NCBI RefSeq assembly: GCF_020103725.1
Contig: NZ_JAHXBG010000018.1
Span: 1-64,000, forward strand
Reading direction: 5' to 3'
DNA: 64,000 nucleotides
DNA from: Hyalangium gracile
Lineage (GTDB): Bacteria > Myxococcota > Myxococcia > Myxococcales > Myxococcaceae
The translations under genes and the position numbers were made by a program. Below are positions 1-64,000 of the stretch, piece after piece (the stretch's first letter is position 1; each line of letters starts with the position of its first letter). The notes below the pieces were generated by a model. The model was not told the origin of the DNA. It saw nothing but the letters and a program-made list of their open reading frames with translations, and ran no database searches.

Positions 1-78
<78 letters not shown>

Positions 79-202
79 CGGTGAGCAGTACCGTGGTGGG
101 GTTGGGGTCGGTCGAGGACGGGCGGGACGGCACGGCGGAGCACCTCGTTGGCACACGCTGGGTTGGAACGGCTCGGGACGGTGGAGAGTGGAGGGGGAGG
201 AG

Positions 203-242
203 AGCCGGTTCCCGGTGAGAGGGTCACTCGCCGGGACCGGCT
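203..242 (+). promoter_or_regulatory. Strong hairpin upstream of first gene
   Basis: The arms at 203-215 and 231-242 are inverted copies, with 12 pairs and one bulged base, around a 15-base loop. No T-run follows, so an intrinsic terminator of an upstream gene is possible but not clear. A structured 5' leader for the gene starting near 274 is the alternative. Confidence 0.4.
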
Positions 243-273
243 GCCTTGACGTGTGATGGTGGGGGGGACGGGC

Positions 274-882
274 ATGAGGGCAATGAGCGCGCTGGTGGCT
301 GCGGGGCTCATGCTCGGCGGGATGACGGCGCGGGCCGAGGCGCCGCAGGTGAAGCGCAGCACGAACGATCCGGAGCGGCTGGCTCCTTTCGGGTTGCTGC
401 TGGATGCGGGAATCCCCGACGGGCCGGGCCTGTCGGCGGCGTTCCGGCCCACGCGACGCGTGCGGCTGCACCTGGGAGCCACGCACAACGGAATTCGTCT
501 GGGAGGTCGAGCGGGCATCACCCTGCTGCCGAAGCGGGGTTGGTACACTCCCTCCTTCACCTTCGAGGTGGGGCACACCCTCACGGTGAGCTCGGACACG
601 GTGGCGCGCCGCATGGCGGACATCTCGCAGCCGCCGCTCTTCTCGATGGAGCGCGTGGGGTACTCCTACGCGAGCACGCACCTGGGCTTCGAGGTGGGCA
701 AGCCCGGCGACGTCATGTTCTTCCTGCGCGCGGGCGTGAGCTGGGTCGAGCTCCATGTGCCCAACGTGGAGGATCTCGCCGAGCCCTTCATCCGGAGCCT
801 CGGAGAGTCCGGCGCCCAGGGCGGACGCTTCATCTACATGATGCCGTCCGCCAAGTTCGGGCTGGTGCTCTACTTCGGCTGA
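274..882 (+). CDS. Putative secreted/outer-membrane protein, unknown function
   Basis: The 202-residue protein begins with a clear signal peptide (MSALVAAGLMLGG..., probable cleavage after ARA). The mature part has alternating short beta-type segments and ends in an aromatic residue plus glycine (LVLYFG), as small outer-membrane barrels often do. I chose the ATG at 274 because a G-rich Shine-Dalgarno-like stretch lies about six bases upstream; GTG 253, ATG 256 and ATG 283 are also in frame. Its 3' end overlaps the convergent hydrolase gene by 13 bp. I do not recognise a named family. Outer-membrane localisation is inferred. Confidence 0.7.
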   Translation: MRAMSALVAAGLMLGGMTARAEAPQVKRSTNDPERLAPFGLLLDAGIPDGPGLSAAFRPTRRVRLHLGATHNGIRLGGRAGITLLPKRGWYTPSFTFEVGHTLTVSSDTVARRMADISQPPLFSMERVGYSYASTHLGFEVGKPGDVMFFLRAGVSWVELHVPNVEDLAEPFIRSLGESGAQGGRFIYMMPSAKFGLVLYFG

Positions 883-1853
883 GCGGCGCCCACGGCGTCG
901 AAGAACGCCAGCATCTGCGCATCGCCCCAGAAGCGAGGGGCGTGCACCCGGCCGGAGACGAAGCCCACGTGGCCTCCGCGCTCCGTCAGGATGATGCTCA
1001 GGAGGGGGTTGTCCGCCGCCTGGGGCGGGATGACCGGCGCCACCAGCATCGGATCATCATTGGAGCTCAGCAGCAGCGTGGGCCGCCGGATCGCGTGGAG
1101 CTTCGGCCCGGAGGACGCCTCGGTGTAGTAGTGCGTGGCGTCCCGGAAGCCGTGCAGCGGCGCGGTGACGGCATCGTCGAAGGCGCGGATGGTGCGCGCG
1201 GCCTCCATGGCCTTGCCATCGAACGCCTTGGGGAAGCGCCGCAGCTTCTCGCGAGCCTTCTGCTTGAGCGAGCGCAGGAAGCGCTCACGGTAGAGCAGCT
1301 GGAAGGGCCCGGGCCCGTCGAGCTTGTAGCAGCAGGCGTCCAGGTCATACGGCGCGCTCATCACGGCCGCGGCCTGCACCGGCGCGTTCTCGCCCGTCTC
1401 CTCCAGCAGCCGGCAGAGGACGTTGCCGCCCAGCGAGAAGCCCACCGCGTACAGCGGGCCGGTGACGCGCGCGCGCACGTGCTTCGTCACCGCGAGCGCG
1501 TCGCCGAACTCTCCCGAGTGGTACGAGCGCGCCAGCCGGTTGGGCTCGCCGCTGCACGAGCGGAAGTTGAGGGCGGTGCCTCCCCAGCCTCGCTCGAAGG
1601 CGCCACGGAGGACGGCGGCGACGTAGCCCGCCTTGGAGGAGCCCTCCAGCCCATGGAGCACCACCACGTGCGGGGCGCCCGGGGCTCCATCGAAGGTGTC
1701 CAGATCGACGAAGTCGCCGTCGGACAGCTCATGGCGCTCGCTGCGCACCAGCGGGGCCCGGGTCGGACGCGCGAGCGAGGCGAAGATCGTCTGGGCGTGG
1801 GGCGAGCCCATGCCCGCCGCCGGAGCGAAGGAGTCGGTCGGTTGGAAGCGCAC
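870..1853 (-). CDS. YheT-type alpha/beta-hydrolase
   Basis: The 327-residue protein matches the UPF0017/YheT hydrolase family over its full length. The oxyanion-side motif HGLEGSS, the nucleophile elbow GFSLGGN (Ser), an acidic stretch SSNDDPM and a late GGHVGF (His) give the expected catalytic triad. The N-terminus carries the family's typical 'GSPHAQTI' stretch. Substrates for this family are poorly defined, with short-chain ester hydrolysis reported for relatives. The start is GTG; no ATG is available upstream before a stop. It lies tail-to-tail with the preceding gene, and the Cys-cluster gene lies 75 bp upstream on the same strand. Confidence 0.9.
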   Translation of the reverse strand: MRFQPTDSFAPAAGMGSPHAQTIFASLARPTRAPLVRSERHELSDGDFVDLDTFDGAPGAPHVVVLHGLEGSSKAGYVAAVLRGAFERGWGGTALNFRSCSGEPNRLARSYHSGEFGDALAVTKHVRARVTGPLYAVGFSLGGNVLCRLLEETGENAPVQAAAVMSAPYDLDACCYKLDGPGPFQLLYRERFLRSLKQKAREKLRRFPKAFDGKAMEAARTIRAFDDAVTAPLHGFRDATHYYTEASSGPKLHAIRRPTLLLSSNDDPMLVAPVIPPQAADNPLLSIILTERGGHVGFVSGRVHAPRFWGDAQMLAFFDAVGAAQPK

Positions 1854-1928
1854 GGGCCCGCGATAGCGCCCGCGAGAGGGAGAGACAAGTCCCTGGCGGG
1901 TCGGGGAAGCCCGAGCCTGCCCACGGGC

Positions 1929-2222
1929 TCACGGTTCGCCGCGGGCCCGGCGCATGGAGGCGCAGCCCTTCTGGCGCGTGGCCTCGGCCTCGGCGGTCAG
2001 CCCGAAGAGGGCCAGGTACTTCTGGACGCGCTCCTCCAGGGTGGGGGCCTCGATACGGCGGCACACCTCGTCCGGCTGGTAGTCGCGGCACACCTGCGGA
2101 CGGCGGTCATACACGGTGCACAGGTTGTCCGCGCCCAGGTGCGGACAGCGCAGCCCCAGCGGCTTGTCCAGCGCGGCGATGTCCGGCGCCACGCAGCAGG
2201 CGCCACAGCGGGTGCACTCCAT
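1929..2222 (-). CDS. YkgJ-family cysteine cluster protein
   Basis: This small protein (97 residues) starts MECTRCGACC and continues with RCPHL, C-x-VYDRRPQVCR and a final Cys. That is the YkgJ/UPF0153 pattern, thought to bind zinc or an Fe-S cluster. The start is certain because the first Cys motif is directly at the N-terminus. It is in the same orientation as the genes on both sides and may be cotranscribed with the zinc-ribbon protein 37 bp upstream. No specific biochemical role is established for the family. Confidence 0.85.
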   Translation of the reverse strand: MECTRCGACCVAPDIAALDKPLGLRCPHLGADNLCTVYDRRPQVCRDYQPDEVCRRIEAPTLEERVQKYLALFGLTAEAEATRQKGCASMRRARGEP

Positions 2223-2259
2223 TGGCCTGGGCTCCAGGAAGGCGAGGGGGCGTCCTACC

Positions 2260-3417
2260 TCAACGCGGGGCGATCTTCTGCACTTCCCCGCCGTTGGTGA
2301 CGGTGAGGGACACCTGCTGGCCTTTCTTCCAGGCGAGGTACTCCTGCTCCGTCTTGAGCTCGTGCTTCGTCTTCTTCTTTCCGCCGTCGTACTCGAGGTG
2401 GACGATGTACTCCTCCTCGCGGCGCAGGCGGTCCTCGGTCCTCACGGACAGCTCCGGCCAGCGCGGCGGCTCCCCGTCCTCGCCCGAGAGCTCCTGGTGC
2501 GTCACCTTCTTCCACTCGTACGTGTCGTAGCTGCACTTCGGCTCGTACACGGGCTCGGTCCGGTAGCGCGTCTCGTTGCGGCAGTCCTCATAGGACTCGC
2601 TGCAGTACTTCGTGACGTCCTCGCAGATCTCCTCCCGGAAGCCGTTGCCCTTGTCCCGGGTGCGGCACTTCTCCTCCGTGCCGCAGGCCACCTTGCGCGT
2701 CTTCGTCGAGCAGACCCGCTCCGTGCCGTCCGCCACCTTCCGCGTGGTGCGCTGGCGCGGCACGCAGTTGCGGATGTTCTGCACGCCCGCCACCTCGCCC
2801 TTGCCGTCGACGGGCATGCGCGGAGACTGGGCGCGCAGCTGGTCCGCCCAGCCCTCCAGCGTCACGGGCGTGAAGCGCTCCTGGGCCACGCTGCGCTTCC
2901 ACTCGGTGCCGGTGATCTGGCCCGTGGTGTCGTGAGGAATGGATGCCCAGATGCGGTAGGCCACGGTGCCGCCGCAGCAGAGGAACAGGCTGCCCAGGAG
3001 CGCCAGGCCCACCTTGGCCAGCGGGCCACGCTTCTTCGGCACCGCCTGCTGCGGCGAGGGACGCGGAGGAGGAAGGCCGGGATCCGCCTCCTCTCGGAGC
3101 GCCTTGGCGTCCCCGGTCCGCTCGGCCCGACAGTTCTTGCAGATCTTCTGGTCGCCCCGGTTCGAGGCGCCGCAGTAGGCGCAGAACCAGTCCGCGCCCG
3201 CCTTGGCCAGCTCCAGCGCCTTCTCGTCCGTCACGCCCTCGCGCAGGGATTTGCCCGTGGCCGCGTCCGTCTCGCCAAAGTCGAACTCGGACTCCTCGCC
3301 CGTGAGCTCGCGGGGGTTGCCGCACTGGGGGCACTTCTTGTGCCGGGCGAGGATGCCCTTGGTGTCGCACGAGGTGCAGTCCCACGTGCCCTCGATGATC
3401 CGGGTGCGCTTGGCCAT
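2260..3417 (-). CDS. Zinc-ribbon membrane protein with Cys-rich outer domain
   Basis: The protein (385 residues) has two N-terminal zinc ribbons: C14/C17/C29/C32, then C79/C82/C93/C96 in a RanBP2-like 'WFCAYCGASNRG...ICKNC' arrangement. A proline-rich linker and one membrane segment (about 133-155) follow. The C-terminal domain has about ten further cysteines in a basic, repeated K/T-C pattern between about 205 and 290. A good Shine-Dalgarno (GGATGGAG) precedes the ATG. The topology suggests cytoplasmic ribbons and an exported, possibly disulfide-bonded domain. I do not recognise a characterised family for the C-terminal half. Confidence 0.75.
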   Translation of the reverse strand: MAKRTRIIEGTWDCTSCDTKGILARHKKCPQCGNPRELTGEESEFDFGETDAATGKSLREGVTDEKALELAKAGADWFCAYCGASNRGDQKICKNCRAERTGDAKALREEADPGLPPPRPSPQQAVPKKRGPLAKVGLALLGSLFLCCGGTVAYRIWASIPHDTTGQITGTEWKRSVAQERFTPVTLEGWADQLRAQSPRMPVDGKGEVAGVQNIRNCVPRQRTTRKVADGTERVCSTKTRKVACGTEEKCRTRDKGNGFREEICEDVTKYCSESYEDCRNETRYRTEPVYEPKCSYDTYEWKKVTHQELSGEDGEPPRWPELSVRTEDRLRREEEYIVHLEYDGGKKKTKHELKTEQEYLAWKKGQQVSLTVTNGGEVQKIAPR

Positions 3418-3442
3418 GGCTCCATCCTATCCGCAGCCGGCG

Positions 3443-4399
3443 TCAGACCCAGAGTGCCCGCGGGATCGGCATTCCCGAGGTGGGGACCCCACCGGGCCGC
3501 AGAGGCCTCAGCATGGGGAGCGAGTCCTCCCGCGCCACCCGAGCCGCGCCGGGGACCCGGGCCAGGAGCGGGGCCAGGGCAGGCTCCTCCCACAGCACCA
3601 CCTGGGCGAGCCCTGCCCGGTGGGCCACACGTCGCGCGGCGCCCAGCAGCGCGGCCGCGTCCTCGGCCGTGCGCGCGTCGAACATCACCATCGTCAAGGC
3701 GCTGGAGCGGGCCGTCATGTACCAGAGCGCCGTGGACTCGCCGACCGTGGCGCCCTGGGCCTCGGGACGCGGGCGGGACAGCAGCTCCGTGTAGATGCGC
3801 TCTCGCTCGATGTGCCAGTCCACCTGCTCCGCGGTGGGCCAGTAGAAGAAGGGAGCCTCGGGCCGGCGCATGCGGGCCAGCCCGGCGCCGACCTCCCTCT
3901 CGGAGAGCAGCCGGTCCACGCGCGCGGCGGGCTCGCCGGGCTCCGGGGTGAAGCACCAGTCCCAGGCCTCCGTCTCCTGGTAGCCGGAGCGGCGGTAGAG
4001 CGGCGCCCCCACGTCCGAGAAGAGCAGGGCGCTGTGGACGCGCGGTGAGGCGCGCTCGAGCTCGGCGGCCACCAGGTCCATCAGCCGCGTGGCGTACCCG
4101 CGCCCGCGCAGCCGCTCCTCGGTGAAGACGCTGGCGATGCCGAAGCTGTCTCCCGGGGAGGGCGCGCCATCCGGGCCCCTCAGGAAGCTGTCCATCCGGT
4201 AGCTCTCGCACGAGGCGAGCACGGCGCCATCCTCCGCGCACAGCAGCCAGGTCTTCAGCACGGAGCGAGCCCACGGGTGGGCCCGCAGCCGCAGCTCGCG
4301 CTCGAGGTACTTCTCGGGTGTCAGGAGCTTCCCCCAGGCGGGATAGGTGTCGACGTCCCGCGCCGCTTTCTGGGCCTCCGTGGCGATCACCAGGCGCAT
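3443..4399 (-). CDS. GNAT-family N-acetyltransferase
   Basis: The 318-residue protein has a GNAT core in its N-terminal half. Motif A reads VFTEERLRGRGYATRLM (acetyl-CoA pyrophosphate loop RGRGYA), and motif B-like LFSDVGAPLYRRSGYQ follows. The long C-terminal extension makes it about twice the size of a single GNAT domain. The N-terminal 'LTPEKYLERE' and the two-part layout recall fungal Lyc1-like lysine acetyltransferases, but I am not sure of this. Substrate is unknown. The gene starts 12 bp after the stop of the upstream outer-membrane-type gene and probably shares its transcript. Confidence 0.8.
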   Translation of the reverse strand: MRLVIATEAQKAARDVDTYPAWGKLLTPEKYLERELRLRAHPWARSVLKTWLLCAEDGAVLASCESYRMDSFLRGPDGAPSPGDSFGIASVFTEERLRGRGYATRLMDLVAAELERASPRVHSALLFSDVGAPLYRRSGYQETEAWDWCFTPEPGEPAARVDRLLSEREVGAGLARMRRPEAPFFYWPTAEQVDWHIERERIYTELLSRPRPEAQGATVGESTALWYMTARSSALTMVMFDARTAEDAAALLGAARRVAHRAGLAQVVLWEEPALAPLLARVPGAARVAREDSLPMLRPLRPGGVPTSGMPIPRALWV

Positions 4400-4411
4400 G
4401 GCTGACTCACC

Positions 4412-5086
4412 TCACAGGGACGTGGTGAAGGGAACGCGGAAGTGCAGGAGCAGGTACGCCTGGCCCACGTGGAAGATGGACTCGTTGAGCGGCTTCGTCT
4501 CGGAGACGGTGCCCAGGCGCTGCGGCACGTAGAGGGACGAGGCCCAGCCGATGCTTACCAGGAACGACTTGGAGAGTTGGAACTCCAGGTCCGCGGCGAG
4601 CTGCGCGCCCGGCCGGATGAAGTGGGTGTTCTCCAGCTCGTCCGAGGAGAGATAGGCGTAGGTGAGGATGAGCCCCGCGTCGAGCGACAGGCGCACCGGG
4701 CTGGGCGTCAGCCCCAGGCCGAACCCCAGCGGCTTCCAGGTGGCGCCGTACATGGAGGTGTTCCGGTACTTCGGCGAGATGATGATGGAGTCCGGGATGA
4801 GCTTGAGGACCGCGGGCGCGTAGCGGACCTCGTTCATCCTGTCGAGCCGGCCCCGCTGCCGCTGGGGGACGAGGTTGCGGTGCTTGCGCAGCCACTCCTT
4901 GTCGAGCACGGCCTCCACGGAGATCTTCAACCCGGTGTGGATGGGCTGGTCCTCGAACACCGGCCCGAAGAAGAGGAAGGCGGCCGGGCCCACCGCGATG
5001 TCCACGGGTGCGGTGATACGCCGCTGGGCCGCGGAGACTCCGGGCAGCAACACACCGCACAGCAGAGCCAGGTGGACGAGCTTCAT
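4412..5086 (-). CDS. Putative outer-membrane beta-barrel protein
   Basis: The protein is 224 residues with a clean signal peptide (MKLVHLALLCGVLLPGVSAAQ). The mature part alternates polar and hydrophobic residues, contains many beta-type segments and ends in LLLHFRVPFTTSL. I place the start at ATG 5086 because GGAGG at 5097-5101 is then ten bases upstream; ATG 5095 would leave only one base. The frame stays open further upstream, but that extension is low-complexity Ala/Ser/Arg and lies antisense to the divergent gene. Function is unknown; barrel topology is inferred. Confidence 0.65.
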   Translation of the reverse strand: MKLVHLALLCGVLLPGVSAAQRRITAPVDIAVGPAAFLFFGPVFEDQPIHTGLKISVEAVLDKEWLRKHRNLVPQRQRGRLDRMNEVRYAPAVLKLIPDSIIISPKYRNTSMYGATWKPLGFGLGLTPSPVRLSLDAGLILTYAYLSSDELENTHFIRPGAQLAADLEFQLSKSFLVSIGWASSLYVPQRLGTVSETKPLNESIFHVGQAYLLLHFRVPFTTSL

Positions 5087-5240
5087 GAGGGGCATGCCTC
5101 CGGGGCGGCGTCGGGATGGCCTCGCGGCATCGAAGGATCCTGTTCTTGGAGCCCGCGACAAGGCAGGCTGGCAGGCATCCATGCTGGCATTCCGCCCCAT
5201 GGGTAGGCCCAAAACCCTACACCACTTCGAGTCACCACAC

Positions 5241-6218
5241 ATGCTGACCGCATTCCTCGTTGCAACCTCACTGCAAGCACAGACCCCCACGCCTCCTCCC
5301 ACTCCCGCCGCCGAGGCCACCACGGAGCGCGCCGCCGCCGCCGCCGAGAAGGCCGCCGCCGCCGCCGAGAAGGCCGCCGAGGCCAGTTCCCGGATGGCCG
5401 CCGCCGTGGAGCGCCTGAGCGAGACGCTGGGCAAGGCCCCCGCCCCTGGGACACCCGCCGCGCCGGAGGCCGCTGCCGCCAAGCCGGAGGAGCCTCCGAA
5501 GGAGGACCCGTGGAAGGGCAGCGTGGGTCTGGGCCTCATCGCCCTGTCGGGCAACTCCTCGACGCTGACCTTCAACGGCCTGGCCTCCGCCGAGCGCAAG
5601 ACGAAGGGGTGGATCTACACGCTCAGGGCGCAGGGCGTGTACGGCCGCAGCCGGCTGCCCGCCACGGAGACGGAGGGAGAGCGCACGCAGGTGGTGGCGC
5701 TCGGCGCGGGCATGGACCTTCGGGTGGACCGCCGCTTCACGCCTGTGATCAGCGGCTACCTGCTCGCGGGCGCTCAGACGGACCACGTGAAGAGCGTGGA
5801 GGCGCGCGGCATCGGCGAGGCCGGCGCCGGCATCTCCTGGTGGGACGAGAAGATGCCGGACGGGCGCACCACCTCGCTGCGCACGGACCTGGCCTTCCGC
5901 TTCTCGCGCGAGACGCGCTTCCAGTACTACCCCACGCCGTTGGATCTGGAGGACGTGGACCTCGGCGGCCCGCGCGTGGGCGTGGCCTTCAGCTACGGCC
6001 TGTCCAAGGACACCGTCTTCACCGAGACGGCCGAGGCCATCCCCAACGTGCTAGGGGACCCCCGCTTCCTCTTCAACAGCACCTCCACGCTCACCGTGGG
6101 GCTGACGGACACGCTGGCCGTCGGCACCAGCTTCGTCCTCCAGTACGACAGCGCGCCCCCGCCGGGTAAGGTGTCCACGGACACGGCGCTCTCGGTCAAC
6201 CTGCAGGTGACCTTCTAG
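5241..6218 (+). CDS. DUF481 (YdiY-like) outer-membrane protein
   Basis: The protein (325 residues) has a short hydrophobic leader (MLTAFLVATSLQAQ). An Ala/Glu/Lys-rich helical segment follows, with a tandem AAAAAEKA repeat likely to form a coiled coil (about residues 25-60). After a proline/glutamate linker comes a DUF481 barrel domain beginning SVGLGLIALSGNSSTLT. DUF481 proteins are outer-membrane proteins, some salt- or metal-induced. It is divergent from the gene on the left, with a 154 bp shared promoter region. ATG 5200 is an alternative start, giving a 13-codon longer leader. The coiled-coil-plus-barrel layout could span the periplasm. Confidence 0.8.
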   Translation: MLTAFLVATSLQAQTPTPPPTPAAEATTERAAAAAEKAAAAAEKAAEASSRMAAAVERLSETLGKAPAPGTPAAPEAAAAKPEEPPKEDPWKGSVGLGLIALSGNSSTLTFNGLASAERKTKGWIYTLRAQGVYGRSRLPATETEGERTQVVALGAGMDLRVDRRFTPVISGYLLAGAQTDHVKSVEARGIGEAGAGISWWDEKMPDGRTTSLRTDLAFRFSRETRFQYYPTPLDLEDVDLGGPRVGVAFSYGLSKDTVFTETAEAIPNVLGDPRFLFNSTSTLTVGLTDTLAVGTSFVLQYDSAPPPGKVSTDTALSVNLQVTF

Positions 6219-6541
6219 GTCACTCCGAAGAAGTTCCTGCACCCCTGAGGGAGGCGCCCTGTCGGCGGACCGGTAGCGAACTGGTATGACAAGCGGACCA
6301 GTTCGCACAGGTTTCGCCCGGCAGGGGGAGACCGGACGCGGGGCGGCCTCGGGCCCTCTGCCTGGTTCACGTCGGCCGGACTCTTTCAGAGGGCGTGGAA
6401 GGATTTCCGCGGAGCCGCCTCGAGCACCGAATTATTGGAAGTTCACGTCTTCCGGCTTTGAGCGGGGAGGCGGCGAGTGGCGCAGCGGTGAAGGGAGGCT
6501 CGGCTCGAGGACCTCAGGCACGGAGCCACGGAGAAGGGAGC

Positions 6542-6842
6542 CACAGGTCGCGGGTCCCTCGCTGCGGGGCGGGTCCCCCCGTTGGGACGGGTCCGCCCGC
6601 CCCGGCGTCCCGCTCTTCCACGACTCACGGCTCAGGGGTTCACCCCCGGGGCGCGGGTAGCGCAGCGGGGACAGCGCCATCAGGTGCCCCAGGTGCGATT
6701 GTGGACCGATGGCACCTGCCCCCCCTGGGCTTGTGAGCACCGGGCCCGTCCGTTCCATCCTGGGCGAGCGGGACGGCCGGGGCGGGAGGACCCGGCAGCC
6801 GCCGGGGGGCCCCGCCCCGTGACGAGGGACCCGCGACCTGTG
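6542..6842. repeat. Large imperfect inverted repeat
   Basis: A 20-base sequence starting CACAGGTCGCGGG at 6542-6561 is repeated exactly, inverted, at 6823-6842. Similarity continues inward for about 60 more bases on each side with small gaps (for example CGGGGCGGG-tCCCCCCG against its inverted copy, then GTCCCGCTC). The arms are therefore roughly 80 bp around a ~145 bp centre. A nested CAGGTGC/GCACCTG pair sits near the middle at 6690-6718. There is no transposase. It could be a non-autonomous mobile element, a decayed repeat or a structured RNA locus. Confidence 0.7.
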
Positions 6843-6984
6843 TCCCCTGCAGCGTACGTCCGTGCTCCTGCCCAGGTGCCAGCGACCCTCGGGCTCACCC
6901 CTGGAAAGCCTCGCTCCTCTGCCCTGTTGCCAGCCCCTTCTACCGTCGGTGCTACGTCTCAACCTGATCGGCGCCCTGGGCCCG

Positions 6985-7022
6985 CAAAAGCAACACGGCG
7001 CCGGGGAGAACCCTCGGCGCCG
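6985..7022 (-). terminator. Intrinsic terminator of the act-cox operon
   Basis: Read on the minus strand downstream of coxD, the arms at 7016-7022 and 6996-7002 form a 7-bp GC stem (CGGCGCC type), extended by an internal GGG/CCC pairing. A T-rich TGTTGCTTTT tract follows. It lies about 35 bp after the last gene of the operon. Confidence 0.65.
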
Positions 7023-7056
7023 CGCGAGCCCGCCCGTTGGAGGCGGCGGGAAAAGC

Positions 7057-7506
7057 TCAGTGACCGGTGGGGGCCGGGTGGCCACCGGGGGTGGTGTTCC
7101 CCGCCCCGTGAGCGCCGCCGTGGGCGCCGGTCTTGCCCTCGATGAAGTTCAGGTCCGGCAGATCGCTCAGGTGCGAGCCGGCCGGGTTCGCGGGGCGGAA
7201 CCGCGTGGCGAAGTCCGCCAGCGGCATGATGAGCATGAAGATCACGAAGAGGAACGACACGCCCATCACCAGGCGGTTGGCGCCCTTGTGGTCCTTCAGG
7301 TGCATGAAGATGAGCAGCACCAGCATGCCCTTCGTGGTGGCGATCGCGAGCGCCACCGGGAGCGCGAGCTCGAAGTGCATGCGCCCGGTGACGACCGTCA
7401 GCCCCGTGAAGAACATCAGCGCCGCCCAGACGATCCAATACGGAGCCGCGCTGTGGTGCTCCTTCATGTTGCGATCTTCCTGCTGTGACTCGTTGGCCAC
7501 GGACAT
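7057..7506 (-). CDS. coxD: Cytochrome c oxidase subunit IV family protein
   Basis: This small protein (149 residues) has three hydrophobic helices (about 22-42, 47-70, 80-100) and the prokaryotic COX IV pattern, including LIFMHLKDH after the second helix. A His/Gly-rich tail follows. Subunit IV is a small non-catalytic part of heme-copper oxidases. It is the last gene of the respiratory operon, 18 bp after coxC, and a terminator follows. The C-terminal tail (GAHGGAHGAGN...) is longer than usual and low-complexity. Confidence 0.85.
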   Translation of the reverse strand: MSVANESQQEDRNMKEHHSAAPYWIVWAALMFFTGLTVVTGRMHFELALPVALAIATTKGMLVLLIFMHLKDHKGANRLVMGVSFLFVIFMLIMPLADFATRFRPANPAGSHLSDLPDLNFIEGKTGAHGGAHGAGNTTPGGHPAPTGH

Positions 7507-7524
7507 GATCGGAAGCTCCTGGAA

Positions 7525-8179
7525 CTAGATGAGGTACAGCAGCGGGAAGAGGAAGATCCACACCAGGTCGACGAGGTGCCAGTACATGCTGCCCAGCTCG
7601 ACCGCGGTGTAGTTGTTGGGGCCGAAGTTCTGCTCGCGCAGCGCCTTGATGGTCAGCCACACCAGCACGCTCATGCCGACGATGACGTGGAAGGCGTGCA
7701 GGCCGGTGGCCAGGAAGTAGATGCTGAAGTACAGCGGCGCGCCGGGCAGCTGCACCGCCTCCATGCGGTAGTGCCGGCCGGGCAGGGCGCCCTCGTGGAA
7801 CTTGTGGCTGTACTCGAAGCCCTTGATGACGAGGAACGCGCAGGCCATGGCGATGGTGAGGATGAACATCCACGCCACCAGCTTGCTCTTGCCCTCCTTC
7901 GCGTAGTGCACGGCGAGCGCCGCCGTCAGCGAGGAGGTGATGAGCACCACCGTGTTGACGGTGCCCAGCGTCAGGTCCAGGTGCCGGCTGGCGGCCGCGA
8001 ACGCATCCGGGAACAGATAGCGGTAGCAGCCGTAGCAGACGAACAGGCCCGCGAAGAGCAGGATTTCCGTCGAGAGGAACAGCCACATGCCCAGGCGGGC
8101 CGCGTGGTTCTGCACCTCGAGCGAGGCGAAGTGGTGCGCCAGCCGGGGAACCCCGGGCGTCGCACCCGCGGTGTGAGCA

Positions 8180-8190
<11 letters not shown>
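7525..8190 (-). CDS. coxC: Cytochrome c oxidase subunit III
   Basis: The 221-residue protein is a five-helix COX III. Family features include '[20 protein letters not shown]' near the N-terminus, the [13 protein letters not shown] segment and the terminal [17 protein letters not shown]. It lacks the first two helices of the seven-helix type, which is normal for caa3-like oxidases. The start overlaps the end of coxA by 11 bp, implying translational coupling. It is an inner-membrane subunit that stabilises subunit I and its proton uptake path. Confidence 0.95.
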
Positions 8191-9845
<1,655 letters not shown>

Positions 9846-9862
<17 letters not shown>

Positions 9863-10892
9863 AGGCAGGTCCTTGAGAAGCGCCCTCGCGCACGTTCGGA
9901 GTGCGCAGCGACTTGATGAACTCGACGATGGCGGCCGTCTCCGCGCCCTCCAGCTTGCCCTGGAAGGTCGGCATCACGTTCTTGTAGCCCGCGACCAGGT
10001 GCGCGCCGGGATCCATCATCGACTGGGTGATGTAGGCCTCATCCACGCGGATGGTCTGCCCGCCCTCCAGCTGCTCCATGCGGTCATACATGCCCAGGAA
10101 GGTGGGGCCGATGTGCGGCGCCCCGTCCACCGTGTGGCACTTGAAGCAGCCCTGGGTACCGGCCAGCCGCTGGCCCTGCTCGGCCATGCGCGCCACCGGC
10201 GGCACCAGCGAGGTGTCCGCCAGCGCGTCCTGACGGCTGGCCAGGCGGCCGCGCTGCTGCTCCTTGAGCCACTCCTCGAAGTCCTCCGGCGAGAGGACGA
10301 CGACCTCCGCCAGCATCTTCGAGTGGGACAGGCCGCAGTACTCCGTGCACAGCACCTGGTAGGTGCCGGGCTTGGTGGCGTTGAACCACGCCTGCGTGTA
10401 GCGGCCCGGCAGCGCGTCCATCTTGATGCGGAACGCGGGCACGTAGAAGGAGTGGAGCACGTCCCTGGAGGTGATGAGCAGGCGCACGTTGCGGTTGGCC
10501 GGCACGTGCAGCACGTTCACCCCGTTGGGGCCCTCCGGGTACGCGAACTTCCACATCCACTGCTTGCCCATCACGTACACGTCGTACGTGTCCTTGGGCG
10601 GCGAGGTGTACCAGACGAAGTCGCGGAACCCGATGGCGAACCACGCCAGGAAGAACACCAGCGGCACCGAGACGAAGAGGAACTCCGTCGGCAGGTTCGG
10701 CACCACGTACTCCGTGGCCTGGTTGGGCACGCGGCGGCGGTAGCGGAAGAACATGAAGACGGCCGCCAGGCCCACCGCGATCGACGACACCATGGTGACG
10801 CCGACGACGAAGTAGTGGAGATCGTCGACCTTCTCCGCGAACGTCGACGCGCGCTCCGGGAGGAAGAGGATATTGTCAGCGAGGTTGCTCAT
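9846..10892 (-). CDS. coxB: caa3 oxidase subunit II with fused cytochrome c
   Basis: The protein (348 residues) has two N-terminal membrane helices (about 27-50 and 70-90). A CuA cupredoxin domain follows with H147, C182, E184, C186, H190 and M193. A fused C-terminal cytochrome c domain carries C249-F-K-C252-H253 and a late Met in NVMPTF as axial ligand. This makes the enzyme a caa3 oxidase that accepts electrons directly, as expected next to alternative complex III. Its ATGA start overlaps the stop of the SCO gene. Confidence 0.97.
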
Positions 10893-11770
10893 GCCGCAGC
10901 GCCTTTCTTCAGCTCGCGCCTCCAGAAGTAGATCAGCATGGTCGAGAGCGCGGTGAACACCAGCATCGCCCCCGTCCGGATGAAGCCGAACACGTAGAAG
11001 CTGTATCGCCGCATGGCGGCGTCATACTTGAAACAGGACAGGATGACCCGGTCGAAACTGGTACCCACCCGACCGTTGCCGGCCTCCACCAGGGACAGCT
11101 TCATGTCCTTGGGGGAGAAGGTGGTGCCGTAGAGGTAGCGGGAGACGCTGCCCTCGGGGGTGATGACCTGCACCACGGCGGGGTGCGCGTACTGCTTGGT
11201 GGACTCGTCGTAGCGGTACTTGAAGCCCACCGCCTCGGTGAGCTTCTGGATGTTCTCCTCCGTCCCGGTGAGGAAGTGCCAGGGGGCCGACTCCGGCTTG
11301 CCCATGGCCTGCAGGTGGCGACGGCGCCGCTGCTCGCTCTGGGCCGGCGTGTCCTTGGGATCGATGCTGACGGTGACGGCCTCGTAGTCCTTGCCCAGCT
11401 CCAGCCCCACCTCGCGCATCGCGCTCACCTGGCCATTGATGACCAGGTTACAGAGCATGGGGCACTCGTAATACACCAGCGTCAGCAGCGTGGGCTTGTC
11501 CTTGGGGAGCACATCGGCCAGCCGCACCTCGCGGCCCGCCGAGTCCAGGAAGCGCGCCTGCAGGGGCAGGGGCTCTCCCAGGTGCTCCTCCACGTCCACT
11601 CCCTGGACCTGCGGCGGCTGCTCCGCGTTGACGATCGCCTGAGGCGTCTTGCCCCCGCCGGGCAGCGCGAACGCCGGCTGGCCGACGCCCAGCAGGAGCG
11701 CCGCCACGGCGAGCCCCACGCACCAGCTGGCGCGCGAGGTGGGCAGGGAGGGGAGGGAGGACATCGACAT
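10889..11770 (-). CDS. SCO1/SenC copper chaperone with C-terminal anchor
   Basis: The 293-residue protein has a thioredoxin-like SCO domain with the copper-binding C103-PML-C107 and H196 (YAHPAV). SCO proteins load copper into the CuA site of subunit II, fitting its place directly before coxB. A signal-like segment lies at about 15-37. A second strongly hydrophobic segment at about 258-282, followed by RRELKKG, would anchor the C-terminus in the membrane. Most SCO proteins are anchored only at the N-terminus, so this layout is uncommon. The stop overlaps the coxB start by 4 bp. Confidence 0.93.
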   Translation of the reverse strand: MSMSSLPSLPTSRASWCVGLAVAALLLGVGQPAFALPGGGKTPQAIVNAEQPPQVQGVDVEEHLGEPLPLQARFLDSAGREVRLADVLPKDKPTLLTLVYYECPMLCNLVINGQVSAMREVGLELGKDYEAVTVSIDPKDTPAQSEQRRRRHLQAMGKPESAPWHFLTGTEENIQKLTEAVGFKYRYDESTKQYAHPAVVQVITPEGSVSRYLYGTTFSPKDMKLSLVEAGNGRVGTSFDRVILSCFKYDAAMRRYSFYVFGFIRTGAMLVFTALSTMLIYFWRRELKKGAAA

Positions 11771-11788
11771 CGGAGGCAGACCTGGTTC

Positions 11789-12310
11789 CTAGCGAGGGGT
11801 GGTGGGAGGAGTGGTGGGAGCCGGAGCGGTGCCGCCCGGAGCCGGGGCCGGAGCCTTGCCGCCCGGGGCCGGAGCCGGCTCGGGGGCCGGAGTCGGAGCC
11901 GGGGGCGGCGGAGGCGGACGGGCCGCGTCGGAGATGACGCGCTCGAAGGCCTGATCGAGCGGGGTGTGGGCGGCCACGCCCGGCTGGTCGCCCCAGCCGT
12001 TCTTCAGGGACTCGCGCTGGCCGGCGATCTTCTGCTCGGCATGCAGGTCCTGCTCGAATATGCGCTGGTTGACGATGCCGATCTCGTACTGGCCGATGGC
12101 GATCGGCTTGGGCGGCGGGCCGTCCGGCTGGTACTCGCGCTCGAGGTTCACCTGGCCGCGCCACGCCACGAACGAGGCCACGGCGAAGATGAGCAGCGAC
12201 AGCACGCCCACCTTGACGACCTTGCCGAGGACCAGGTGGTCCTCTTCGGCCGCCACGCCATGCGCGCCGACGATGACGCGCGACTCCTGCTCGACCTGGG
12301 TCTTCTTCAT
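11789..12310 (-). CDS. Small membrane-anchored Pro-rich protein of the act operon
   Basis: The 173-residue protein has one membrane helix (about 34-50), then a region with 'IAIGQYEIGIVNQRIFEQDL' and a long Pro/Ala/Gly tail with two near-identical APAPGG repeats. It begins within the actF stop codon (ATGA overlap) and lies 18 bp before the SCO gene, so it is part of the respiratory operon. I do not recognise a named family. It may be an accessory or structural subunit of the complex III-oxidase assembly; this is inferred from position only. Confidence 0.75.
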   Translation of the reverse strand: MKKTQVEQESRVIVGAHGVAAEEDHLVLGKVVKVGVLSLLIFAVASFVAWRGQVNLEREYQPDGPPPKPIAIGQYEIGIVNQRIFEQDLHAEQKIAGQRESLKNGWGDQPGVAAHTPLDQAFERVISDAARPPPPPPAPTPAPEPAPAPGGKAPAPAPGGTAPAPTTPPTTPR

Positions 12311-13503
12311 GGCTGCACGTACCTCAGCGAGTCAGCGATGTACGGATCCTTCACCGGCACCGTGTAGCGGCCGCGGGCGCGGAACAGGGCGAAGCCCACC
12401 GCGATGCCGCCCACGCCCACCCAGGCGGTGATGATCGTCCACGGGAAGGTGGGCTGCGCGTCGTTGTAGGCGGGGAAGATGAGCCAGTACATGTCCACCG
12501 CGTGCACGAGGAGCAGGTACACGGCCACCACCGCCAGCTTGCGCGGCTGCAGCTTGAGGTTGCGCGACAGCAGGATGCCGAACGGAATCAGGAAGTGGAC
12601 GAAGAACAGCGCGATGGACACCGGGCGCCAGCCGCCGAAGATGCGCACGTGGTACCAGGGCGCCTCCTCCGGGAGGTTGGCGATCCACACGAGCAGGAAC
12701 TGGCTGAAGGCGATGTAGGCCCAGAAGGCCACGAAGGCCAGCATCAGCTTGCCCAGGTTATGGTAGTGCGCCGTCGTCACCAGGTTGCCGTAGAGGTCCT
12801 TGCCCGTGGCGTTCACCGTCGCGAGCGTCAGCACGCAGAAGGCCGCCAGGAAGCTGCCCGCGAAGTAATAGACCCCATAGATGGTCGACTGCCAGAGCGG
12901 CGTGAGGCTCATCATCCAGTCGAACGCAGCAAAAGTGATCGTAAGGGCAAGAAAAGGTAGCGAACCGGGCGACAGGAAGCGCTGCTTCACGGTGAGCATC
13001 AGGTCCCCGCCCTCGTCCTGGCGGGTGCTCCAGCCGTAGAGGCGGTGGCTGACGAAGGTCCACACCACGAAGTAGATGACCTGGCGGGCGTAGAAGAAGC
13101 CCACGTTGAGGTAGGCGTGCTTGTGGGACAGGTGGCCGCGCTGCACGTCGGTCAGCTGGTTGGCCAGCTCCGAGCCGGGCACCCAGGGGTAGAGCAGCTT
13201 GAGGGCGGGGATGAGCCCCAGGAAGAGCACCGCGAAGATGGGGATGGAGATGGCCATCGTCTCCATGGCCCGGCGCAGCACCGTCATCCACTTGGCCTTG
13301 GCCGTGTGGAAGACGGCCACCATGATGATGGCGGCCACGGAGATGCCCACCCAGTAGGCGTAGGCGAACAGGTAGCTGTGGGCGGCGGCGCGCGCGTCGC
13401 CGACGAAGGCTCCCACCGCGGTCAGCACGAGCCCGAGGATGCCGATGCCGAAGGCCGGCACCATCAGCCTGGGCGTCCCGGTGTAACGCTCCACGGAAGT
13501 CAT
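12307..13503 (-). CDS. actF: Alternative complex III subunit ActF (quinol:cytochrome c oxidoreductase)
   Basis: The protein (398 residues) has about ten membrane helices and resembles NrfD/ActC-like integral subunits. ActF and ActC are the two large membrane subunits of alternative complex III. I place the start at ATG 13503, giving an ATGA overlap with actE as seen repeatedly in this operon. Family-like features include 'YLFAYAYWVGIS', 'GHLSHKHAYLN' and 'FAAFDWMMSLTPLWQSTIYG'. Codons in the stretch 12925-12965 are unusually A/T-rich compared with the rest of the gene. Confidence 0.9.
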   Translation of the reverse strand: MTSVERYTGTPRLMVPAFGIGILGLVLTAVGAFVGDARAAAHSYLFAYAYWVGISVAAIIMVAVFHTAKAKWMTVLRRAMETMAISIPIFAVLFLGLIPALKLLYPWVPGSELANQLTDVQRGHLSHKHAYLNVGFFYARQVIYFVVWTFVSHRLYGWSTRQDEGGDLMLTVKQRFLSPGSLPFLALTITFAAFDWMMSLTPLWQSTIYGVYYFAGSFLAAFCVLTLATVNATGKDLYGNLVTTAHYHNLGKLMLAFVAFWAYIAFSQFLLVWIANLPEEAPWYHVRIFGGWRPVSIALFFVHFLIPFGILLSRNLKLQPRKLAVVAVYLLLVHAVDMYWLIFPAYNDAQPTFPWTIITAWVGVGGIAVGFALFRARGRYTVPVKDPYIADSLRYVQP

Positions 13504-14063
13504 CGGTTCTCCTGAGGAAGGGGCTGGGCACCCGCGGCGCCGCCGCGAGCGGCCTGGAGGGCGCGCACGTAGGCAACCACGGCCCACCGCTCCTGGGTGT
13601 TCAGCTCACCCGCGAAGGACGGCATCACGCCGTAGCCCTGGGTGATGGCGGTGTAGAAGTGGCCGGCGGGCTTGCCGGAGAGCTCGAGCAGCGAGGGCGG
13701 CAGCCGCAGGCCCATGTTCTCCGCGACGACGCTGTTTCCGTCACCGAGCACACCGTGGCACTGCGCGCAGACGATGGAGTACTTCTTCTGCCCCAGCTGC
13801 AGCAGGTTGCGGTCCACCTTCACGGGGATGGCCGTCACCAGCACGCCGTTGACGCTGCCCGTCGTCATGCCCGGGTTGCCCACCGGCTGCTCGCGGGCGA
13901 TGGTGCCCTCGGGCGGGTGGCGCATGGCGCGCCCGTCGGCCCAGAACTCCGAGGCCTCGTAGTACTCGTACTTGGACTGCGACTCCATCCGCTGGAGGAA
14001 CTCGGAGGGGATGTCACAGCCGGTCAGGGCCAGCAGGCCCAGGGCGGGGATGAGCTTCCTCAT
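13500..14063 (-). CDS. actE: Alternative complex III monoheme cytochrome c lipoprotein ActE
   Basis: The 187-residue protein starts with a lipoprotein signal (MRKLIPALGLLALTGC, lipobox LTGC). It carries one heme c site (CAQCHG) and a C-terminal Met ligand in YGVMPSF. ActE is the membrane-tethered monoheme cytochrome that takes electrons out of alternative complex III. The start was set by the lipobox and by the ATGA overlap with actD. A middle portion with GRAMRHPPEGTIAREQP is typical of this subunit. Confidence 0.92.
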   Translation of the reverse strand: MRKLIPALGLLALTGCDIPSEFLQRMESQSKYEYYEASEFWADGRAMRHPPEGTIAREQPVGNPGMTTGSVNGVLVTAIPVKVDRNLLQLGQKKYSIVCAQCHGVLGDGNSVVAENMGLRLPPSLLELSGKPAGHFYTAITQGYGVMPSFAGELNTQERWAVVAYVRALQAARGGAAGAQPLPQENR

Positions 14064-14605
14064 TCCTTCTCTCCCGACACGACGGTCACCTGGGTGGCGC
14101 CCAGGGCCTGCAGCTTGCTCTGCACGTCCTGGACGTCCACGCCGTCCAGCTTGGGCACGCTCAGCCAGTAGCCGTGCGTGGAGGCGCTGCGGAACGCGTC
14201 GTGCTCGAACACCGGGTGGTACGGCTGCGGCAGCCGGGCCAGGCCCAGCACGCCGAAGAAGATGCTGAAGGCCGTGCAGAGCACCGCCAGCTCGAAGGTG
14301 ATGGGGATCCACGCCGGCAGGCTGAGCAGCGGGCGACCACCCACGTTCAGGGGGTAGTCGATGCTGTTCATCCACGTCTGCATGGCCAGCGCGGTGCAGG
14401 CGCCGGTGATGGCGCCGCACAGGGCGATGAGGGGAATCTTCGAGGGAGGAAGGCCCAGCGCCTCGGACCCGCCGTGCAGCGGGTACGGGGAGTAGGTGTC
14501 CATTCCCTGGAAGCCCTTCAGGCGCATCTCGTTGGTGGCCTTCACCAGCTCATCGGGGCTGGCGAACTCGGCCAGCACCCAGCTATCGAGAACCGGAGTA
14601 TCCAT
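14060..14605 (-). CDS. actD: Alternative complex III subunit ActD (DUF3341)
   Basis: The 181-residue protein is a DUF3341/ActD member. It has an N-terminal cytoplasmic domain (AEFASPDELVKATNEMRLKG, then YSPYPLHG), two membrane helices (about 57-80 and 95-120) and a C-terminal 'HPVFEHDAFRSAS' segment. The start at ATG 14605 leaves 4 bp after the actC stop. ActD is a structural subunit of the quinol-oxidising complex with no cofactor. Confidence 0.9.
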   Translation of the reverse strand: MDTPVLDSWVLAEFASPDELVKATNEMRLKGFQGMDTYSPYPLHGGSEALGLPPSKIPLIALCGAITGACTALAMQTWMNSIDYPLNVGGRPLLSLPAWIPITFELAVLCTAFSIFFGVLGLARLPQPYHPVFEHDAFRSASTHGYWLSVPKLDGVDVQDVQSKLQALGATQVTVVSGEKE

Positions 14606-14609
14606 GGCT

Positions 14610-16055
14610 CTAGTGCGCTCCGTGGGTGAGGGTACCGGCGGCGGCCGTCTCCACACCGTGGCTGCCGTGGTGGGCGGCGGCGTGCTTGAGCTCGAACTGC
14701 AGCTCCTTCACCTCGCTGATGGCCACCGCGGGCACGAACTTGAGGAACAGCATGAACAGCGTGCCGAACAGGCCCAGCGTGCCGATGTAGATGGTCCAGT
14801 CCACCCAGGTGGGCGTGTACATGTCCCACGACGAGGGCAGGAAGTCCTGGTGCAGCGAGGTGACGATGATGATGAAGCGCTCGCACCACATGCCGACGTT
14901 CACCAGGATGGCGGCCACCCACATCACCGGGATGCTGGTGCGCAGCTTCTTGAACCAGAAGATGTTCGGGGTGATGACGTTGCAGGCGATCATCAGCCAG
15001 TACACCCCGGCGTAGGGGCCCTTCGCGCGGTTCACGTAGAAGGTCCAGATCTCGTACTGGCTCTGGGAGTACCACGCCACGAAGTGCTCCATCATGTACC
15101 CGTAGGACACGATGAGGCCGGTGGCGAGGATGACCTTGTTCATGTTCTCCAGGTGCCGGTCCGTAATCACGTCCCTGAGGCCCATGTACTTGCGGGCCGG
15201 AATCATCAGGGTGACCACCATCGCGAAGCCGGAGAACACGGCGCCGGCGACGAAGTAGGGCGGGAAGATCGTCGCGTGCCAGCCGGGGAGCACCGACACG
15301 GCGAAGTCGAAGGACACGATCGTGTGCACCGAGAGCACCAGCGGGGTGGAGATGCCCGCCAGAATCAGGTAGCCGATCTTGTAGTTGTGCCAGTGCCGCC
15401 CGGAGCCGCGCCAGCCGAGGCTGAAGATGCCGTAGGCGATGCGCTGAGCCCGCGTCTTGGACGAGTCACGCAGCGCGGCCAGGTCCGGGATGAGGCCGAT
15501 GTACCAGAAGAGGATGGAGACGGTGAGGTACGTCGAGATGGCGAACACGTCCCACACCAGCGGCGAGCGGAACTGCGGCCACGCGCCCAGGGTGCTGGGG
15601 TAGGGAATCAGCCAGAAGGCGAACCAGGGGCGGCCGGTGTGTAGCAGCGGGAAGAGGCCCGCGCACATGACGGCGAACAGCGTCATCGCCTCGGCGAAGC
15701 GGTTGATGCTGGTGCGCCACTTCTGCTGGAAGAGCAGGAGGATGGCGGAGATGAGCGTACCGGCGTGGCCGATACCCACCCACCAGACGAAGTTGATGAT
15801 GTCGAAGGCCCAGCCCACCGGCTGGTTGTTGCCCCACACGCCGATGCCCTTGGCCAGCGTGTACGTCACGCCGACCACCAGGCCACCCAGCGCGGTGAGC
15901 GTGATGCCGAACAGCATCAACCAGCCCTTGCCGGGCTTCTGCCAGACGTAGTCCAGCAGCGTGTCATTGAGCGACTTGTCGTCGTGGTGCGGCGCGACGA
16001 GGTGCCGTGGCTCGAGGGGATCGATCACGACATCGGAGGCAGTGGTCTCGGCCAT
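14610..16055 (-). CDS. actC: Alternative complex III NrfD-like quinol-binding subunit ActC
   Basis: The protein (481 residues) has about ten membrane helices and belongs to the NrfD/PsrC polysulfide-reductase family. Family-like stretches include WWVGIGHAGTLISAILLL, 'PLLHTGRPWFAFW' and GWHATIFPPYFVAGA. In alternative complex III, ActC anchors the iron-sulfur subunit ActB and forms a quinol site. The gene starts 2 bp after actB. A His-rich C-terminal tail (HAAAHHGSHG) ends the protein. Confidence 0.95.
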   Translation of the reverse strand: MAETTASDVVIDPLEPRHLVAPHHDDKSLNDTLLDYVWQKPGKGWLMLFGITLTALGGLVVGVTYTLAKGIGVWGNNQPVGWAFDIINFVWWVGIGHAGTLISAILLLFQQKWRTSINRFAEAMTLFAVMCAGLFPLLHTGRPWFAFWLIPYPSTLGAWPQFRSPLVWDVFAISTYLTVSILFWYIGLIPDLAALRDSSKTRAQRIAYGIFSLGWRGSGRHWHNYKIGYLILAGISTPLVLSVHTIVSFDFAVSVLPGWHATIFPPYFVAGAVFSGFAMVVTLMIPARKYMGLRDVITDRHLENMNKVILATGLIVSYGYMMEHFVAWYSQSQYEIWTFYVNRAKGPYAGVYWLMIACNVITPNIFWFKKLRTSIPVMWVAAILVNVGMWCERFIIIVTSLHQDFLPSSWDMYTPTWVDWTIYIGTLGLFGTLFMLFLKFVPAVAISEVKELQFELKHAAAHHGSHGVETAAAGTLTHGAH

Positions 16056-16057
16056 GG

Positions 16058-19359
<3,302 letters not shown>

Positions 19360-19363
<4 letters not shown>

Positions 19364-20022
19364 CGGTGGCATGTGGAGCAGCTCGTCCGCGAGTGAACGT
19401 CGTAATCGGTGGCCAGCTTCTCCCCGAGGGCGACTGCCTCCTCGGGCTTGGCGGGCGGGGTCCAGGTCATGCTGGTGATGTACTCCAGCGGCCGCAGGTG
19501 CGGCTTGGGATCGCGGTGGCAGTCCAGGCACCAGCCCATGGTGAGCGGCTGCTTCTGCTCCACGGCGGCCATCTCGTCCACGCGGCCGTGGCAGCTGTAG
19601 CAGCCGACGCCCTTGTTCACGTGGATGGCGTGGTTGAAGTAGACGAAGTCCGGCAGGTTGTGCACGCGGACCCAGGGGATGGCCCGGTCGGTGAAGTAGG
19701 CCTCGCGCACCTGGGTGAGGTACGGGCTCTTGTTCCACACCTGCGCGTGGCAGGACATGCACACGGTGGTGGAGGGGATGCCCGCCGAGGGCGACTTCTC
19801 CACCGTCCAGTGGCAGTACCGACAGTCGATCTGCTCGTCACCGGCGTGGTGGCGGTGGTCGAACTCGATCGGCTGTTCGTACGGGCGCTGCATGTTGGTG
19901 CCGTACGGCGAGCGTACGTACGCCATCAGGCCGCCGATGGCGATTGCAGGCACCGCGAGGAGGCCCGCGGCGGAGAACCGCGAGACCGTGTTCGTCCAGC
20001 GAGGGAAGAGTGGGCCGCTCAT
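19360..20022 (-). CDS. actA: Alternative complex III pentaheme cytochrome ActA
   Basis: The protein (220 residues) has one N-terminal membrane anchor (about 18-36). Five heme c sites follow: CRYCH at 67, CMSCH at 88, CYSCH at 141, CLDCH at 165 and CSTCH at 215. This pentaheme count and anchor match ActA, the first subunit of alternative complex III. It begins the operon; the next gene upstream on this strand lies 446 bp away. Confidence 0.95.
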
Positions 20023-20468
20023 ACCAGGACCAGGGGGAAGCAGGGGACTGAAGAGGAACGCGACAGGGAGGAAGACGAGCCGTACCGAGGGAAGACTTCG
20101 GAAGGCAGGGCCAATAGCGGCCTCATCTCGTCGGAGGAGTCAGGGCGACGCTTGGGGCGCACGCAAGGCATGGCAATCACGAACAAGTCGATGACCGAAT
20201 CCTGAAGAGATGCCGCGGGCGGGTCCCTCCTCCTGCTCCCGTCCCAACGCGGCGCGCGACCATCGACCATCGACTCCCTACTGTCAACCTTCTTTCGTTG
20301 CGCGCCGGACCCGCCGGGTAGCGCAGATAGCACAGCGTCCCGAGACAGGTGCAGTGAGGTTGCTGCGCGGGATGACGTTCTCTTCTGGCAAGAGATAGGG
20401 GGGGTGAACCCGTACCAACTCGGTCCGGATCAGCCGCCGGGGGGAGGCGGCCCATCCGGGGCCGGCGC
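20023..20468 (-). promoter_or_regulatory. Leader/promoter region of the act-cox operon
   Basis: This 446 bp region separates the respiratory operon from the HNH gene upstream, and no protein-like frame is supported. On the minus strand a perfect TTGACA (20287-20282) is followed, 17 bases later, by a weak GATGGT (20264-20259). A tandem CGATGGTCGATGG repeat lies in and around the spacer. If this promoter is used, the leader is about 240 bases. The promoter call is weak because the -10 matches only three of six consensus bases. Confidence 0.3.
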
Positions 20469-20834
20469 TCAGTCCGGCTCGGAGGCGTCCGGATCGCGCC
20501 AGCGCTCCCGGCGGCGCTCCTGGAGCCGGGTGACGAGCTGCTGGGCCCTGGCATCCTTTAGATAGCGCGGGTCGTGCCGCGAGCCCTTGCCCTGGTTGCA
20601 GCGGGCGCACGCCAGGCCGAGGTTCTCCAAGGCATCGGTGCCGCCGTGGGTCCGGGGGATGATGTGCTCGATGGTGGCGCGGCTGATGGGGTCGCCATTC
20701 AGGTCCACCATGAGGTGGGCGTTGCAGTGCAAGCACTTTCCGAGCCAGACCTCGTGGCCGCGGAAGTCGGTGCGCTCGAAGGTGGAGTCGGTGGCGATGA
20801 TGTCCAGGACGCGGCGGCGCTTGGAGGCACTCAT
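20469..20834 (-). CDS. HNH endonuclease
   Basis: The 121-residue protein has a compact HNH domain: C34-x2-C37 and C76-x2-C79 zinc pairs around EHIIPRTHGG (H57), ENLGLAC (N71) and a final RHD. The start ATG 20834 lies 5 bp after the pdeM stop, so it is the last gene of the repair cassette. HNH proteins cut DNA using one metal ion. An HNH gene is not one of the four standard members of the Lhr-Exo-Lig-Pde cluster, so its addition is notable. A domestic repair nuclease or a chance downstream neighbour are both possible. Confidence 0.88.
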   Translation of the reverse strand: MSASKRRRVLDIIATDSTFERTDFRGHEVWLGKCLHCNAHLMVDLNGDPISRATIEHIIPRTHGGTDALENLGLACARCNQGKGSRHDPRYLKDARAQQLVTRLQERRRERWRDPDASEPD

Positions 20835-20839
20835 GGGGC

Positions 20840-21490
20840 CTACACCTCGATGACGGCTTCGTCGGCGATGACGAAGATGCGCTCGCCCCCGCGCCGGCTC
20901 ATGTCCAGCCCCCCGGTGAAGGCGCTGAATGCGGGAAGTATGCCGACCGCCTCGCCGACGTGGAAGCAGGGCAGCCGCAGCCGGTCGGCGCCATGGGACA
21001 GGCGGACCACGGGGTGCAGGTGCCCGGCCCAGCTGTAGCGGCCTGTCGCGGGCTCGGGGTGGTGGGCGAAGCGGAAGGGGCCCTCGTCCAGGTGCTCCTC
21101 GTGGACGTCCAGGCGCCACTCGGGGGGCAGCGACTTGAGGTGCCGGTCGTGGTTGCCCCGGACCAGGACCATCTCCACGTCATGGCCGGCCCGCCAGGTG
21201 GCGATGCGCTCCCGGACGGCGGGGGTGATGCCTCGCTTGGAGTGGATGAGGTCCCCCACGAGCAGCAGCCGTTGGGCCTGGGTGCGCTCCAGCGCTCGGG
21301 AGAGGCGGGCCAGGTCGTCCTCCAGGACGCCGGCGGGCAGGGGGATGCCGTGCTGCTGGAAGCTCTCGGGCTTGCCCCAGTGCAGGTCCGCCACCGCCAG
21401 CAGACGGGCCTCGGGCCAGTACAGAGCGCGCTCGGGGAGCAGCTCCACCTCTCTACCGCTCACGCGGACCTGGCATCTTCGCGTTGCCAT
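20840..21490 (-). CDS. pdeM: Ligase-associated metallophosphoesterase PdeM
   Basis: The protein (216 residues) is a calcineurin-like metallophosphoesterase of the ligase-associated type. Motifs are ADLHWGK (D35, H37), GDLIHSK (D80), GNHDR (N113, H114), FAHHPEP (H143) and GHLHP (H157, H159). Such Pde enzymes accompany ATP-dependent DNA ligases and remove phosphoester blocks. The start overlaps the end of the helicase gene by 31 bp, indicating tight coupling. GTG and other starts are possible, but the position just before the first strand supports this one. Confidence 0.93.
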   Translation of the reverse strand: MATRRCQVRVSGREVELLPERALYWPEARLLAVADLHWGKPESFQQHGIPLPAGVLEDDLARLSRALERTQAQRLLLVGDLIHSKRGITPAVRERIATWRAGHDVEMVLVRGNHDRHLKSLPPEWRLDVHEEHLDEGPFRFAHHPEPATGRYSWAGHLHPVVRLSHGADRLRLPCFHVGEAVGILPAFSAFTGGLDMSRRGGERIFVIADEAVIEV

Positions 21491-23976
21491 CGCTCCTTGA
21501 GGCGCTCCACCCGCTCCAGGAGGGACTCATTGGAGAGGCTCGCGCTGATGCGCTCGACGACGAGCGGGAAGGCCAGCGGCGTGGGCCGCCGGACGGGGAT
21601 GAGCTCCAGGCTGGAGTGCTCCAGGCGCTCCAGGGTGCCGGCCAGCCGGTTCTGCTCGAAGTGCTGCTCCAGCACCTCGCGCCGGGCCTGGACGAGCAGC
21701 AGGTTGTCCGGGTCGTACTTGAGGAAGACGTCGTAGAGCAGCGAGGCGCTGGCCTGGACCTGGCGCGTGGACTTGCGAGCGCCGGGCAGCCCTGGGAGCA
21801 CCAGCCCGGCCACCCGCGCGATGTCCCGGAATTGGCGGCGCGCCAGCTCGCTCAGGTTGACGCTCTCGAGGATGTCCTCCACCAGCCGCTCTCGGGTGAA
21901 GAGGGCCGGGCGCAGCGCCTCCTCGAAGGGGAAGTCGTCCGGCGTGAGGAACTCGATGCCGTAGTCATTCACCGAGAGGCTGAAGGTGGACTTGCGCAGC
22001 CGGGTGAAGCGCAGGGCCAGCAGGGCCGCCAGGCCCTCGTGCACCAGCCTGCCCTCGAACGGGTAGAGGAAGAGGTGGTGCCCCTCGCGCGTCTGGCACG
22101 TCTCGGCCAGGCAGCTGCTGGCGGCGGGGATGCGAGACAGGCGTGCCTGCGCGTCGAGCACCGGCCAGGCCGCGGCCAGCTCCTCGGCGCTGACGTCTCC
22201 GTGGCGAGCCGAGTGCAGCGTCCGGCGCACCGCCGCGGCCAGGGAGCCGGACAGGGGCAGCCGGCTGCCGTACCAGCGCGGCGTCTGAGAGACTTTTCCC
22301 TTCGCCGGCTTCACGTAGGCCGTCATGTCCTTGAGCCGGCTGAACTCCAGCCGCTTGCCCGCGAAGAGGAAGGTGTCCCCGGGGCGCATGCGGCTCACGT
22401 AGGACTCCTCCACCGAGCCGATGCGCCCTCCGCTCCAGTAGCGGAGCTGGACCGTGGCATCCGAGGAGATGGTGCCGATGTTGAGCTTGTGCAGCCGGGC
22501 GATGCGCGCGTCCGCGACGATGAAGCGGCCCTCGTGCTCCACCACGCGGCGGAACTCGGGGTAGGCGCGCAGGGTGGCGCTGCCCTCGCGCACCAGCGCC
22601 AGGGTCCACTCGAACTCCTCGTCCGAGAGGCTCCGGTAGCTGGTGGCCTCACGCACCTCGGCGCGCAGGGCCTCGCGGGTGAAGCCGCCGCCCATGGCGC
22701 ACGTGACGAGGTGCTGCGCGAGCACGTCCAGCGGCTTGCTCAGGGGCAGGCGGGGCTCCACCTCGCCTCGCTGGAGGGCCTCGCGCGCGGCGGCCATCTC
22801 CACCAGCTCCAGCGCGTGCGTGGGGACGAAGAGCAGGTGGCAGGTCTCTCCGGGGCGGTGGCCGCTGCGCCCGGCGCGCTGGAGCGAGCGGGCGATGCCC
22901 TTGGGGCTGCCCACCTGCACCACGCGCTCCACCGGGCCGAAGTCCACGCCCAGGTCCAGCGAGGAGGTGCACACCACGATGCGGACGCTGCCGTCCTTCA
23001 GGCCTCGCTCCACCCGCTCGCGCTCCTCCCGGTCGATGGAGCCGTGGTGCAGGGCAATCACGCCCTCCCACTCGGGACGGGCGAAGCGCAGCCCCTCGAA
23101 CCAGCGCTCCGCCTGGGAGCGGGTGTTGGTGAAGAGCAGGGTGGTGCGGGCCGGGTCCAGCCAGGCGCCCACCTTCTCCAGCATCGAGAAGCCCAGGTGG
23201 CCCGCCCAGGGGAAGCTGTCCACGCTGTCCGGCAGCAGCGTGCTCACCTCTATAGGGCGCTCGAGGTCCGCGCTCAGGAGGGTGGGCGTGGCGAGCGCGC
23301 CGGCGACGGCCTGGGCCGCCGCGTCCAGGTTGGCGAGCGTGGCCGACAGCGCCCAGGTGCGAACGCCCGGAGCGAAGCGGCGCAGGCGCGCCAGGGCCAG
23401 CTCCATTTGCGTGCCGCGCTTGGTGCTGAGCAGCTCGTGCCACTCGTCCACGATGATGGAGCGCAGGCCGGCGAAGAGCTCCGAGGAGCGCTCGTTGGCC
23501 AGGAGCAGCGAGAGGGACTCGGGCGTGGTGATGAGGACCTCGGGCAGCCGGTCTCGCTGGCGCTGGCGCACGGAGGAGGAGGTGTCCCCGGTGCGGCTCT
23601 CCACGGTGATGTCCGCGCCCAGCGTGTCCAGCGGTGCCAGCAGGGCCAGCTCCACGTCTCGGGACACGGCGCGCAGCGGCGTCACATAGAGGATCTGCAG
23701 GCCCTTGCGCCCACCCTCGGCCACGTCGGCGAGCGGTCCGATATAGGCGGCGTACGTCTTCCCCGCGCCCGTGGGGACATGGATGAGGCCGCTCTCGCCC
23801 CGCGCGTACGCGGCCCAGGCCTGCTCCTGGAAGGGGTAGGGCGTCCACCCGCGCTCCTGGAACCAGCCTCGGAGCCGCTCGAGCGGACTCCGGGTGTCGC
23901 CATCTAAAGGAGGAGCAGGCAGAGAAGGCTTCTTCGCCCGGGTCGGACGCCGAGTCCTCCTCTCAGTGCTGGGCAT
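21460..23976 (-). CDS. Ligase-associated Lhr-type DEXH DNA helicase
   Basis: The 838-residue protein is a superfamily 2 helicase of the Lhr core type. It has Walker A PTGAGKT (68-74), motif II DEWH (176-179), an SAT motif III, TSSLDLGVDFG in the second RecA domain and QRAGRSGHR (motif VI). A winged-helix and DUF-type domain fill the C-terminal 450 residues. Such proteins are 3'-to-5' ssDNA translocases and RNA:DNA unwinders. The start ATG 23976 overlaps the ligase end by 14 bp. The gene sits between the ligase and pdeM, the standard order for this cassette. Confidence 0.95.
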   Translation of the reverse strand: MPSTERRTRRPTRAKKPSLPAPPLDGDTRSPLERLRGWFQERGWTPYPFQEQAWAAYARGESGLIHVPTGAGKTYAAYIGPLADVAEGGRKGLQILYVTPLRAVSRDVELALLAPLDTLGADITVESRTGDTSSSVRQRQRDRLPEVLITTPESLSLLLANERSSELFAGLRSIIVDEWHELLSTKRGTQMELALARLRRFAPGVRTWALSATLANLDAAAQAVAGALATPTLLSADLERPIEVSTLLPDSVDSFPWAGHLGFSMLEKVGAWLDPARTTLLFTNTRSQAERWFEGLRFARPEWEGVIALHHGSIDREERERVERGLKDGSVRIVVCTSSLDLGVDFGPVERVVQVGSPKGIARSLQRAGRSGHRPGETCHLLFVPTHALELVEMAAAREALQRGEVEPRLPLSKPLDVLAQHLVTCAMGGGFTREALRAEVREATSYRSLSDEEFEWTLALVREGSATLRAYPEFRRVVEHEGRFIVADARIARLHKLNIGTISSDATVQLRYWSGGRIGSVEESYVSRMRPGDTFLFAGKRLEFSRLKDMTAYVKPAKGKVSQTPRWYGSRLPLSGSLAAAVRRTLHSARHGDVSAEELAAAWPVLDAQARLSRIPAASSCLAETCQTREGHHLFLYPFEGRLVHEGLAALLALRFTRLRKSTFSLSVNDYGIEFLTPDDFPFEEALRPALFTRERLVEDILESVNLSELARRQFRDIARVAGLVLPGLPGARKSTRQVQASASLLYDVFLKYDPDNLLLVQARREVLEQHFEQNRLAGTLERLEHSSLELIPVRRPTPLAFPLVVERISASLSNESLLERVERLKERWQREDARSA

Positions 23977-25558
23977 GGAGCAGCTCCTTGAGGCTCTCGA
24001 GCGAGTCCGCGTCCTGGGGCTTCTTGTCCAGGCGCCACCGGGCGATGCGCGGGAAGCGCAGCGCGACGCCCGACTTGTGGCGGGGCGAGGCGGCGATGCC
24101 CTCGAAGTGCAGCTCGAACACCTGCTCCGGGGCGACGGAGCGCACCGGGCCGAACTTCTCGCGCGTGTGGGCGCGGATCCACCGGTCCAGCCGGGCGATC
24201 TCCTGGTCCGTGAGCCCCGAGTACGCCTTGGCCACGGGCAGCAGCTCCGAGCCGTTCCACACCGCGAAGGTGTAGTCCGTGTAGAGCGAGGAGCGGCGCC
24301 CGTGCCCCGGCTGCGCGTAGAGGAGCACCGCGTCCACGGCGAACGGGTCGATCTTCCACTTCCACCAGTCTCCGCGCTTGCGGCCGTGCTGGTAGGTGGA
24401 CTCGAGGCGCTTGAGCATGAAGCCCTCGACGTTGCGCTCACGGGACTCGTGCCGCAGCTCCGCCAGCCTCTCCCACGAGTCCGCCTGCACCGCCGGCGAC
24501 ACGGTGAAGTGCGGCCGGCCTCTCAGCAGGGCCTCCAGCCGCCAGCGGCGCTCGCGCAGCGGACGGCCTCGCAGGTCCTCTCCGCCTTCCTCCAGCAAGT
24601 CATAGGCGATGAAGGAGGCGGGAGCCTCGGCGAGCACCTTGGCCGTCAGCTTCTGCCGGCCGATGCGCCGCTGCAGCCGGCTGAAGGGCAGGGGACGGCC
24701 GTTCTCGTAGGCGAGCACCTCTCCGTCCAGCACCGTCCCATCCGGCAGGGCCTCGGCGGCCTTGGTGATCTCCGGGAAGCGCTCGGTGATGAGCTCTTCG
24801 CCGCGGCTCCAGAGATAGACACCGCCCTTGCGGCGGATGAGCTGGCCGCGGATGCCGTCCCACTTCCACTCGACGAGCCAGTCCTGGGGAGCGCCCAGCG
24901 ACTCCACCGGCTGCTCCAGCGGCGAGGCCAGATAGAACGGATACGGCCGGGACACGTCTCCGTCCGACACGTCGGGGGAGAGCAGCTGCTCGAAGAAGGC
25001 TCGCGAGGGCGCCCACGTCCCCATCAGCCGATGGGACACGGTGGCCGCAGGCAGCTGCGCCACCTGCGCCACGGCGCGCACCACCAGCGTGTCCGAGACG
25101 CCCACGCGCAGCTCGCCGGTGAGCATCTTGTTGAGGAGGAACAGCTCGCGCCGGGGCAGCACCTTCCACCAGGAGAGCACCTGCTCGCGCTGCTGGGTGA
25201 CTTCCAGATCCTTTAGAGGAAGCAGCCGCTCCTCCAGCCACCAGGACAGGGGCATCTCCTCGGGCGCGGCGGGACGCTCGTATTGATCGAGGAGCAGCGC
25301 GATGACCTCCGCCAGGTCGCCCACGGAGGCGTAGACCTCCGCGAAGAGCCAGTCGGGGAGGCCCGTCAGCTCCTGCGTCCACGGCACCAGCACCTTCGAC
25401 GTCAGCAGCCGCTTCAGGCGCCGGCCGGTGAGGAAGTACAGCGCCCAGGCCGCGTCCTGGGCCGGAGCATCCCGGAAGTAGCGCACCATCGCCTCCACCT
25501 TGGCGTTGGTGGAGGTGGTGGCGTCGAGCGCGTCATAGAGGTCCGCGAAGCGCCGCAT
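23963..25558 (-). CDS. ATP-dependent DNA ligase
   Basis: The protein (531 residues) has an N-terminal helical DNA-binding domain, an adenylation domain with nucleophile K232 in EWKWDGIRG, LDGEVL (motif III), EGFMLKR (motif IV region) and 'WWKWK' (motif V). An OB domain ends the protein. This is the bacterial ATP-dependent ligase of the exonuclease-Lhr-Pde operon, not the NAD-dependent LigA. I set the start at ATG 25558 (MRRFADLYDALD), one base beyond the upstream stop. Confidence 0.95.
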   Translation of the reverse strand: MRRFADLYDALDATTSTNAKVEAMVRYFRDAPAQDAAWALYFLTGRRLKRLLTSKVLVPWTQELTGLPDWLFAEVYASVGDLAEVIALLLDQYERPAAPEEMPLSWWLEERLLPLKDLEVTQQREQVLSWWKVLPRRELFLLNKMLTGELRVGVSDTLVVRAVAQVAQLPAATVSHRLMGTWAPSRAFFEQLLSPDVSDGDVSRPYPFYLASPLEQPVESLGAPQDWLVEWKWDGIRGQLIRRKGGVYLWSRGEELITERFPEITKAAEALPDGTVLDGEVLAYENGRPLPFSRLQRRIGRQKLTAKVLAEAPASFIAYDLLEEGGEDLRGRPLRERRWRLEALLRGRPHFTVSPAVQADSWERLAELRHESRERNVEGFMLKRLESTYQHGRKRGDWWKWKIDPFAVDAVLLYAQPGHGRRSSLYTDYTFAVWNGSELLPVAKAYSGLTDQEIARLDRWIRAHTREKFGPVRSVAPEQVFELHFEGIAASPRHKSGVALRFPRIARWRLDKKPQDADSLESLKELLHAQH

Positions 25559-25559
25559 C

Positions 25560-26594
25560 TCAGTCCTCCGCCTCGCCCTCGAAGGGCGTGGAGAGTGGAG
25601 CGGCATCCAGCCCCTTCTCGCGCAGGTAGCGCGCGAGCGGCTCGCTGTAGCCGTGGGTGACGAGCACCCGGCTCGCCTGCGTCTCCTCCACCGTACGCAG
25701 CAGCTCCGGCCAGTCCGCGTGGTCCGAGAGCACGAAGCCGCGGTCGAAGCCGCGCCGCCGCCGGTTGCCGCGCACGCGCATCCAGCCCGAGGCGAACGCC
25801 GTGGCGAAGTCCCCGAAGCGGCGCATCCACGTGGAGCCGCCCGCGCTCGGAGGCGCCAGCACCAGCGCCCCGGCGAAGGAGGCGCCCTTCTCCGTCTCGG
25901 AGACGAGCTGGGTCGGCAGCATCCGCACGCCGGCCTCGCGGTAGCAGCCCACCAGGCCGTTCACCGCGCCATGCACGAGCACGGGCCGGTCCGTGAGGCG
26001 CGCCAGCTCTCCGAGGATGCGCTGCGCCTTGCCCAGCGCGTAGCAGAACAGCACCGAGGCCCGTCCCGCCTCGCGGTTGCCGTCCCACCAGCGGAGGATG
26101 TCCTCGGCCACCAGGCGCGGATCATCCCAGCGGTAGATGGGCAGCCCGAAGGTGGCCTCGGTGATGAGGGTGTCGCAGCGCACCACCTCGAAGGGCACGC
26201 AGGTGGGGTCGGGCGTGCGCTTGTAGTCGCCGGAGACGATCCACACCTCGCCCTGGTGCTCGATGCGGATCTGCGCGCTGCCGAGCACGTGGCCCGCGGG
26301 GTGGAAGCTCACGGTGACGTCGCCCACGGTGAGCCGCTCGCCATACTCCAGCGTGGTCAGCTCCGCGTCCTGCCCCAGCCGCTTGCGCAGCAGGCCCTGT
26401 CCGGCCCGTGCCGCCAGATAGCGCTGGCTGCCGCCACGGGCGTGGTCGCCATGGGCGTGGGTGATGAGGGCCCGCTCCACCGGGCGCCAGGGATCGATGT
26501 AGAAGCCCCCGGGCGGGCAGAACAGGCCCTGGGGCGTCACCGAGACCAGCGGCGGTCTGTCCTGGAGAGCAGTGGCACCCAAAGCCTCTTTCAA
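25560..26594 (-). CDS. Ligase-associated DNA exonuclease (MBL fold)
   Basis: The 344-residue protein is a metallo-beta-lactamase/beta-CASP-like nuclease with H46-A-H48-G-D50-H51, a GHVLGSAQ motif and a C-terminal VLSDHADW motif typical of the family. Relatives in Pseudomonas cut single-stranded DNA from the end. It is the first gene of the repair cassette. No ATG exists in the expected place; TTG 26594 is used here, with GTG at 26546 or 26540 as alternatives just before VTPQGLFCPPGGFYIDP. No clear Shine-Dalgarno is seen. Confidence 0.92.
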   Translation of the reverse strand: MKEALGATALQDRPPLVSVTPQGLFCPPGGFYIDPWRPVERALITHAHGDHARGGSQRYLAARAGQGLLRKRLGQDAELTTLEYGERLTVGDVTVSFHPAGHVLGSAQIRIEHQGEVWIVSGDYKRTPDPTCVPFEVVRCDTLITEATFGLPIYRWDDPRLVAEDILRWWDGNREAGRASVLFCYALGKAQRILGELARLTDRPVLVHGAVNGLVGCYREAGVRMLPTQLVSETEKGASFAGALVLAPPSAGGSTWMRRFGDFATAFASGWMRVRGNRRRRGFDRGFVLSDHADWPELLRTVEETQASRVLVTHGYSEPLARYLREKGLDAAPLSTPFEGEAED

Positions 26595-26768
26595 TTAACG
26601 ACGCCACAGGTTGGCGGCCACAGCGGGGAGCAGCCAGGTCACCTGCTGCCTCCGAGACCAGGGAGGCATCCTTCTCCCGGAGCGACCCGGGCTCCCGGGA
26701 AGGGATGGACTTCCATGGCGTTGGCTGCCAGGAGATAACTCCGCCGTCCTCCCCCCGAGCAACCTTAC

Positions 26769-27620
26769 ATGGCGCCCGCTCTCCTGCTCTCTCTCCTGCT
26801 CTCGCAGCCGAAGATCGTTCTCTACGCCGCTCACGGGGACACGAATGACCCGGCCTCCTATGACATCTCCACGTGGGAGCCGGGGCACCAGCTCTTCATC
26901 GCGGTGGACCAGGCCAGCCTGCGCGAGGAGCCCGACGAGGAGACGCGCGTGGTGGCCTCGCTCGCGCTGGGCTCGCCCGTGACGGTGAAGCAGCGCTCGG
27001 GCGAGCGGGTGCGGGTGCTGGATCGCGTGGACCACTGGTACCTGGTGGAGGCGAAGGACGCGGAGGGCAGGACCGTGAGCGGCCACCTGTTCGGCAACCT
27101 CCTCACCCCGCTGCGCTTCGAGAAGGATCTCGACGGAGACGGCGAGAAGGAGCTCGCCACGGTGGCGATGACGGCGGACTTCAAGATCCGCGTGCGGGTG
27201 ATGGAGCCGAGGCTGCCGCCCAACCAGCGCGTCGCCTACCTGGATCTACGGCCCGCGGGCGCGGGGCCGGGAGGCTCGGTCAAGGCCACCTTCGTGGACC
27301 CCAGGAAGGCCGGCGTGGCGCTGCTGATGGTGGAGTCCATTCCCGAGGCGGACAGCACCAGCTTCAAGGCCTTGCTCAGCTACGTGGTGCCCGGGCGCAA
27401 TCACGAGGCGCTCGGCACGGTGATGGAGTCGCTCTCCCTGACGGAGCGGGTGGACCCGCCCCTCGTGGTCCGCCATGCCGTCTCCTTCCAGCGAAAGAAG
27501 CGGCGGCTCATCTCCGTGGAGACACGCAAGGGCGAGTCAGAGAGCGGAAAGACCGTGAAGGTCCGTCGCATGTATCAATGGAAGGACGGCGTCTACGTGG
27601 AGGAGCGCAAGAAGCGTTAG
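26769..27620 (+). CDS. Secreted protein with SH3-like domain, unknown function
   Basis: The protein (283 residues) begins with a short hydrophobic leader (MAPALLLSLLLS). Residues about 40-105 have a bacterial SH3 (SH3b) pattern: 'ASLREEPDEETRVVASLALGSPVTV' followed by WYLVEA and a GHLFGNLLTPL ending. A segment DLDGDGEKELATVAM follows, an FG-GAP/EF-hand-like Asp repeat. The rest is beta-rich and basic (RKKRRLISVETRKG). This suggests a periplasmic binding protein; the ligand is unknown. The gene is divergent from the repair cassette. Confidence 0.7.
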   Translation: MAPALLLSLLLSQPKIVLYAAHGDTNDPASYDISTWEPGHQLFIAVDQASLREEPDEETRVVASLALGSPVTVKQRSGERVRVLDRVDHWYLVEAKDAEGRTVSGHLFGNLLTPLRFEKDLDGDGEKELATVAMTADFKIRVRVMEPRLPPNQRVAYLDLRPAGAGPGGSVKATFVDPRKAGVALLMVESIPEADSTSFKALLSYVVPGRNHEALGTVMESLSLTERVDPPLVVRHAVSFQRKKRRLISVETRKGESESGKTVKVRRMYQWKDGVYVEERKKR

Positions 27621-27644
27621 GGCTCCGGCCGTCACGTCTCACTT

Positions 27645-27663
27645 TTCCTACACTCAGTAGGAA
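27645..27663 (+). promoter_or_regulatory. Short perfect hairpin upstream of trpE
   Basis: A perfect 7-bp stem (TTCCTAC / GTAGGAA) with a 5-base loop lies 67 bases before trpE. It has no T-run after it. It could end transcription of the preceding gene or be part of a trp leader. No leader peptide with Trp codons was seen. Confidence 0.4.
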
Positions 27664-27729
27664 CCGGGGGGCCCTTTCCAGGAGAGCGCCTGGTGGGGGA
27701 AACTCCATCACAGGCCCCCGAGGAACCCA

Positions 27730-29229
27730 ATGATGATGAACGCACAGGAGCGGAAGGCGGCGTATCGCCAGCGCGCGGAGAAGGGGGAGTCGGTCCCCGT
27801 CTCGGTGGAGATCCCCGCGGATCTCGACACGCCGCTGTCGGCGTACCTCAAGCTGGGAGCTGGCTCGCGGGGTTTCATCCTCGAGTCGTGCCACGGCGGC
27901 GAGCGCTTCGGGCGCTACAGCCACGTGTGCACCTCTCCCACCGGTCGCGTCCGGCTGGATCGCAACGGGGCCACCCTGTGGCGGGGCGAGCGCGAGGAGC
28001 GCCGCGACGGCAAGCCGCTGGAGGTGCTGCGAGCGCTGTGGCGCGAGCATGCCGTGGCCGCGCTGCCGGGCGAGGCGCCATTCCTGGGCGGGCTGGTGGG
28101 CTACCTCGGCTACAACTGCGCCTCCTGGTTCGAGCGCCATGTGCCGGACCGGCACTCGAATGATCTGTCGTTCCCGGACTCCGAGTGGCTGCTGGCCGAG
28201 GAGTTCGTCACGCATGACACGCGCACCCAGGCGCTCAAGGCCACGGTCATCGCCCGGCCCGCGCTGCACGGGAGCGTCGCGCAGGCGCTGAAGGACGCGG
28301 AGGAGCGCGCCGAGGCCATGGCCGAGCGCCTGCGCAGGCCGCTGCCGCCCGAGGCCTATGCGCCGGCCCCGAAGATGCGCGGCGAGCCCGATCCCATCGT
28401 CCACTGGGACCGCGCGGGCTACGAGGCCGCGGTGGAGCGCGTGAAGGAGTACATCCGCGCCGGAGACTGCATGCAGGTGGTGCTGGCGCGGCGGTTCGAG
28501 TCTCGCGGGACGCCACCCCCGCTCAGCCTCTATCGCGCGCTGCGCAGGGTGAACCCCTCGCCGTACCTCTTCCTGGTGGAGCTGGGCGAGGCGCGAGCGC
28601 TGGTGGGCGCCTCGCCGGAGCTGCTGGTGCAGGTGCGCGACGGGGACGTGGTGGTGCGGCCCATCGCCGGCACTCGCCGCCGCGGCGCCACCGAGGCCGA
28701 GGACCAGTCGCTGGAGAAGGAGCTGCTCGCGGACGAGAAGGAGCGCGCCGAGCACATGATGCTGGTGGACCTGGGGCGCAACGACGTGGGGCGCGTGGCG
28801 GCGCCGGGCTCCGTGCGCGTCGAGGAGCTGATGGTCATCGAGCGCTACAGCCACGTGATGCACATCGTCTCGCAGGTGCGCGGCAAGCTGGGCTCGGAGT
28901 ACGACGCGCTGGATGCGCTGGCGAGCACGTTCCCGGCGGGCACCGTCTCCGGCGCTCCGAAGATTCGGGCCATGCAGATCATCGACGAGCTGGAGCCCAT
29001 GCGGCGCGGGCCCTACGCGGGCGCGGTGGGCTACCTGTCGTTCTGCGGCACGCTGGACGTGGCCATCGCGCTGCGCACGTTCTTCGTGGACGGAGACCGC
29101 ACGCTGTGGACGGCGGGCGCGGGGCTGGTGGCGGACTCGGTTCCCAGCCTGGAGGCGGACGAGACGGAGGCCAAGGCCCGGGCGCTCGGCACCGCGCTGA
29201 AGCTGGCTCGCGAGGGAGGTGGGCGATGA
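27730..29229 (+). CDS. trpE: Anthranilate synthase component I
   Basis: The protein (499 residues) is a chorismate-binding enzyme of TrpE length. The N-terminal FILESCHGG segment resembles the LLES feedback site of TrpE, and the catalytic half contains RPIAGTRRRG, GRNDVGRV and ASTFPAGTVSGAPK. It converts chorismate to anthranilate using ammonia from TrpG. A GAGGA Shine-Dalgarno precedes the ATG. The stop overlaps the trpG start (ATGA). PabB is the alternative, but the inhibitor-site motif and the length favour TrpE. Confidence 0.95.
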   Translation: MMMNAQERKAAYRQRAEKGESVPVSVEIPADLDTPLSAYLKLGAGSRGFILESCHGGERFGRYSHVCTSPTGRVRLDRNGATLWRGEREERRDGKPLEVLRALWREHAVAALPGEAPFLGGLVGYLGYNCASWFERHVPDRHSNDLSFPDSEWLLAEEFVTHDTRTQALKATVIARPALHGSVAQALKDAEERAEAMAERLRRPLPPEAYAPAPKMRGEPDPIVHWDRAGYEAAVERVKEYIRAGDCMQVVLARRFESRGTPPPLSLYRALRRVNPSPYLFLVELGEARALVGASPELLVQVRDGDVVVRPIAGTRRRGATEAEDQSLEKELLADEKERAEHMMLVDLGRNDVGRVAAPGSVRVEELMVIERYSHVMHIVSQVRGKLGSEYDALDALASTFPAGTVSGAPKIRAMQIIDELEPMRRGPYAGAVGYLSFCGTLDVAIALRTFFVDGDRTLWTAGAGLVADSVPSLEADETEAKARALGTALKLAREGGGR

Positions 29230-29789
29230 TCCTCGTCATCGACAACTACGACTCGTTCACGTTCAACCTCGTGCAGCTGCTGTTCACGCTGGGCGCCGAG
29301 GTGAAGGTGGCGCGCAACGACGAGATCGACGCGGCGGGCGTGCTCGCCTCGGGGGCCTCGCACGTGGTGGTGTCTCCGGGGCCGTGCACGCCGTACGAGG
29401 CGGGCGTGAGCATGGCCGCCATCCGCGATGCGCGGGTGCCGGTGTTCGGCGTGTGCCTGGGGCATCAGTCCATCGGCGCCGTCTTCGGCGGCAAGGTGAT
29501 TCGCGCCCCCGAGCCCGTCCACGGCAAGACGACGTCGGTCCAGCACAGCGGGACGGGCCTCTTCACCGGGGCGTCCCAGGGCTTCCGGGCCGGGCGCTAC
29601 CACTCGCTCGTGGTGGAGGCCTCGACGCTGCCGGCGGAGCTGGAGGCCACGGCGTGGACGCCGGATGGGCTCATCATGGGCCTGAAGCACCGCCAGCGGC
29701 CCATCGTCGGCGTGCAGTTCCACCCGGAGAGCGTGCTGACGCCCGAGGGCCCGACGCTGGTGAAGAACTTCCTCGAAGGGCGGTACTGA
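29226..29789 (+). CDS. trpG: Anthranilate synthase glutamine amidotransferase component
   Basis: The 187-residue protein is a class I glutamine amidotransferase with the triad C77 (GVCLGHQ), H166 and E168 (QFHPES). It starts within the trpE stop codon, so it is translationally coupled. It feeds ammonia to TrpE and may also serve PabB as an amphibolic subunit, since no second copy is in this window. Confidence 0.95.
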   Translation: MILVIDNYDSFTFNLVQLLFTLGAEVKVARNDEIDAAGVLASGASHVVVSPGPCTPYEAGVSMAAIRDARVPVFGVCLGHQSIGAVFGGKVIRAPEPVHGKTTSVQHSGTGLFTGASQGFRAGRYHSLVVEASTLPAELEATAWTPDGLIMGLKHRQRPIVGVQFHPESVLTPEGPTLVKNFLEGRY

Positions 29790-29832
29790 GCGTAGAGGAA
29801 GCCTCGGAACCCTTCTTCCGAGGTGAAGCTCG

Positions 29833-30597
29833 ATGGCCGCCGTTCCCTGTCGCCTGCTCCGCGTCTGGGCTGTGCTCGCGCTCAGCGCCGCCTGTGCCTC
29901 CACTCCCACTCCCGGCGCTCAGGAGCGCGGTGAGTACGCCCTCACGGAGGACGTGAGCCTGCGGCGCGTCGCCCCGGGCGTCTGGGTCCACACGACGATG
30001 GGCAGCGGGCCCTATGCCAACATCCCGGCCAACGGGCTGCTCGTCGAGGATGGTGATGGCTCCATCCTGGTCGATACGGGCTGGGACGCTCGGCAGGCCG
30101 AGAGCCTGCTGACGTGGGCTCAGGATGTGCTGCACCGTCCGGTGAAGGCCGCCGTGGTGACGCACTCTCACGAGGACCGGACGGGAGGCATCTCCGCGCT
30201 CCTGGCGCGTGGGCTCCCCGTCTACGGACAGGAGGAGACGGCGCGGATCGCGGCGGCCAGCAAGGAGCCAGTCCCCTCACTCACCTTCGCGGAGACCCAG
30301 GCCCTGGGACCGCTCGAGCTCTTCTTTCCTGGCCACGGCCACGCGCCCGACAACATCGTGGTCTGGCACCCGGGCGGCGCGGTCCTCTTCGGCGGCTGCT
30401 TCGTGAAGGGCGGCGAGTCGAAGGACCTGGGCAACGTGGGGGATGCGGACACGGCGGCCTGGCCGGCGAGCGTGGACAGGACGCGTGAGCGCTTCCCCCA
30501 GGCGCGCATCGTCGTTCCAGGCCATGGCGCGCCGGGAGGGCCGGAGCTCCTGACGCACACCCAGGCGTTGCTTCGCGCGAGTCCCACCGCCCGTTGA
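29833..30597 (+). CDS. Subclass B1 metallo-beta-lactamase
   Basis: The protein (254 residues) has a signal peptide ending near a Cys (SAAC, a weak lipobox). It carries the full B1 zinc set: H111-S-H113-E-D115 with the following RTGG, H170 (GHAPDNIVVW), C189 (FGGCFVKG), LGNVGDAD and H231 (VVPGHG). These match beta-lactam-hydrolysing B1 enzymes rather than generic MBL hydrolases. The start follows an AGGTG Shine-Dalgarno. The gene begins 43 bp after trpG in the same direction and may share its transcript. Enzyme activity against beta-lactams is inferred from the motifs. Confidence 0.88.
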   Translation: MAAVPCRLLRVWAVLALSAACASTPTPGAQERGEYALTEDVSLRRVAPGVWVHTTMGSGPYANIPANGLLVEDGDGSILVDTGWDARQAESLLTWAQDVLHRPVKAAVVTHSHEDRTGGISALLARGLPVYGQEETARIAAASKEPVPSLTFAETQALGPLELFFPGHGHAPDNIVVWHPGGAVLFGGCFVKGGESKDLGNVGDADTAAWPASVDRTRERFPQARIVVPGHGAPGGPELLTHTQALLRASPTAR

Positions 30598-30862
30598 GGG
30601 GAAGTACGCCTGGTACGCCTCTTCGACGTTCAACGCTTCCCTCCGGCACGGGCCCAGCCGGCTCCTCGGGCGCTCTCCCTCTCACTCCAGGGAGAACGCA
30701 GCCGCCCGGAAAATCCGGCCACGGTTTCTTCAGGCCCCTGGAACCCACCAGGCCTTCCCGAGGAAGCCTGTGCCGGTGTGTTCACTCCGCGCGCTGGCCT
30801 GGAGCACTCCCGGGCCGGGTGCGCCCAGGCGCGGGTGTCCTCGTCTATCGTCCCGCGCTCCC

Positions 30863-31777
30863 ATGATGGAACACCGCCTTGGAGAGCTCTTCGCCCTGGT
30901 GACGGCCTGCTGCTGGGTCGCCAGCAGCTTCTGCTTCGAGAGCGCGGGGCGGCGCATGGGCTCGCTGGTGGTGAACCTCGTCCGGCTGGTGCTGGCGCTC
31001 GGGCTGCTGGGGATGCTCTGCCTCGTGCGGCGGGGGATGTTCCTGCCGCTGGATGCGCCAGCGAGCGCGTGGCTCTGGCTGTCGCTCAGCGGGGTGCTCG
31101 GCTTCTTCCTGTCCGATATGTGCCTGTTCCGGGCGTTCGTCCTCCAGGGGGCGAGGCGCAGCATGTTGATGCTGTCGCTGGCGCCGGTGTTCGCCGCCCT
31201 GCTCGATGTGCTCGTGCGACGCTATCCCCTCTCGTGGTTCGATCTGCTGGGGATGACGCTCACGCTCGCCGGGGTGATGTGGGTCACCCTCGAGCGCTCG
31301 GGGAGCGACGCGCCGCACACCCGGCGAGACAAGCGCCAGGGCGCGGTGCTCGCGCTGCTGGCTGCGGTGGCGCAGGCCCTGGGCGCGACTACCGCGGCCC
31401 ATGGCATGCGCCTGGAGGACGGAGGGCAGTACGACGCGATGGCGGCCACCTTCATCCGGGCCGTCGCGGGGGCGGTGTGCTTCGGCCTGCTGATTGCCGC
31501 CCTCGGCTGGGGGCGCCGTCTCATGGCGGGCCTGAAGGACAGGCAGGCGATGATCGCCGTCTCCTGTGGCGCCGTCATGGGGCCCGTGCTGGGCGTGACG
31601 TTCTTCCTGGAGTCGCTGCAGCACGTGCAGAGCGGTGTGACGCAGACGATCGCCTCCACCGTGCCCGTGCTGATGCTGCCGGTCGTCTACTTCCAGCGCC
31701 AGGAGCGCATCGGCCTGCGCTCCATCAGCGGCGCATGTGTCGCCGTGGCGGGCGTGGTGGTGCTCTGCCTGACGTGA
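30863..31777 (+). CDS. EamA/DMT-family transporter
   Basis: The 304-residue protein has ten predicted membrane helices arranged as two EamA repeats. The first repeat begins ELFALVTACCWVASSFCFESAG, the second after KRQGAVLALLAAVAQALGA. It belongs to the drug/metabolite transporter superfamily; the transported substrate is not predictable. I place the start at ATG 30863 (MMEHRLGELF); the open frame upstream has no membrane features. The 265 bp before it holds no gene that I can support. Confidence 0.9.
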   Translation: MMEHRLGELFALVTACCWVASSFCFESAGRRMGSLVVNLVRLVLALGLLGMLCLVRRGMFLPLDAPASAWLWLSLSGVLGFFLSDMCLFRAFVLQGARRSMLMLSLAPVFAALLDVLVRRYPLSWFDLLGMTLTLAGVMWVTLERSGSDAPHTRRDKRQGAVLALLAAVAQALGATTAAHGMRLEDGGQYDAMAATFIRAVAGAVCFGLLIAALGWGRRLMAGLKDRQAMIAVSCGAVMGPVLGVTFFLESLQHVQSGVTQTIASTVPVLMLPVVYFQRQERIGLRSISGACVAVAGVVVLCLT

Positions 31778-31800
31778 GGTGGGAGGGCGGAAAGCCGAAG

Positions 31801-31827
31801 AGCGGCCCCGCGTGACGCGAGGCCGCT
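31801..31827. terminator. GC hairpin between convergent genes
   Basis: AGCGGCC at 31801-31807 pairs with GGCCGCT at 31821-31827, and an inner CGCG/CGCG pair further closes the loop. It lies between the stop codons of the EamA gene and the convergent secreted-protein gene, so it could serve both as a terminator. A short T-containing tract (CTTCGGCTTTCC) follows on the minus strand only. Confidence 0.5.
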
Positions 31828-31858
31828 CGGATGTTCCTGCTTCGGGAGCCGCTGGGGA

Positions 31859-33136
31859 CTACAGCTGCTCAGCCATGCTCATCAGCGGGGTGGTGTCGGC
31901 CGGAGCGAAGCCCGGGCAGATGCCGAGGCCGATCGTGCCGGTCTTGCTGAAGAGCGGGGCGTTCAGGGTGTAGCCCGACCAGTTGGCGATGGTCAGGTAC
32001 CAGGTCTTCTTGAAGAACCAGAAGATCTTCACCCGGGCGTAGAGCCGGATGTTGCCGGACATCGTGTTCAGGCTGATGTTGGAGCTGAGCTTCCAGGTCA
32101 TCGCGCTGCACAGCGGCCAGAAGAGCTCGGCGGTCGCCGGCAGGTTCACGTTGATGAGCATCAGGCTGCCCTGGACACCGAAGGCGAAGACGACGACGTC
32201 CACACTCACCGAGGCCGTCACGTTGACGTAGCCGCCCGGCGTCCCGTTGATCTTGGCCTCCGTGGGGCTGATCTTTCCGGACAGGCTCAGCTTCGCGCCG
32301 CCGCTGAGCGCGGCCCGCACCTTCATCGGGACGGGGCCCACATTGAACCGCTTGCTGACGACGAAGAAGTCACGGCTGGAGTTGACGGGGGTGATGGTGA
32401 AGCTGGCCGCCAGGCTCTTGGAGTAGATCTGCTGGCCCATGGCGTACACCCGGGCCATGCCGCTGTTGGTGCCACCCTGCTGCCCGGACACGTCGATGCG
32501 GGCGCGGACCACTTCCCGGGTATAGGAGAACGCCGTGGCGTGCACCTTGCCGTCGACGTAGGCCACCACCTTCTTGCCGATGGCGCCGGAGGCCTCCGTG
32601 CCCTGCACGAAGGTGTCGATGTAGTAGCCCGCGCCGAACATCGAGTTGCCGAAGGCGTCCTTGCGGACCCAGCGCCGGGTGGCCGTCGCCGGAGCGGACA
32701 TGGTGCTGATCAGGCCCTGCGGCTTGAGCTGGGGTGCTGGGGGCTGGCCATCCTCCTCGTAGATCTCCTCGGGAGGGGGTGCCGTCTCCCGGGATGCTTC
32801 AGGAATCGTGGGCTGCTCGATGGCGATCTCCGTCGTGCCATCGGTGTTGGTGATACGCCGGCCTCCGGTGATGCGCACCTCGTCGGCGATGATCGCCTCC
32901 TGCTCTTCCGGGGTGTAGACGCGCCTCTGGTCGTAGGGGAGCAGCGTCGACTCCCAGCTGTAGTTGTCATCCATCACATAGCCATCCGGGTAGGACACCA
33001 CCGGGAACTTGGCCTCGACCTGGTAGACGACCGGGTCGGTGTACTCCGGGATCGGGGTGGTGGCCTGCGCCGCGGCCAGGGTGGGGACGATGAACGCCAG
33101 GACAGCGCTCAGGGTACGGGGAATGATTCGGGACAT
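31859..33136 (-). CDS. Secreted protein, unknown function, paired with HEAT protein
   Basis: The protein (425 residues) has a signal peptide ending AAAQ. A Pro/Glu-rich stretch (about 95-140) follows, then a large beta-rich domain with many aromatic residues (for example 'SKRFNVGPVPMKVRAALSGGAKLSL' and a tail with WFFKKTWYLTIANWSGYTLNAP). A good Shine-Dalgarno (GAGAGGCAG) precedes the ATG. It lies 71 bp after the HEAT-repeat gene on the same strand and is probably its partner. I do not recognise a named family. Surface or matrix export is inferred from the signal peptide. Confidence 0.7.
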   Translation of the reverse strand: MSRIIPRTLSAVLAFIVPTLAAAQATTPIPEYTDPVVYQVEAKFPVVSYPDGYVMDDNYSWESTLLPYDQRRVYTPEEQEAIIADEVRITGGRRITNTDGTTEIAIEQPTIPEASRETAPPPEEIYEEDGQPPAPQLKPQGLISTMSAPATATRRWVRKDAFGNSMFGAGYYIDTFVQGTEASGAIGKKVVAYVDGKVHATAFSYTREVVRARIDVSGQQGGTNSGMARVYAMGQQIYSKSLAASFTITPVNSSRDFFVVSKRFNVGPVPMKVRAALSGGAKLSLSGKISPTEAKINGTPGGYVNVTASVSVDVVVFAFGVQGSLMLINVNLPATAELFWPLCSAMTWKLSSNISLNTMSGNIRLYARVKIFWFFKKTWYLTIANWSGYTLNAPLFSKTGTIGLGICPGFAPADTTPLMSMAEQL

Positions 33137-33207
33137 GGACTGCCTCTCTGTGTGTGGGTTGGGTGTGGGTGTTGAAGTGACTGCGGGGACAGGGGGACTG
33201 CCGCGGC

Positions 33208-35157
33208 TCAGTGAGTCCGCGAGCTGAGGAAGGTGAGGGCGGTGCGGCGCAGGCCCGGGCTCGGGTCGTTCTGGCTGCTCCACTCGAGGAGGGAGCGCGC
33301 CTCGGGGACGGCGCGGAACTGATCACCAGCCAGCGTGATGATCTCCCGGCGGACCAGGTCGGAGCTGTCCATGCGCAGGGCCTGGGAGAGCACCGGCAGC
33401 AGCGGGGCCAGGGGACGGAAGCTGCTGGCGAAGACGGCCGTCTGGCGCACCTCGGCGGTGGGGTCCTGCAGGAGGACGCTCGCGAGCAGCTGGTCCGCGC
33501 TGGGGGCGGGCATGTTGCGCAGGGCCTCGACGGCGGCGGTGCGCACCTCGGGGGACGTGGAGGACAGGGCCGACTGCAGGGTGGGCAGCGCGCTGGGGTG
33601 GCGCGTGTTGCCCAGGGCGCGCAGCATCAGGGCCTGCTGCTCGGGGCTGCTGGAGGAGCGGTAGGCGCTGTCCAGCTCGTGCACGAGCGACTCGGCATCG
33701 CGCGGCCGGCTGTCGTTCATCATCATGGAGGCGCTGCCCAGGCCCAGCGTGGCGGTGTCGGCCAGCTCGGGGTTGGCGTCGTGCGACAGCTCGCGCAGCG
33801 CGGCCACGCCTTCGTCGGTGGGGGTGCTGGCCATGCCCAGCGCGGAGGTGGCGTCCATGCGCACCGGTCCGGCGAGCGACTCGTCACGGACGATGGAGGA
33901 GAGCGCCTGGACGGCCTCCGGGGTGCTGGCGGAGGAGAGCGCGCCGAGCAGCGGGCTGGCGGCCAGCGGGTCCATTCCGGCGCGCAGGGTGTCGTGCACG
34001 AGGAGGGCCTGGCCGGGCTCCAGGAGGAAGAGCGCGCGCAGCTGCTGCAGGGCCTGGCTGCGCGCGGTCTCGCTCTGCTTCTCGTCGGCGGGCAGGCTGC
34101 GCAGCTCCTTCACCAGCGCGTCGAAGTTCTTGCCCGCGAGAATCTGGCGCAGCTCCACCTTGGGGTCCTGGCCCTCGCCCTGGTAGCTCGCCAGCGGCAG
34201 GGTGGTGAGCTCGCTGTAGCGATCCAGGAAGGAGCCGATCAGGGTGCGGTCGCGGCTGCGCTCCTTCAGCGTCAGGCTCACCTGCAGCGAGCTGACGACG
34301 GTGAACATGGACGGCCCGGAGTCCACCTCGAGGTGCTCGCGGCCCTGGAGGGACTCGGCCCAGAAGTCCGTGCCCAGCTCGAAGGAGGCGAGGGCGCTGA
34401 TGCTCACGCGCGGGCCGGCGTTCAGCGGCTGGAGCCCGTCGGGGGTGGCCAGGTGCGAGTAGGCCAGCTTGGTCTTCTCGAAGTGCGCGGGGCCCTTGCG
34501 GGTGTACTGGGCGGAGTAGAGCCCCGTGGTGTCCTGCTCCTCGGTGCGCCAGGTCTCCTGGGGAGCGCCGGACAGCACGTGCTGGGTGGCGGCCACGGTG
34601 GCGCGCAGCAGCCCCTGCACGAGGATGTCGGTGCCCTGCTCGAAGTGGACGAACTGCACGGCACCGGAGCGGTGCAGGGTGATGAAGAAGGGCTGGGCCA
34701 GGCCGGCCTCGAAGGTGCGACGCACCTCGGGCGCGAGCCGGCTCTCCCCGTTCAGGTTCACCTCGGCGGTGGAGGGCACCAATTGGATGCGGGCGTGGAC
34801 CTGCTCTCCGTCCACGGAGACGACTCCCACGCTCCACTCGCCTCGGAGGTGGAAGCGCAGGCCCGGGGGCGTCTCGGCACCGGGCTGGGAGGAGGTGAAG
34901 TTCACCTCCTGGCTGGAGCTCAGCGTGTAGCGGTACTTCATGCCGGGCACCCACTCCCGAGCGCTCTCCATGGCCTTCCGCGCGGAAGGAGCGGGCAGCG
35001 CGGAGGCCGGCTCGGCGGGAGCGGTGGAGCGGGGCTTCGAGGTGGCCTGAGGCGCCTCGGAAGCGGGCAGGTCGTTCGACTTCAGGGCCACCCCTCCCGC
35101 GGTGATTCCCAGGAGGAGCAGCGTGAGGAAGAGGAGGATGCGGTGCTTTCCAGGCAT
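33208..35157 (-). CDS. HEAT-repeat secreted protein with vitellogenin-like N-terminus
   Basis: The protein (649 residues) has a signal/anchor (residues 6-25), a linker rich in Pro/Ala/Ser, and then a beta-rich domain (about 68-320). That domain carries features like the N-terminal domain of vitellogenin-type lipid-transfer proteins: GMKYRYTL, 'FFITLHRSGAVQFVHFEQG', ETWRTEEQDTTGLYSAQY and FEKTKL. A helical C-terminal half (about 340-649) has HEAT-type repeats such as 'VRMDATSALGMAS' and 'EVRTAAVEALRNM'. This order, beta barrel then alpha solenoid, is that of large lipid-transfer proteins, but homology is my inference. Lipid binding is not shown. Confidence 0.65.
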   Translation of the reverse strand: MPGKHRILLFLTLLLLGITAGGVALKSNDLPASEAPQATSKPRSTAPAEPASALPAPSARKAMESAREWVPGMKYRYTLSSSQEVNFTSSQPGAETPPGLRFHLRGEWSVGVVSVDGEQVHARIQLVPSTAEVNLNGESRLAPEVRRTFEAGLAQPFFITLHRSGAVQFVHFEQGTDILVQGLLRATVAATQHVLSGAPQETWRTEEQDTTGLYSAQYTRKGPAHFEKTKLAYSHLATPDGLQPLNAGPRVSISALASFELGTDFWAESLQGREHLEVDSGPSMFTVVSSLQVSLTLKERSRDRTLIGSFLDRYSELTTLPLASYQGEGQDPKVELRQILAGKNFDALVKELRSLPADEKQSETARSQALQQLRALFLLEPGQALLVHDTLRAGMDPLAASPLLGALSSASTPEAVQALSSIVRDESLAGPVRMDATSALGMASTPTDEGVAALRELSHDANPELADTATLGLGSASMMMNDSRPRDAESLVHELDSAYRSSSSPEQQALMLRALGNTRHPSALPTLQSALSSTSPEVRTAAVEALRNMPAPSADQLLASVLLQDPTAEVRQTAVFASSFRPLAPLLPVLSQALRMDSSDLVRREIITLAGDQFRAVPEARSLLEWSSQNDPSPGLRRTALTFLSSRTH

Positions 35158-35371
35158 GGAGGTTCCCCGGGACGCTCAGTCCCTGCGTGAAGCGGTGCGG
35201 TTGGATGGGGCTCGAAGGCGGTGGGCGCCTCCCGCGCTCGGTGCGTGGGAGGGAGTGGTTCAGCTCACGTCCGCATCCCAAAGCATCCGGCGTGCCACGC
35301 CGCGCGCCCTGGGAATTTCCAGGCGCGAGGGGGTTTCAGGCGGTTTTGGGGCGTCTTCGAGGCAAGCCTTG

Positions 35372-35388
35372 CCGGCAAACCTTGCCGG
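35372..35388 (-). terminator. Hairpin downstream of TonB-like gene
   Basis: CCGGCAA (35372-35378) and TTGCCGG (35382-35388) form a 7-bp stem, and a second GGCAAG/CTTGCC repeat lies next to it. It is about 40 bp beyond the stop of the minus-strand TonB-like gene. The T-run expected of an intrinsic terminator is missing. The remaining 35158-35427 holds nothing else I can identify. Confidence 0.4.
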
Positions 35389-35427
35389 TTCCGGTGGGGA
35401 TTGCCGACAACGGCTGCCGGAGCGGGC

Positions 35428-36645
35428 TCAGTAGACCTTGAGCAGGCGCGCCCGGTACTCGAAGCGGGGGCGCAGCGCGGCGTTGGAGGGATCCATGAGG
35501 AGCCCCAACGGGAGCGTGAGCGTGCCGGTGGCGAGGCTGGCGAGCGACTCCCTCAGCGCCTGGGGCGTGTAGAGCCAGCCCTCCACCATCCACTGGGTCC
35601 TGAGGACGTCGCGTCCCCGGAGCGCTTCTTCCGGAGGAGGCGTCAGCGAGGTGAGCGCCCCTGGGACGACCTTCAGCACGAAGGCATCGAAGAGCGGGTT
35701 GCCAGAAGGGTCGGTGAGCTTGGCGTCCACGAGCTCCCCGCTGCGGTCCAGGCGCAGCTCGAGGGTGACGGTGAGCAGGGGGCTGCGGTTGTTCAGCGCC
35801 TCCAGCGTCTCGCGCGCCTGGATCTGCATCCGCAGCCGGTCCGCCGCGGGCTCGTGCCTGAAGATCTCCGCGACCTTCTCGCTGTGAAGGGGATGCTGTG
35901 GGGGCGGGGCTCCTCCCGGGTTGCCCGTCTTGCCGTACTCCTCGGCGGCTTGCGTGTAGCTCTTCATGACGCCCGCCATGGGGTTCCAGATCCCGAGATC
36001 GCGAGCCTCGCCGCCCTCGGCGCTACCGAGTGCCCCATCGAGCGACTCGCGGACCCCTTCGAAGTAGGGGTGCTGTCCGATGCCTCGGGCGCGAGCCCCC
36101 GCCGCTCCATCGTCCATCCAGTCCTGGACGCGCGCGGTGAGCCGCTCCGAGGTCTCGGCCGAGGACTCGGGCTCGAGGGCCGGATCACCCGGGCGCAAGG
36201 TACGGCCCCGGGACTCCGGCTCCGCGGTGGGAGCGCCGGCACCGGGAACCCCTCCTGGCCACGAAGGAACGAGCACCAGCTTGCGCGGCGCATCCTCTCC
36301 TCCCGGCTCCGCCATGGGCCGATCCTCCTGGCGCTCGGCGGGCTTGGCGGGGGGCGGGCTCTCAGCCACGGGCGCGGCCGGCTGCTGTCGGCGGGCAGGC
36401 CGGGCGGCCGAGCGCTTCGCTGGCGCTGGGCTGGCGGCAGGCTCCTTCGGGAGAGGCGGGGCCGCGGGCGGCACGTCGATGAACTCCAGCTCCACGGAGT
36501 TCGGCTCCGCGCTCACGGGCGCCGGGCTCGGGACGGATGAAGCCCGGGGAGCCGCCAGCCACAGCCACGCGGCGACAGCCAGGTGCAGGAGCACCGAGGC
36601 AAGGATCGCGGGGGCAAGCCTGTGGCGAGAGGGAGCGGGCTTCAT
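35428..36645 (-). CDS. TonB-like energy transducer protein
   Basis: The 405-residue protein has one N-terminal membrane helix (about 12-30). A long Pro/Ala/Arg/Glu-rich linker follows, with a conserved-looking 'VELEFIDVPPAAPP' just after the helix. A C-terminal domain about 120 residues long contains 'VTLELRLDRSGELVDAKLTDPSGN' and is TonB-C-like in its strand-helix order. The linker is typical of TonB proteins spanning the periplasm. I set the start at ATG 36645; the open frame upstream lies antisense to the bestrophin gene. No partner receptor or ExbBD genes are nearby. Confidence 0.75.
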   Translation of the reverse strand: MKPAPSRHRLAPAILASVLLHLAVAAWLWLAAPRASSVPSPAPVSAEPNSVELEFIDVPPAAPPLPKEPAASPAPAKRSAARPARRQQPAAPVAESPPPAKPAERQEDRPMAEPGGEDAPRKLVLVPSWPGGVPGAGAPTAEPESRGRTLRPGDPALEPESSAETSERLTARVQDWMDDGAAGARARGIGQHPYFEGVRESLDGALGSAEGGEARDLGIWNPMAGVMKSYTQAAEEYGKTGNPGGAPPPQHPLHSEKVAEIFRHEPAADRLRMQIQARETLEALNNRSPLLTVTLELRLDRSGELVDAKLTDPSGNPLFDAFVLKVVPGALTSLTPPPEEALRGRDVLRTQWMVEGWLYTPQALRESLASLATGTLTLPLGLLMDPSNAALRPRFEYRARLLKVY

Positions 36646-36747
36646 GGCCACCGTTGATGATCGGTCCTGGCAGGCTGGAGGACAAGGCTCGAAGTGACGG
36701 TTCGACCGTTGCCTTCCAATCCGGGGTAGGCGAGAAGGTGCGGCGCG

Positions 36748-37662
36748 ATGATCCAATACGATCCCCACCGATGGCTGCACCACTTCTTCGACCTGAAGGG
36801 GTCGATGGTCCGCGAGATCGTCGGACGCATGCTCGTCTCCACGGTGTGGGCCGTGGGAGTGGTGGCGTTCCACCGCTACGTCCGACCGGTGGACATCCCC
36901 AGCACGGTGCATGGGCTGGTGGGGGTGGCGCTCGGCCTGCTCCTGGTGTTCCGGACCAACTCCTCCTATGACCGCTTCTGGGAAGGCCGGAAGCTGTGGG
37001 GAGGCATCGTCAACGAGACGCGCAACCTGGCGCGGGCCGCGGGCGTCTTCCTCCGAGAGCGCGACCCGGAGCTCTACCGGACGCTGGTGCGCTGGACCGC
37101 CGTGTTCCCCAGCTCCGCGGCCTCGGGCCTGAGAGGGGTGAGGAACCTCGGGCCCATCGCCGCGCAGCTTCCGCCGGGGGACGTCCAGCAGGTCGCAGCC
37201 GCCCAGCACGCGACGCTCGCGGTGGCATGGCGCATGAGCGAAGCGCTGGCGGAGGGGCGCCGCCGCGGTTACTACAACGAGTACACGCAGATGGCGCTGG
37301 ACCAGAACGTCCAGCTGCTCATCGACTACGTCGGTGGCTGCGAGCGCATCCACAGGACGCCCATGCCCTTCGCGTACATGGTGCACCTGCGCCGGGCGCT
37401 CGTCCTCTACTGCTACTCGTTGCCGTTCGCTCTGGTGGACAGCTTCGGATGGCTGGCGGTGGTGGCCACCTTCCTCGTCTCGTACGTCTTCCTCGGCATC
37501 GAGGAGATCGGCGTGGAGATCGAGGATCCCTTCGGCGTGGATGAGAACGATCTGCCGCTCGAGCAGATCTGCGGCGTCATCCACGCCAACCTCCTGGCGC
37601 TGCTGCCTCCCGAGACGTCCCAGTCCCCGGGCGTACCGGAGAAGGTCGCGCAGTCCCAGTAG
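36748..37662 (+). CDS. Bestrophin-family anion channel protein
   Basis: The protein (304 residues) matches the bacterial bestrophin/YneE family. It has N-terminal helices up to GVALGLLLVFRTNSSYDRFWEGRKLWGGIVNETRNL, the family's most conserved stretch. A cytosolic helical region follows, then 'RTPMPFAYMVHLRR' and 'EEIGVEIEDPFGVDENDLPLEQIC' at the C-terminus, the family's calcium-clasp-like signature. Bestrophins form pentameric channels in the inner membrane. The gene is divergent from the TonB-like gene with about 100 bp between the starts. Confidence 0.93.
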   Translation: MIQYDPHRWLHHFFDLKGSMVREIVGRMLVSTVWAVGVVAFHRYVRPVDIPSTVHGLVGVALGLLLVFRTNSSYDRFWEGRKLWGGIVNETRNLARAAGVFLRERDPELYRTLVRWTAVFPSSAASGLRGVRNLGPIAAQLPPGDVQQVAAAQHATLAVAWRMSEALAEGRRRGYYNEYTQMALDQNVQLLIDYVGGCERIHRTPMPFAYMVHLRRALVLYCYSLPFALVDSFGWLAVVATFLVSYVFLGIEEIGVEIEDPFGVDENDLPLEQICGVIHANLLALLPPETSQSPGVPEKVAQSQ

Positions 37663-37664
37663 TC

Positions 37665-37696
37665 CACCGCGCCCACGAATTTTCGTGGGCCCGGTG
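37665..37696. terminator. Long perfect hairpin after bestrophin gene
   Basis: GCCCACGAA pairs with TTCGTGGGC at 37671-37690, and after a C-C mismatch the flanking CACCG/CGGTG adds 5 bp. It directly follows the bestrophin stop, so termination is likely, though no T-run is present after it. Confidence 0.6.
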
Positions 37697-37817
37697 ACGC
37701 CCAGGTCCGAAACCCTGATGGCGCTCCAGGGGCTTCTCTAGAGGAGGAGCCTCGGGCGCAAGCGCTGGCGCGAGCCTTGCCTGAGAGATGGCGCATTCAC
37801 CATCAGGGGGGCAGTTC

Positions 37818-39170
37818 ATGTCATCGCTGTACACAGGAGTGTCGAGGTCGTGGAACCGAGCAGTCTCGCTGGGGCTCATTCTCGCGGGAGAGCTGCTGAC
37901 GGCTTGTGGAGAGGCGCAGGAGGCGAACACTCCGGAGGATTCAGGGCGGATGTGCGAGCAGTCCTGGCCGCGGGGGCAGCAACTGGGAACGGCGCTGGGG
38001 GACGAGGCGCTGGCGCTGGGAGCGGGCAAGGATGGCGAGCTGTACGTCGTGGGCTATGAGGGCGCGGTGCTGGGGGAGAGCAACCTCGGGCCGTCCGGGG
38101 ATGCCCAGGGCTTCGTGATGCGGCTGGCCACCGACGGGCGCGTGGAGTGGAAGCGCGCGTTGGGGACCGTGGGAACGGACACGGTGGAGGCCCTGGAGAT
38201 GGCTCCGGAAGGCCGCGGGCTGTGGGTGGCGGGACGGACCACGGGAGCCTTCGAGGGCTTCCGCTCGGGAGGGCAGTTCGACGGCTTCCTCGCCTCCGTG
38301 ACGTCCGAGGGAGAGGCGACGGTGCTCTACCAGTGGGGCGACGCCCGGCCTCAGCACCCCGTGCGGCTCGCGCGAACGCCGGCGGGGAGCTTCGTGGTGG
38401 CGGGGTATGACGACATCTACGTCCCCAGCAACTACGTGGAGTCGTGGGAGGACCCGTTCGTGCTCCGCATCTCCCAGGGCGCGGACGGCGCGTGGGGCAC
38501 GGACTGGAACCGCCGCTGGGACAGCACGCACTCCGACTGGTACACGGGCCTCACGGTGGGAGCCGCGGAGGAGAGCTATGTGAGCGGCAATGCCTTGTCT
38601 GGCTCCGCGCGTGGCGCCTTCGTGCAGCGCCGCGATGAGCGGGGCGAGCTCGCATGGAACCTGTCGCTGAGTCCGCACCCACTCGACACGGCGGCGAAGC
38701 TGGTGGCGCTGCCGGGCGGCGACGTGCTGGTCGCGGGCACCACCTACGGCGCGGTGGGCAACCTGCCCGTGAGGGCGGGCCAGGATGTCTACCTGGCGCG
38801 GCTGGACGGCGCGACGGGAGAGGCGCGCTGGGTGTCGCGTGCTGGCACCCTCGAGGCCGACTTCGTCACCGCGATGGTCGTGGACTCCCGAGGCCACGCC
38901 TTCGTGGCGGGAGAGACGACCGGCGTCTTCGAGGGCGCCACCGGAGAGCGAGGCAGCCTGGATGCCTTCGCCCTGGAGTTCGACGCGAACGGGGAGCTGC
39001 TGGGAACCTGGCAGCACGGCAGCCAGGGAGGCGCGGATGATCACGTGGCCGACGTGGTGGTGGATGCGTGCGGCCGCGTCTTCGTCGCGGGCTACACGGA
39101 GGGCGTCTTCGTCGAAGGCAGTGCCCCTCCGGGTGGACGCGACGCCTTCATCGTCCCTGTGAGCTTCTGA
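37818..39170 (+). CDS. Beta-propeller (SBBP-type) lipoprotein
   Basis: The protein (450 residues) has a lipoprotein signal ending LLTAC (lipobox). It then has about six to seven repeats of the SBBP type, such as 'GDAQGFVMRLATDGRVEWKRALG', 'GRGLWVAGRTTGAFEG' and 'AFVAGETTGVFEGATGERGSLDAFALEFDANGE'. These form a beta-propeller. I set the start at ATG 37818 because an AGGGGGGC Shine-Dalgarno lies just upstream; ATG 37788 is in frame but lacks one. Such proteins are common and numerous in myxobacteria; the ligand is unknown. It ends 12 bp from the convergent fruA stop. Confidence 0.85.
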   Translation: MSSLYTGVSRSWNRAVSLGLILAGELLTACGEAQEANTPEDSGRMCEQSWPRGQQLGTALGDEALALGAGKDGELYVVGYEGAVLGESNLGPSGDAQGFVMRLATDGRVEWKRALGTVGTDTVEALEMAPEGRGLWVAGRTTGAFEGFRSGGQFDGFLASVTSEGEATVLYQWGDARPQHPVRLARTPAGSFVVAGYDDIYVPSNYVESWEDPFVLRISQGADGAWGTDWNRRWDSTHSDWYTGLTVGAAEESYVSGNALSGSARGAFVQRRDERGELAWNLSLSPHPLDTAAKLVALPGGDVLVAGTTYGAVGNLPVRAGQDVYLARLDGATGEARWVSRAGTLEADFVTAMVVDSRGHAFVAGETTGVFEGATGERGSLDAFALEFDANGELLGTWQHGSQGGADDHVADVVVDACGRVFVAGYTEGVFVEGSAPPGGRDAFIVPVSF

Positions 39171-39182
39171 CGCTTCAGCGCC

Positions 39183-41006
39183 TCAGGGCGGCCGTGCGGC
39201 CACGGGGGCGTTCCGTGGCTGCTCGGTCGCCTCCGGCATCTCGGCCTTGCCCGTCTTGAGCAGCGCGTACCCGCCACCGATGATCCCGGTCCCGATCGCG
39301 AGCGCCAGCAGGTACAGCGCCACGTGGCTGACCGCGTGGGGGATGAGCAGCACGAACAGCCCACCATGCGGGGCCATCAGCTGCACGCCGAAGAACATCG
39401 ACAGTGCTCCCGTGATCGCGCCACCCACCATGCAGGTGGGAATCACGCGGAACGGGTCCTTGGCCATGAAGGGGATGGCGCCTTCGGAGATGAAGCACAG
39501 CCCCAGCACCAGCGACGCCTTGCCGGCCTCGCGCTCCGGCTCGGAGAACTTGGCGCGGGCCAGGAGGCTCGCGACTCCCAGCCCCAGGGGCGGCACCATG
39601 CCCGCGGCCATGATCGCGGCCATCGGCAATTGCGCGCCTGCTCCTCCCTCCGCCAGCAGGCCGACGCCGAAGGTGTAGGCCGCCTTGTTGACCGGTCCGC
39701 CCAGGTCGAAGCACATCATGGCGCCGAGCAGCGCTCCGAGCATGATCGCGTTGCCCGAGCCCATGTTCTTCAGGAACGTCGTCAGCGACGACATGATCGC
39801 GGCGACCGGCGTGCCGATGACGTAGATCATCACCAGCCCGGTGAGCAGGCTCGCTACCAGGGGGATGATGAGGATCGGCTTGAGCGACTCCACGCTGACC
39901 GGGAGCTTGAGGGAGCGGCTCAGCAACCGCGCCGAGTACCCGGCGATGAAGCCCGCGGCGATGCCTCCGAGGAATCCCGCTCCGAGCTCGCTCGCCAGAT
40001 AGCCGCCGATCATTCCAGGAGTGATGCCGGGCCGGTCTGCGATGGAGTACGCGATGTAGCCCGCCAGCAGCGGCACCATCAGCTTGAAGGCCGTGCCGCC
40101 GCCCACCCGCATGAGCGCCGCGGCCAGCGAGCCCTCCTCCTTGAAGGCCTCGATGCCGAACACGAACGACAGGGCGATCAGCAGGCCTCCCGCGACGACC
40201 ATGGGCAGCATGAACGACACGCCGGTCAGCAGGTGCTTGTAGGGCCCGCGCCGGGCGCCCGGTGCTCCTCCTCCACCGCTGCCCGCGGGCGTCTCCGCGC
40301 TCCCTGTCCCGCCCCCTTGGACCTGTGCCTTCTCCAGCGCATCCTGGATCGTCTGGGTCGACTTCTTGAGGGCTGTGCCAGTCGAGGTCCGCCACACGCG
40401 CTTGCCCGCGAACCGCGAGGTGTCGACCTCGATGTCGCAGGCGAGGATGACGGCGTCGGCGTTCCGGATCTCCTCCGCGGTCAGCTTGTTCTGGGCGCCC
40501 ACGGAGCCCTGGGTCTCGACGCGAATCGGATAGCCGAGCCCGCTCGCGGCCTGGGTGAGCGCCTCGGCCGCCATGAAGGTGTGGGCAACGCCCGTCGGGC
40601 AGGCGGTGATGGCCACGAGCTTCTTCTGTCCCTGGGCGGATGCCGGCGCCGGTGCCTTGGATGTGGCCTCCAGCCCTCCACGGCCAGCGGCCTGGGGCAG
40701 CGTCGCGGCCTGGCTCTCGGCCCGCGCCAGGAACGCATCCGGCTCCGGCAGCGCCTGCGCGATGGTCGCCTGATAGACGCGCTTGCCGACGAACCGCTCG
40801 AGCGGCACCGGCGCGCTCGTCGCGACGACCACCAGGTCGGCGGCATCGATCGTGGCCTTGTCGAGCGGGACGAGCGGCTCGAGCTGGCTGTGCATCTCCA
40901 CGAAGGGCTTCCAGCCGCGTCGGGTCGCGGCGCGCTCGAGGCCCCGAGCGGCGAGGAAGGTCGTGGCCACGCCGCTGGGACAGGCCGTGACGATGATGAC
41001 GTTCAT
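39183..41006 (-). CDS. fruA: Fructose PTS enzyme IIB'BC
   Basis: The protein (607 residues) has two tandem EIIB-Fru domains: the first with C9 in TACPSGVATTF, the second with C136 in TACPTGVAHTF. The membrane EIIC domain (about 250-590) has eight or so helices with GYIAYSIADRPG and a 'PIPFMAKDP'-like FISEGAIPFMAKDP. This is a fructose permease that phosphorylates fructose to fructose-1-phosphate on import. The first B domain lacks the usual His after the Cys loop (VATTF versus VAHTF), so it may be degenerate. The ATGA start overlaps the fruK stop. Confidence 0.93.
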   Translation of the reverse strand: MNVIIVTACPSGVATTFLAARGLERAATRRGWKPFVEMHSQLEPLVPLDKATIDAADLVVVATSAPVPLERFVGKRVYQATIAQALPEPDAFLARAESQAATLPQAAGRGGLEATSKAPAPASAQGQKKLVAITACPTGVAHTFMAAEALTQAASGLGYPIRVETQGSVGAQNKLTAEEIRNADAVILACDIEVDTSRFAGKRVWRTSTGTALKKSTQTIQDALEKAQVQGGGTGSAETPAGSGGGGAPGARRGPYKHLLTGVSFMLPMVVAGGLLIALSFVFGIEAFKEEGSLAAALMRVGGGTAFKLMVPLLAGYIAYSIADRPGITPGMIGGYLASELGAGFLGGIAAGFIAGYSARLLSRSLKLPVSVESLKPILIIPLVASLLTGLVMIYVIGTPVAAIMSSLTTFLKNMGSGNAIMLGALLGAMMCFDLGGPVNKAAYTFGVGLLAEGGAGAQLPMAAIMAAGMVPPLGLGVASLLARAKFSEPEREAGKASLVLGLCFISEGAIPFMAKDPFRVIPTCMVGGAITGALSMFFGVQLMAPHGGLFVLLIPHAVSHVALYLLALAIGTGIIGGGYALLKTGKAEMPEATEQPRNAPVAARPP

Positions 41007-41967
41007 CGGTGTGTCTCCCGCCGGAGGTGCTCCACGGACAAGGCTTGAACGAGGGTCTGCTGCTGGAGCACGTCGAAATCCGAGGCGTTCGGATCTCCGA
41101 GGCCCACATGGCGCACGGACTCGGCGGCGAGCGCCGTCGCGAAGCGCAGGCTGTGCTCGCGTGGCCAGCCCGACAGCACGCCGTGCAGCGTACCGGCGAG
41201 CAGGGTGTCGCCCGCGCCGACGGTGCTCACCACGGAGACCCGAGGCGGCCGGGCCTTCAGGACGTTGCCGCGCCAGGCCCAGAGTACGCCCTCGGCGCCG
41301 GTGGAGAGCAGCACGTCCTCGATGCCGTCCTCGTTGAGCTGGAGCGCGGCCCGGAGCTGCTCCTCGGGCGTCTGGAGCGGGTAGCCCGCCCAGTCAGCCA
41401 GCTCGGTCTCATTGGGCTTGATGCCCGAGGGCCGAGCGGCCAGTCCGGAGACCAGCGCCGGGCCGCTGGTGTCGAGCCACACAGGGGTCGGCCACTGGCG
41501 GATCTCCCGGATGCGGTCCGCGAGCCAGGCCGGGGTGACGTTGGGGGGCAGGCTGCCGGAGATCACGACCGCGTCGAGCCCGCTGCGCAGCGCTCGGAGC
41601 CGCTCGGCCAGCTCCTCCAGCGAGCGCTCCGGAATCCGGGGCCCCGGTCCGTTCAGGTCGGTGACGCGCCCGCCCTGCTCTGAGAGCTTCGTGTTGATGC
41701 GCGTCTCTCCCGACACTCGGATGAACGCGTCCCGCAGGCCGCACTCGGCGAAGGTCCGCACGAAGGTCGTCTCGTTGTCGGCGCCGAGCAGCCCCGACAC
41801 GGTGACGTCATGCCCCAGGCCCGCGAGGATGCGCGCCACGTTGATGCCCTTGCCGCCCGCGTCGAGGCGGGTGCTCTCGGTCCGGTTGACCTTGCCGGGC
41901 TCGAGCACCCCGAGCCGGATGGAGAGGTCCAGGGCGGGGTTGAGGGTCAGCGTCAGGAGCCGTGCCA

Positions 41968-41968
<1 letters not shown>
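41003..41968 (-). CDS. fruK: 1-Phosphofructokinase
   Basis: The 321-residue protein is a PfkB-family sugar kinase. Family features include TLNPALDLSI at the N-terminus, DAGGKGINVARIL (substrate loop), PNETELADWAG and GAGDTLLAGTLHG (ATP-site and catalytic Asp). It converts fructose-1-phosphate to fructose-1,6-bisphosphate, linking the PTS to glycolysis. It lies between fruB and fruA with single-base and 4-base overlaps, so the three genes are one transcription unit. Confidence 0.95.
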
Positions 41969-44838
<2,870 letters not shown>

Positions 44839-44883
44839 CTGTTGGGATCTCCCCAGTCGCGCCGGAGCCTCAGGCGACCGGGA

Positions 44884-44895
44884 GAATCGTTTCAC
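44884..44895. promoter_or_regulatory. FruR/Cra-like palindromic operator
   Basis: AGAATCGTTTCA matches the Cra/FruR-type consensus TGAAWCGWTTCA at 11 of 12 positions and lies 46 bp before the fruB start. The shared region 44839-45073 also feeds the divergent SRPBCC gene. No LacI-type fruR gene is in the window, so the regulator itself is not identified here. Confidence 0.5.
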
Positions 44896-45073
44896 CAAAT
44901 GGAGACCGGACGCTGGGCCGTTCGCCTCAAGCTTTCAGGACTGGAAAGATGCCCGCGCTCCGGCTGCGGCACGAACGGTGAGTGTGGGGGGATCGGATAG
45001 AATCGAGCTCACACCCGGCACCGTCAAAAGGAGCCCACACCGCATCCCGCTCGGGTGCGGCGCGGGGAAGGTC

Positions 45074-45547
45074 ATGGGACAAAGCCACATCCGTTTCCGA
45101 GCCACCTTGAAGGCCCCGATCGAGGTCGTGTTCGAGCGGCTGACGGACCATGAGGACATGCGGAACTGGCCAGGTGTCACCGGCTGCCGGCTGGTCCGCG
45201 AGGGGACACCGCGCAACGGAGTGGGAGCCGTCCGTGTCGTGTCACACCCCTTCATCTCCGTCATGGAGGAGGTCAACCTCTATGAGCCTCCCCGCCGCAT
45301 CGGGTACTCCATCATCAAGGGCATGCCGATCCGCCACCAGGGCATCGTGACGCTCGTCGAGCGGGGCGAGCAGGTCGACCTCGACTGGGAGGTGAAGATC
45401 TCCAGTCGGGTTCCGCTGCTGGCGCAGGCCATCGGCCGCTTCATCCAGCGGGGCCTGGGCCATGTCTTCGCCACGTACTTCGTTCCGAAGGTCGAGGAGA
45501 CGGCCCGCGCGAGGCTCCGTCCACCGGCTCAGGGGGCCGTGCGATGA
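45074..45547 (+). CDS. SRPBCC-superfamily (START-like) protein
   Basis: The 157-residue protein has the SRPBCC helix-grip pattern: 'FRATLKAPIEVVFERLTDHEDMRNWPGVTGC' at the N-terminus, a beta-sheet core with GVGAVRVV, and a final helix IGRFIQRGLGHVFATYF. Members bind hydrophobic ligands such as lipids or polyketides, and some are aromatases/cyclases. The GGGAAGG Shine-Dalgarno precedes ATG 45074. It overlaps the next gene by 4 bp (ATGA), so the two are translationally coupled and probably act together. Lipid or acyl ligand is inferred. Confidence 0.85.
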   Translation: MGQSHIRFRATLKAPIEVVFERLTDHEDMRNWPGVTGCRLVREGTPRNGVGAVRVVSHPFISVMEEVNLYEPPRRIGYSIIKGMPIRHQGIVTLVERGEQVDLDWEVKISSRVPLLAQAIGRFIQRGLGHVFATYFVPKVEETARARLRPPAQGAVR

Positions 45548-47679
45548 GTGTCTCACTGCTCGCAGGTCTGCTCCTCTGCGTGGCGTACCTGTGCCTGGCC
45601 TTCGTGCTCTACCGAGCCACGCCCCGACTGAGCGAGCTCGAGGAGCGGGACCGGCGGGCGGGGGCGGAGACCCGCTTCAAGGAAGGACGCTCGAGCGAGC
45701 CCATCAAGCCCTACCCGCTGTACACGGGGCCCGAGGTCCGGGCCGCCTTCCGCCAGACCTTCAGCGTGGTGCTGGACGGTTCCGTCCTGAGGACCTGTGC
45801 CTCCTGGCTGGTGGGCGCCTTCCTCGTGGTCGTCACTCCCATCCGGCACGCGCTCTTCTTCGCGCGCAAGACGCACCTCTCCAAGCGCTCCGCGGTGCCG
45901 CTGGCGATCTTCAATCGCCTGTCGACCCACGTCTTCGGCTCCGTCTCCCAGCTCATCAACCCCGTGGCGATCCTGGAGGATGACGCGAGGAACGGCACCC
46001 TCGAGACCCGGGCCGCCAGTCTGATCGCCGGGATGTTCGCGTTCTGGAGGAACCTGAAGAGCGGCAACCTCGTCAACCTCACGAGGGGCCTCCGCAGCGA
46101 CACCGATGAGGCGTTCTTCCTCTTCACCCGGTGCTCGGGGCTCCACGAGCTCTCGCGCGGGAGGCCACGGCTCATGGCGGAGAGCACCGACGTCGAGCCG
46201 GGAAGCCATGTCGTGGTGCTCATCCGCGGCGTGGCCTATCGGGTGGACCTCCCCGAGCGGGTGCTGACCGACGAGGACCAGCGCCAGCTGCTGGGGGACA
46301 TCGTCGCGATCGTCCGTCACGCCCAACACGGCGGGACCGTCACCGAGGAGCGCCTGAGCCTCTGCACCCACGTCTATGACGAGCGCCAGGTCGCGCTCCG
46401 GTCCAGGCACCGGGACTACTTCGACACGATCAACCGGGCGCTGTTCGTCGTCTCGCTGATCCCCGAGGCCTCCCCCGAGAGCATCAACGAGCTGGCGACC
46501 GAGCACTTCGCGCACCCCGAGAGCTGCTGGCACGACAAGGGGCTCCAGTTCATCGTCTACGGCAACGGCAAGGCCTCGGTGATCGCCCGGCTGAGGAACT
46601 ATGTGTTCGGCTCGACCATCCTGAAGGCGACCTCGTACGCGGGCCTGGAGGCCCGGAGGCACGACTTCTCGGCGCTCCTGAGGAACTCCTCCGAGGACGC
46701 CGCGAGCGTGAAGCCGCTCCAGCACGCGGTGCTCGATGAGCGGGAGCGGGAAGTGCTCCGCTCCTACCGTGAGCAGCATCGGGCGTGGGTGCGGAAGGCG
46801 CCTCACATCGGCCACGCGAGGGTGGGGCGGCGCTCCTTCCGAGAGCTCGCGGGGGACAACGTCTCCGCGGACTCCATCTTCCAGGTCTGTCTTCACGCCG
46901 CCTATGCCCGGGTGTTCGGCCGCTTCCCGGTGTCCTCCGAGGCGGTCTACATGGGCTGCTTCCGCGGCCTCTATGGCGGAGCGATGGAGCTCTGCGGCAC
47001 GCAAGAGATGAAGGACGTGGTGGCGCGGCTGACCGCGCTCGAGCCTGGCGACGAGGTGCCCCGAGCGCTCCTCGCTGGCGACGCGGACCTGGTCCGTCTG
47101 CTGCGCCGGGCGGTGGACTCCCACCGACAGCACATGCTCTTTCCCAGGCAGGGCTTCGTCACGCCCACGGTGCTGCTGGCGTGGTTCCGAGCGTTCGCCT
47201 TCACGCCGCTCCTGCTGGGGGCGGTGCTCTGGGCCTGCTGGGCGCCGAAGCCTCTCAAGGAGTCAGCCATCCTCCGGTGGCTCGCCTCCGGGCTCTCGAG
47301 GCTCCCGCTGCTTTCGAGACTGCTGGCGTTCGAGGTGGTCGACATTGCCTCCTCACACCTGCCGGCCGTACCGGGCGTGCGCGCCGCCGCCATCCAGAAC
47401 TGCCGCTTCGACCAGATGCCCCGCTTCTTCACCCCGGAGCTGTTCCTCCCGGAGAAGGTCGCGGGCGTCTACCGGCCCAGGTTCCTGGTGCACTACTCCA
47501 TCCAGGACGAGCAGGTGCACTACTCGCCCCTGTGCTTCTCCCCGGAAGTCGTGAATCGACGGGAGCAATTCATACAAGCCGTGGATTTCTACCTGCGCGT
47601 CTGTGCCTGCATGTGCGAGATGGGCTCAATGCATGTCGGAAATTCCGGTGCTCCCGTGAAGATGATAGCGACCGGATAA
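45544..47679 (+). CDS. Carnitine-acyltransferase-like protein lacking catalytic His
   Basis: The protein (711 residues) matches choline/carnitine O-acyltransferases along most of its length. Matching parts are PLYTGPEVRAAF, RAASLIAGMFAFWRNLKSG, 'SHVVVLIRGVAYRVDL' and 'LTDEDQRQLL', then CWHDKGLQFIVYGNGKAS, DSIFQVCLHAAYARVFGRF, and the C-terminal RPRFLVHYSIQDEQVHYSP. In animal enzymes the catalytic His follows the 'FIV...DG' stretch (YEH); the aligned position here is Leu350 (ARL), and the STSQ motif is absent. There are membrane segments at about 3-22, 85-100 and 540-565. It is therefore either a pseudoenzyme or a divergent transferase. It is coupled to the SRPBCC gene by an ATGA overlap. Confidence 0.78.
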   Translation: MSVSLLAGLLLCVAYLCLAFVLYRATPRLSELEERDRRAGAETRFKEGRSSEPIKPYPLYTGPEVRAAFRQTFSVVLDGSVLRTCASWLVGAFLVVVTPIRHALFFARKTHLSKRSAVPLAIFNRLSTHVFGSVSQLINPVAILEDDARNGTLETRAASLIAGMFAFWRNLKSGNLVNLTRGLRSDTDEAFFLFTRCSGLHELSRGRPRLMAESTDVEPGSHVVVLIRGVAYRVDLPERVLTDEDQRQLLGDIVAIVRHAQHGGTVTEERLSLCTHVYDERQVALRSRHRDYFDTINRALFVVSLIPEASPESINELATEHFAHPESCWHDKGLQFIVYGNGKASVIARLRNYVFGSTILKATSYAGLEARRHDFSALLRNSSEDAASVKPLQHAVLDEREREVLRSYREQHRAWVRKAPHIGHARVGRRSFRELAGDNVSADSIFQVCLHAAYARVFGRFPVSSEAVYMGCFRGLYGGAMELCGTQEMKDVVARLTALEPGDEVPRALLAGDADLVRLLRRAVDSHRQHMLFPRQGFVTPTVLLAWFRAFAFTPLLLGAVLWACWAPKPLKESAILRWLASGLSRLPLLSRLLAFEVVDIASSHLPAVPGVRAAAIQNCRFDQMPRFFTPELFLPEKVAGVYRPRFLVHYSIQDEQVHYSPLCFSPEVVNRREQFIQAVDFYLRVCACMCEMGSMHVGNSGAPVKMIATG

Positions 47680-47707
47680 ACGCCGCACTGTCGAGTCCAC
47701 CACGGTG

Positions 47708-47757
47708 GGTCTCACAGGTGCGTCTGCTCCGCGTTATAAGATCGCGAGTCTGAGACC
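47708..47757 (+). promoter_or_regulatory. Inverted repeat around a -10-like hexamer
   Basis: GGTCTCA (47708-47714) and TGAGACC (47751-47757) are inverted copies, 36 bp apart, and enclose TATAAG (47735-47740). This could be an operator around a promoter for the next gene. No -35 consensus is visible. Confidence 0.3.
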
Positions 47758-47785
47758 AGCTCGGACAACCGAGGGGGAGCGCATC

Positions 47786-48199
47786 GTGAGTATCCAGCGA
47801 GAGTGGGTGTTCGGAAAACACAAGGCACACCTCGAGGGCTCGGACATGCTCTTCGTGAGGATGGGTGGGCCTGTGGGGGCCGATGATGCCAGGGCCCTGA
47901 TCAACATCTACCGGGAGCTGGCCGCCGCGCAGCCGTTCTTCGCCATCATGGAGGTCTCCGGCTTCGCCGCCAACGCGGAGGCTCGGAAGGTCTTCACCCA
48001 GGAGCTCCGCCAGGAGTGGTTCCGCGGGATGATCTTCGTGGGCGCCGGCATGGTGGAGCGCGCCGTCACCAAGGCCATGACGGTGGCGCTCTACCTCGCC
48101 GGCAAGTGGCGCATGGACTTCCTGTACACCGACACCACGGACCAGGCGCGCGACACCGTCTCCCGGCTCCGCGCGAAGCCGCTCTCCGCGACCGGCTGA
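47786..48199 (+). CDS. STAS/SpoIIAA-like protein
   Basis: The 137-residue protein is likely of the STAS/SpoIIAA-like type: a beta-alpha pattern with 'LEGSDMLFVRMGGPVGADDARALINIYREL' and 'FFAIMEVSGFAANAEARKVFTQELRQEWFRGMIFVGAG'. The conserved STAS phospho-Ser is not evident. A GTG start at 47786 follows GAGGGGGAG, a good Shine-Dalgarno. STAS-like proteins often bind nucleotides or lipids. It lies between the acyltransferase-like gene and the carrier-protein gene, with its own possible promoter. Confidence 0.65.
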   Translation: MSIQREWVFGKHKAHLEGSDMLFVRMGGPVGADDARALINIYRELAAAQPFFAIMEVSGFAANAEARKVFTQELRQEWFRGMIFVGAGMVERAVTKAMTVALYLAGKWRMDFLYTDTTDQARDTVSRLRAKPLSATG

Positions 48200-48329
48200 G
48201 CCCGCCGCACACCCCACATAACCGCGCAGTGTGTGACTCACTGGATGACATTTGGCGCTAGCGCCAGCGGTCACAGGCTACCTGAAGAGTTGTGTTGGTT
48301 CGAAAATTATGCTCTACCTATCGGGTAGG

Positions 48330-48668
48330 ATGATTCCCGATCGGACGGAGAAGCTCGAAATCGAGCCGCGACAGTCGACGCCGATGGCTCGGGAAGAGCT
48401 CGTCGCGTGGATGCAGCATGCCGTCCTGGAGATCCATCCCGTCCTCTCCCTCGAGCAGGTGCTGGAGGAGTCGTCCCTGGTTCATGATCTGGGCTTCGAC
48501 TCCCTGTCCCTCGAGAGCCTCATGGCGATGGTCAAGTCCCGCGTCCCGGGAGTCGATCTGACGCCCTGGTACGTGCGCGCCGCGCAGCATGGCCAGGACA
48601 CGATCGCCAGCCTCGTCGACTTCCTGTTGGAAGCCCGGCCCCCCCCCACCGAAGGAGACGAGCCATGA
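48330..48668 (+). CDS. Acyl carrier protein
   Basis: The 112-residue protein has an ACP fold with the phosphopantetheine site Ser58 in DLGFDSLSLES. Helices on either side fit the ACP pattern. The N-terminal part (about residues 1-20) is charged and not part of the usual ACP core. The start is uncertain: ATG 48330, ATG 48309 and ATG 48384 are all in frame and none has a strong Shine-Dalgarno. The gene overlaps the synthase gene by 4 bp (ATGA). It is the likely acceptor of the acyl-AMP made by the ligase downstream. Confidence 0.9.
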   Translation: MIPDRTEKLEIEPRQSTPMAREELVAWMQHAVLEIHPVLSLEQVLEESSLVHDLGFDSLSLESLMAMVKSRVPGVDLTPWYVRAAQHGQDTIASLVDFLLEARPPPTEGDEP

Positions 48669-49726
48669 GCCAGTCCTGCGAGCGCCACCTGCCCACCCTC
48701 CTGGCCATCCGGTCAGCGCCGCCTCCATTCCGGCTGACCCAGGAGGAGTTCCACTCCGGGGTGGCTCGGGGTTGGTACAAGGACCTCGAGGACATCGAGC
48801 GCTTGATGGCGCAGACGCGAGTGCGCCAGCGGGGCATGTTCTGGGATCCGCGCCAGGAGCTGGCCGGCCGGGTGCGCGGCACCGGCGAGCGCATGCGCGC
48901 GTTCGAGGAGTCGGTGATCGGCGTGGCCCAGCAGTCCGTGGAGGCCGTGCTGGAGGGCGTGGATCGCGAGCGTGTCGGCAGCTTCGTGACCACGACGAAC
49001 ACGGGGTACTTCGCGCCCTTCTTCGACTGCGTCATCGCGCGGCGGCTGGGGCTGAGCAGCTCCCTGCGCCGCACGGTCATCGGGAGCATGGGGTGCTTCG
49101 CGGCCTTCAATACCTTCAAGGTCGCGCTGGACAGCCTGGCCGTGCGGCCCGACGAGCTGGTGCTGCTCAACTGCACGGAGGCCAGCTCCATCAGCATGCA
49201 GTCGGCTCCCACCAAGGAGCAGGCCGTCGTCCAGTACCTCTTCGGAGACGCGAGCGCCTCCATGTTGCTGGGCAGCGCGCCGGAGGGTGAAGGGCTCCAG
49301 TTCCTGCGCACCCACACGGAGCAGCTCTACGAGACGGCGGACATGATGACGCTGCGTCTGACGGACGAGGCCTTCCGGATGACGCTGTCGCCCTTCGTCC
49401 CGTTCGTGCTGGCGGAGAACATCGAGGGCTTCCTGAAGAAGCTGCTCGGGCCGGCGAAGCTCTCCCGGGGAGACATCCGGCACTGGGGCATCCACCCCGG
49501 GGGCCCGAAGATCATCGAGTTCCTCACCCGGAAGCTCGAGCTGAGGCCGGAGCAGTCCCGCGCCTCGTGGCACGTGCTGGAGAACCATGGCAACTGCGCC
49601 GCGGCCGCCACGCTGCTCGTGCTGGAGGACATCCTCCGCCAGGACAAGCCGGCGCGAGGGGACTACGGGGTGCTGATGGCCTTCGGCCCGGGGCTCACGG
49701 TCGAAGGGGCGCTGGTTCGCTTCTAG
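48665..49726 (+). CDS. Type III polyketide synthase (chalcone/stilbene synthase-like)
   Basis: The protein (353 residues) has the type III PKS triad C144 (GSMGCFAAFN), H277 (WGIHPGGPKIIE) and N310 (ENHGNCAAAA), plus FGPGLTVEGALVRF at the C-terminus. These enzymes extend an acyl starter with malonyl-CoA and cyclise to pyrones, resorcinols or phloroglucinols. The thiolase fold matches through FVTTTNTGYFAPFF. It is coupled to the ACP gene by an ATGA overlap, which suggests an ACP-bound starter. The product is not predictable from sequence alone. KAS III is a weaker alternative, since HPGG and FGPG are PKS III features. Confidence 0.9.
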   Translation: MSQSCERHLPTLLAIRSAPPPFRLTQEEFHSGVARGWYKDLEDIERLMAQTRVRQRGMFWDPRQELAGRVRGTGERMRAFEESVIGVAQQSVEAVLEGVDRERVGSFVTTTNTGYFAPFFDCVIARRLGLSSSLRRTVIGSMGCFAAFNTFKVALDSLAVRPDELVLLNCTEASSISMQSAPTKEQAVVQYLFGDASASMLLGSAPEGEGLQFLRTHTEQLYETADMMTLRLTDEAFRMTLSPFVPFVLAENIEGFLKKLLGPAKLSRGDIRHWGIHPGGPKIIEFLTRKLELRPEQSRASWHVLENHGNCAAAATLLVLEDILRQDKPARGDYGVLMAFGPGLTVEGALVRF

Positions 49727-49741
49727 CGAGGAGATCCATCC

Positions 49742-51550
49742 ATGGAGCGTCAGACGACACAGCTGATGCTGGGTCCGGGGGCGGTGCGTCATCCGGACCG
49801 GCGAGAGCCGCTTCCGCCGGGGGCGCCTGCGGTGCTTCCTCCAGTGTCCACGCTGGGGGAGCTGCTGGAGTACCGCGCCAGTGCCACGCCCGCCGCCGTC
49901 TTTGGCTACTTCATCGACATGGAGGAGCGGGTGACCCGCGTCTCCTGGCGGGAGCTGCGGCTTCGGGCGGGACGGCTGGCCGCGGGGCTGCGCCGCCAGG
50001 GCGTGTGGCCCGGTGACCGGATCCTCCTGTCGATGCAGACCTCGCCCGAGCTGCTGGAGGGCTTCTTCGCGTGCCAGCTGCTCGGCGCGATCCCCTGTCT
50101 GGTCGAGGCGCCCACCCTGGGCCGCGGGCTGAAGGCATGGGGCGAGCGGCTGGTGCCCAAGCTCCGGGTGCTCGAGCCGTGCGCTGTCGTGACGGAGGAA
50201 GGCGCGGTCCGAGAAGTGACGGACCTCCTGACGGAGCTCCTGGGACAGGGGCGGCCTTCGGTGCACGGCGTTCAGGAGCTCTCGGGCGAGGGAGATGTCC
50301 CGGCGCACCCCAGCCGACCGGAGGACCTGTCCTTCCTTCAGTTCACCTCTGGCACGACGCTGGCCGCGCGGGCGGTGACCTGCACGCACCAGGCGCTCCT
50401 GACCAACGCCCGGTGCGTGGCGGGCTCGGGAGGGCAGCAGTGGCGCCAGAGCGATCTGGTGCTGGGGTGGCTCCCGCTGTTCCACGACATGGGCCTGGTG
50501 GCGACCACGCTGTCGGCCATCACCCATGGCGTCCCTGTGGCGCTGATGCCGCCGGCGGCGTTCATCACCCGGCCCCTGCGGTGGCTCTGGGCGATGCATG
50601 TGCTGAGAGGCTCGCTCTCGTTCGCGCCCAACTTCGCCTATCAGCTCTGCCTGAAGCGCTTCCAGGAGCAGGAGGCCCAGGGGCTGGACCTGAGCTCGTG
50701 GCGCATTGCCTACAACGGCGCGGAGTTCGTCCACGCCGACACGGTGCGCCACTTCACCGAGCGCTTCTCGGACTACGGCTTCCCGGCCAACGCCTTCCTG
50801 CCGTCCTATGGCATGGCGGAGATGGTGGTGGCCGCGGCCTTCCACGAGGCCGGCACTCCCGTCATCGTGGACACCATCTCGCGGAGCCGGCTGGCCCGCG
50901 ACGGGCGGGCGGTGCCCATCCCCGAGGATGCTCCCGACGCGATCCAGGTCGTCTCCGTCGGGAGGGCTGTCTGCGGACACGCGGTGCAGGTACGGGGTGA
51001 GGATGGCCGCGTGCTGGGAGAGCGGGAGCAGGGACAGATCGCCCTTCGCGGGCCGTCGCTCTTCCATGGCTACTACCGGGACCCCGAGGCCACGCGGGAA
51101 GTGCTGAAGGATCAGTGGTTGCTCACCGGAGACATGGGCTACCTCGTCGATGGGCGGCTCTACGTCTCGGGCCGGTGCAAGGACCTCATCATCCGAGGAG
51201 GGGAGAACTACCACCCCTACTTGATGGAGGGCGCCGTCTCCGCCGTCGACAAGGTGAGGGAAGGCTGCGTGGCCGCGGTGGGGCTGGCCAATGGCGACAC
51301 GGGGACCGAGGACATCGCCATCGTCTTCGAGACGGTGGAGTCGGACCCGGAAGTGCTCCGGAAGCTGCGTCAGCAGGTGGAGGAGCAGGTGCGACGCGTC
51401 AGCGGCCTGCGGCCGGACCACGTGATTGCCGCGCCTCCCCGCACCATTCCCAAGACGAGCAGTGGCAAGATCCGGCGCGGCGCGGTCCGAGACTTCGTGC
51501 TGCGACACCTCGCCACCGAGCGAGGTGGACGCATCGCCGTGGGCCACTGA
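49742..51550 (+). CDS. Fatty acyl-AMP ligase (FAAL)
   Basis: The 602-residue protein is an AMP-forming ligase of the FAAL type. It has FLQFTSGTT (phosphate loop), LGWLPLFHDMGLV (the FAAL/acyl motif), 'LPSYGMAEMV', RCKDLIIRGGENYHPYLME (hinge) and PKTSSGKIRR with the catalytic Lys. FAALs activate fatty acids as acyl-AMP and load them onto an ACP rather than CoA, which fits the ACP two genes upstream. It begins 15 bp after the synthase stop. The substrate chain length cannot be told from sequence. Confidence 0.92.
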   Translation: MERQTTQLMLGPGAVRHPDRREPLPPGAPAVLPPVSTLGELLEYRASATPAAVFGYFIDMEERVTRVSWRELRLRAGRLAAGLRRQGVWPGDRILLSMQTSPELLEGFFACQLLGAIPCLVEAPTLGRGLKAWGERLVPKLRVLEPCAVVTEEGAVREVTDLLTELLGQGRPSVHGVQELSGEGDVPAHPSRPEDLSFLQFTSGTTLAARAVTCTHQALLTNARCVAGSGGQQWRQSDLVLGWLPLFHDMGLVATTLSAITHGVPVALMPPAAFITRPLRWLWAMHVLRGSLSFAPNFAYQLCLKRFQEQEAQGLDLSSWRIAYNGAEFVHADTVRHFTERFSDYGFPANAFLPSYGMAEMVVAAAFHEAGTPVIVDTISRSRLARDGRAVPIPEDAPDAIQVVSVGRAVCGHAVQVRGEDGRVLGEREQGQIALRGPSLFHGYYRDPEATREVLKDQWLLTGDMGYLVDGRLYVSGRCKDLIIRGGENYHPYLMEGAVSAVDKVREGCVAAVGLANGDTGTEDIAIVFETVESDPEVLRKLRQQVEEQVRRVSGLRPDHVIAAPPRTIPKTSSGKIRRGAVRDFVLRHLATERGGRIAVGH

Positions 51551-51579
51551 GCCCGTTCCCTTCCAACCGCAGGAGAATC

Positions 51580-51634
51580 ATGAGCACCCCCCCCCCAGGC
51601 TCCCACCCCCCCTCTGCCCGCTGCTGCCCGTTCC
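51580..51634 (+). other. Probable true start of methyltransferase, broken by C-tract
   Basis: A well-placed AGGAGAA Shine-Dalgarno precedes ATG 51580, which starts a frame that does not continue into the methyltransferase. The sequence includes a run of ten C (51587-51596) and a run of seven C (51606-51612). Removing one C puts ATG 51580 in frame with the methyltransferase and yields a plausible N-terminus (MSTPPQAPTPPLPAAARSV). This is either a one-base sequencing or assembly error or a real slipped-strand site. Confidence 0.7.
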
Positions 51635-52675
51635 GTGCAGGAGCTCTTCAACCCCGCGATTCCACCGCCCCTCTTCATCATGTACCTGACCGGCGGGACG
51701 ATGCTCATCTCCCGGGTCCTCTACATCGCCGCGGAGCTGGGCCTGGCGGACCTGCTCGCCCCAGGGCCGCGCCACGTGGATGACCTGGCGCGCACCACGG
51801 GGACGCATGCCGACTCGCTGTTCCGCGTCCTGCGAGCGCTGGAGGCCATGGGCATCGTCGCGCAGGAAGGCGAGGGCATCTTCCGCATCACGCCCCTGGC
51901 CCACGGGCTGCGCTCCAATGTTCCGGGCTCCATGCGCGCGTGGGCGCGCTACTTCGGCAGCCCCTGGCACTGGGAGTCGCTCGGCGAGGTGCTCGGGTCG
52001 GTGAAGAACGGCAAGTCCATCCCCGAGAACGAGCACGGCGCCGGCATCTTCGACTTCTTCTCGAAGAACCCCGAGCACGGGAAGCTCTTCGACGAGGCGA
52101 TGACCAGCATCTCCAACGGCAGCAACCCGCTACTGCTGGCCGCCTATGACTTCGCGGGCATCCGCTCCGTGGTGGATGTCGGAGGGGGGCAGGGGCGCCT
52201 GCTGGCGGAGATCCTCCGCGCCCATCCGGCGCTCCAGGGCACGCTCTTCGAGCAGCCGGAGGTCCTCGAGCGCGCCCGGGAACCGGGCATCCTGGCGGAG
52301 TTCGAGCGCGCCGGCCGCTGCCAGCTCGTGGGCGGGAGCTTCTTCGACGCGGTGCCGGCCGGGCAGGACCTCTACCTCTTCAAGGAGATCCTCCATAACT
52401 GGCGGGATGACGACGTGAAGCGGATCCTCGAGGTGACCCGCAAGGCCGCGGGTGGGCCCGGGAAGAAGCTCCTCCTCATGGAGATGATCGTCGATCCCGC
52501 GCCGGAGCGAGCCCTGGCGGGCAAGCTGGTGGACCTGCTCATGCTGTCCATGCTGGGTGGCCGCGAGCGCACGCCGAAGGAGTTCGGCGAGCTCTTCGCG
52601 GCGACGGGCTTCCAGCTGACGCGGGTGATCCCGACGATGCCGCCCTACACCCTCGTGGAGGGCGTCTCGGTCTGA
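51635..52675 (+). CDS. SAM-dependent O-methyltransferase, frameshifted at start
   Basis: As read, the protein (346 residues) begins at GTG 51635. It has an N-terminal dimerisation domain (LYIAAELGLADLL), a SAM-binding motif VVDVGGGQGRLL, 'DLYLFKEILHNW' with the catalytic His region, and a C-terminal LLMEMIVDPAPE. It belongs to the plant/bacterial O-methyltransferase family acting on phenols and polyketides. It lies about 80 bp after the ligase gene and could methylate a resorcinol or pyrone product. The upstream start is probably lost to a frameshift in a C10 tract. Confidence 0.88.
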   Translation: MQELFNPAIPPPLFIMYLTGGTMLISRVLYIAAELGLADLLAPGPRHVDDLARTTGTHADSLFRVLRALEAMGIVAQEGEGIFRITPLAHGLRSNVPGSMRAWARYFGSPWHWESLGEVLGSVKNGKSIPENEHGAGIFDFFSKNPEHGKLFDEAMTSISNGSNPLLLAAYDFAGIRSVVDVGGGQGRLLAEILRAHPALQGTLFEQPEVLERAREPGILAEFERAGRCQLVGGSFFDAVPAGQDLYLFKEILHNWRDDDVKRILEVTRKAAGGPGKKLLLMEMIVDPAPERALAGKLVDLLMLSMLGGRERTPKEFGELFAATGFQLTRVIPTMPPYTLVEGVSV

Positions 52676-52691
52676 GCCGAGGGAGGCGGGG

Positions 52692-52832
52692 TCATCCCGC
52701 CTTGGCCACGGAGGCATCCTGGGACGGCACGGCGAACTTGAACTCGCCCTGCGCCAGGATGCGGATGTTCTGGGCGACGTCGGTGCTCTCGCGGGAGTGG
52801 ATGAGCTGGAATTGAGCTCGAGCGAGGACCCC
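52692..52832 (-). pseudogene. C-terminal gene remnant, unknown family
   Basis: On the minus strand 46 codons end in a stop and read AQFQLIHSRESTDVAQNIRI... with protein-like composition, high GC3 and an ending KAG. A stop codon lies directly upstream in frame, and no start codon with a ribosome site is present. It looks like the tail of a decayed gene between the methyltransferase and the phosphatase. The family was not recognised. A chance open frame is possible. Confidence 0.35.
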
Positions 52833-52876
52833 TCAGCTCCCAGCGCGGGGCAGGAGAGGGCAGGGGCCCTCGGGGC

Positions 52877-53461
52877 TCACAGGTGGCTGGTGTCGTTCCA
52901 CTGCACGAGGACGGGCTGCTCCTCGTTCCACCCGAGCACGCTGATGGACGCGGTGCTCAGCGCGAAGAGCCGGCCCTCCGTGGGCGGCAGTCCCAGCCAG
53001 CGCGCGGCGAGCACTCGCAGCAGATGCCCGTGGGAGAAGAGGAGCACGTTGCCTCGAGCCCGCCGGGCCTCTTCGATGACCCGGTCCGCCCGGGCGCCGA
53101 CCTGCTCCACCGTCTCGCCGTTGGGGACGCCGTCCTTCCAGAGCTTCCAGCCGGGCTCCGTGGCATGGATCTCCTTGGAGGTCTTCCCCTCGTAGGCGCC
53201 GTAGTCCCACTCCATCAGGTCCGGATTCTCCCGGGCGATGACGCCATGCCCCGAGAGGGCGCACGTCTCGCTGGCGCGGCGCAGGGGGCTCGTCCAGACC
53301 GCTACGAAGCTCCAGGCCCGCAGGGGACGCTCCAGCGCGCGCCCCATCCGCCGCCCATCCTCGAGCAGCGGAATGTCGGTGCGGCCGGTGTGCTGGCCAC
53401 TCCGGCTCCAGGCCGTCTCACCGTGGCGGACGAGGACGATCTGCGGAGAGAGTGGCTTCAT
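52877..53461 (-). CDS. Histidine phosphatase (phosphoglycerate-mutase-like)
   Basis: The 194-residue protein has the phosphatase motif VRHGETAW (R12, H13, E15), 'WTSPLRRASETC' and a second catalytic His in FSHGHLLR. It is of the cobC/GpmB-like small type and could dephosphorylate a sugar or nucleotide; the substrate is unknown. It is the last gene of the trp operon, 9 bp after the trpA stop, so it is probably cotranscribed, though no role in tryptophan synthesis is known. Confidence 0.9.
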   Translation of the reverse strand: MKPLSPQIVLVRHGETAWSRSGQHTGRTDIPLLEDGRRMGRALERPLRAWSFVAVWTSPLRRASETCALSGHGVIARENPDLMEWDYGAYEGKTSKEIHATEPGWKLWKDGVPNGETVEQVGARADRVIEEARRARGNVLLFSHGHLLRVLAARWLGLPPTEGRLFALSTASISVLGWNEEQPVLVQWNDTSHL

Positions 53462-53470
53462 GGCTCGTCC

Positions 53471-54262
53471 TCAGCGCTTCAGGCCGCGTTTGATCTCCGC
53501 GCAGAGCTCGCGCGCCGCCGCCGGGCCGCCCGAGTGGGCCGCGCGCACGAGGGCGCTGCCGACGACGACTCCATCCGCATGGGCGCCAATCACCCGAGCC
53601 TGCTCCGCGGTGGAGATGCCGAAGCCCGCGACCACGGGCACGGGCGACGCACGCCGCACCAGCTCCAGGCGGGAGGACAGGTCCTTCGGCAGCTCCGCCC
53701 GCATGCCCGTCACTCCGGCCACCGAGACGCAGTACACGAAGCCCCGCCCGTCCTTGGCGATGGCCTCCGCGCGGGCGGGCGGCGTGGTGGGCGCGCACAG
53801 CGGGATGAGCTCCAGCCCGGCGGCATCGAAGGTGCTCCGCAGGCCCGTGCTCTCCTCGGGAGGCAGGTCCGGGAGGATGGTGCCGGAGATGCCTCGCTCG
53901 CGCGCCAGCTTCGCGTAGCGCTCCTCACCCAGCGCCATGACGATGTTGACGTACGTCATCACCACCAGCGGGGTGTTCGGGCAGCGCTTGCGCACCGCGG
54001 GCACCACCTCGTCCATGACACGCTGGAGCGTGGCGCCCGCCTTGAGCGCTCGCTCCGAGGCCGCCTGGATGACCGGGCCGTCCGCGATGGGATCGCTGAA
54101 CGCCACCCCGAGCTCCAGGATGTCCGCGCCGCCCTCCACGAGCGCGGCGAACACATCCACCGAGCGGGGAAGGTCCGGATCGCCCGCCATGGCATACGCC
54201 ACCAGCGCGCCCTCTCCTCGAGCCTTTGCCTTCGCGAAGGCCGCTGCAATCTCGCCGCTCAT
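53471..54262 (-). CDS. trpA: Tryptophan synthase alpha chain
   Basis: The protein (263 residues) is TrpA with catalytic E50 ([11 protein letters not shown]) and D61 (IADGPVIQ), and a glycine-rich phosphate-binding loop near VAGFGIS. It splits indole-3-glycerol phosphate into indole and glyceraldehyde-3-phosphate. It starts in the trpB stop codon (ATGA), which supports coupled production of the alpha2beta2 complex. Confidence 0.97.
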
Positions 54263-55467
54263 GCCTTCCCCTCGTGGCCCGTGGCCGGAATGCCCTTCGC
54301 CGCGATGGTCGCCACGTCCTTGTCGCCGCGACCCGAGCAGTTGATGACCAGGTGCTTGCCCTTGCCCAGCTCTCGCGCCAGCTCCGCCGCGCGCGCGAAG
54401 GCGTGGGACGTCTCCAGCGCCGGGAGGATGCCCTCCGTGCGAGCCACCTCGTAGAAGGCCCGCAGCGCCTCATCGTCCGTGGCCGTGCGCACCTCCAGCC
54501 GGCCCTGCTTGGCCAGGTGCGCCAGCTCCGGCCCCACGCCCGGGTAGTCCAGGCCCGCGGAGATGGAGTGCGCCTCCTGGATCTGCCCGTGGGCGTCCTG
54601 CAGCACCAGCGAGCGCGTCCCGTGCAGCACCCCCTCCGTGCCCAGCGTCAGCGAGGCGCCGTGCTGCCCGCTGTTCAGCCCGTGGCCGCCGGCCTCCACG
54701 CCCACCAGCCGCACGTCCTTGTCCCCGATGAAGGGGTGGCAGATGCCGATCGCGTTGGAGCCGCCGCCGATGCACGCGGTGATGGCATCCGGCAGCCGCC
54801 CGAAGGCCGCCTGGCTCTGTGCGCGCACCTCGCGGCCGATGACGGACTGGAAGTCCCGGACGATGGTGGGGTAGGGGTGCGGCCCCGCCGCGCTGCCGAT
54901 GACGTAGTGGGTGTCCTCCACCTGCGCCACCCACGTGCGGATGGCCTCGTTCATCGCGTCCTTCAGCGTCTTCGAGCCCGACTCCACCGGCCGCACCGTG
55001 GCGCCCAGCGCGCGCATGCGGAAGACGTTGAGCGACTGGCGCTCCACGTCCAGCGCGCCCATGTACACCTCGCACGGGAAGCCGAAGAGCGCGCACGCGG
55101 TCGCCGTGGCCACGCCGTGCTGCCCCGCGCCCGTCTCGGCGATGATGCGCTTCTTGCCCATCCGCCGCGCCAGCAGCACCTGGCCGATGGTGTTGTTGAT
55201 CTTGTGCGCGCCCGTGTGCGCCAGGTCCTCTCGCTTGAGCCACACGTGCGCGCCGCCCCAGGACTCGGTCAGCCGGCGCGCGGGCGTCAGCGGCGTCTCG
55301 CGTCCGACGAACTCCTTCAGCACCCGCGCCACCTCTTCGTCGAAAGAGGGATCCGCGCGCGCCGCCGCGTACGCCGCTTCCAGCTCCAGCAGCGCCGGGA
55401 CGAGCGTCTCTGGCACATAGCGGCCACCGTAGCGGCCGAAGCGCCCGGTCGAGGTCTCCATGCTCAT
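54259..55467 (-). CDS. trpB: Tryptophan synthase beta chain
   Basis: The 402-residue protein is a standard TrpB with the PLP lysine K89 in HTGAHKINN, the '[15 protein letters not shown]' N-terminus and a glycine-rich phosphate clamp [10 protein letters not shown]. It joins indole and serine to make tryptophan. The start is at ATG 55467, overlapping the trpF stop by 4 bp; ATG 55461 is also possible. The protein stays within the usual length for TrpB1. Confidence 0.97.
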
Positions 55468-56111
55468 GTCTGTTGCCCCCACAGGTTCACTGCCTTGGCG
55501 GCGCGGATGAAGGCCCGCACCGCCTCGGGATCCTTGATACCGGGGCTCGCCTCCACCCCGCTCGCCACGTCCACTCCATAGGGATGAGTGGCGCGGACGG
55601 CCTCTGCCACGTTTCCCGGCGTGAGCCCGCCCGCCACCAGGACAGGCACTCCCACGTCCACAAGCTGCGCCACCAGCGACCAGTCGAAGGTGACGCCCCC
55701 TCCGCCGTAGCCCGGCGCCGCCCCGTCCAGCAGCAGCGTCGCCACGTCCCCCGCGCCCACGTACGTGCGAGCCCGGGCCACGTCCTCCGGCCCGTGCACG
55801 CGCAGCGCCTTGATGACAGGGACGCCGAAGCCCGCGCAGGTCTCGGGCGGCTCGTCGCCGTGGAGCTGCACCGCCGTGAGCCCGCACTCGCGCACCCGCG
55901 CTCGGATGATGTCCGGGGACTCGTTGACGAAGACGCCTACCACCGCGCCCAGCCCGGGCCGGGTGTGCCCCAGGGCCGCCGCCGTGGCGGGCTCCACGTA
56001 GCGAGGCGAGCGCGGGTAGAAGTTCAGCCCCAGCGCGTCCGCGCCCGCCGCCCATGCGGTCCGCGCATCCTCCAGGCGCGTCACCCCGCAGATCTTCACC
56101 CGGACGCTCAC
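55464..56111 (-). CDS. trpF: Phosphoribosylanthranilate isomerase
   Basis: The protein (215 residues) is a TIM-barrel TrpF with the N-terminal VKICGVT (catalytic C8) and a later VFVNESPD, plus the phosphate-binding GGLTPGNV and GVDVASGVE loops. It converts N-(5'-phosphoribosyl)anthranilate to the enol form (CdRP). It overlaps trpC and trpB by 4 bp each, so it is central in a coupled block. Confidence 0.96.
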
Positions 56112-56887
56112 GCCGCCCCATCCCTCGCGGCCAGCAGCCGCGCCAGCGCCCGGCCGGGCTCCGCGTCTCGCAGCAGGGACTCGCCGACCAGCACCGCGTC
56201 AGCCCCCGCCGCCCGAGCCGCCGCGAAGTCCGCCGCCGTCTTCAGTCCACTCTCGGCCACCAGTCCGCGGGCCCGCTGGCGCAGCCGAGGCATCACCCGC
56301 AGCGCCGTGGCCGTGTCCGTGCGCAGCGTGGCCAGGTCCCGGTTGTTGATACCCACCAGCTCCGCGCCCGCCGCCAGGGCGCGCTCGGCGTGGGCCTCCG
56401 TGTGCGCCTCCACCAGCGCCGCCACTCCGCAGGACTTCGCGGCCGCCACCATCTCCTGGAGCAGCCCGTCCTCCAGCGCGTCGGCGATGAGCAGCACCGC
56501 GTCCGCTCCGATGGCCGCGCTCTCTTCCACCTCGCGCGGGGCGACCAGGAAGTCCTTTCGCAGCACGGGCAGCGACACCTCCGCGCGCACCTGCTCCAGG
56601 TCCGCCAGCCTGCCTCCGAAGTCCACGTCGTCCGTGAGCACGCTGATGGCGCAGGCGCCCCCGGCCTCGTAGCCGCGAGCCACCTGGACGAGATCCTGAT
56701 GCGGGAAGTCACCGCCCGAGGGGCTCTTGCGCTTCACCTCGGCGATGACGTTCACCGCCACGCCGGGCCGGCGCTGGAGCAGGGCCGCGGTGAAGTCCCG
56801 CGAGGGAGGACGCACCCGTGCGCCCAGCGGAGGGCGGGTGGCGAGTTCCCGGCGCTTGCGCGCGAAGATGTCCGCGAGGAGGTTCAT
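56108..56887 (-). CDS. trpC: Indole-3-glycerol phosphate synthase
   Basis: The 259-residue protein is a TIM-barrel TrpC. It shows [12 protein letters not shown] (catalytic Lys/Glu region), LVGINNRDL and '[10 protein letters not shown]' in family order. It closes the CdRP ring to indole-3-glycerol phosphate. It is the first gene of the trpCFBA block, separated from trpD by 121 bp, so it may have its own promoter. Confidence 0.96.
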
Positions 56888-57008
56888 ACAGGGTTCTCCG
56901 GGGGCTGGCTCCGCGGTGGGCCCGCCCGTGGCAGAGACTGCTGGGGAACGACTCCCTCAGCCTAGTCCTCTCCCGCGGAGGAAGAGGGGACTTTCCTCGG
57001 GGCCCTGT
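56888..57008 (-). other. Gap between trpD and trpC
   Basis: This 121 bp break is the only sizeable gap in the aroF-trp operon. An imperfect 8-base hairpin (56965-56972 with 56984-56991) is visible, with one mismatch on the minus strand. It might mark a processing site or an extra promoter, but no clear motif is seen. Confidence 0.3.
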
Positions 57009-58025
57009 TCAATGAACCCCTCCCTGGATGAGCGCCGCCAGCTTGCGCGCCGCCGCGCCCGAGTCGATGGCCTCCTCGGCCCGCTTCACGCCCTCGCGCA
57101 GGTCCGCCGCCTGGCCCACCACCACCAGCGCCGCCGCCGCGTTGAGCAGCACCGCCGTGCGGATCCCCGAGCGCTCGCCCTGCAGCAGCGCCTTCAGCAG
57201 CCGGGCGTTCTCCTCGGCGTCACCTCCGGCGATGGCCTCTCGAGGCACCCGCTCCAGCCCCGCGTCCTCCGGGCTGAGGGTGAACAGGCGCACCGTGCCG
57301 TCCTCGCGCAGCTCCGCCACGTTCGTCGGAGCGCAGGGCGACACCTCATCCAGCCCGTCCTGGCCGTGCACCACCCAGGCGCGCCGGCTACCCAGCCGCC
57401 CCAGCACCCGCGCCGTCTGCTCCAGGCGCTCGCCGGCGAAGGTGCCCAGCAGCTGGTAGCGCGCGCCCGCCGGGTTCGTCAGCGGGCCCAGCAGGTTGAA
57501 GAAGCTGTGGAAGCCCATCTCCCGCCGCGCCTGCGCCACGTGCTTGAGGGCGCTGTGGTGCGACGGCGCGAAGAGGAAGCCCACGCCGTGCTCGTCGATG
57601 TCCCGGGACACGGCCTCGTGCGCCCGCTCCATCGGCAGGCCCAGCGCCGCCAGCACGTCCGCGCTCCCGCAGCGGCTGGAGACGGCCCGGTTGCCGTGCT
57701 TGGCCACCGTCGCCCCGGCCCCCGCGGCCACGAACGCCACCGCGGTGGAGATGTTGAAGGTGTGCGCCCCATCTCCGCCGGTGCCGCACGTGTCCAGCAC
57801 CACCTCCGCCTTCGGCGACAGCTTCGCCGCTCGCAAGCGCATGGCCTCCGCCGCCCCGAGGAGCTCGTCCTCCGTCTCCCCCTTCATCCGCAGCGCGGCC
57901 GCCAGCGCGCCCACCTGCGCCGACGTCGCCTCGCCCGCGAGCATCAGGCCCATGATGGTGGCCATCTCCTCGCGGGTGAGATCGCGCCGGCTCAGCACCT
58001 TGCCTAGCGCTTCCTTGAGCGTCAT
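57009..58025 (-). CDS. trpD: Anthranilate phosphoribosyltransferase
   Basis: The protein (338 residues) is TrpD with the glycine-rich PRPP site DTCGTGGDGAHTFNIS, the KHGNRAVSS motif and an Asp/Glu pair later in the chain for magnesium. It adds phosphoribose to anthranilate. The gene starts 6 bp after the aroF stop. It is not fused to trpG, which is a separate gene next to trpE in this window. Confidence 0.97.
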   Translation of the reverse strand: MTLKEALGKVLSRRDLTREEMATIMGLMLAGEATSAQVGALAAALRMKGETEDELLGAAEAMRLRAAKLSPKAEVVLDTCGTGGDGAHTFNISTAVAFVAAGAGATVAKHGNRAVSSRCGSADVLAALGLPMERAHEAVSRDIDEHGVGFLFAPSHHSALKHVAQARREMGFHSFFNLLGPLTNPAGARYQLLGTFAGERLEQTARVLGRLGSRRAWVVHGQDGLDEVSPCAPTNVAELREDGTVRLFTLSPEDAGLERVPREAIAGGDAEENARLLKALLQGERSGIRTAVLLNAAAALVVVGQAADLREGVKRAEEAIDSGAAARKLAALIQGGVH

Positions 58026-58031
58026 GGCTCG

Positions 58032-59057
<1,026 letters not shown>

Positions 59058-59399
59058 GGGGTACCTGTCTCCAACGAGGGTCGCCGGGTCGGGCGGCGGG
59101 TGATGACCACAACAGCCGCAGGCGGGAGGATCGTGCGGCAGTGCCGGTTGTCCGCTCGCTCACGGTTCCGGGAAGTGTCCCTATGCGCGGCGGCTAAATC
59201 AAGCCACGCTGAAGGGTTATTCCCTGGGTGTATAGAGGACGGAAGGGCGGGATGTGACGCTGCTCCGAGCCGCGTCCGGCTCATCCTCTGCGATCCTGAG
59301 ACACGGCTGACCGGGTAGGCGGCGGGCACACACCGGCGTCTGCGTGAGGAACTGTGGCGCTCGGGAGGACTCATGGCGAGGTAGCATCCGAGCGCATCC
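59058..59399. promoter_or_regulatory. Divergent promoter region of aroF-trp and kinase genes
   Basis: This 342 bp region holds no supported gene. It must contain the promoters for the aroF-trp operon (minus) and the kinase gene (plus). AT-richer patches lie near 59195-59235. I could not identify a Trp-codon leader peptide, a T-box or a convincing promoter by eye. Confidence 0.4.
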
Positions 59400-61340
59400 A
59401 TGAGCGAAGACGACAAGACCTATCTGTCGGGGCAGAGCCCGACGGCGAGCAAGCCCACCGGACCGCTGCAGATCGTTCCCGGCACGGTGCTCAAGGGCAC
59501 CTATCGGATCGACGCCGAGCTGGGCAGCGGGGGCATGGGCACGGTCTACCGGGCGACGCACCTCGGGCTGGACAAGACGATGGCGGTGAAGGTGCTGTCG
59601 CACCGGGCCATCGCCACGCCGGACAGCCTGGCGCGCTTCGAGCGTGAGGCGAAGGTGGCCGGCAAGGTGAGCCACCCGGCGATGACGCACGTCATCGACT
59701 TCGGCGTGGAGCAGGGCACGCCGTACATCGTCATGGAGTACGTGAGCGGCGTGGAGCTGGCGGAGCTCATCGAGCGCGGCGGGCCCATGTCGCCTCGGCG
59801 CGCGGTGGCGGTGATGCGGCAGATCGTCTCGCTGCTCCGAGCGGCGCACGCGCTGGACATCGTCCACCGGGACCTGAAACCGGCCAACATCAAGATCATC
59901 CAGGAGAGCTCCGAGGACAGTCAGGTCTTCGTGAAGGTGCTGGACTTCGGAGTGGCGAAGGTCGTCGGGGATGTGTCGGGGCAGCTCACCAGCGAGGGGA
60001 TGTTGGTGGGTACGCCGGCGTACATGGCGCCGGAGCAGATCACCGGCAAGCCGATCGACGGGAGGACGGACCTCTACTCCGCGGGCCTCATCTTCCACGA
60101 GATGCTCAGTGGCATCCGGGCCTTCAAGGGAGAGACGATCGCCCGCATCCTCCATGCGCAGATGAATGATCCGCCGCCGCCGCTGACGGTGCAGGTGCCG
60201 GACATCCTCCGTCAGACGCTCCAGAAGTTCGTCGAGAAGCGTCCGGAGGATCGTTTCCAGGACGCGGCCGAGGCGGATCGCGCGCTCATGGCCTGCGAGG
60301 ACGTGCTGCGGCCGCCCTCGGTGAACGTCATTGCCTCCACGGTGCTGACCGCCAGCGCGGAGCAGGAGCGGGCCGCCGAGCAGGGGGGGAAGACGGTCAC
60401 GTATCGCCCGAAGCAGGAAGAGCCAGCGCCGGTGGCTCCGGGCCCGAGCGACTCCGCTGCCAGGGAGTCCAAGCCGTCCTCGGGCGTCTCCGTCTCGGAC
60501 TCGCTCGTGAAGGAGGGGCAGGCGGTTCGGGAAGAGCCCGCGCTGGTCCCCGCCCCTGTCCCGGCGCCTGTTCCGGTGGCGCCCATGCCTGTCTCGCCGC
60601 CGCCTCCCGCGCCGGTGGCGCCTGCGCTCCAGAAGGTCGAGCCCCGGAAGTCCTCCGGCTCCAACATGGTCCTGGTGCTGGTGGGCGTTGCCGTCGTGCT
60701 CCTCCTGGTTGGACTGGCGGGGAGTGTGTGGGTCTGGAAGAGCGGACTCCTGACTGGCGGCAAGACGGGAGCCTCGACGCCGACCACCGATTCAGGGGCC
60801 GTCGCGGCACGGCCTGAGCCGGCACAGCCTCCGAAGAACGAGCCGCCCCCCACGGCGCCAGAGCCCAACACCCCCCCGGAAGACACTGGCACGACCGCGG
60901 CCGAGCCCGGGACGGAGCCGGAGCCGGAGCCTCCTGACACGGTGGCGCAAGGGGAGTCAGGGGACGAGGAACCCGCGCAAGGAGAGGACGGCGCGGCCGA
61001 GGGTGACGAGCCTCCGGTGGCCGAGACTCCGCCCGAGGAAGAACTCGCTCCGGGCTGCTACGTCGCGGTGGTGGCGTTCGAGTCCAGCCGAGCGGGGAAG
61101 GGGGACTATGGCCCGTGGATTCCGAAGTCGCTGAAGTCTCGGACCTCCATCAAGTGCTCCTCCATTCCTCCGCAGAGGAATATCGGCCAGTCGCAGGGGC
61201 TGTTCGATCAGTGGCCTGACTCGTCAGGCAAGCCTCGCTTCTACAACCCCATCACCTTCGAGCCTCAGAAGAAGGGTGAGCCGAACACCCGCCTCATGGT
61301 GGTGAAGGTCTACACGCAGGTGGCCGGGAAGGCTCCGTGA
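59400..61340 (+). CDS. Hanks-type Ser/Thr protein kinase with TM segment
   Basis: The protein (646 residues) has a kinase domain at about 35-295: GSGGMGTVY glycine loop, K64 (AVKVL), D158 in HRDLKPANIK, D182 (LDFGVAK) and GTPAYMAPEQ. A Pro/Ala/Glu-rich linker follows, then one membrane helix (about 423-447), another Pro/Glu linker and a small outer domain (about 560-646) starting APGCYVAVV. It begins MSEDDKT, a Thr after acidic residues that could be a phosphothreonine/FHA ligand. Its paralogue lies 16 bp downstream. Such receptor-like kinases are abundant in myxobacteria. Confidence 0.95.
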   Translation: MSEDDKTYLSGQSPTASKPTGPLQIVPGTVLKGTYRIDAELGSGGMGTVYRATHLGLDKTMAVKVLSHRAIATPDSLARFEREAKVAGKVSHPAMTHVIDFGVEQGTPYIVMEYVSGVELAELIERGGPMSPRRAVAVMRQIVSLLRAAHALDIVHRDLKPANIKIIQESSEDSQVFVKVLDFGVAKVVGDVSGQLTSEGMLVGTPAYMAPEQITGKPIDGRTDLYSAGLIFHEMLSGIRAFKGETIARILHAQMNDPPPPLTVQVPDILRQTLQKFVEKRPEDRFQDAAEADRALMACEDVLRPPSVNVIASTVLTASAEQERAAEQGGKTVTYRPKQEEPAPVAPGPSDSAARESKPSSGVSVSDSLVKEGQAVREEPALVPAPVPAPVPVAPMPVSPPPPAPVAPALQKVEPRKSSGSNMVLVLVGVAVVLLLVGLAGSVWVWKSGLLTGGKTGASTPTTDSGAVAARPEPAQPPKNEPPPTAPEPNTPPEDTGTTAAEPGTEPEPEPPDTVAQGESGDEEPAQGEDGAAEGDEPPVAETPPEEELAPGCYVAVVAFESSRAGKGDYGPWIPKSLKSRTSIKCSSIPPQRNIGQSQGLFDQWPDSSGKPRFYNPITFEPQKKGEPNTRLMVVKVYTQVAGKAP

Positions 61341-61356
61341 GCGAGGCGCGAGACGC

Positions 61357-63165
61357 ATGAGCGAGGACGACAAGACACACGCGCCCGCTCGGAAGCCACC
61401 AGCGAGTCCGCAGACCTCCGGTTCCCAGATCAGTCCGGGAGCGGTGCTCAAGGACACCTACCGCATCGAGGCCGAGCTGGGCAGCGGCGGCATGGGCACG
61501 GTCTATCGGGCGACGCACATCGGGCTCGACAAGACGATGGCGGTGAAGGTGCTGTCCCCCCGGGCCATCTCCTCGCCCGAGAGCCTGGCGCGCTTCGGCC
61601 GCGAGGCGAGGGTCGCTGGCAAGGTGAACCACCCGGCGATGACGCACGTCATCGACTTCGGCGTGGAGCAGGGCACGCCGTACATCGTCATGGAGTACGT
61701 GGACGGCATCGAGCTGGCCGAGTACATCGAGCGCCAGGGTCCGATGCCGCCGCGGCAGGCGGTGGCGGTGATGCGGCAGATCGTCTCGCTGCTGCACGCC
61801 GCGCACGCGCTGGGCATCGTCCACCGCGACCTCAAGCCCTCCAACATCAAGATCGTCCGAGCGGGCCCGGATGACGGTCAGCTCTTCGTGAAGGTGCTGG
61901 ACTTCGGCATCGCCAAGGTCATCGGCGACATGGCCGGGCAGCTCACCAGCGAAGGGATGATGGTGGGCACGCCGGCGTACATGGCGCCGGAGCAGATCGC
62001 CGGCAAGCCGATCGACGGGAGGACGGACCTCTACTCCGCGGGCCTCATCTTCCACGAGCTGCTCAGTGGCGTGCGCGCCTTCCAGGGAGAGACGATCGCG
62101 CGCATCCTCTACGCGCAGGTACACGAGCCGCCCCCGCCCGTGGCACTGCCGCTGCCGGACGTACTGCGGCAGACGCTCTTGAAGTTCTACGAGAAGCGTC
62201 CGGAGGATCGCTTCCAGGACGCGGCCCAGGCGGATCGGGCGCTCATGGCCTGCGAGGAGGCGCTGCGCTCCTTCTCCGGGGGCGTCGTCGTGGCCCCAGT
62301 CCCGCCCCAGGGCGACGTCTCGCGAGCCGCGAGTGCCACTCCGGAGTCCTTCTCCGCCACGATGCGTCGGCCCGAGTCCGGCTCCGCGCAGGCCGAGGCG
62401 CCCGCCGAGGGAGTCCTCTCCGCGACGATGATGCGGCCGGAGTCCGGCGCGAGCGGGGGCACGCCCTCACCCGCGGTCTCCCCTCCGCCGGCTCGGCCCG
62501 TGACGGACCGGGACCTGAAGCCCGCCCCGGCACTGCTCGGGACCGATCGACAGCCCGCTCCGGTGATACCGGCTCCCATGCCACCGGCTGCGATGCCGGG
62601 GGGCCACCCGGGGCCGATGCCAGGGCGCCACCCCGCCGCGAATCAGCGCGGGAAGTCCTCGGGCACGGGGAAGGGCTGTCTCATCGCCGTGCTGATCGTG
62701 GGCTTCTTGGGATGCCTGGGAATGACAGGGCTGGGCTTCCTGGCCTGGCTCAGCAACCTGAGCCAGGAGAATGCACAGTCGTCCTCCTTCACGAACGAGC
62801 ACCACACCGCCCACCCGCATGGGGATCCTCCGGAGGAGGAGGGCCTCGCCGCCTTCCAGGCAGCCGCCGTCGGACTGTCCCCAGGCTGCTACGCGACCGA
62901 GCTCATCATGCGGGCGGATCGCCATGGCAGCGAGCATGCCGGCGCATGGGAGATCGAGTCGGGCTCCGCCTGGAAGCCCGTGGACTGTTCCTCCGTTCGC
63001 CGCAAGCAGCCGAGCCGCGAGGCGATGGCGCTGATGGAGCAGTGGCCCGTCCAGGGAGAGCTCCTCCAGGTGGAGCTCTCCCCGCCGAAGCCAGATCCCG
63101 ATGACGCGGGCTCCCTCCTCAGGACGGTCCGCGCCTACACGCGGGTCTCGGAAGGAGCCCACTGA
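61357..63165 (+). CDS. Hanks-type Ser/Thr protein kinase, tandem paralogue
   Basis: The 602-residue protein is very similar to the kinase just upstream over the first 300 residues (same MSEDDKT start, K64, D158 and D182). The linker differs: it has two copies of the motif SATM(R/M)RPESG (residues 333-342 and 355-364) and many prolines. The membrane helix is at about 441-465. The outer domain (about 498-602) keeps the GCY start and the C-S-S and QWP positions of its partner, so both domains share an origin. The 16 bp gap suggests one transcript and a recent tandem duplication. Confidence 0.95.
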   Translation: MSEDDKTHAPARKPPASPQTSGSQISPGAVLKDTYRIEAELGSGGMGTVYRATHIGLDKTMAVKVLSPRAISSPESLARFGREARVAGKVNHPAMTHVIDFGVEQGTPYIVMEYVDGIELAEYIERQGPMPPRQAVAVMRQIVSLLHAAHALGIVHRDLKPSNIKIVRAGPDDGQLFVKVLDFGIAKVIGDMAGQLTSEGMMVGTPAYMAPEQIAGKPIDGRTDLYSAGLIFHELLSGVRAFQGETIARILYAQVHEPPPPVALPLPDVLRQTLLKFYEKRPEDRFQDAAQADRALMACEEALRSFSGGVVVAPVPPQGDVSRAASATPESFSATMRRPESGSAQAEAPAEGVLSATMMRPESGASGGTPSPAVSPPPARPVTDRDLKPAPALLGTDRQPAPVIPAPMPPAAMPGGHPGPMPGRHPAANQRGKSSGTGKGCLIAVLIVGFLGCLGMTGLGFLAWLSNLSQENAQSSSFTNEHHTAHPHGDPPEEEGLAAFQAAAVGLSPGCYATELIMRADRHGSEHAGAWEIESGSAWKPVDCSSVRRKQPSREAMALMEQWPVQGELLQVELSPPKPDPDDAGSLLRTVRAYTRVSEGAH

Positions 63166-63179
63166 GACGACCCGGGCCG

Positions 63180-64000
63180 TCAGGCCTGGGCCGAGGAGCC
63201 GCCCGACGTCGTCGAGGCCTCCGGGGCCTGCGAGCCCGCCGTCGGAGCGCCGTTGGCGGGAGGCTCCACCGTCTGCCCCGCCAGCTGCGTCAGCAGCGCC
63301 GTCATCCGCTTCGCGAAGCGGTTGGGATCCTCCAGCGGGCTGCCCTCGGTGAGCAGCGCCTGATCATGCAGCAGCTCGATCCACTCTGTGACCCGCTCGG
63401 CCTTCGCGTCCTTCTCGTGGAGCTTGCGCAGGTGCTCGATGACGGGGTGCGCGGGGTTCACCTCGAGGATGCGCTTGGCGCGGGGCATGCCTCGGCCGTG
63501 CTCGCGCAGCAGGCGCTCCAGGAAGGCGGGCGAGCCGCCCTCGGGCAGCACCAGGCAGACGGGTGAGTCGGTGAGGCGATCGGACACGCGCACCTCGCGG
63601 ACCGCGTCCTTGAGCACCTCCTTCATCCGCTCGGTGAGCGCCTTGAGGCCCTCGGCGTGCTCCTCCTTCTGCTTCTTCTCCTCGGGCGTCTCCTGGAGCT
63701 TCAGGTCCGCCTGCAGCGCGGACACCAGCGGCTTGCCGTCGAACTCGTGCAGCCCCTGGGCGGCCCACTCGTCCACCGGGTCGGTCAGGAAGAGCACCTC
63801 GTAGCCGCGCTTGCGCAGCGCCTCCAGGTGGGGCGAGCCCTCCAGCGCCTTCCGCGACTCGCCGAACATGTAATAGATGGCCTGCTGGCCCTCCTTCATG
63901 CGCGACACGTAGTCGGCCAGCGACGTCAACCCCTCCTGGTGGCTGCTCTCGTAGCGCACCAGGGCGCCCAGCTTCTCGCGGTGCTCGCTGTCGCCGGTCA
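63180..64000 (-). CDS. htpG: Molecular chaperone HtpG (Hsp90), C-terminal part
   Basis: The frame reads through the right edge of the window, so the N-terminal ATPase domain is missing here. The visible 273 codons cover the end of the middle domain and the C-terminal dimerisation domain. Family stretches include SLADYVSRMKEGQQAIYYMFGES, 'VLFLTDPVDEWA', 'DSPVCLV' and ILEVNPAHPVIE. A low-complexity Ala/Ser/Pro tail ends the protein. HtpG helps fold client proteins under stress. The stop lies 15 bp from the convergent kinase stop. Confidence 0.93.
   Translation of the reverse strand, partial: TGDSEHREKLGALVRYESSHQEGLTSLADYVSRMKEGQQAIYYMFGESRKALEGSPHLEALRKRGYEVLFLTDPVDEWAAQGLHEFDGKPLVSALQADLKLQETPEEKKQKEEHAEGLKALTERMKEVLKDAVREVRVSDRLTDSPVCLVLPEGGSPAFLERLLREHGRGMPRAKRILEVNPAHPVIEHLRKLHEKDAKAERVTEWIELLHDQALLTEGSPLEDPNRFAKRMTALLTQLAGQTVEPPANGAPTAGSQAPEASTTSGGSSAQA

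Follow-up and report, generated by a model that had tools for sequence, protein, structure and literature searches.

The window analysed here, a 64,000-nucleotide stretch of Hyalangium gracile DNA (contig NZ_JAHXBG010000018.1), carries on its minus strand two neighbouring genes, which we named H and P. H (33208..35157, ATG start) encodes a putative membrane-anchored protein of 649 amino acids, with an LLT module made of a barrel and a HEAT solenoid. P (31859..33136, ATG at 33136) encodes a predicted exported, beta-rich partner of 425 amino acids with a probable signal peptide, and is separated from the stop codon of H by 71 bp (33137..33207, same strand). Both the open reading frame of H and a partner gene 71 bp downstream had been proposed in a preliminary description of this DNA, and both are present. 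Upstream of H lies a long frame (35428-37584, minus strand) whose C-terminal part matches TonB_2 (E 2.4e-5); it is probably outside the system, because the closest loci (L033 and L034) have a different neighbour at this place. A bestrophin-type channel gene (36748-37662, plus strand) and a gene for a fructose-type PTS EIIBC protein (39183-41006, minus strand) are ordinary neighbours.

Large lipid-transfer proteins (LLTPs) have been described as animal proteins that carry the LLT module, also called Vitellogenin_N, and the word 'bacteria' does not occur in the main text of that article (PMC1783640). In H, a heuristic hydropathy scan places a hydrophobic segment, a probable signal anchor, at about residues 1-26 (35080..35157), followed by a linker of low confidence (residues 27-65; pLDDT is below 50 for residues 1-65). 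The predicted N-terminal beta barrel (34195..34941, residues 73-321, with helices at 143-154 and 178-191) was delimited from the AlphaFold2 model and the alignment with the apoB barrel 9bd8, and the HEAT alpha solenoid (33223..34158, residues 334-645) from Pfam, the model and structure alignment; all these features lie on the minus strand. The chain ends at residue 649, directly after the solenoid, and the lipid-binding sheets of LLTPs are absent from H.

By the same heuristic, 88 of 90 H genes encode a hydrophobic segment at the N terminus, and one shows a lipobox pattern. Many H proteins have tryptophans at the end of this segment (judged by eye), as is typical of an uncleaved anchor, and H is probably anchored in the inner membrane, facing the periplasm. 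An AxA pattern follows the segment in 33 of the 88 proteins (heuristic scan), so that some of them may be cleaved and released. Gene starts were taken from a simple caller or from the longest frames, which makes lengths and signal sequences approximate. H had initially been called secreted; this word suits P, whose N terminus in the window resembles a cleavable signal peptide (by eye), better than it suits H with its anchor-like N terminus, for which cleavage is nevertheless possible.

We modelled H with AlphaFold2 from nine sequences (the window protein and those of eight related loci), obtaining a mean pLDDT of 83.2 and a pTM of 0.52. The model consists of strands at residues 73-321, a weak linker at 327-330 and helices at 334-645, and the prediction therefore bears out the beta-rich N-terminal domain that had been claimed from the letters. 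When the model was compared by Foldseek with 350,542 PDB chains, the best seven matches were all LLTPs: two MTP chains (E 2.4e-18 and 5.1e-18), lipovitellin (1.1e-15), bee vitellogenin (1.4e-13), a further MTP chain (2.5e-13) and apoB (2.9e-12 and 2.7e-9). Designed HEAT proteins start at E 4.8e-7, behind all seven. At the level of a predicted structure, this ranking supports the LLTP domain order and vitellogenin-like barrel of the preliminary description. Whole-chain TM-scores for the seven LLTPs are low (0.27-0.40 on the query) and the rmsd is large (15.5-19.5), which may reflect a different hinge between barrel and solenoid.

The comparison with lipovitellin that had been proposed was made with VIA-align 2: 1lsh aligned with residues 68-633 of the model (Z 20.0, 531 residues, rmsd 15.8). 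The apoB barrel alone (9bd8) aligned with residues 64-329 (Z 19.6, 245 residues, rmsd 5.0), and the predicted fold thus has the barrel on which the preliminary description had made its reading depend. Single alignments ran across both barrel and solenoid for 1lsh, 6i7s, 9ens and 9bd1. Among the matches listed, many solenoids reach Z values of 15-21 over the HEAT part, and three designed HEAT proteins stand above lipovitellin by Z, on the solenoid part only; consequently, only the barrel and joint coverage of both domains are telling. In the best 50 rows, those starting in the barrel are LLTPs, with the exception of a proteasome chain (9cgc, from residue 114, 304 residues).

Pfam recognizes in H the HEAT repeats that had been claimed (HEAT_2 7.7e-25, HEAT 8.2e-11), as well as Vitellogenin_N, at 66.4 bits for a cut-off of 24. 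The latter match, the other result on which the vitellogenin reading had been made to depend, covers residues 403-602 (profile 361-581), that is, the solenoid only, and by itself could be a generic HEAT match. NCBIfam yielded for H only HEAT-region families, far below their cut-offs. A defence reading was discarded, since PADLOC gave for H only HEAT-region matches and none for P or for the Herpetosiphon protein described below. The motif region singled out earlier is indeed conserved: all 38 homologues have G212 and Y233, while W203, E207 and Y218 are kept at 90% or more. A profile of these 38 homologues matches lipovitellin (E 1.9e-11, query 155-601) and MTP (E 1.3e-9, query 148-548), each in one collinear stretch over both domains, at ranks behind 19 HEAT-type chains, mostly designed. 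Searching the PDB by phmmer with the single H sequence returned only HEAT-type or unrelated chains. Neither a barrel-only profile (A3; best E 0.88, DipZ chains) nor a profile of the barrel and early solenoid (A6; HEAT-type chains only, mostly designed) retrieved an LLTP from the PDB, so that barrel homology in the Myxococcota rests on structure. Vitellogenin_N matches at E ≤0.01 in 35 of the 38 homologues; for ten H proteins picked for spread, four lie above the cut-off, three below it and three have no match. Vitellogenin_N was recognized in 52 genomes among the 195 of the phylum, and all of these but G061 carry the bacterial barrel too (51 genomes); the 14 control genomes gave no match.

Further evidence comes from Haur_5045, a protein of 862 amino acids encoded on plasmid pHAU01 of Herpetosiphon aurantiacus and annotated as 'Lipid transport protein domain'. 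It matches the H profile over residues 30-574 (136.8 bits) and the P profile over residues 634-790 (43.6 bits), the latter corresponding to part of the P core; as controls for the P profile, 2000 shuffles of its tail reached at most 3.6 bits and the best non-family ORF 5.7. No separate P gene was found in the 14.4-kb stretch around it. Haur_5045 is hence an H module followed by part of a P core, which places barrel, solenoid and beta domain in one bacterial chain in the same order as in LLTPs. Its barrel scores 42 bits with the bacterial barrel profile (best of 2000 shuffles, 8.1) and is also where its best Vitellogenin_N stretch falls (residues 134-284, profile 88-243), which helps to close the gap in barrel homology.

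These data also bear on whether H could be a chance combination, in which an unrelated barrel joined to ordinary HEAT repeats merely looks like an LLTP. The predominance of HEAT repeats in the sequence match, the failure of barrel-only profiles to retrieve LLTPs by sequence and the low whole-chain TM-scores would be expected from such a coincidence. However, seven LLTP chains come ahead of every other HEAT protein by Foldseek E-value, the apoB barrel aligns by itself over 245 residues, and the Herpetosiphon barrel matches both Vitellogenin_N and the bacterial barrel profile; we therefore disfavour a coincidence and consider it very improbable. Homology of H to the LLT module is well supported. 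H is a homologue of this module (Vitellogenin_N) in a new arrangement and, as it stops after the solenoid without lipid sheets, not a complete LLTP.

The linkage of H and P was studied in 91 loci including the window stretch, using iterated profiles for P-type ORFs; four duplicate loci (L073, L074, L080, L134) were dropped from the linkage count, giving 90 H genes. P lies upstream on the same strand in 63 cases (three of which are second H copies 3.5 kb away), downstream in 17 and divergently in 5, is fused to H in 1 and was not found in the stretch in 4. Altogether, 83 of the 90 H genes adjoin P or are fused to it, and since this adjacency has been kept in four arrangements, selection on the pair is more plausible than mere co-inheritance. 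Of the other seven, six are in dnaA loci (L058, L060, L061, L063, L064, L128), and the seventh (L079) lies at the edge of a contig. The dnaA-locus copies have no P of their own, and a full H-P pair lies across dnaA in L058, L060 and L063; the identity of dnaA was established by Pfam for the L058 gene (Bac_DnaA, 4.3e-63) and by phmmer for its relatives. Two tandem P-type ORFs precede a single H in L110:1-3855, the sole such case among the 91 loci. Some P members were recruited only by profile iteration, and the three lowest (L065, L066, L069) score 10.5-12.8 bits with the first profile, against 5.7 for the best non-family ORF.

Co-occurrence follows the same pattern. In the 195 genomes, which include related ones and are hence not independent, H is present in 77, P in 76 and both in 74. 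The H barrel occurs without a detected P in G054, G135 and G142, and the P core without a detected H in G026 (C188:42053-42892) and G184 (C1:5246-5728). In 20 genomes, chosen as already carrying H, 43 of 44 P places are within 3.5 kb of an H, for a chance expectation of about 0.1 (a rough estimate), and 43 of 51 H places are near a P. This count omits one of 45 P rows, which is another piece of an open frame already counted (G191). As for the 44th P, its profile match lies 4.8 kb from H, yet the open frames adjoin (L112). H is genetically tied to one exported beta-rich client, P.

Some loci hold further genes. A secreted protein with a possible C-terminal Hint-like domain was seen near H-P in 19 of 84 loci, for instance at L040:7023-8123, where the match to Pfam PT-HINT is weak (E 0.024, below cut-off); it was not found in the locus of the window and is hence not part of the core pair. 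L040 is the second H-P pair of the window genome, with neighbours at 637-3336 and 9090-13119: an MBOAT acyltransferase and an AlgX-like protein before the pair, and a subtilase with a PPC domain and an RCC1-repeat protein after it. A third conserved neighbour suggested by single-linkage clustering was rejected, as several secreted enzyme families had been merged together.

H and P also co-diverge. For 80 pairs, the two trees correlate with a Spearman coefficient of 0.75 (the highest of 2000 permutations was 0.22), nearest neighbours agree in 52 of the 80 pairs, and P matches its own H in 22 of 22 comparisons between paralogues of one genome. Partial, P-less or duplicate loci were left out of the tree set, and the 22 comparisons are loci whose genome was labelled by hand. 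Co-divergence is in part due to the shared descent of linked genes.

One could take these results to mean that H stays permanently in complex with P, the two making up a split vitellogenin or lipoprotein that would store lipid or shuttle it through the periplasm, or be released laden with lipid. Co-divergence and the single-chain version of Herpetosiphon, with its LLTP domain order, are consistent with this. So is the rather hydrophobic, weakly charged P core (median GRAVY 0.03 and 16% KRDE, versus -0.16 and 20% for the 279 genes called in the loci), although 22% of called genes have an even smaller share of charged residues. Moreover, H looks anchored whereas P is exported, some H copies are alone and P matches no lipid-binding family. 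A permanent complex is in our opinion possible but rather improbable.

The conserved core of P (31928..32890, minus strand, about 320 amino acids) is common to the partners, and the Herpetosiphon protein carries a portion of it fused to the H module. It is C-terminal, in proteins that range from 384 to more than 1,500 amino acids as read in open frames. The hydropathy heuristic detected a clear hydrophobic stretch close to the beginning of 60 of 84 P ORFs, accompanied by an AxA pattern in 40 and a lipobox pattern in 7; among the other ORFs, many frames are extended too far or truncated. Pfam assigns P to no family, and 30 partners gave no match to LLTP sheets or VWD. The P profile found no convincing relative in the PDB (best E 0.62), hhalign no similarity between the P core and the H barrel (probability 0.2%), and an AlphaFold model from eight sequences reached a pLDDT of 40. 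When the N termini of 13 long partners were searched with Pfam, we obtained a C-type lectin domain in one, laminin-G-like domains in three (one of them with an additional SUEL lectin match below cut-off), somatomedin-B in one and nothing in eight. Laminin-G-like domains precede the P core in the long partners L107, L111 and L113, which belong to distant families and whose frames, at least 1,449 to 1,586 amino acids, all start at a stretch or contig edge and are thus lower bounds. The variable N-terminal domains, lectins included, suggest binding or adhesion rather than lipid storage.

This is also what would be expected if H were a dedicated chaperone, or an export or display factor, that serves P without lipid. 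H would keep hold of the beta core of P on its way to the outer membrane or the surface, and the variable N-terminal domains would act there. The tight linkage in varied gene orders agrees with such a role, as do the signal peptide or lipobox patterns of P and its build, a conserved C-terminal core in a variable partner that sometimes bears C-type lectin, laminin-G-like or somatomedin-B domains. The parts of LLTPs that are kept in H are known mainly for protein contacts and, as H has them without the lipid cavity, a lipid-free chaperone fits about as well as a lipid-loading protein. On the other hand, the fold belongs to a superfamily whose known members handle lipid, and the Herpetosiphon fusion keeps H permanently attached to its client, unlike a chaperone that releases it. 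We hold a lipid-free chaperone to be nearly as likely as the lipid-handling system that we prefer.

H and P together reproduce the LLTP order of barrel, solenoid and beta domain. Our preferred interpretation, to which we give a probability of roughly 0.45, is that the locus is a bacterial two-piece LLTP architecture in which H is the LLT module and handles P in the way that MTP handles apoB. The pairing of H and P is well supported, like the homology of H; an MTP-like lipid-loading role for H is an inference. From its probable position at the inner membrane, H would receive P as it leaves the Sec machinery, and the barrel and solenoid would make contact with P by cradling its beta core. Lipid of the membrane would then be bound and passed to P, or P would be folded on H, much as MTP loads and chaperones apoB, and mature P would depart to the outer membrane or to the outside.

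The distribution of H is broad within the phylum. The 77 genomes mentioned above, in which the H barrel profile has members, represent 23 of 90 genera and eleven family codes, and a contig scan, which reaches close relatives only, found H on nine named contigs of Archangium, Myxococcus, Corallococcus, Citreicoccus and Hyalangium, genera that we take to be Myxococcaceae. Identity of the homologues to the H of the window drops to about 21%. Comparison of the Herpetosiphon protein with the 195 genomes gave matches in 42, and the places compared by eye were H genes. In a plasmid collection the only member was that of Herpetosiphon, and viral contigs gave no match to the Herpetosiphon protein. The spread of H across the phylum, in a survey of one phylum and plasmids, suggests that the family is old in bacteria and was not recently acquired from an animal.

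A wider proposal, which we put forward more tentatively than the reading of the locus itself, is that the module of animal yolk and blood lipoproteins arose long ago in bacteria. It would have served in an MTP-apoB-like system in which a membrane-anchored H loads lipid onto an exported beta-sheet client, P; the two would be separate in Myxococcota but joined in one chain in Chloroflexota, and the LLTPs of animals would descend from this system or share ancestry with it. We know of no explanation for the origin of animal LLTPs, and a bacterial barrel-solenoid family with a tied partner and a natural fusion in LLTP order is a concrete candidate. The Herpetosiphon annotation indicates that the domain match itself was already known to databases. 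Open-access literature contained no work on bacterial LLTPs among the matches listed, which is weak evidence, as most subscription journals lie outside it; as far as that literature was searched, the split H-P pair, the P family and the fusion are undescribed. With only two genes, H-P furthermore offers a minimal system in which the working of the module can be tested, and P is a widespread exported myxobacterial family without a Pfam model.

Comparison with known systems places H closest to the large subunit of MTP (6i7s, 8eoj), the best Foldseek match (E 2.4e-18), in which a barrel is likewise followed by a helical solenoid; the relation between MTP and apoB may be the analogue of that between H and its client. 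MTP pairs with PDI and carries lipid-binding beta sheets in the same chain, whereas H, which probably has a membrane anchor, stops after the solenoid. Lipovitellin and vitellogenin (1lsh, 9ens) share the barrel and solenoid over residues 68-633 of the model, but these animal yolk proteins are much longer and contain lipid-cavity sheets and, in most of them, a VWD domain. The N-terminal region of ApoB-100 (9bd1, 9bd8) resembles H in its barrel (245 residues aligned), while apoB as a whole has thousands of residues and serves as a lipoprotein scaffold. H also has its HEAT solenoid in common with PBS-lyase-type HEAT proteins and designed alphaReps, which, among the VIA-align matches listed, align to the solenoid part only. 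Finally, Haur_5045 is homologous to both H and P, and differs from the pair of the window in being one chain of 862 amino acids.
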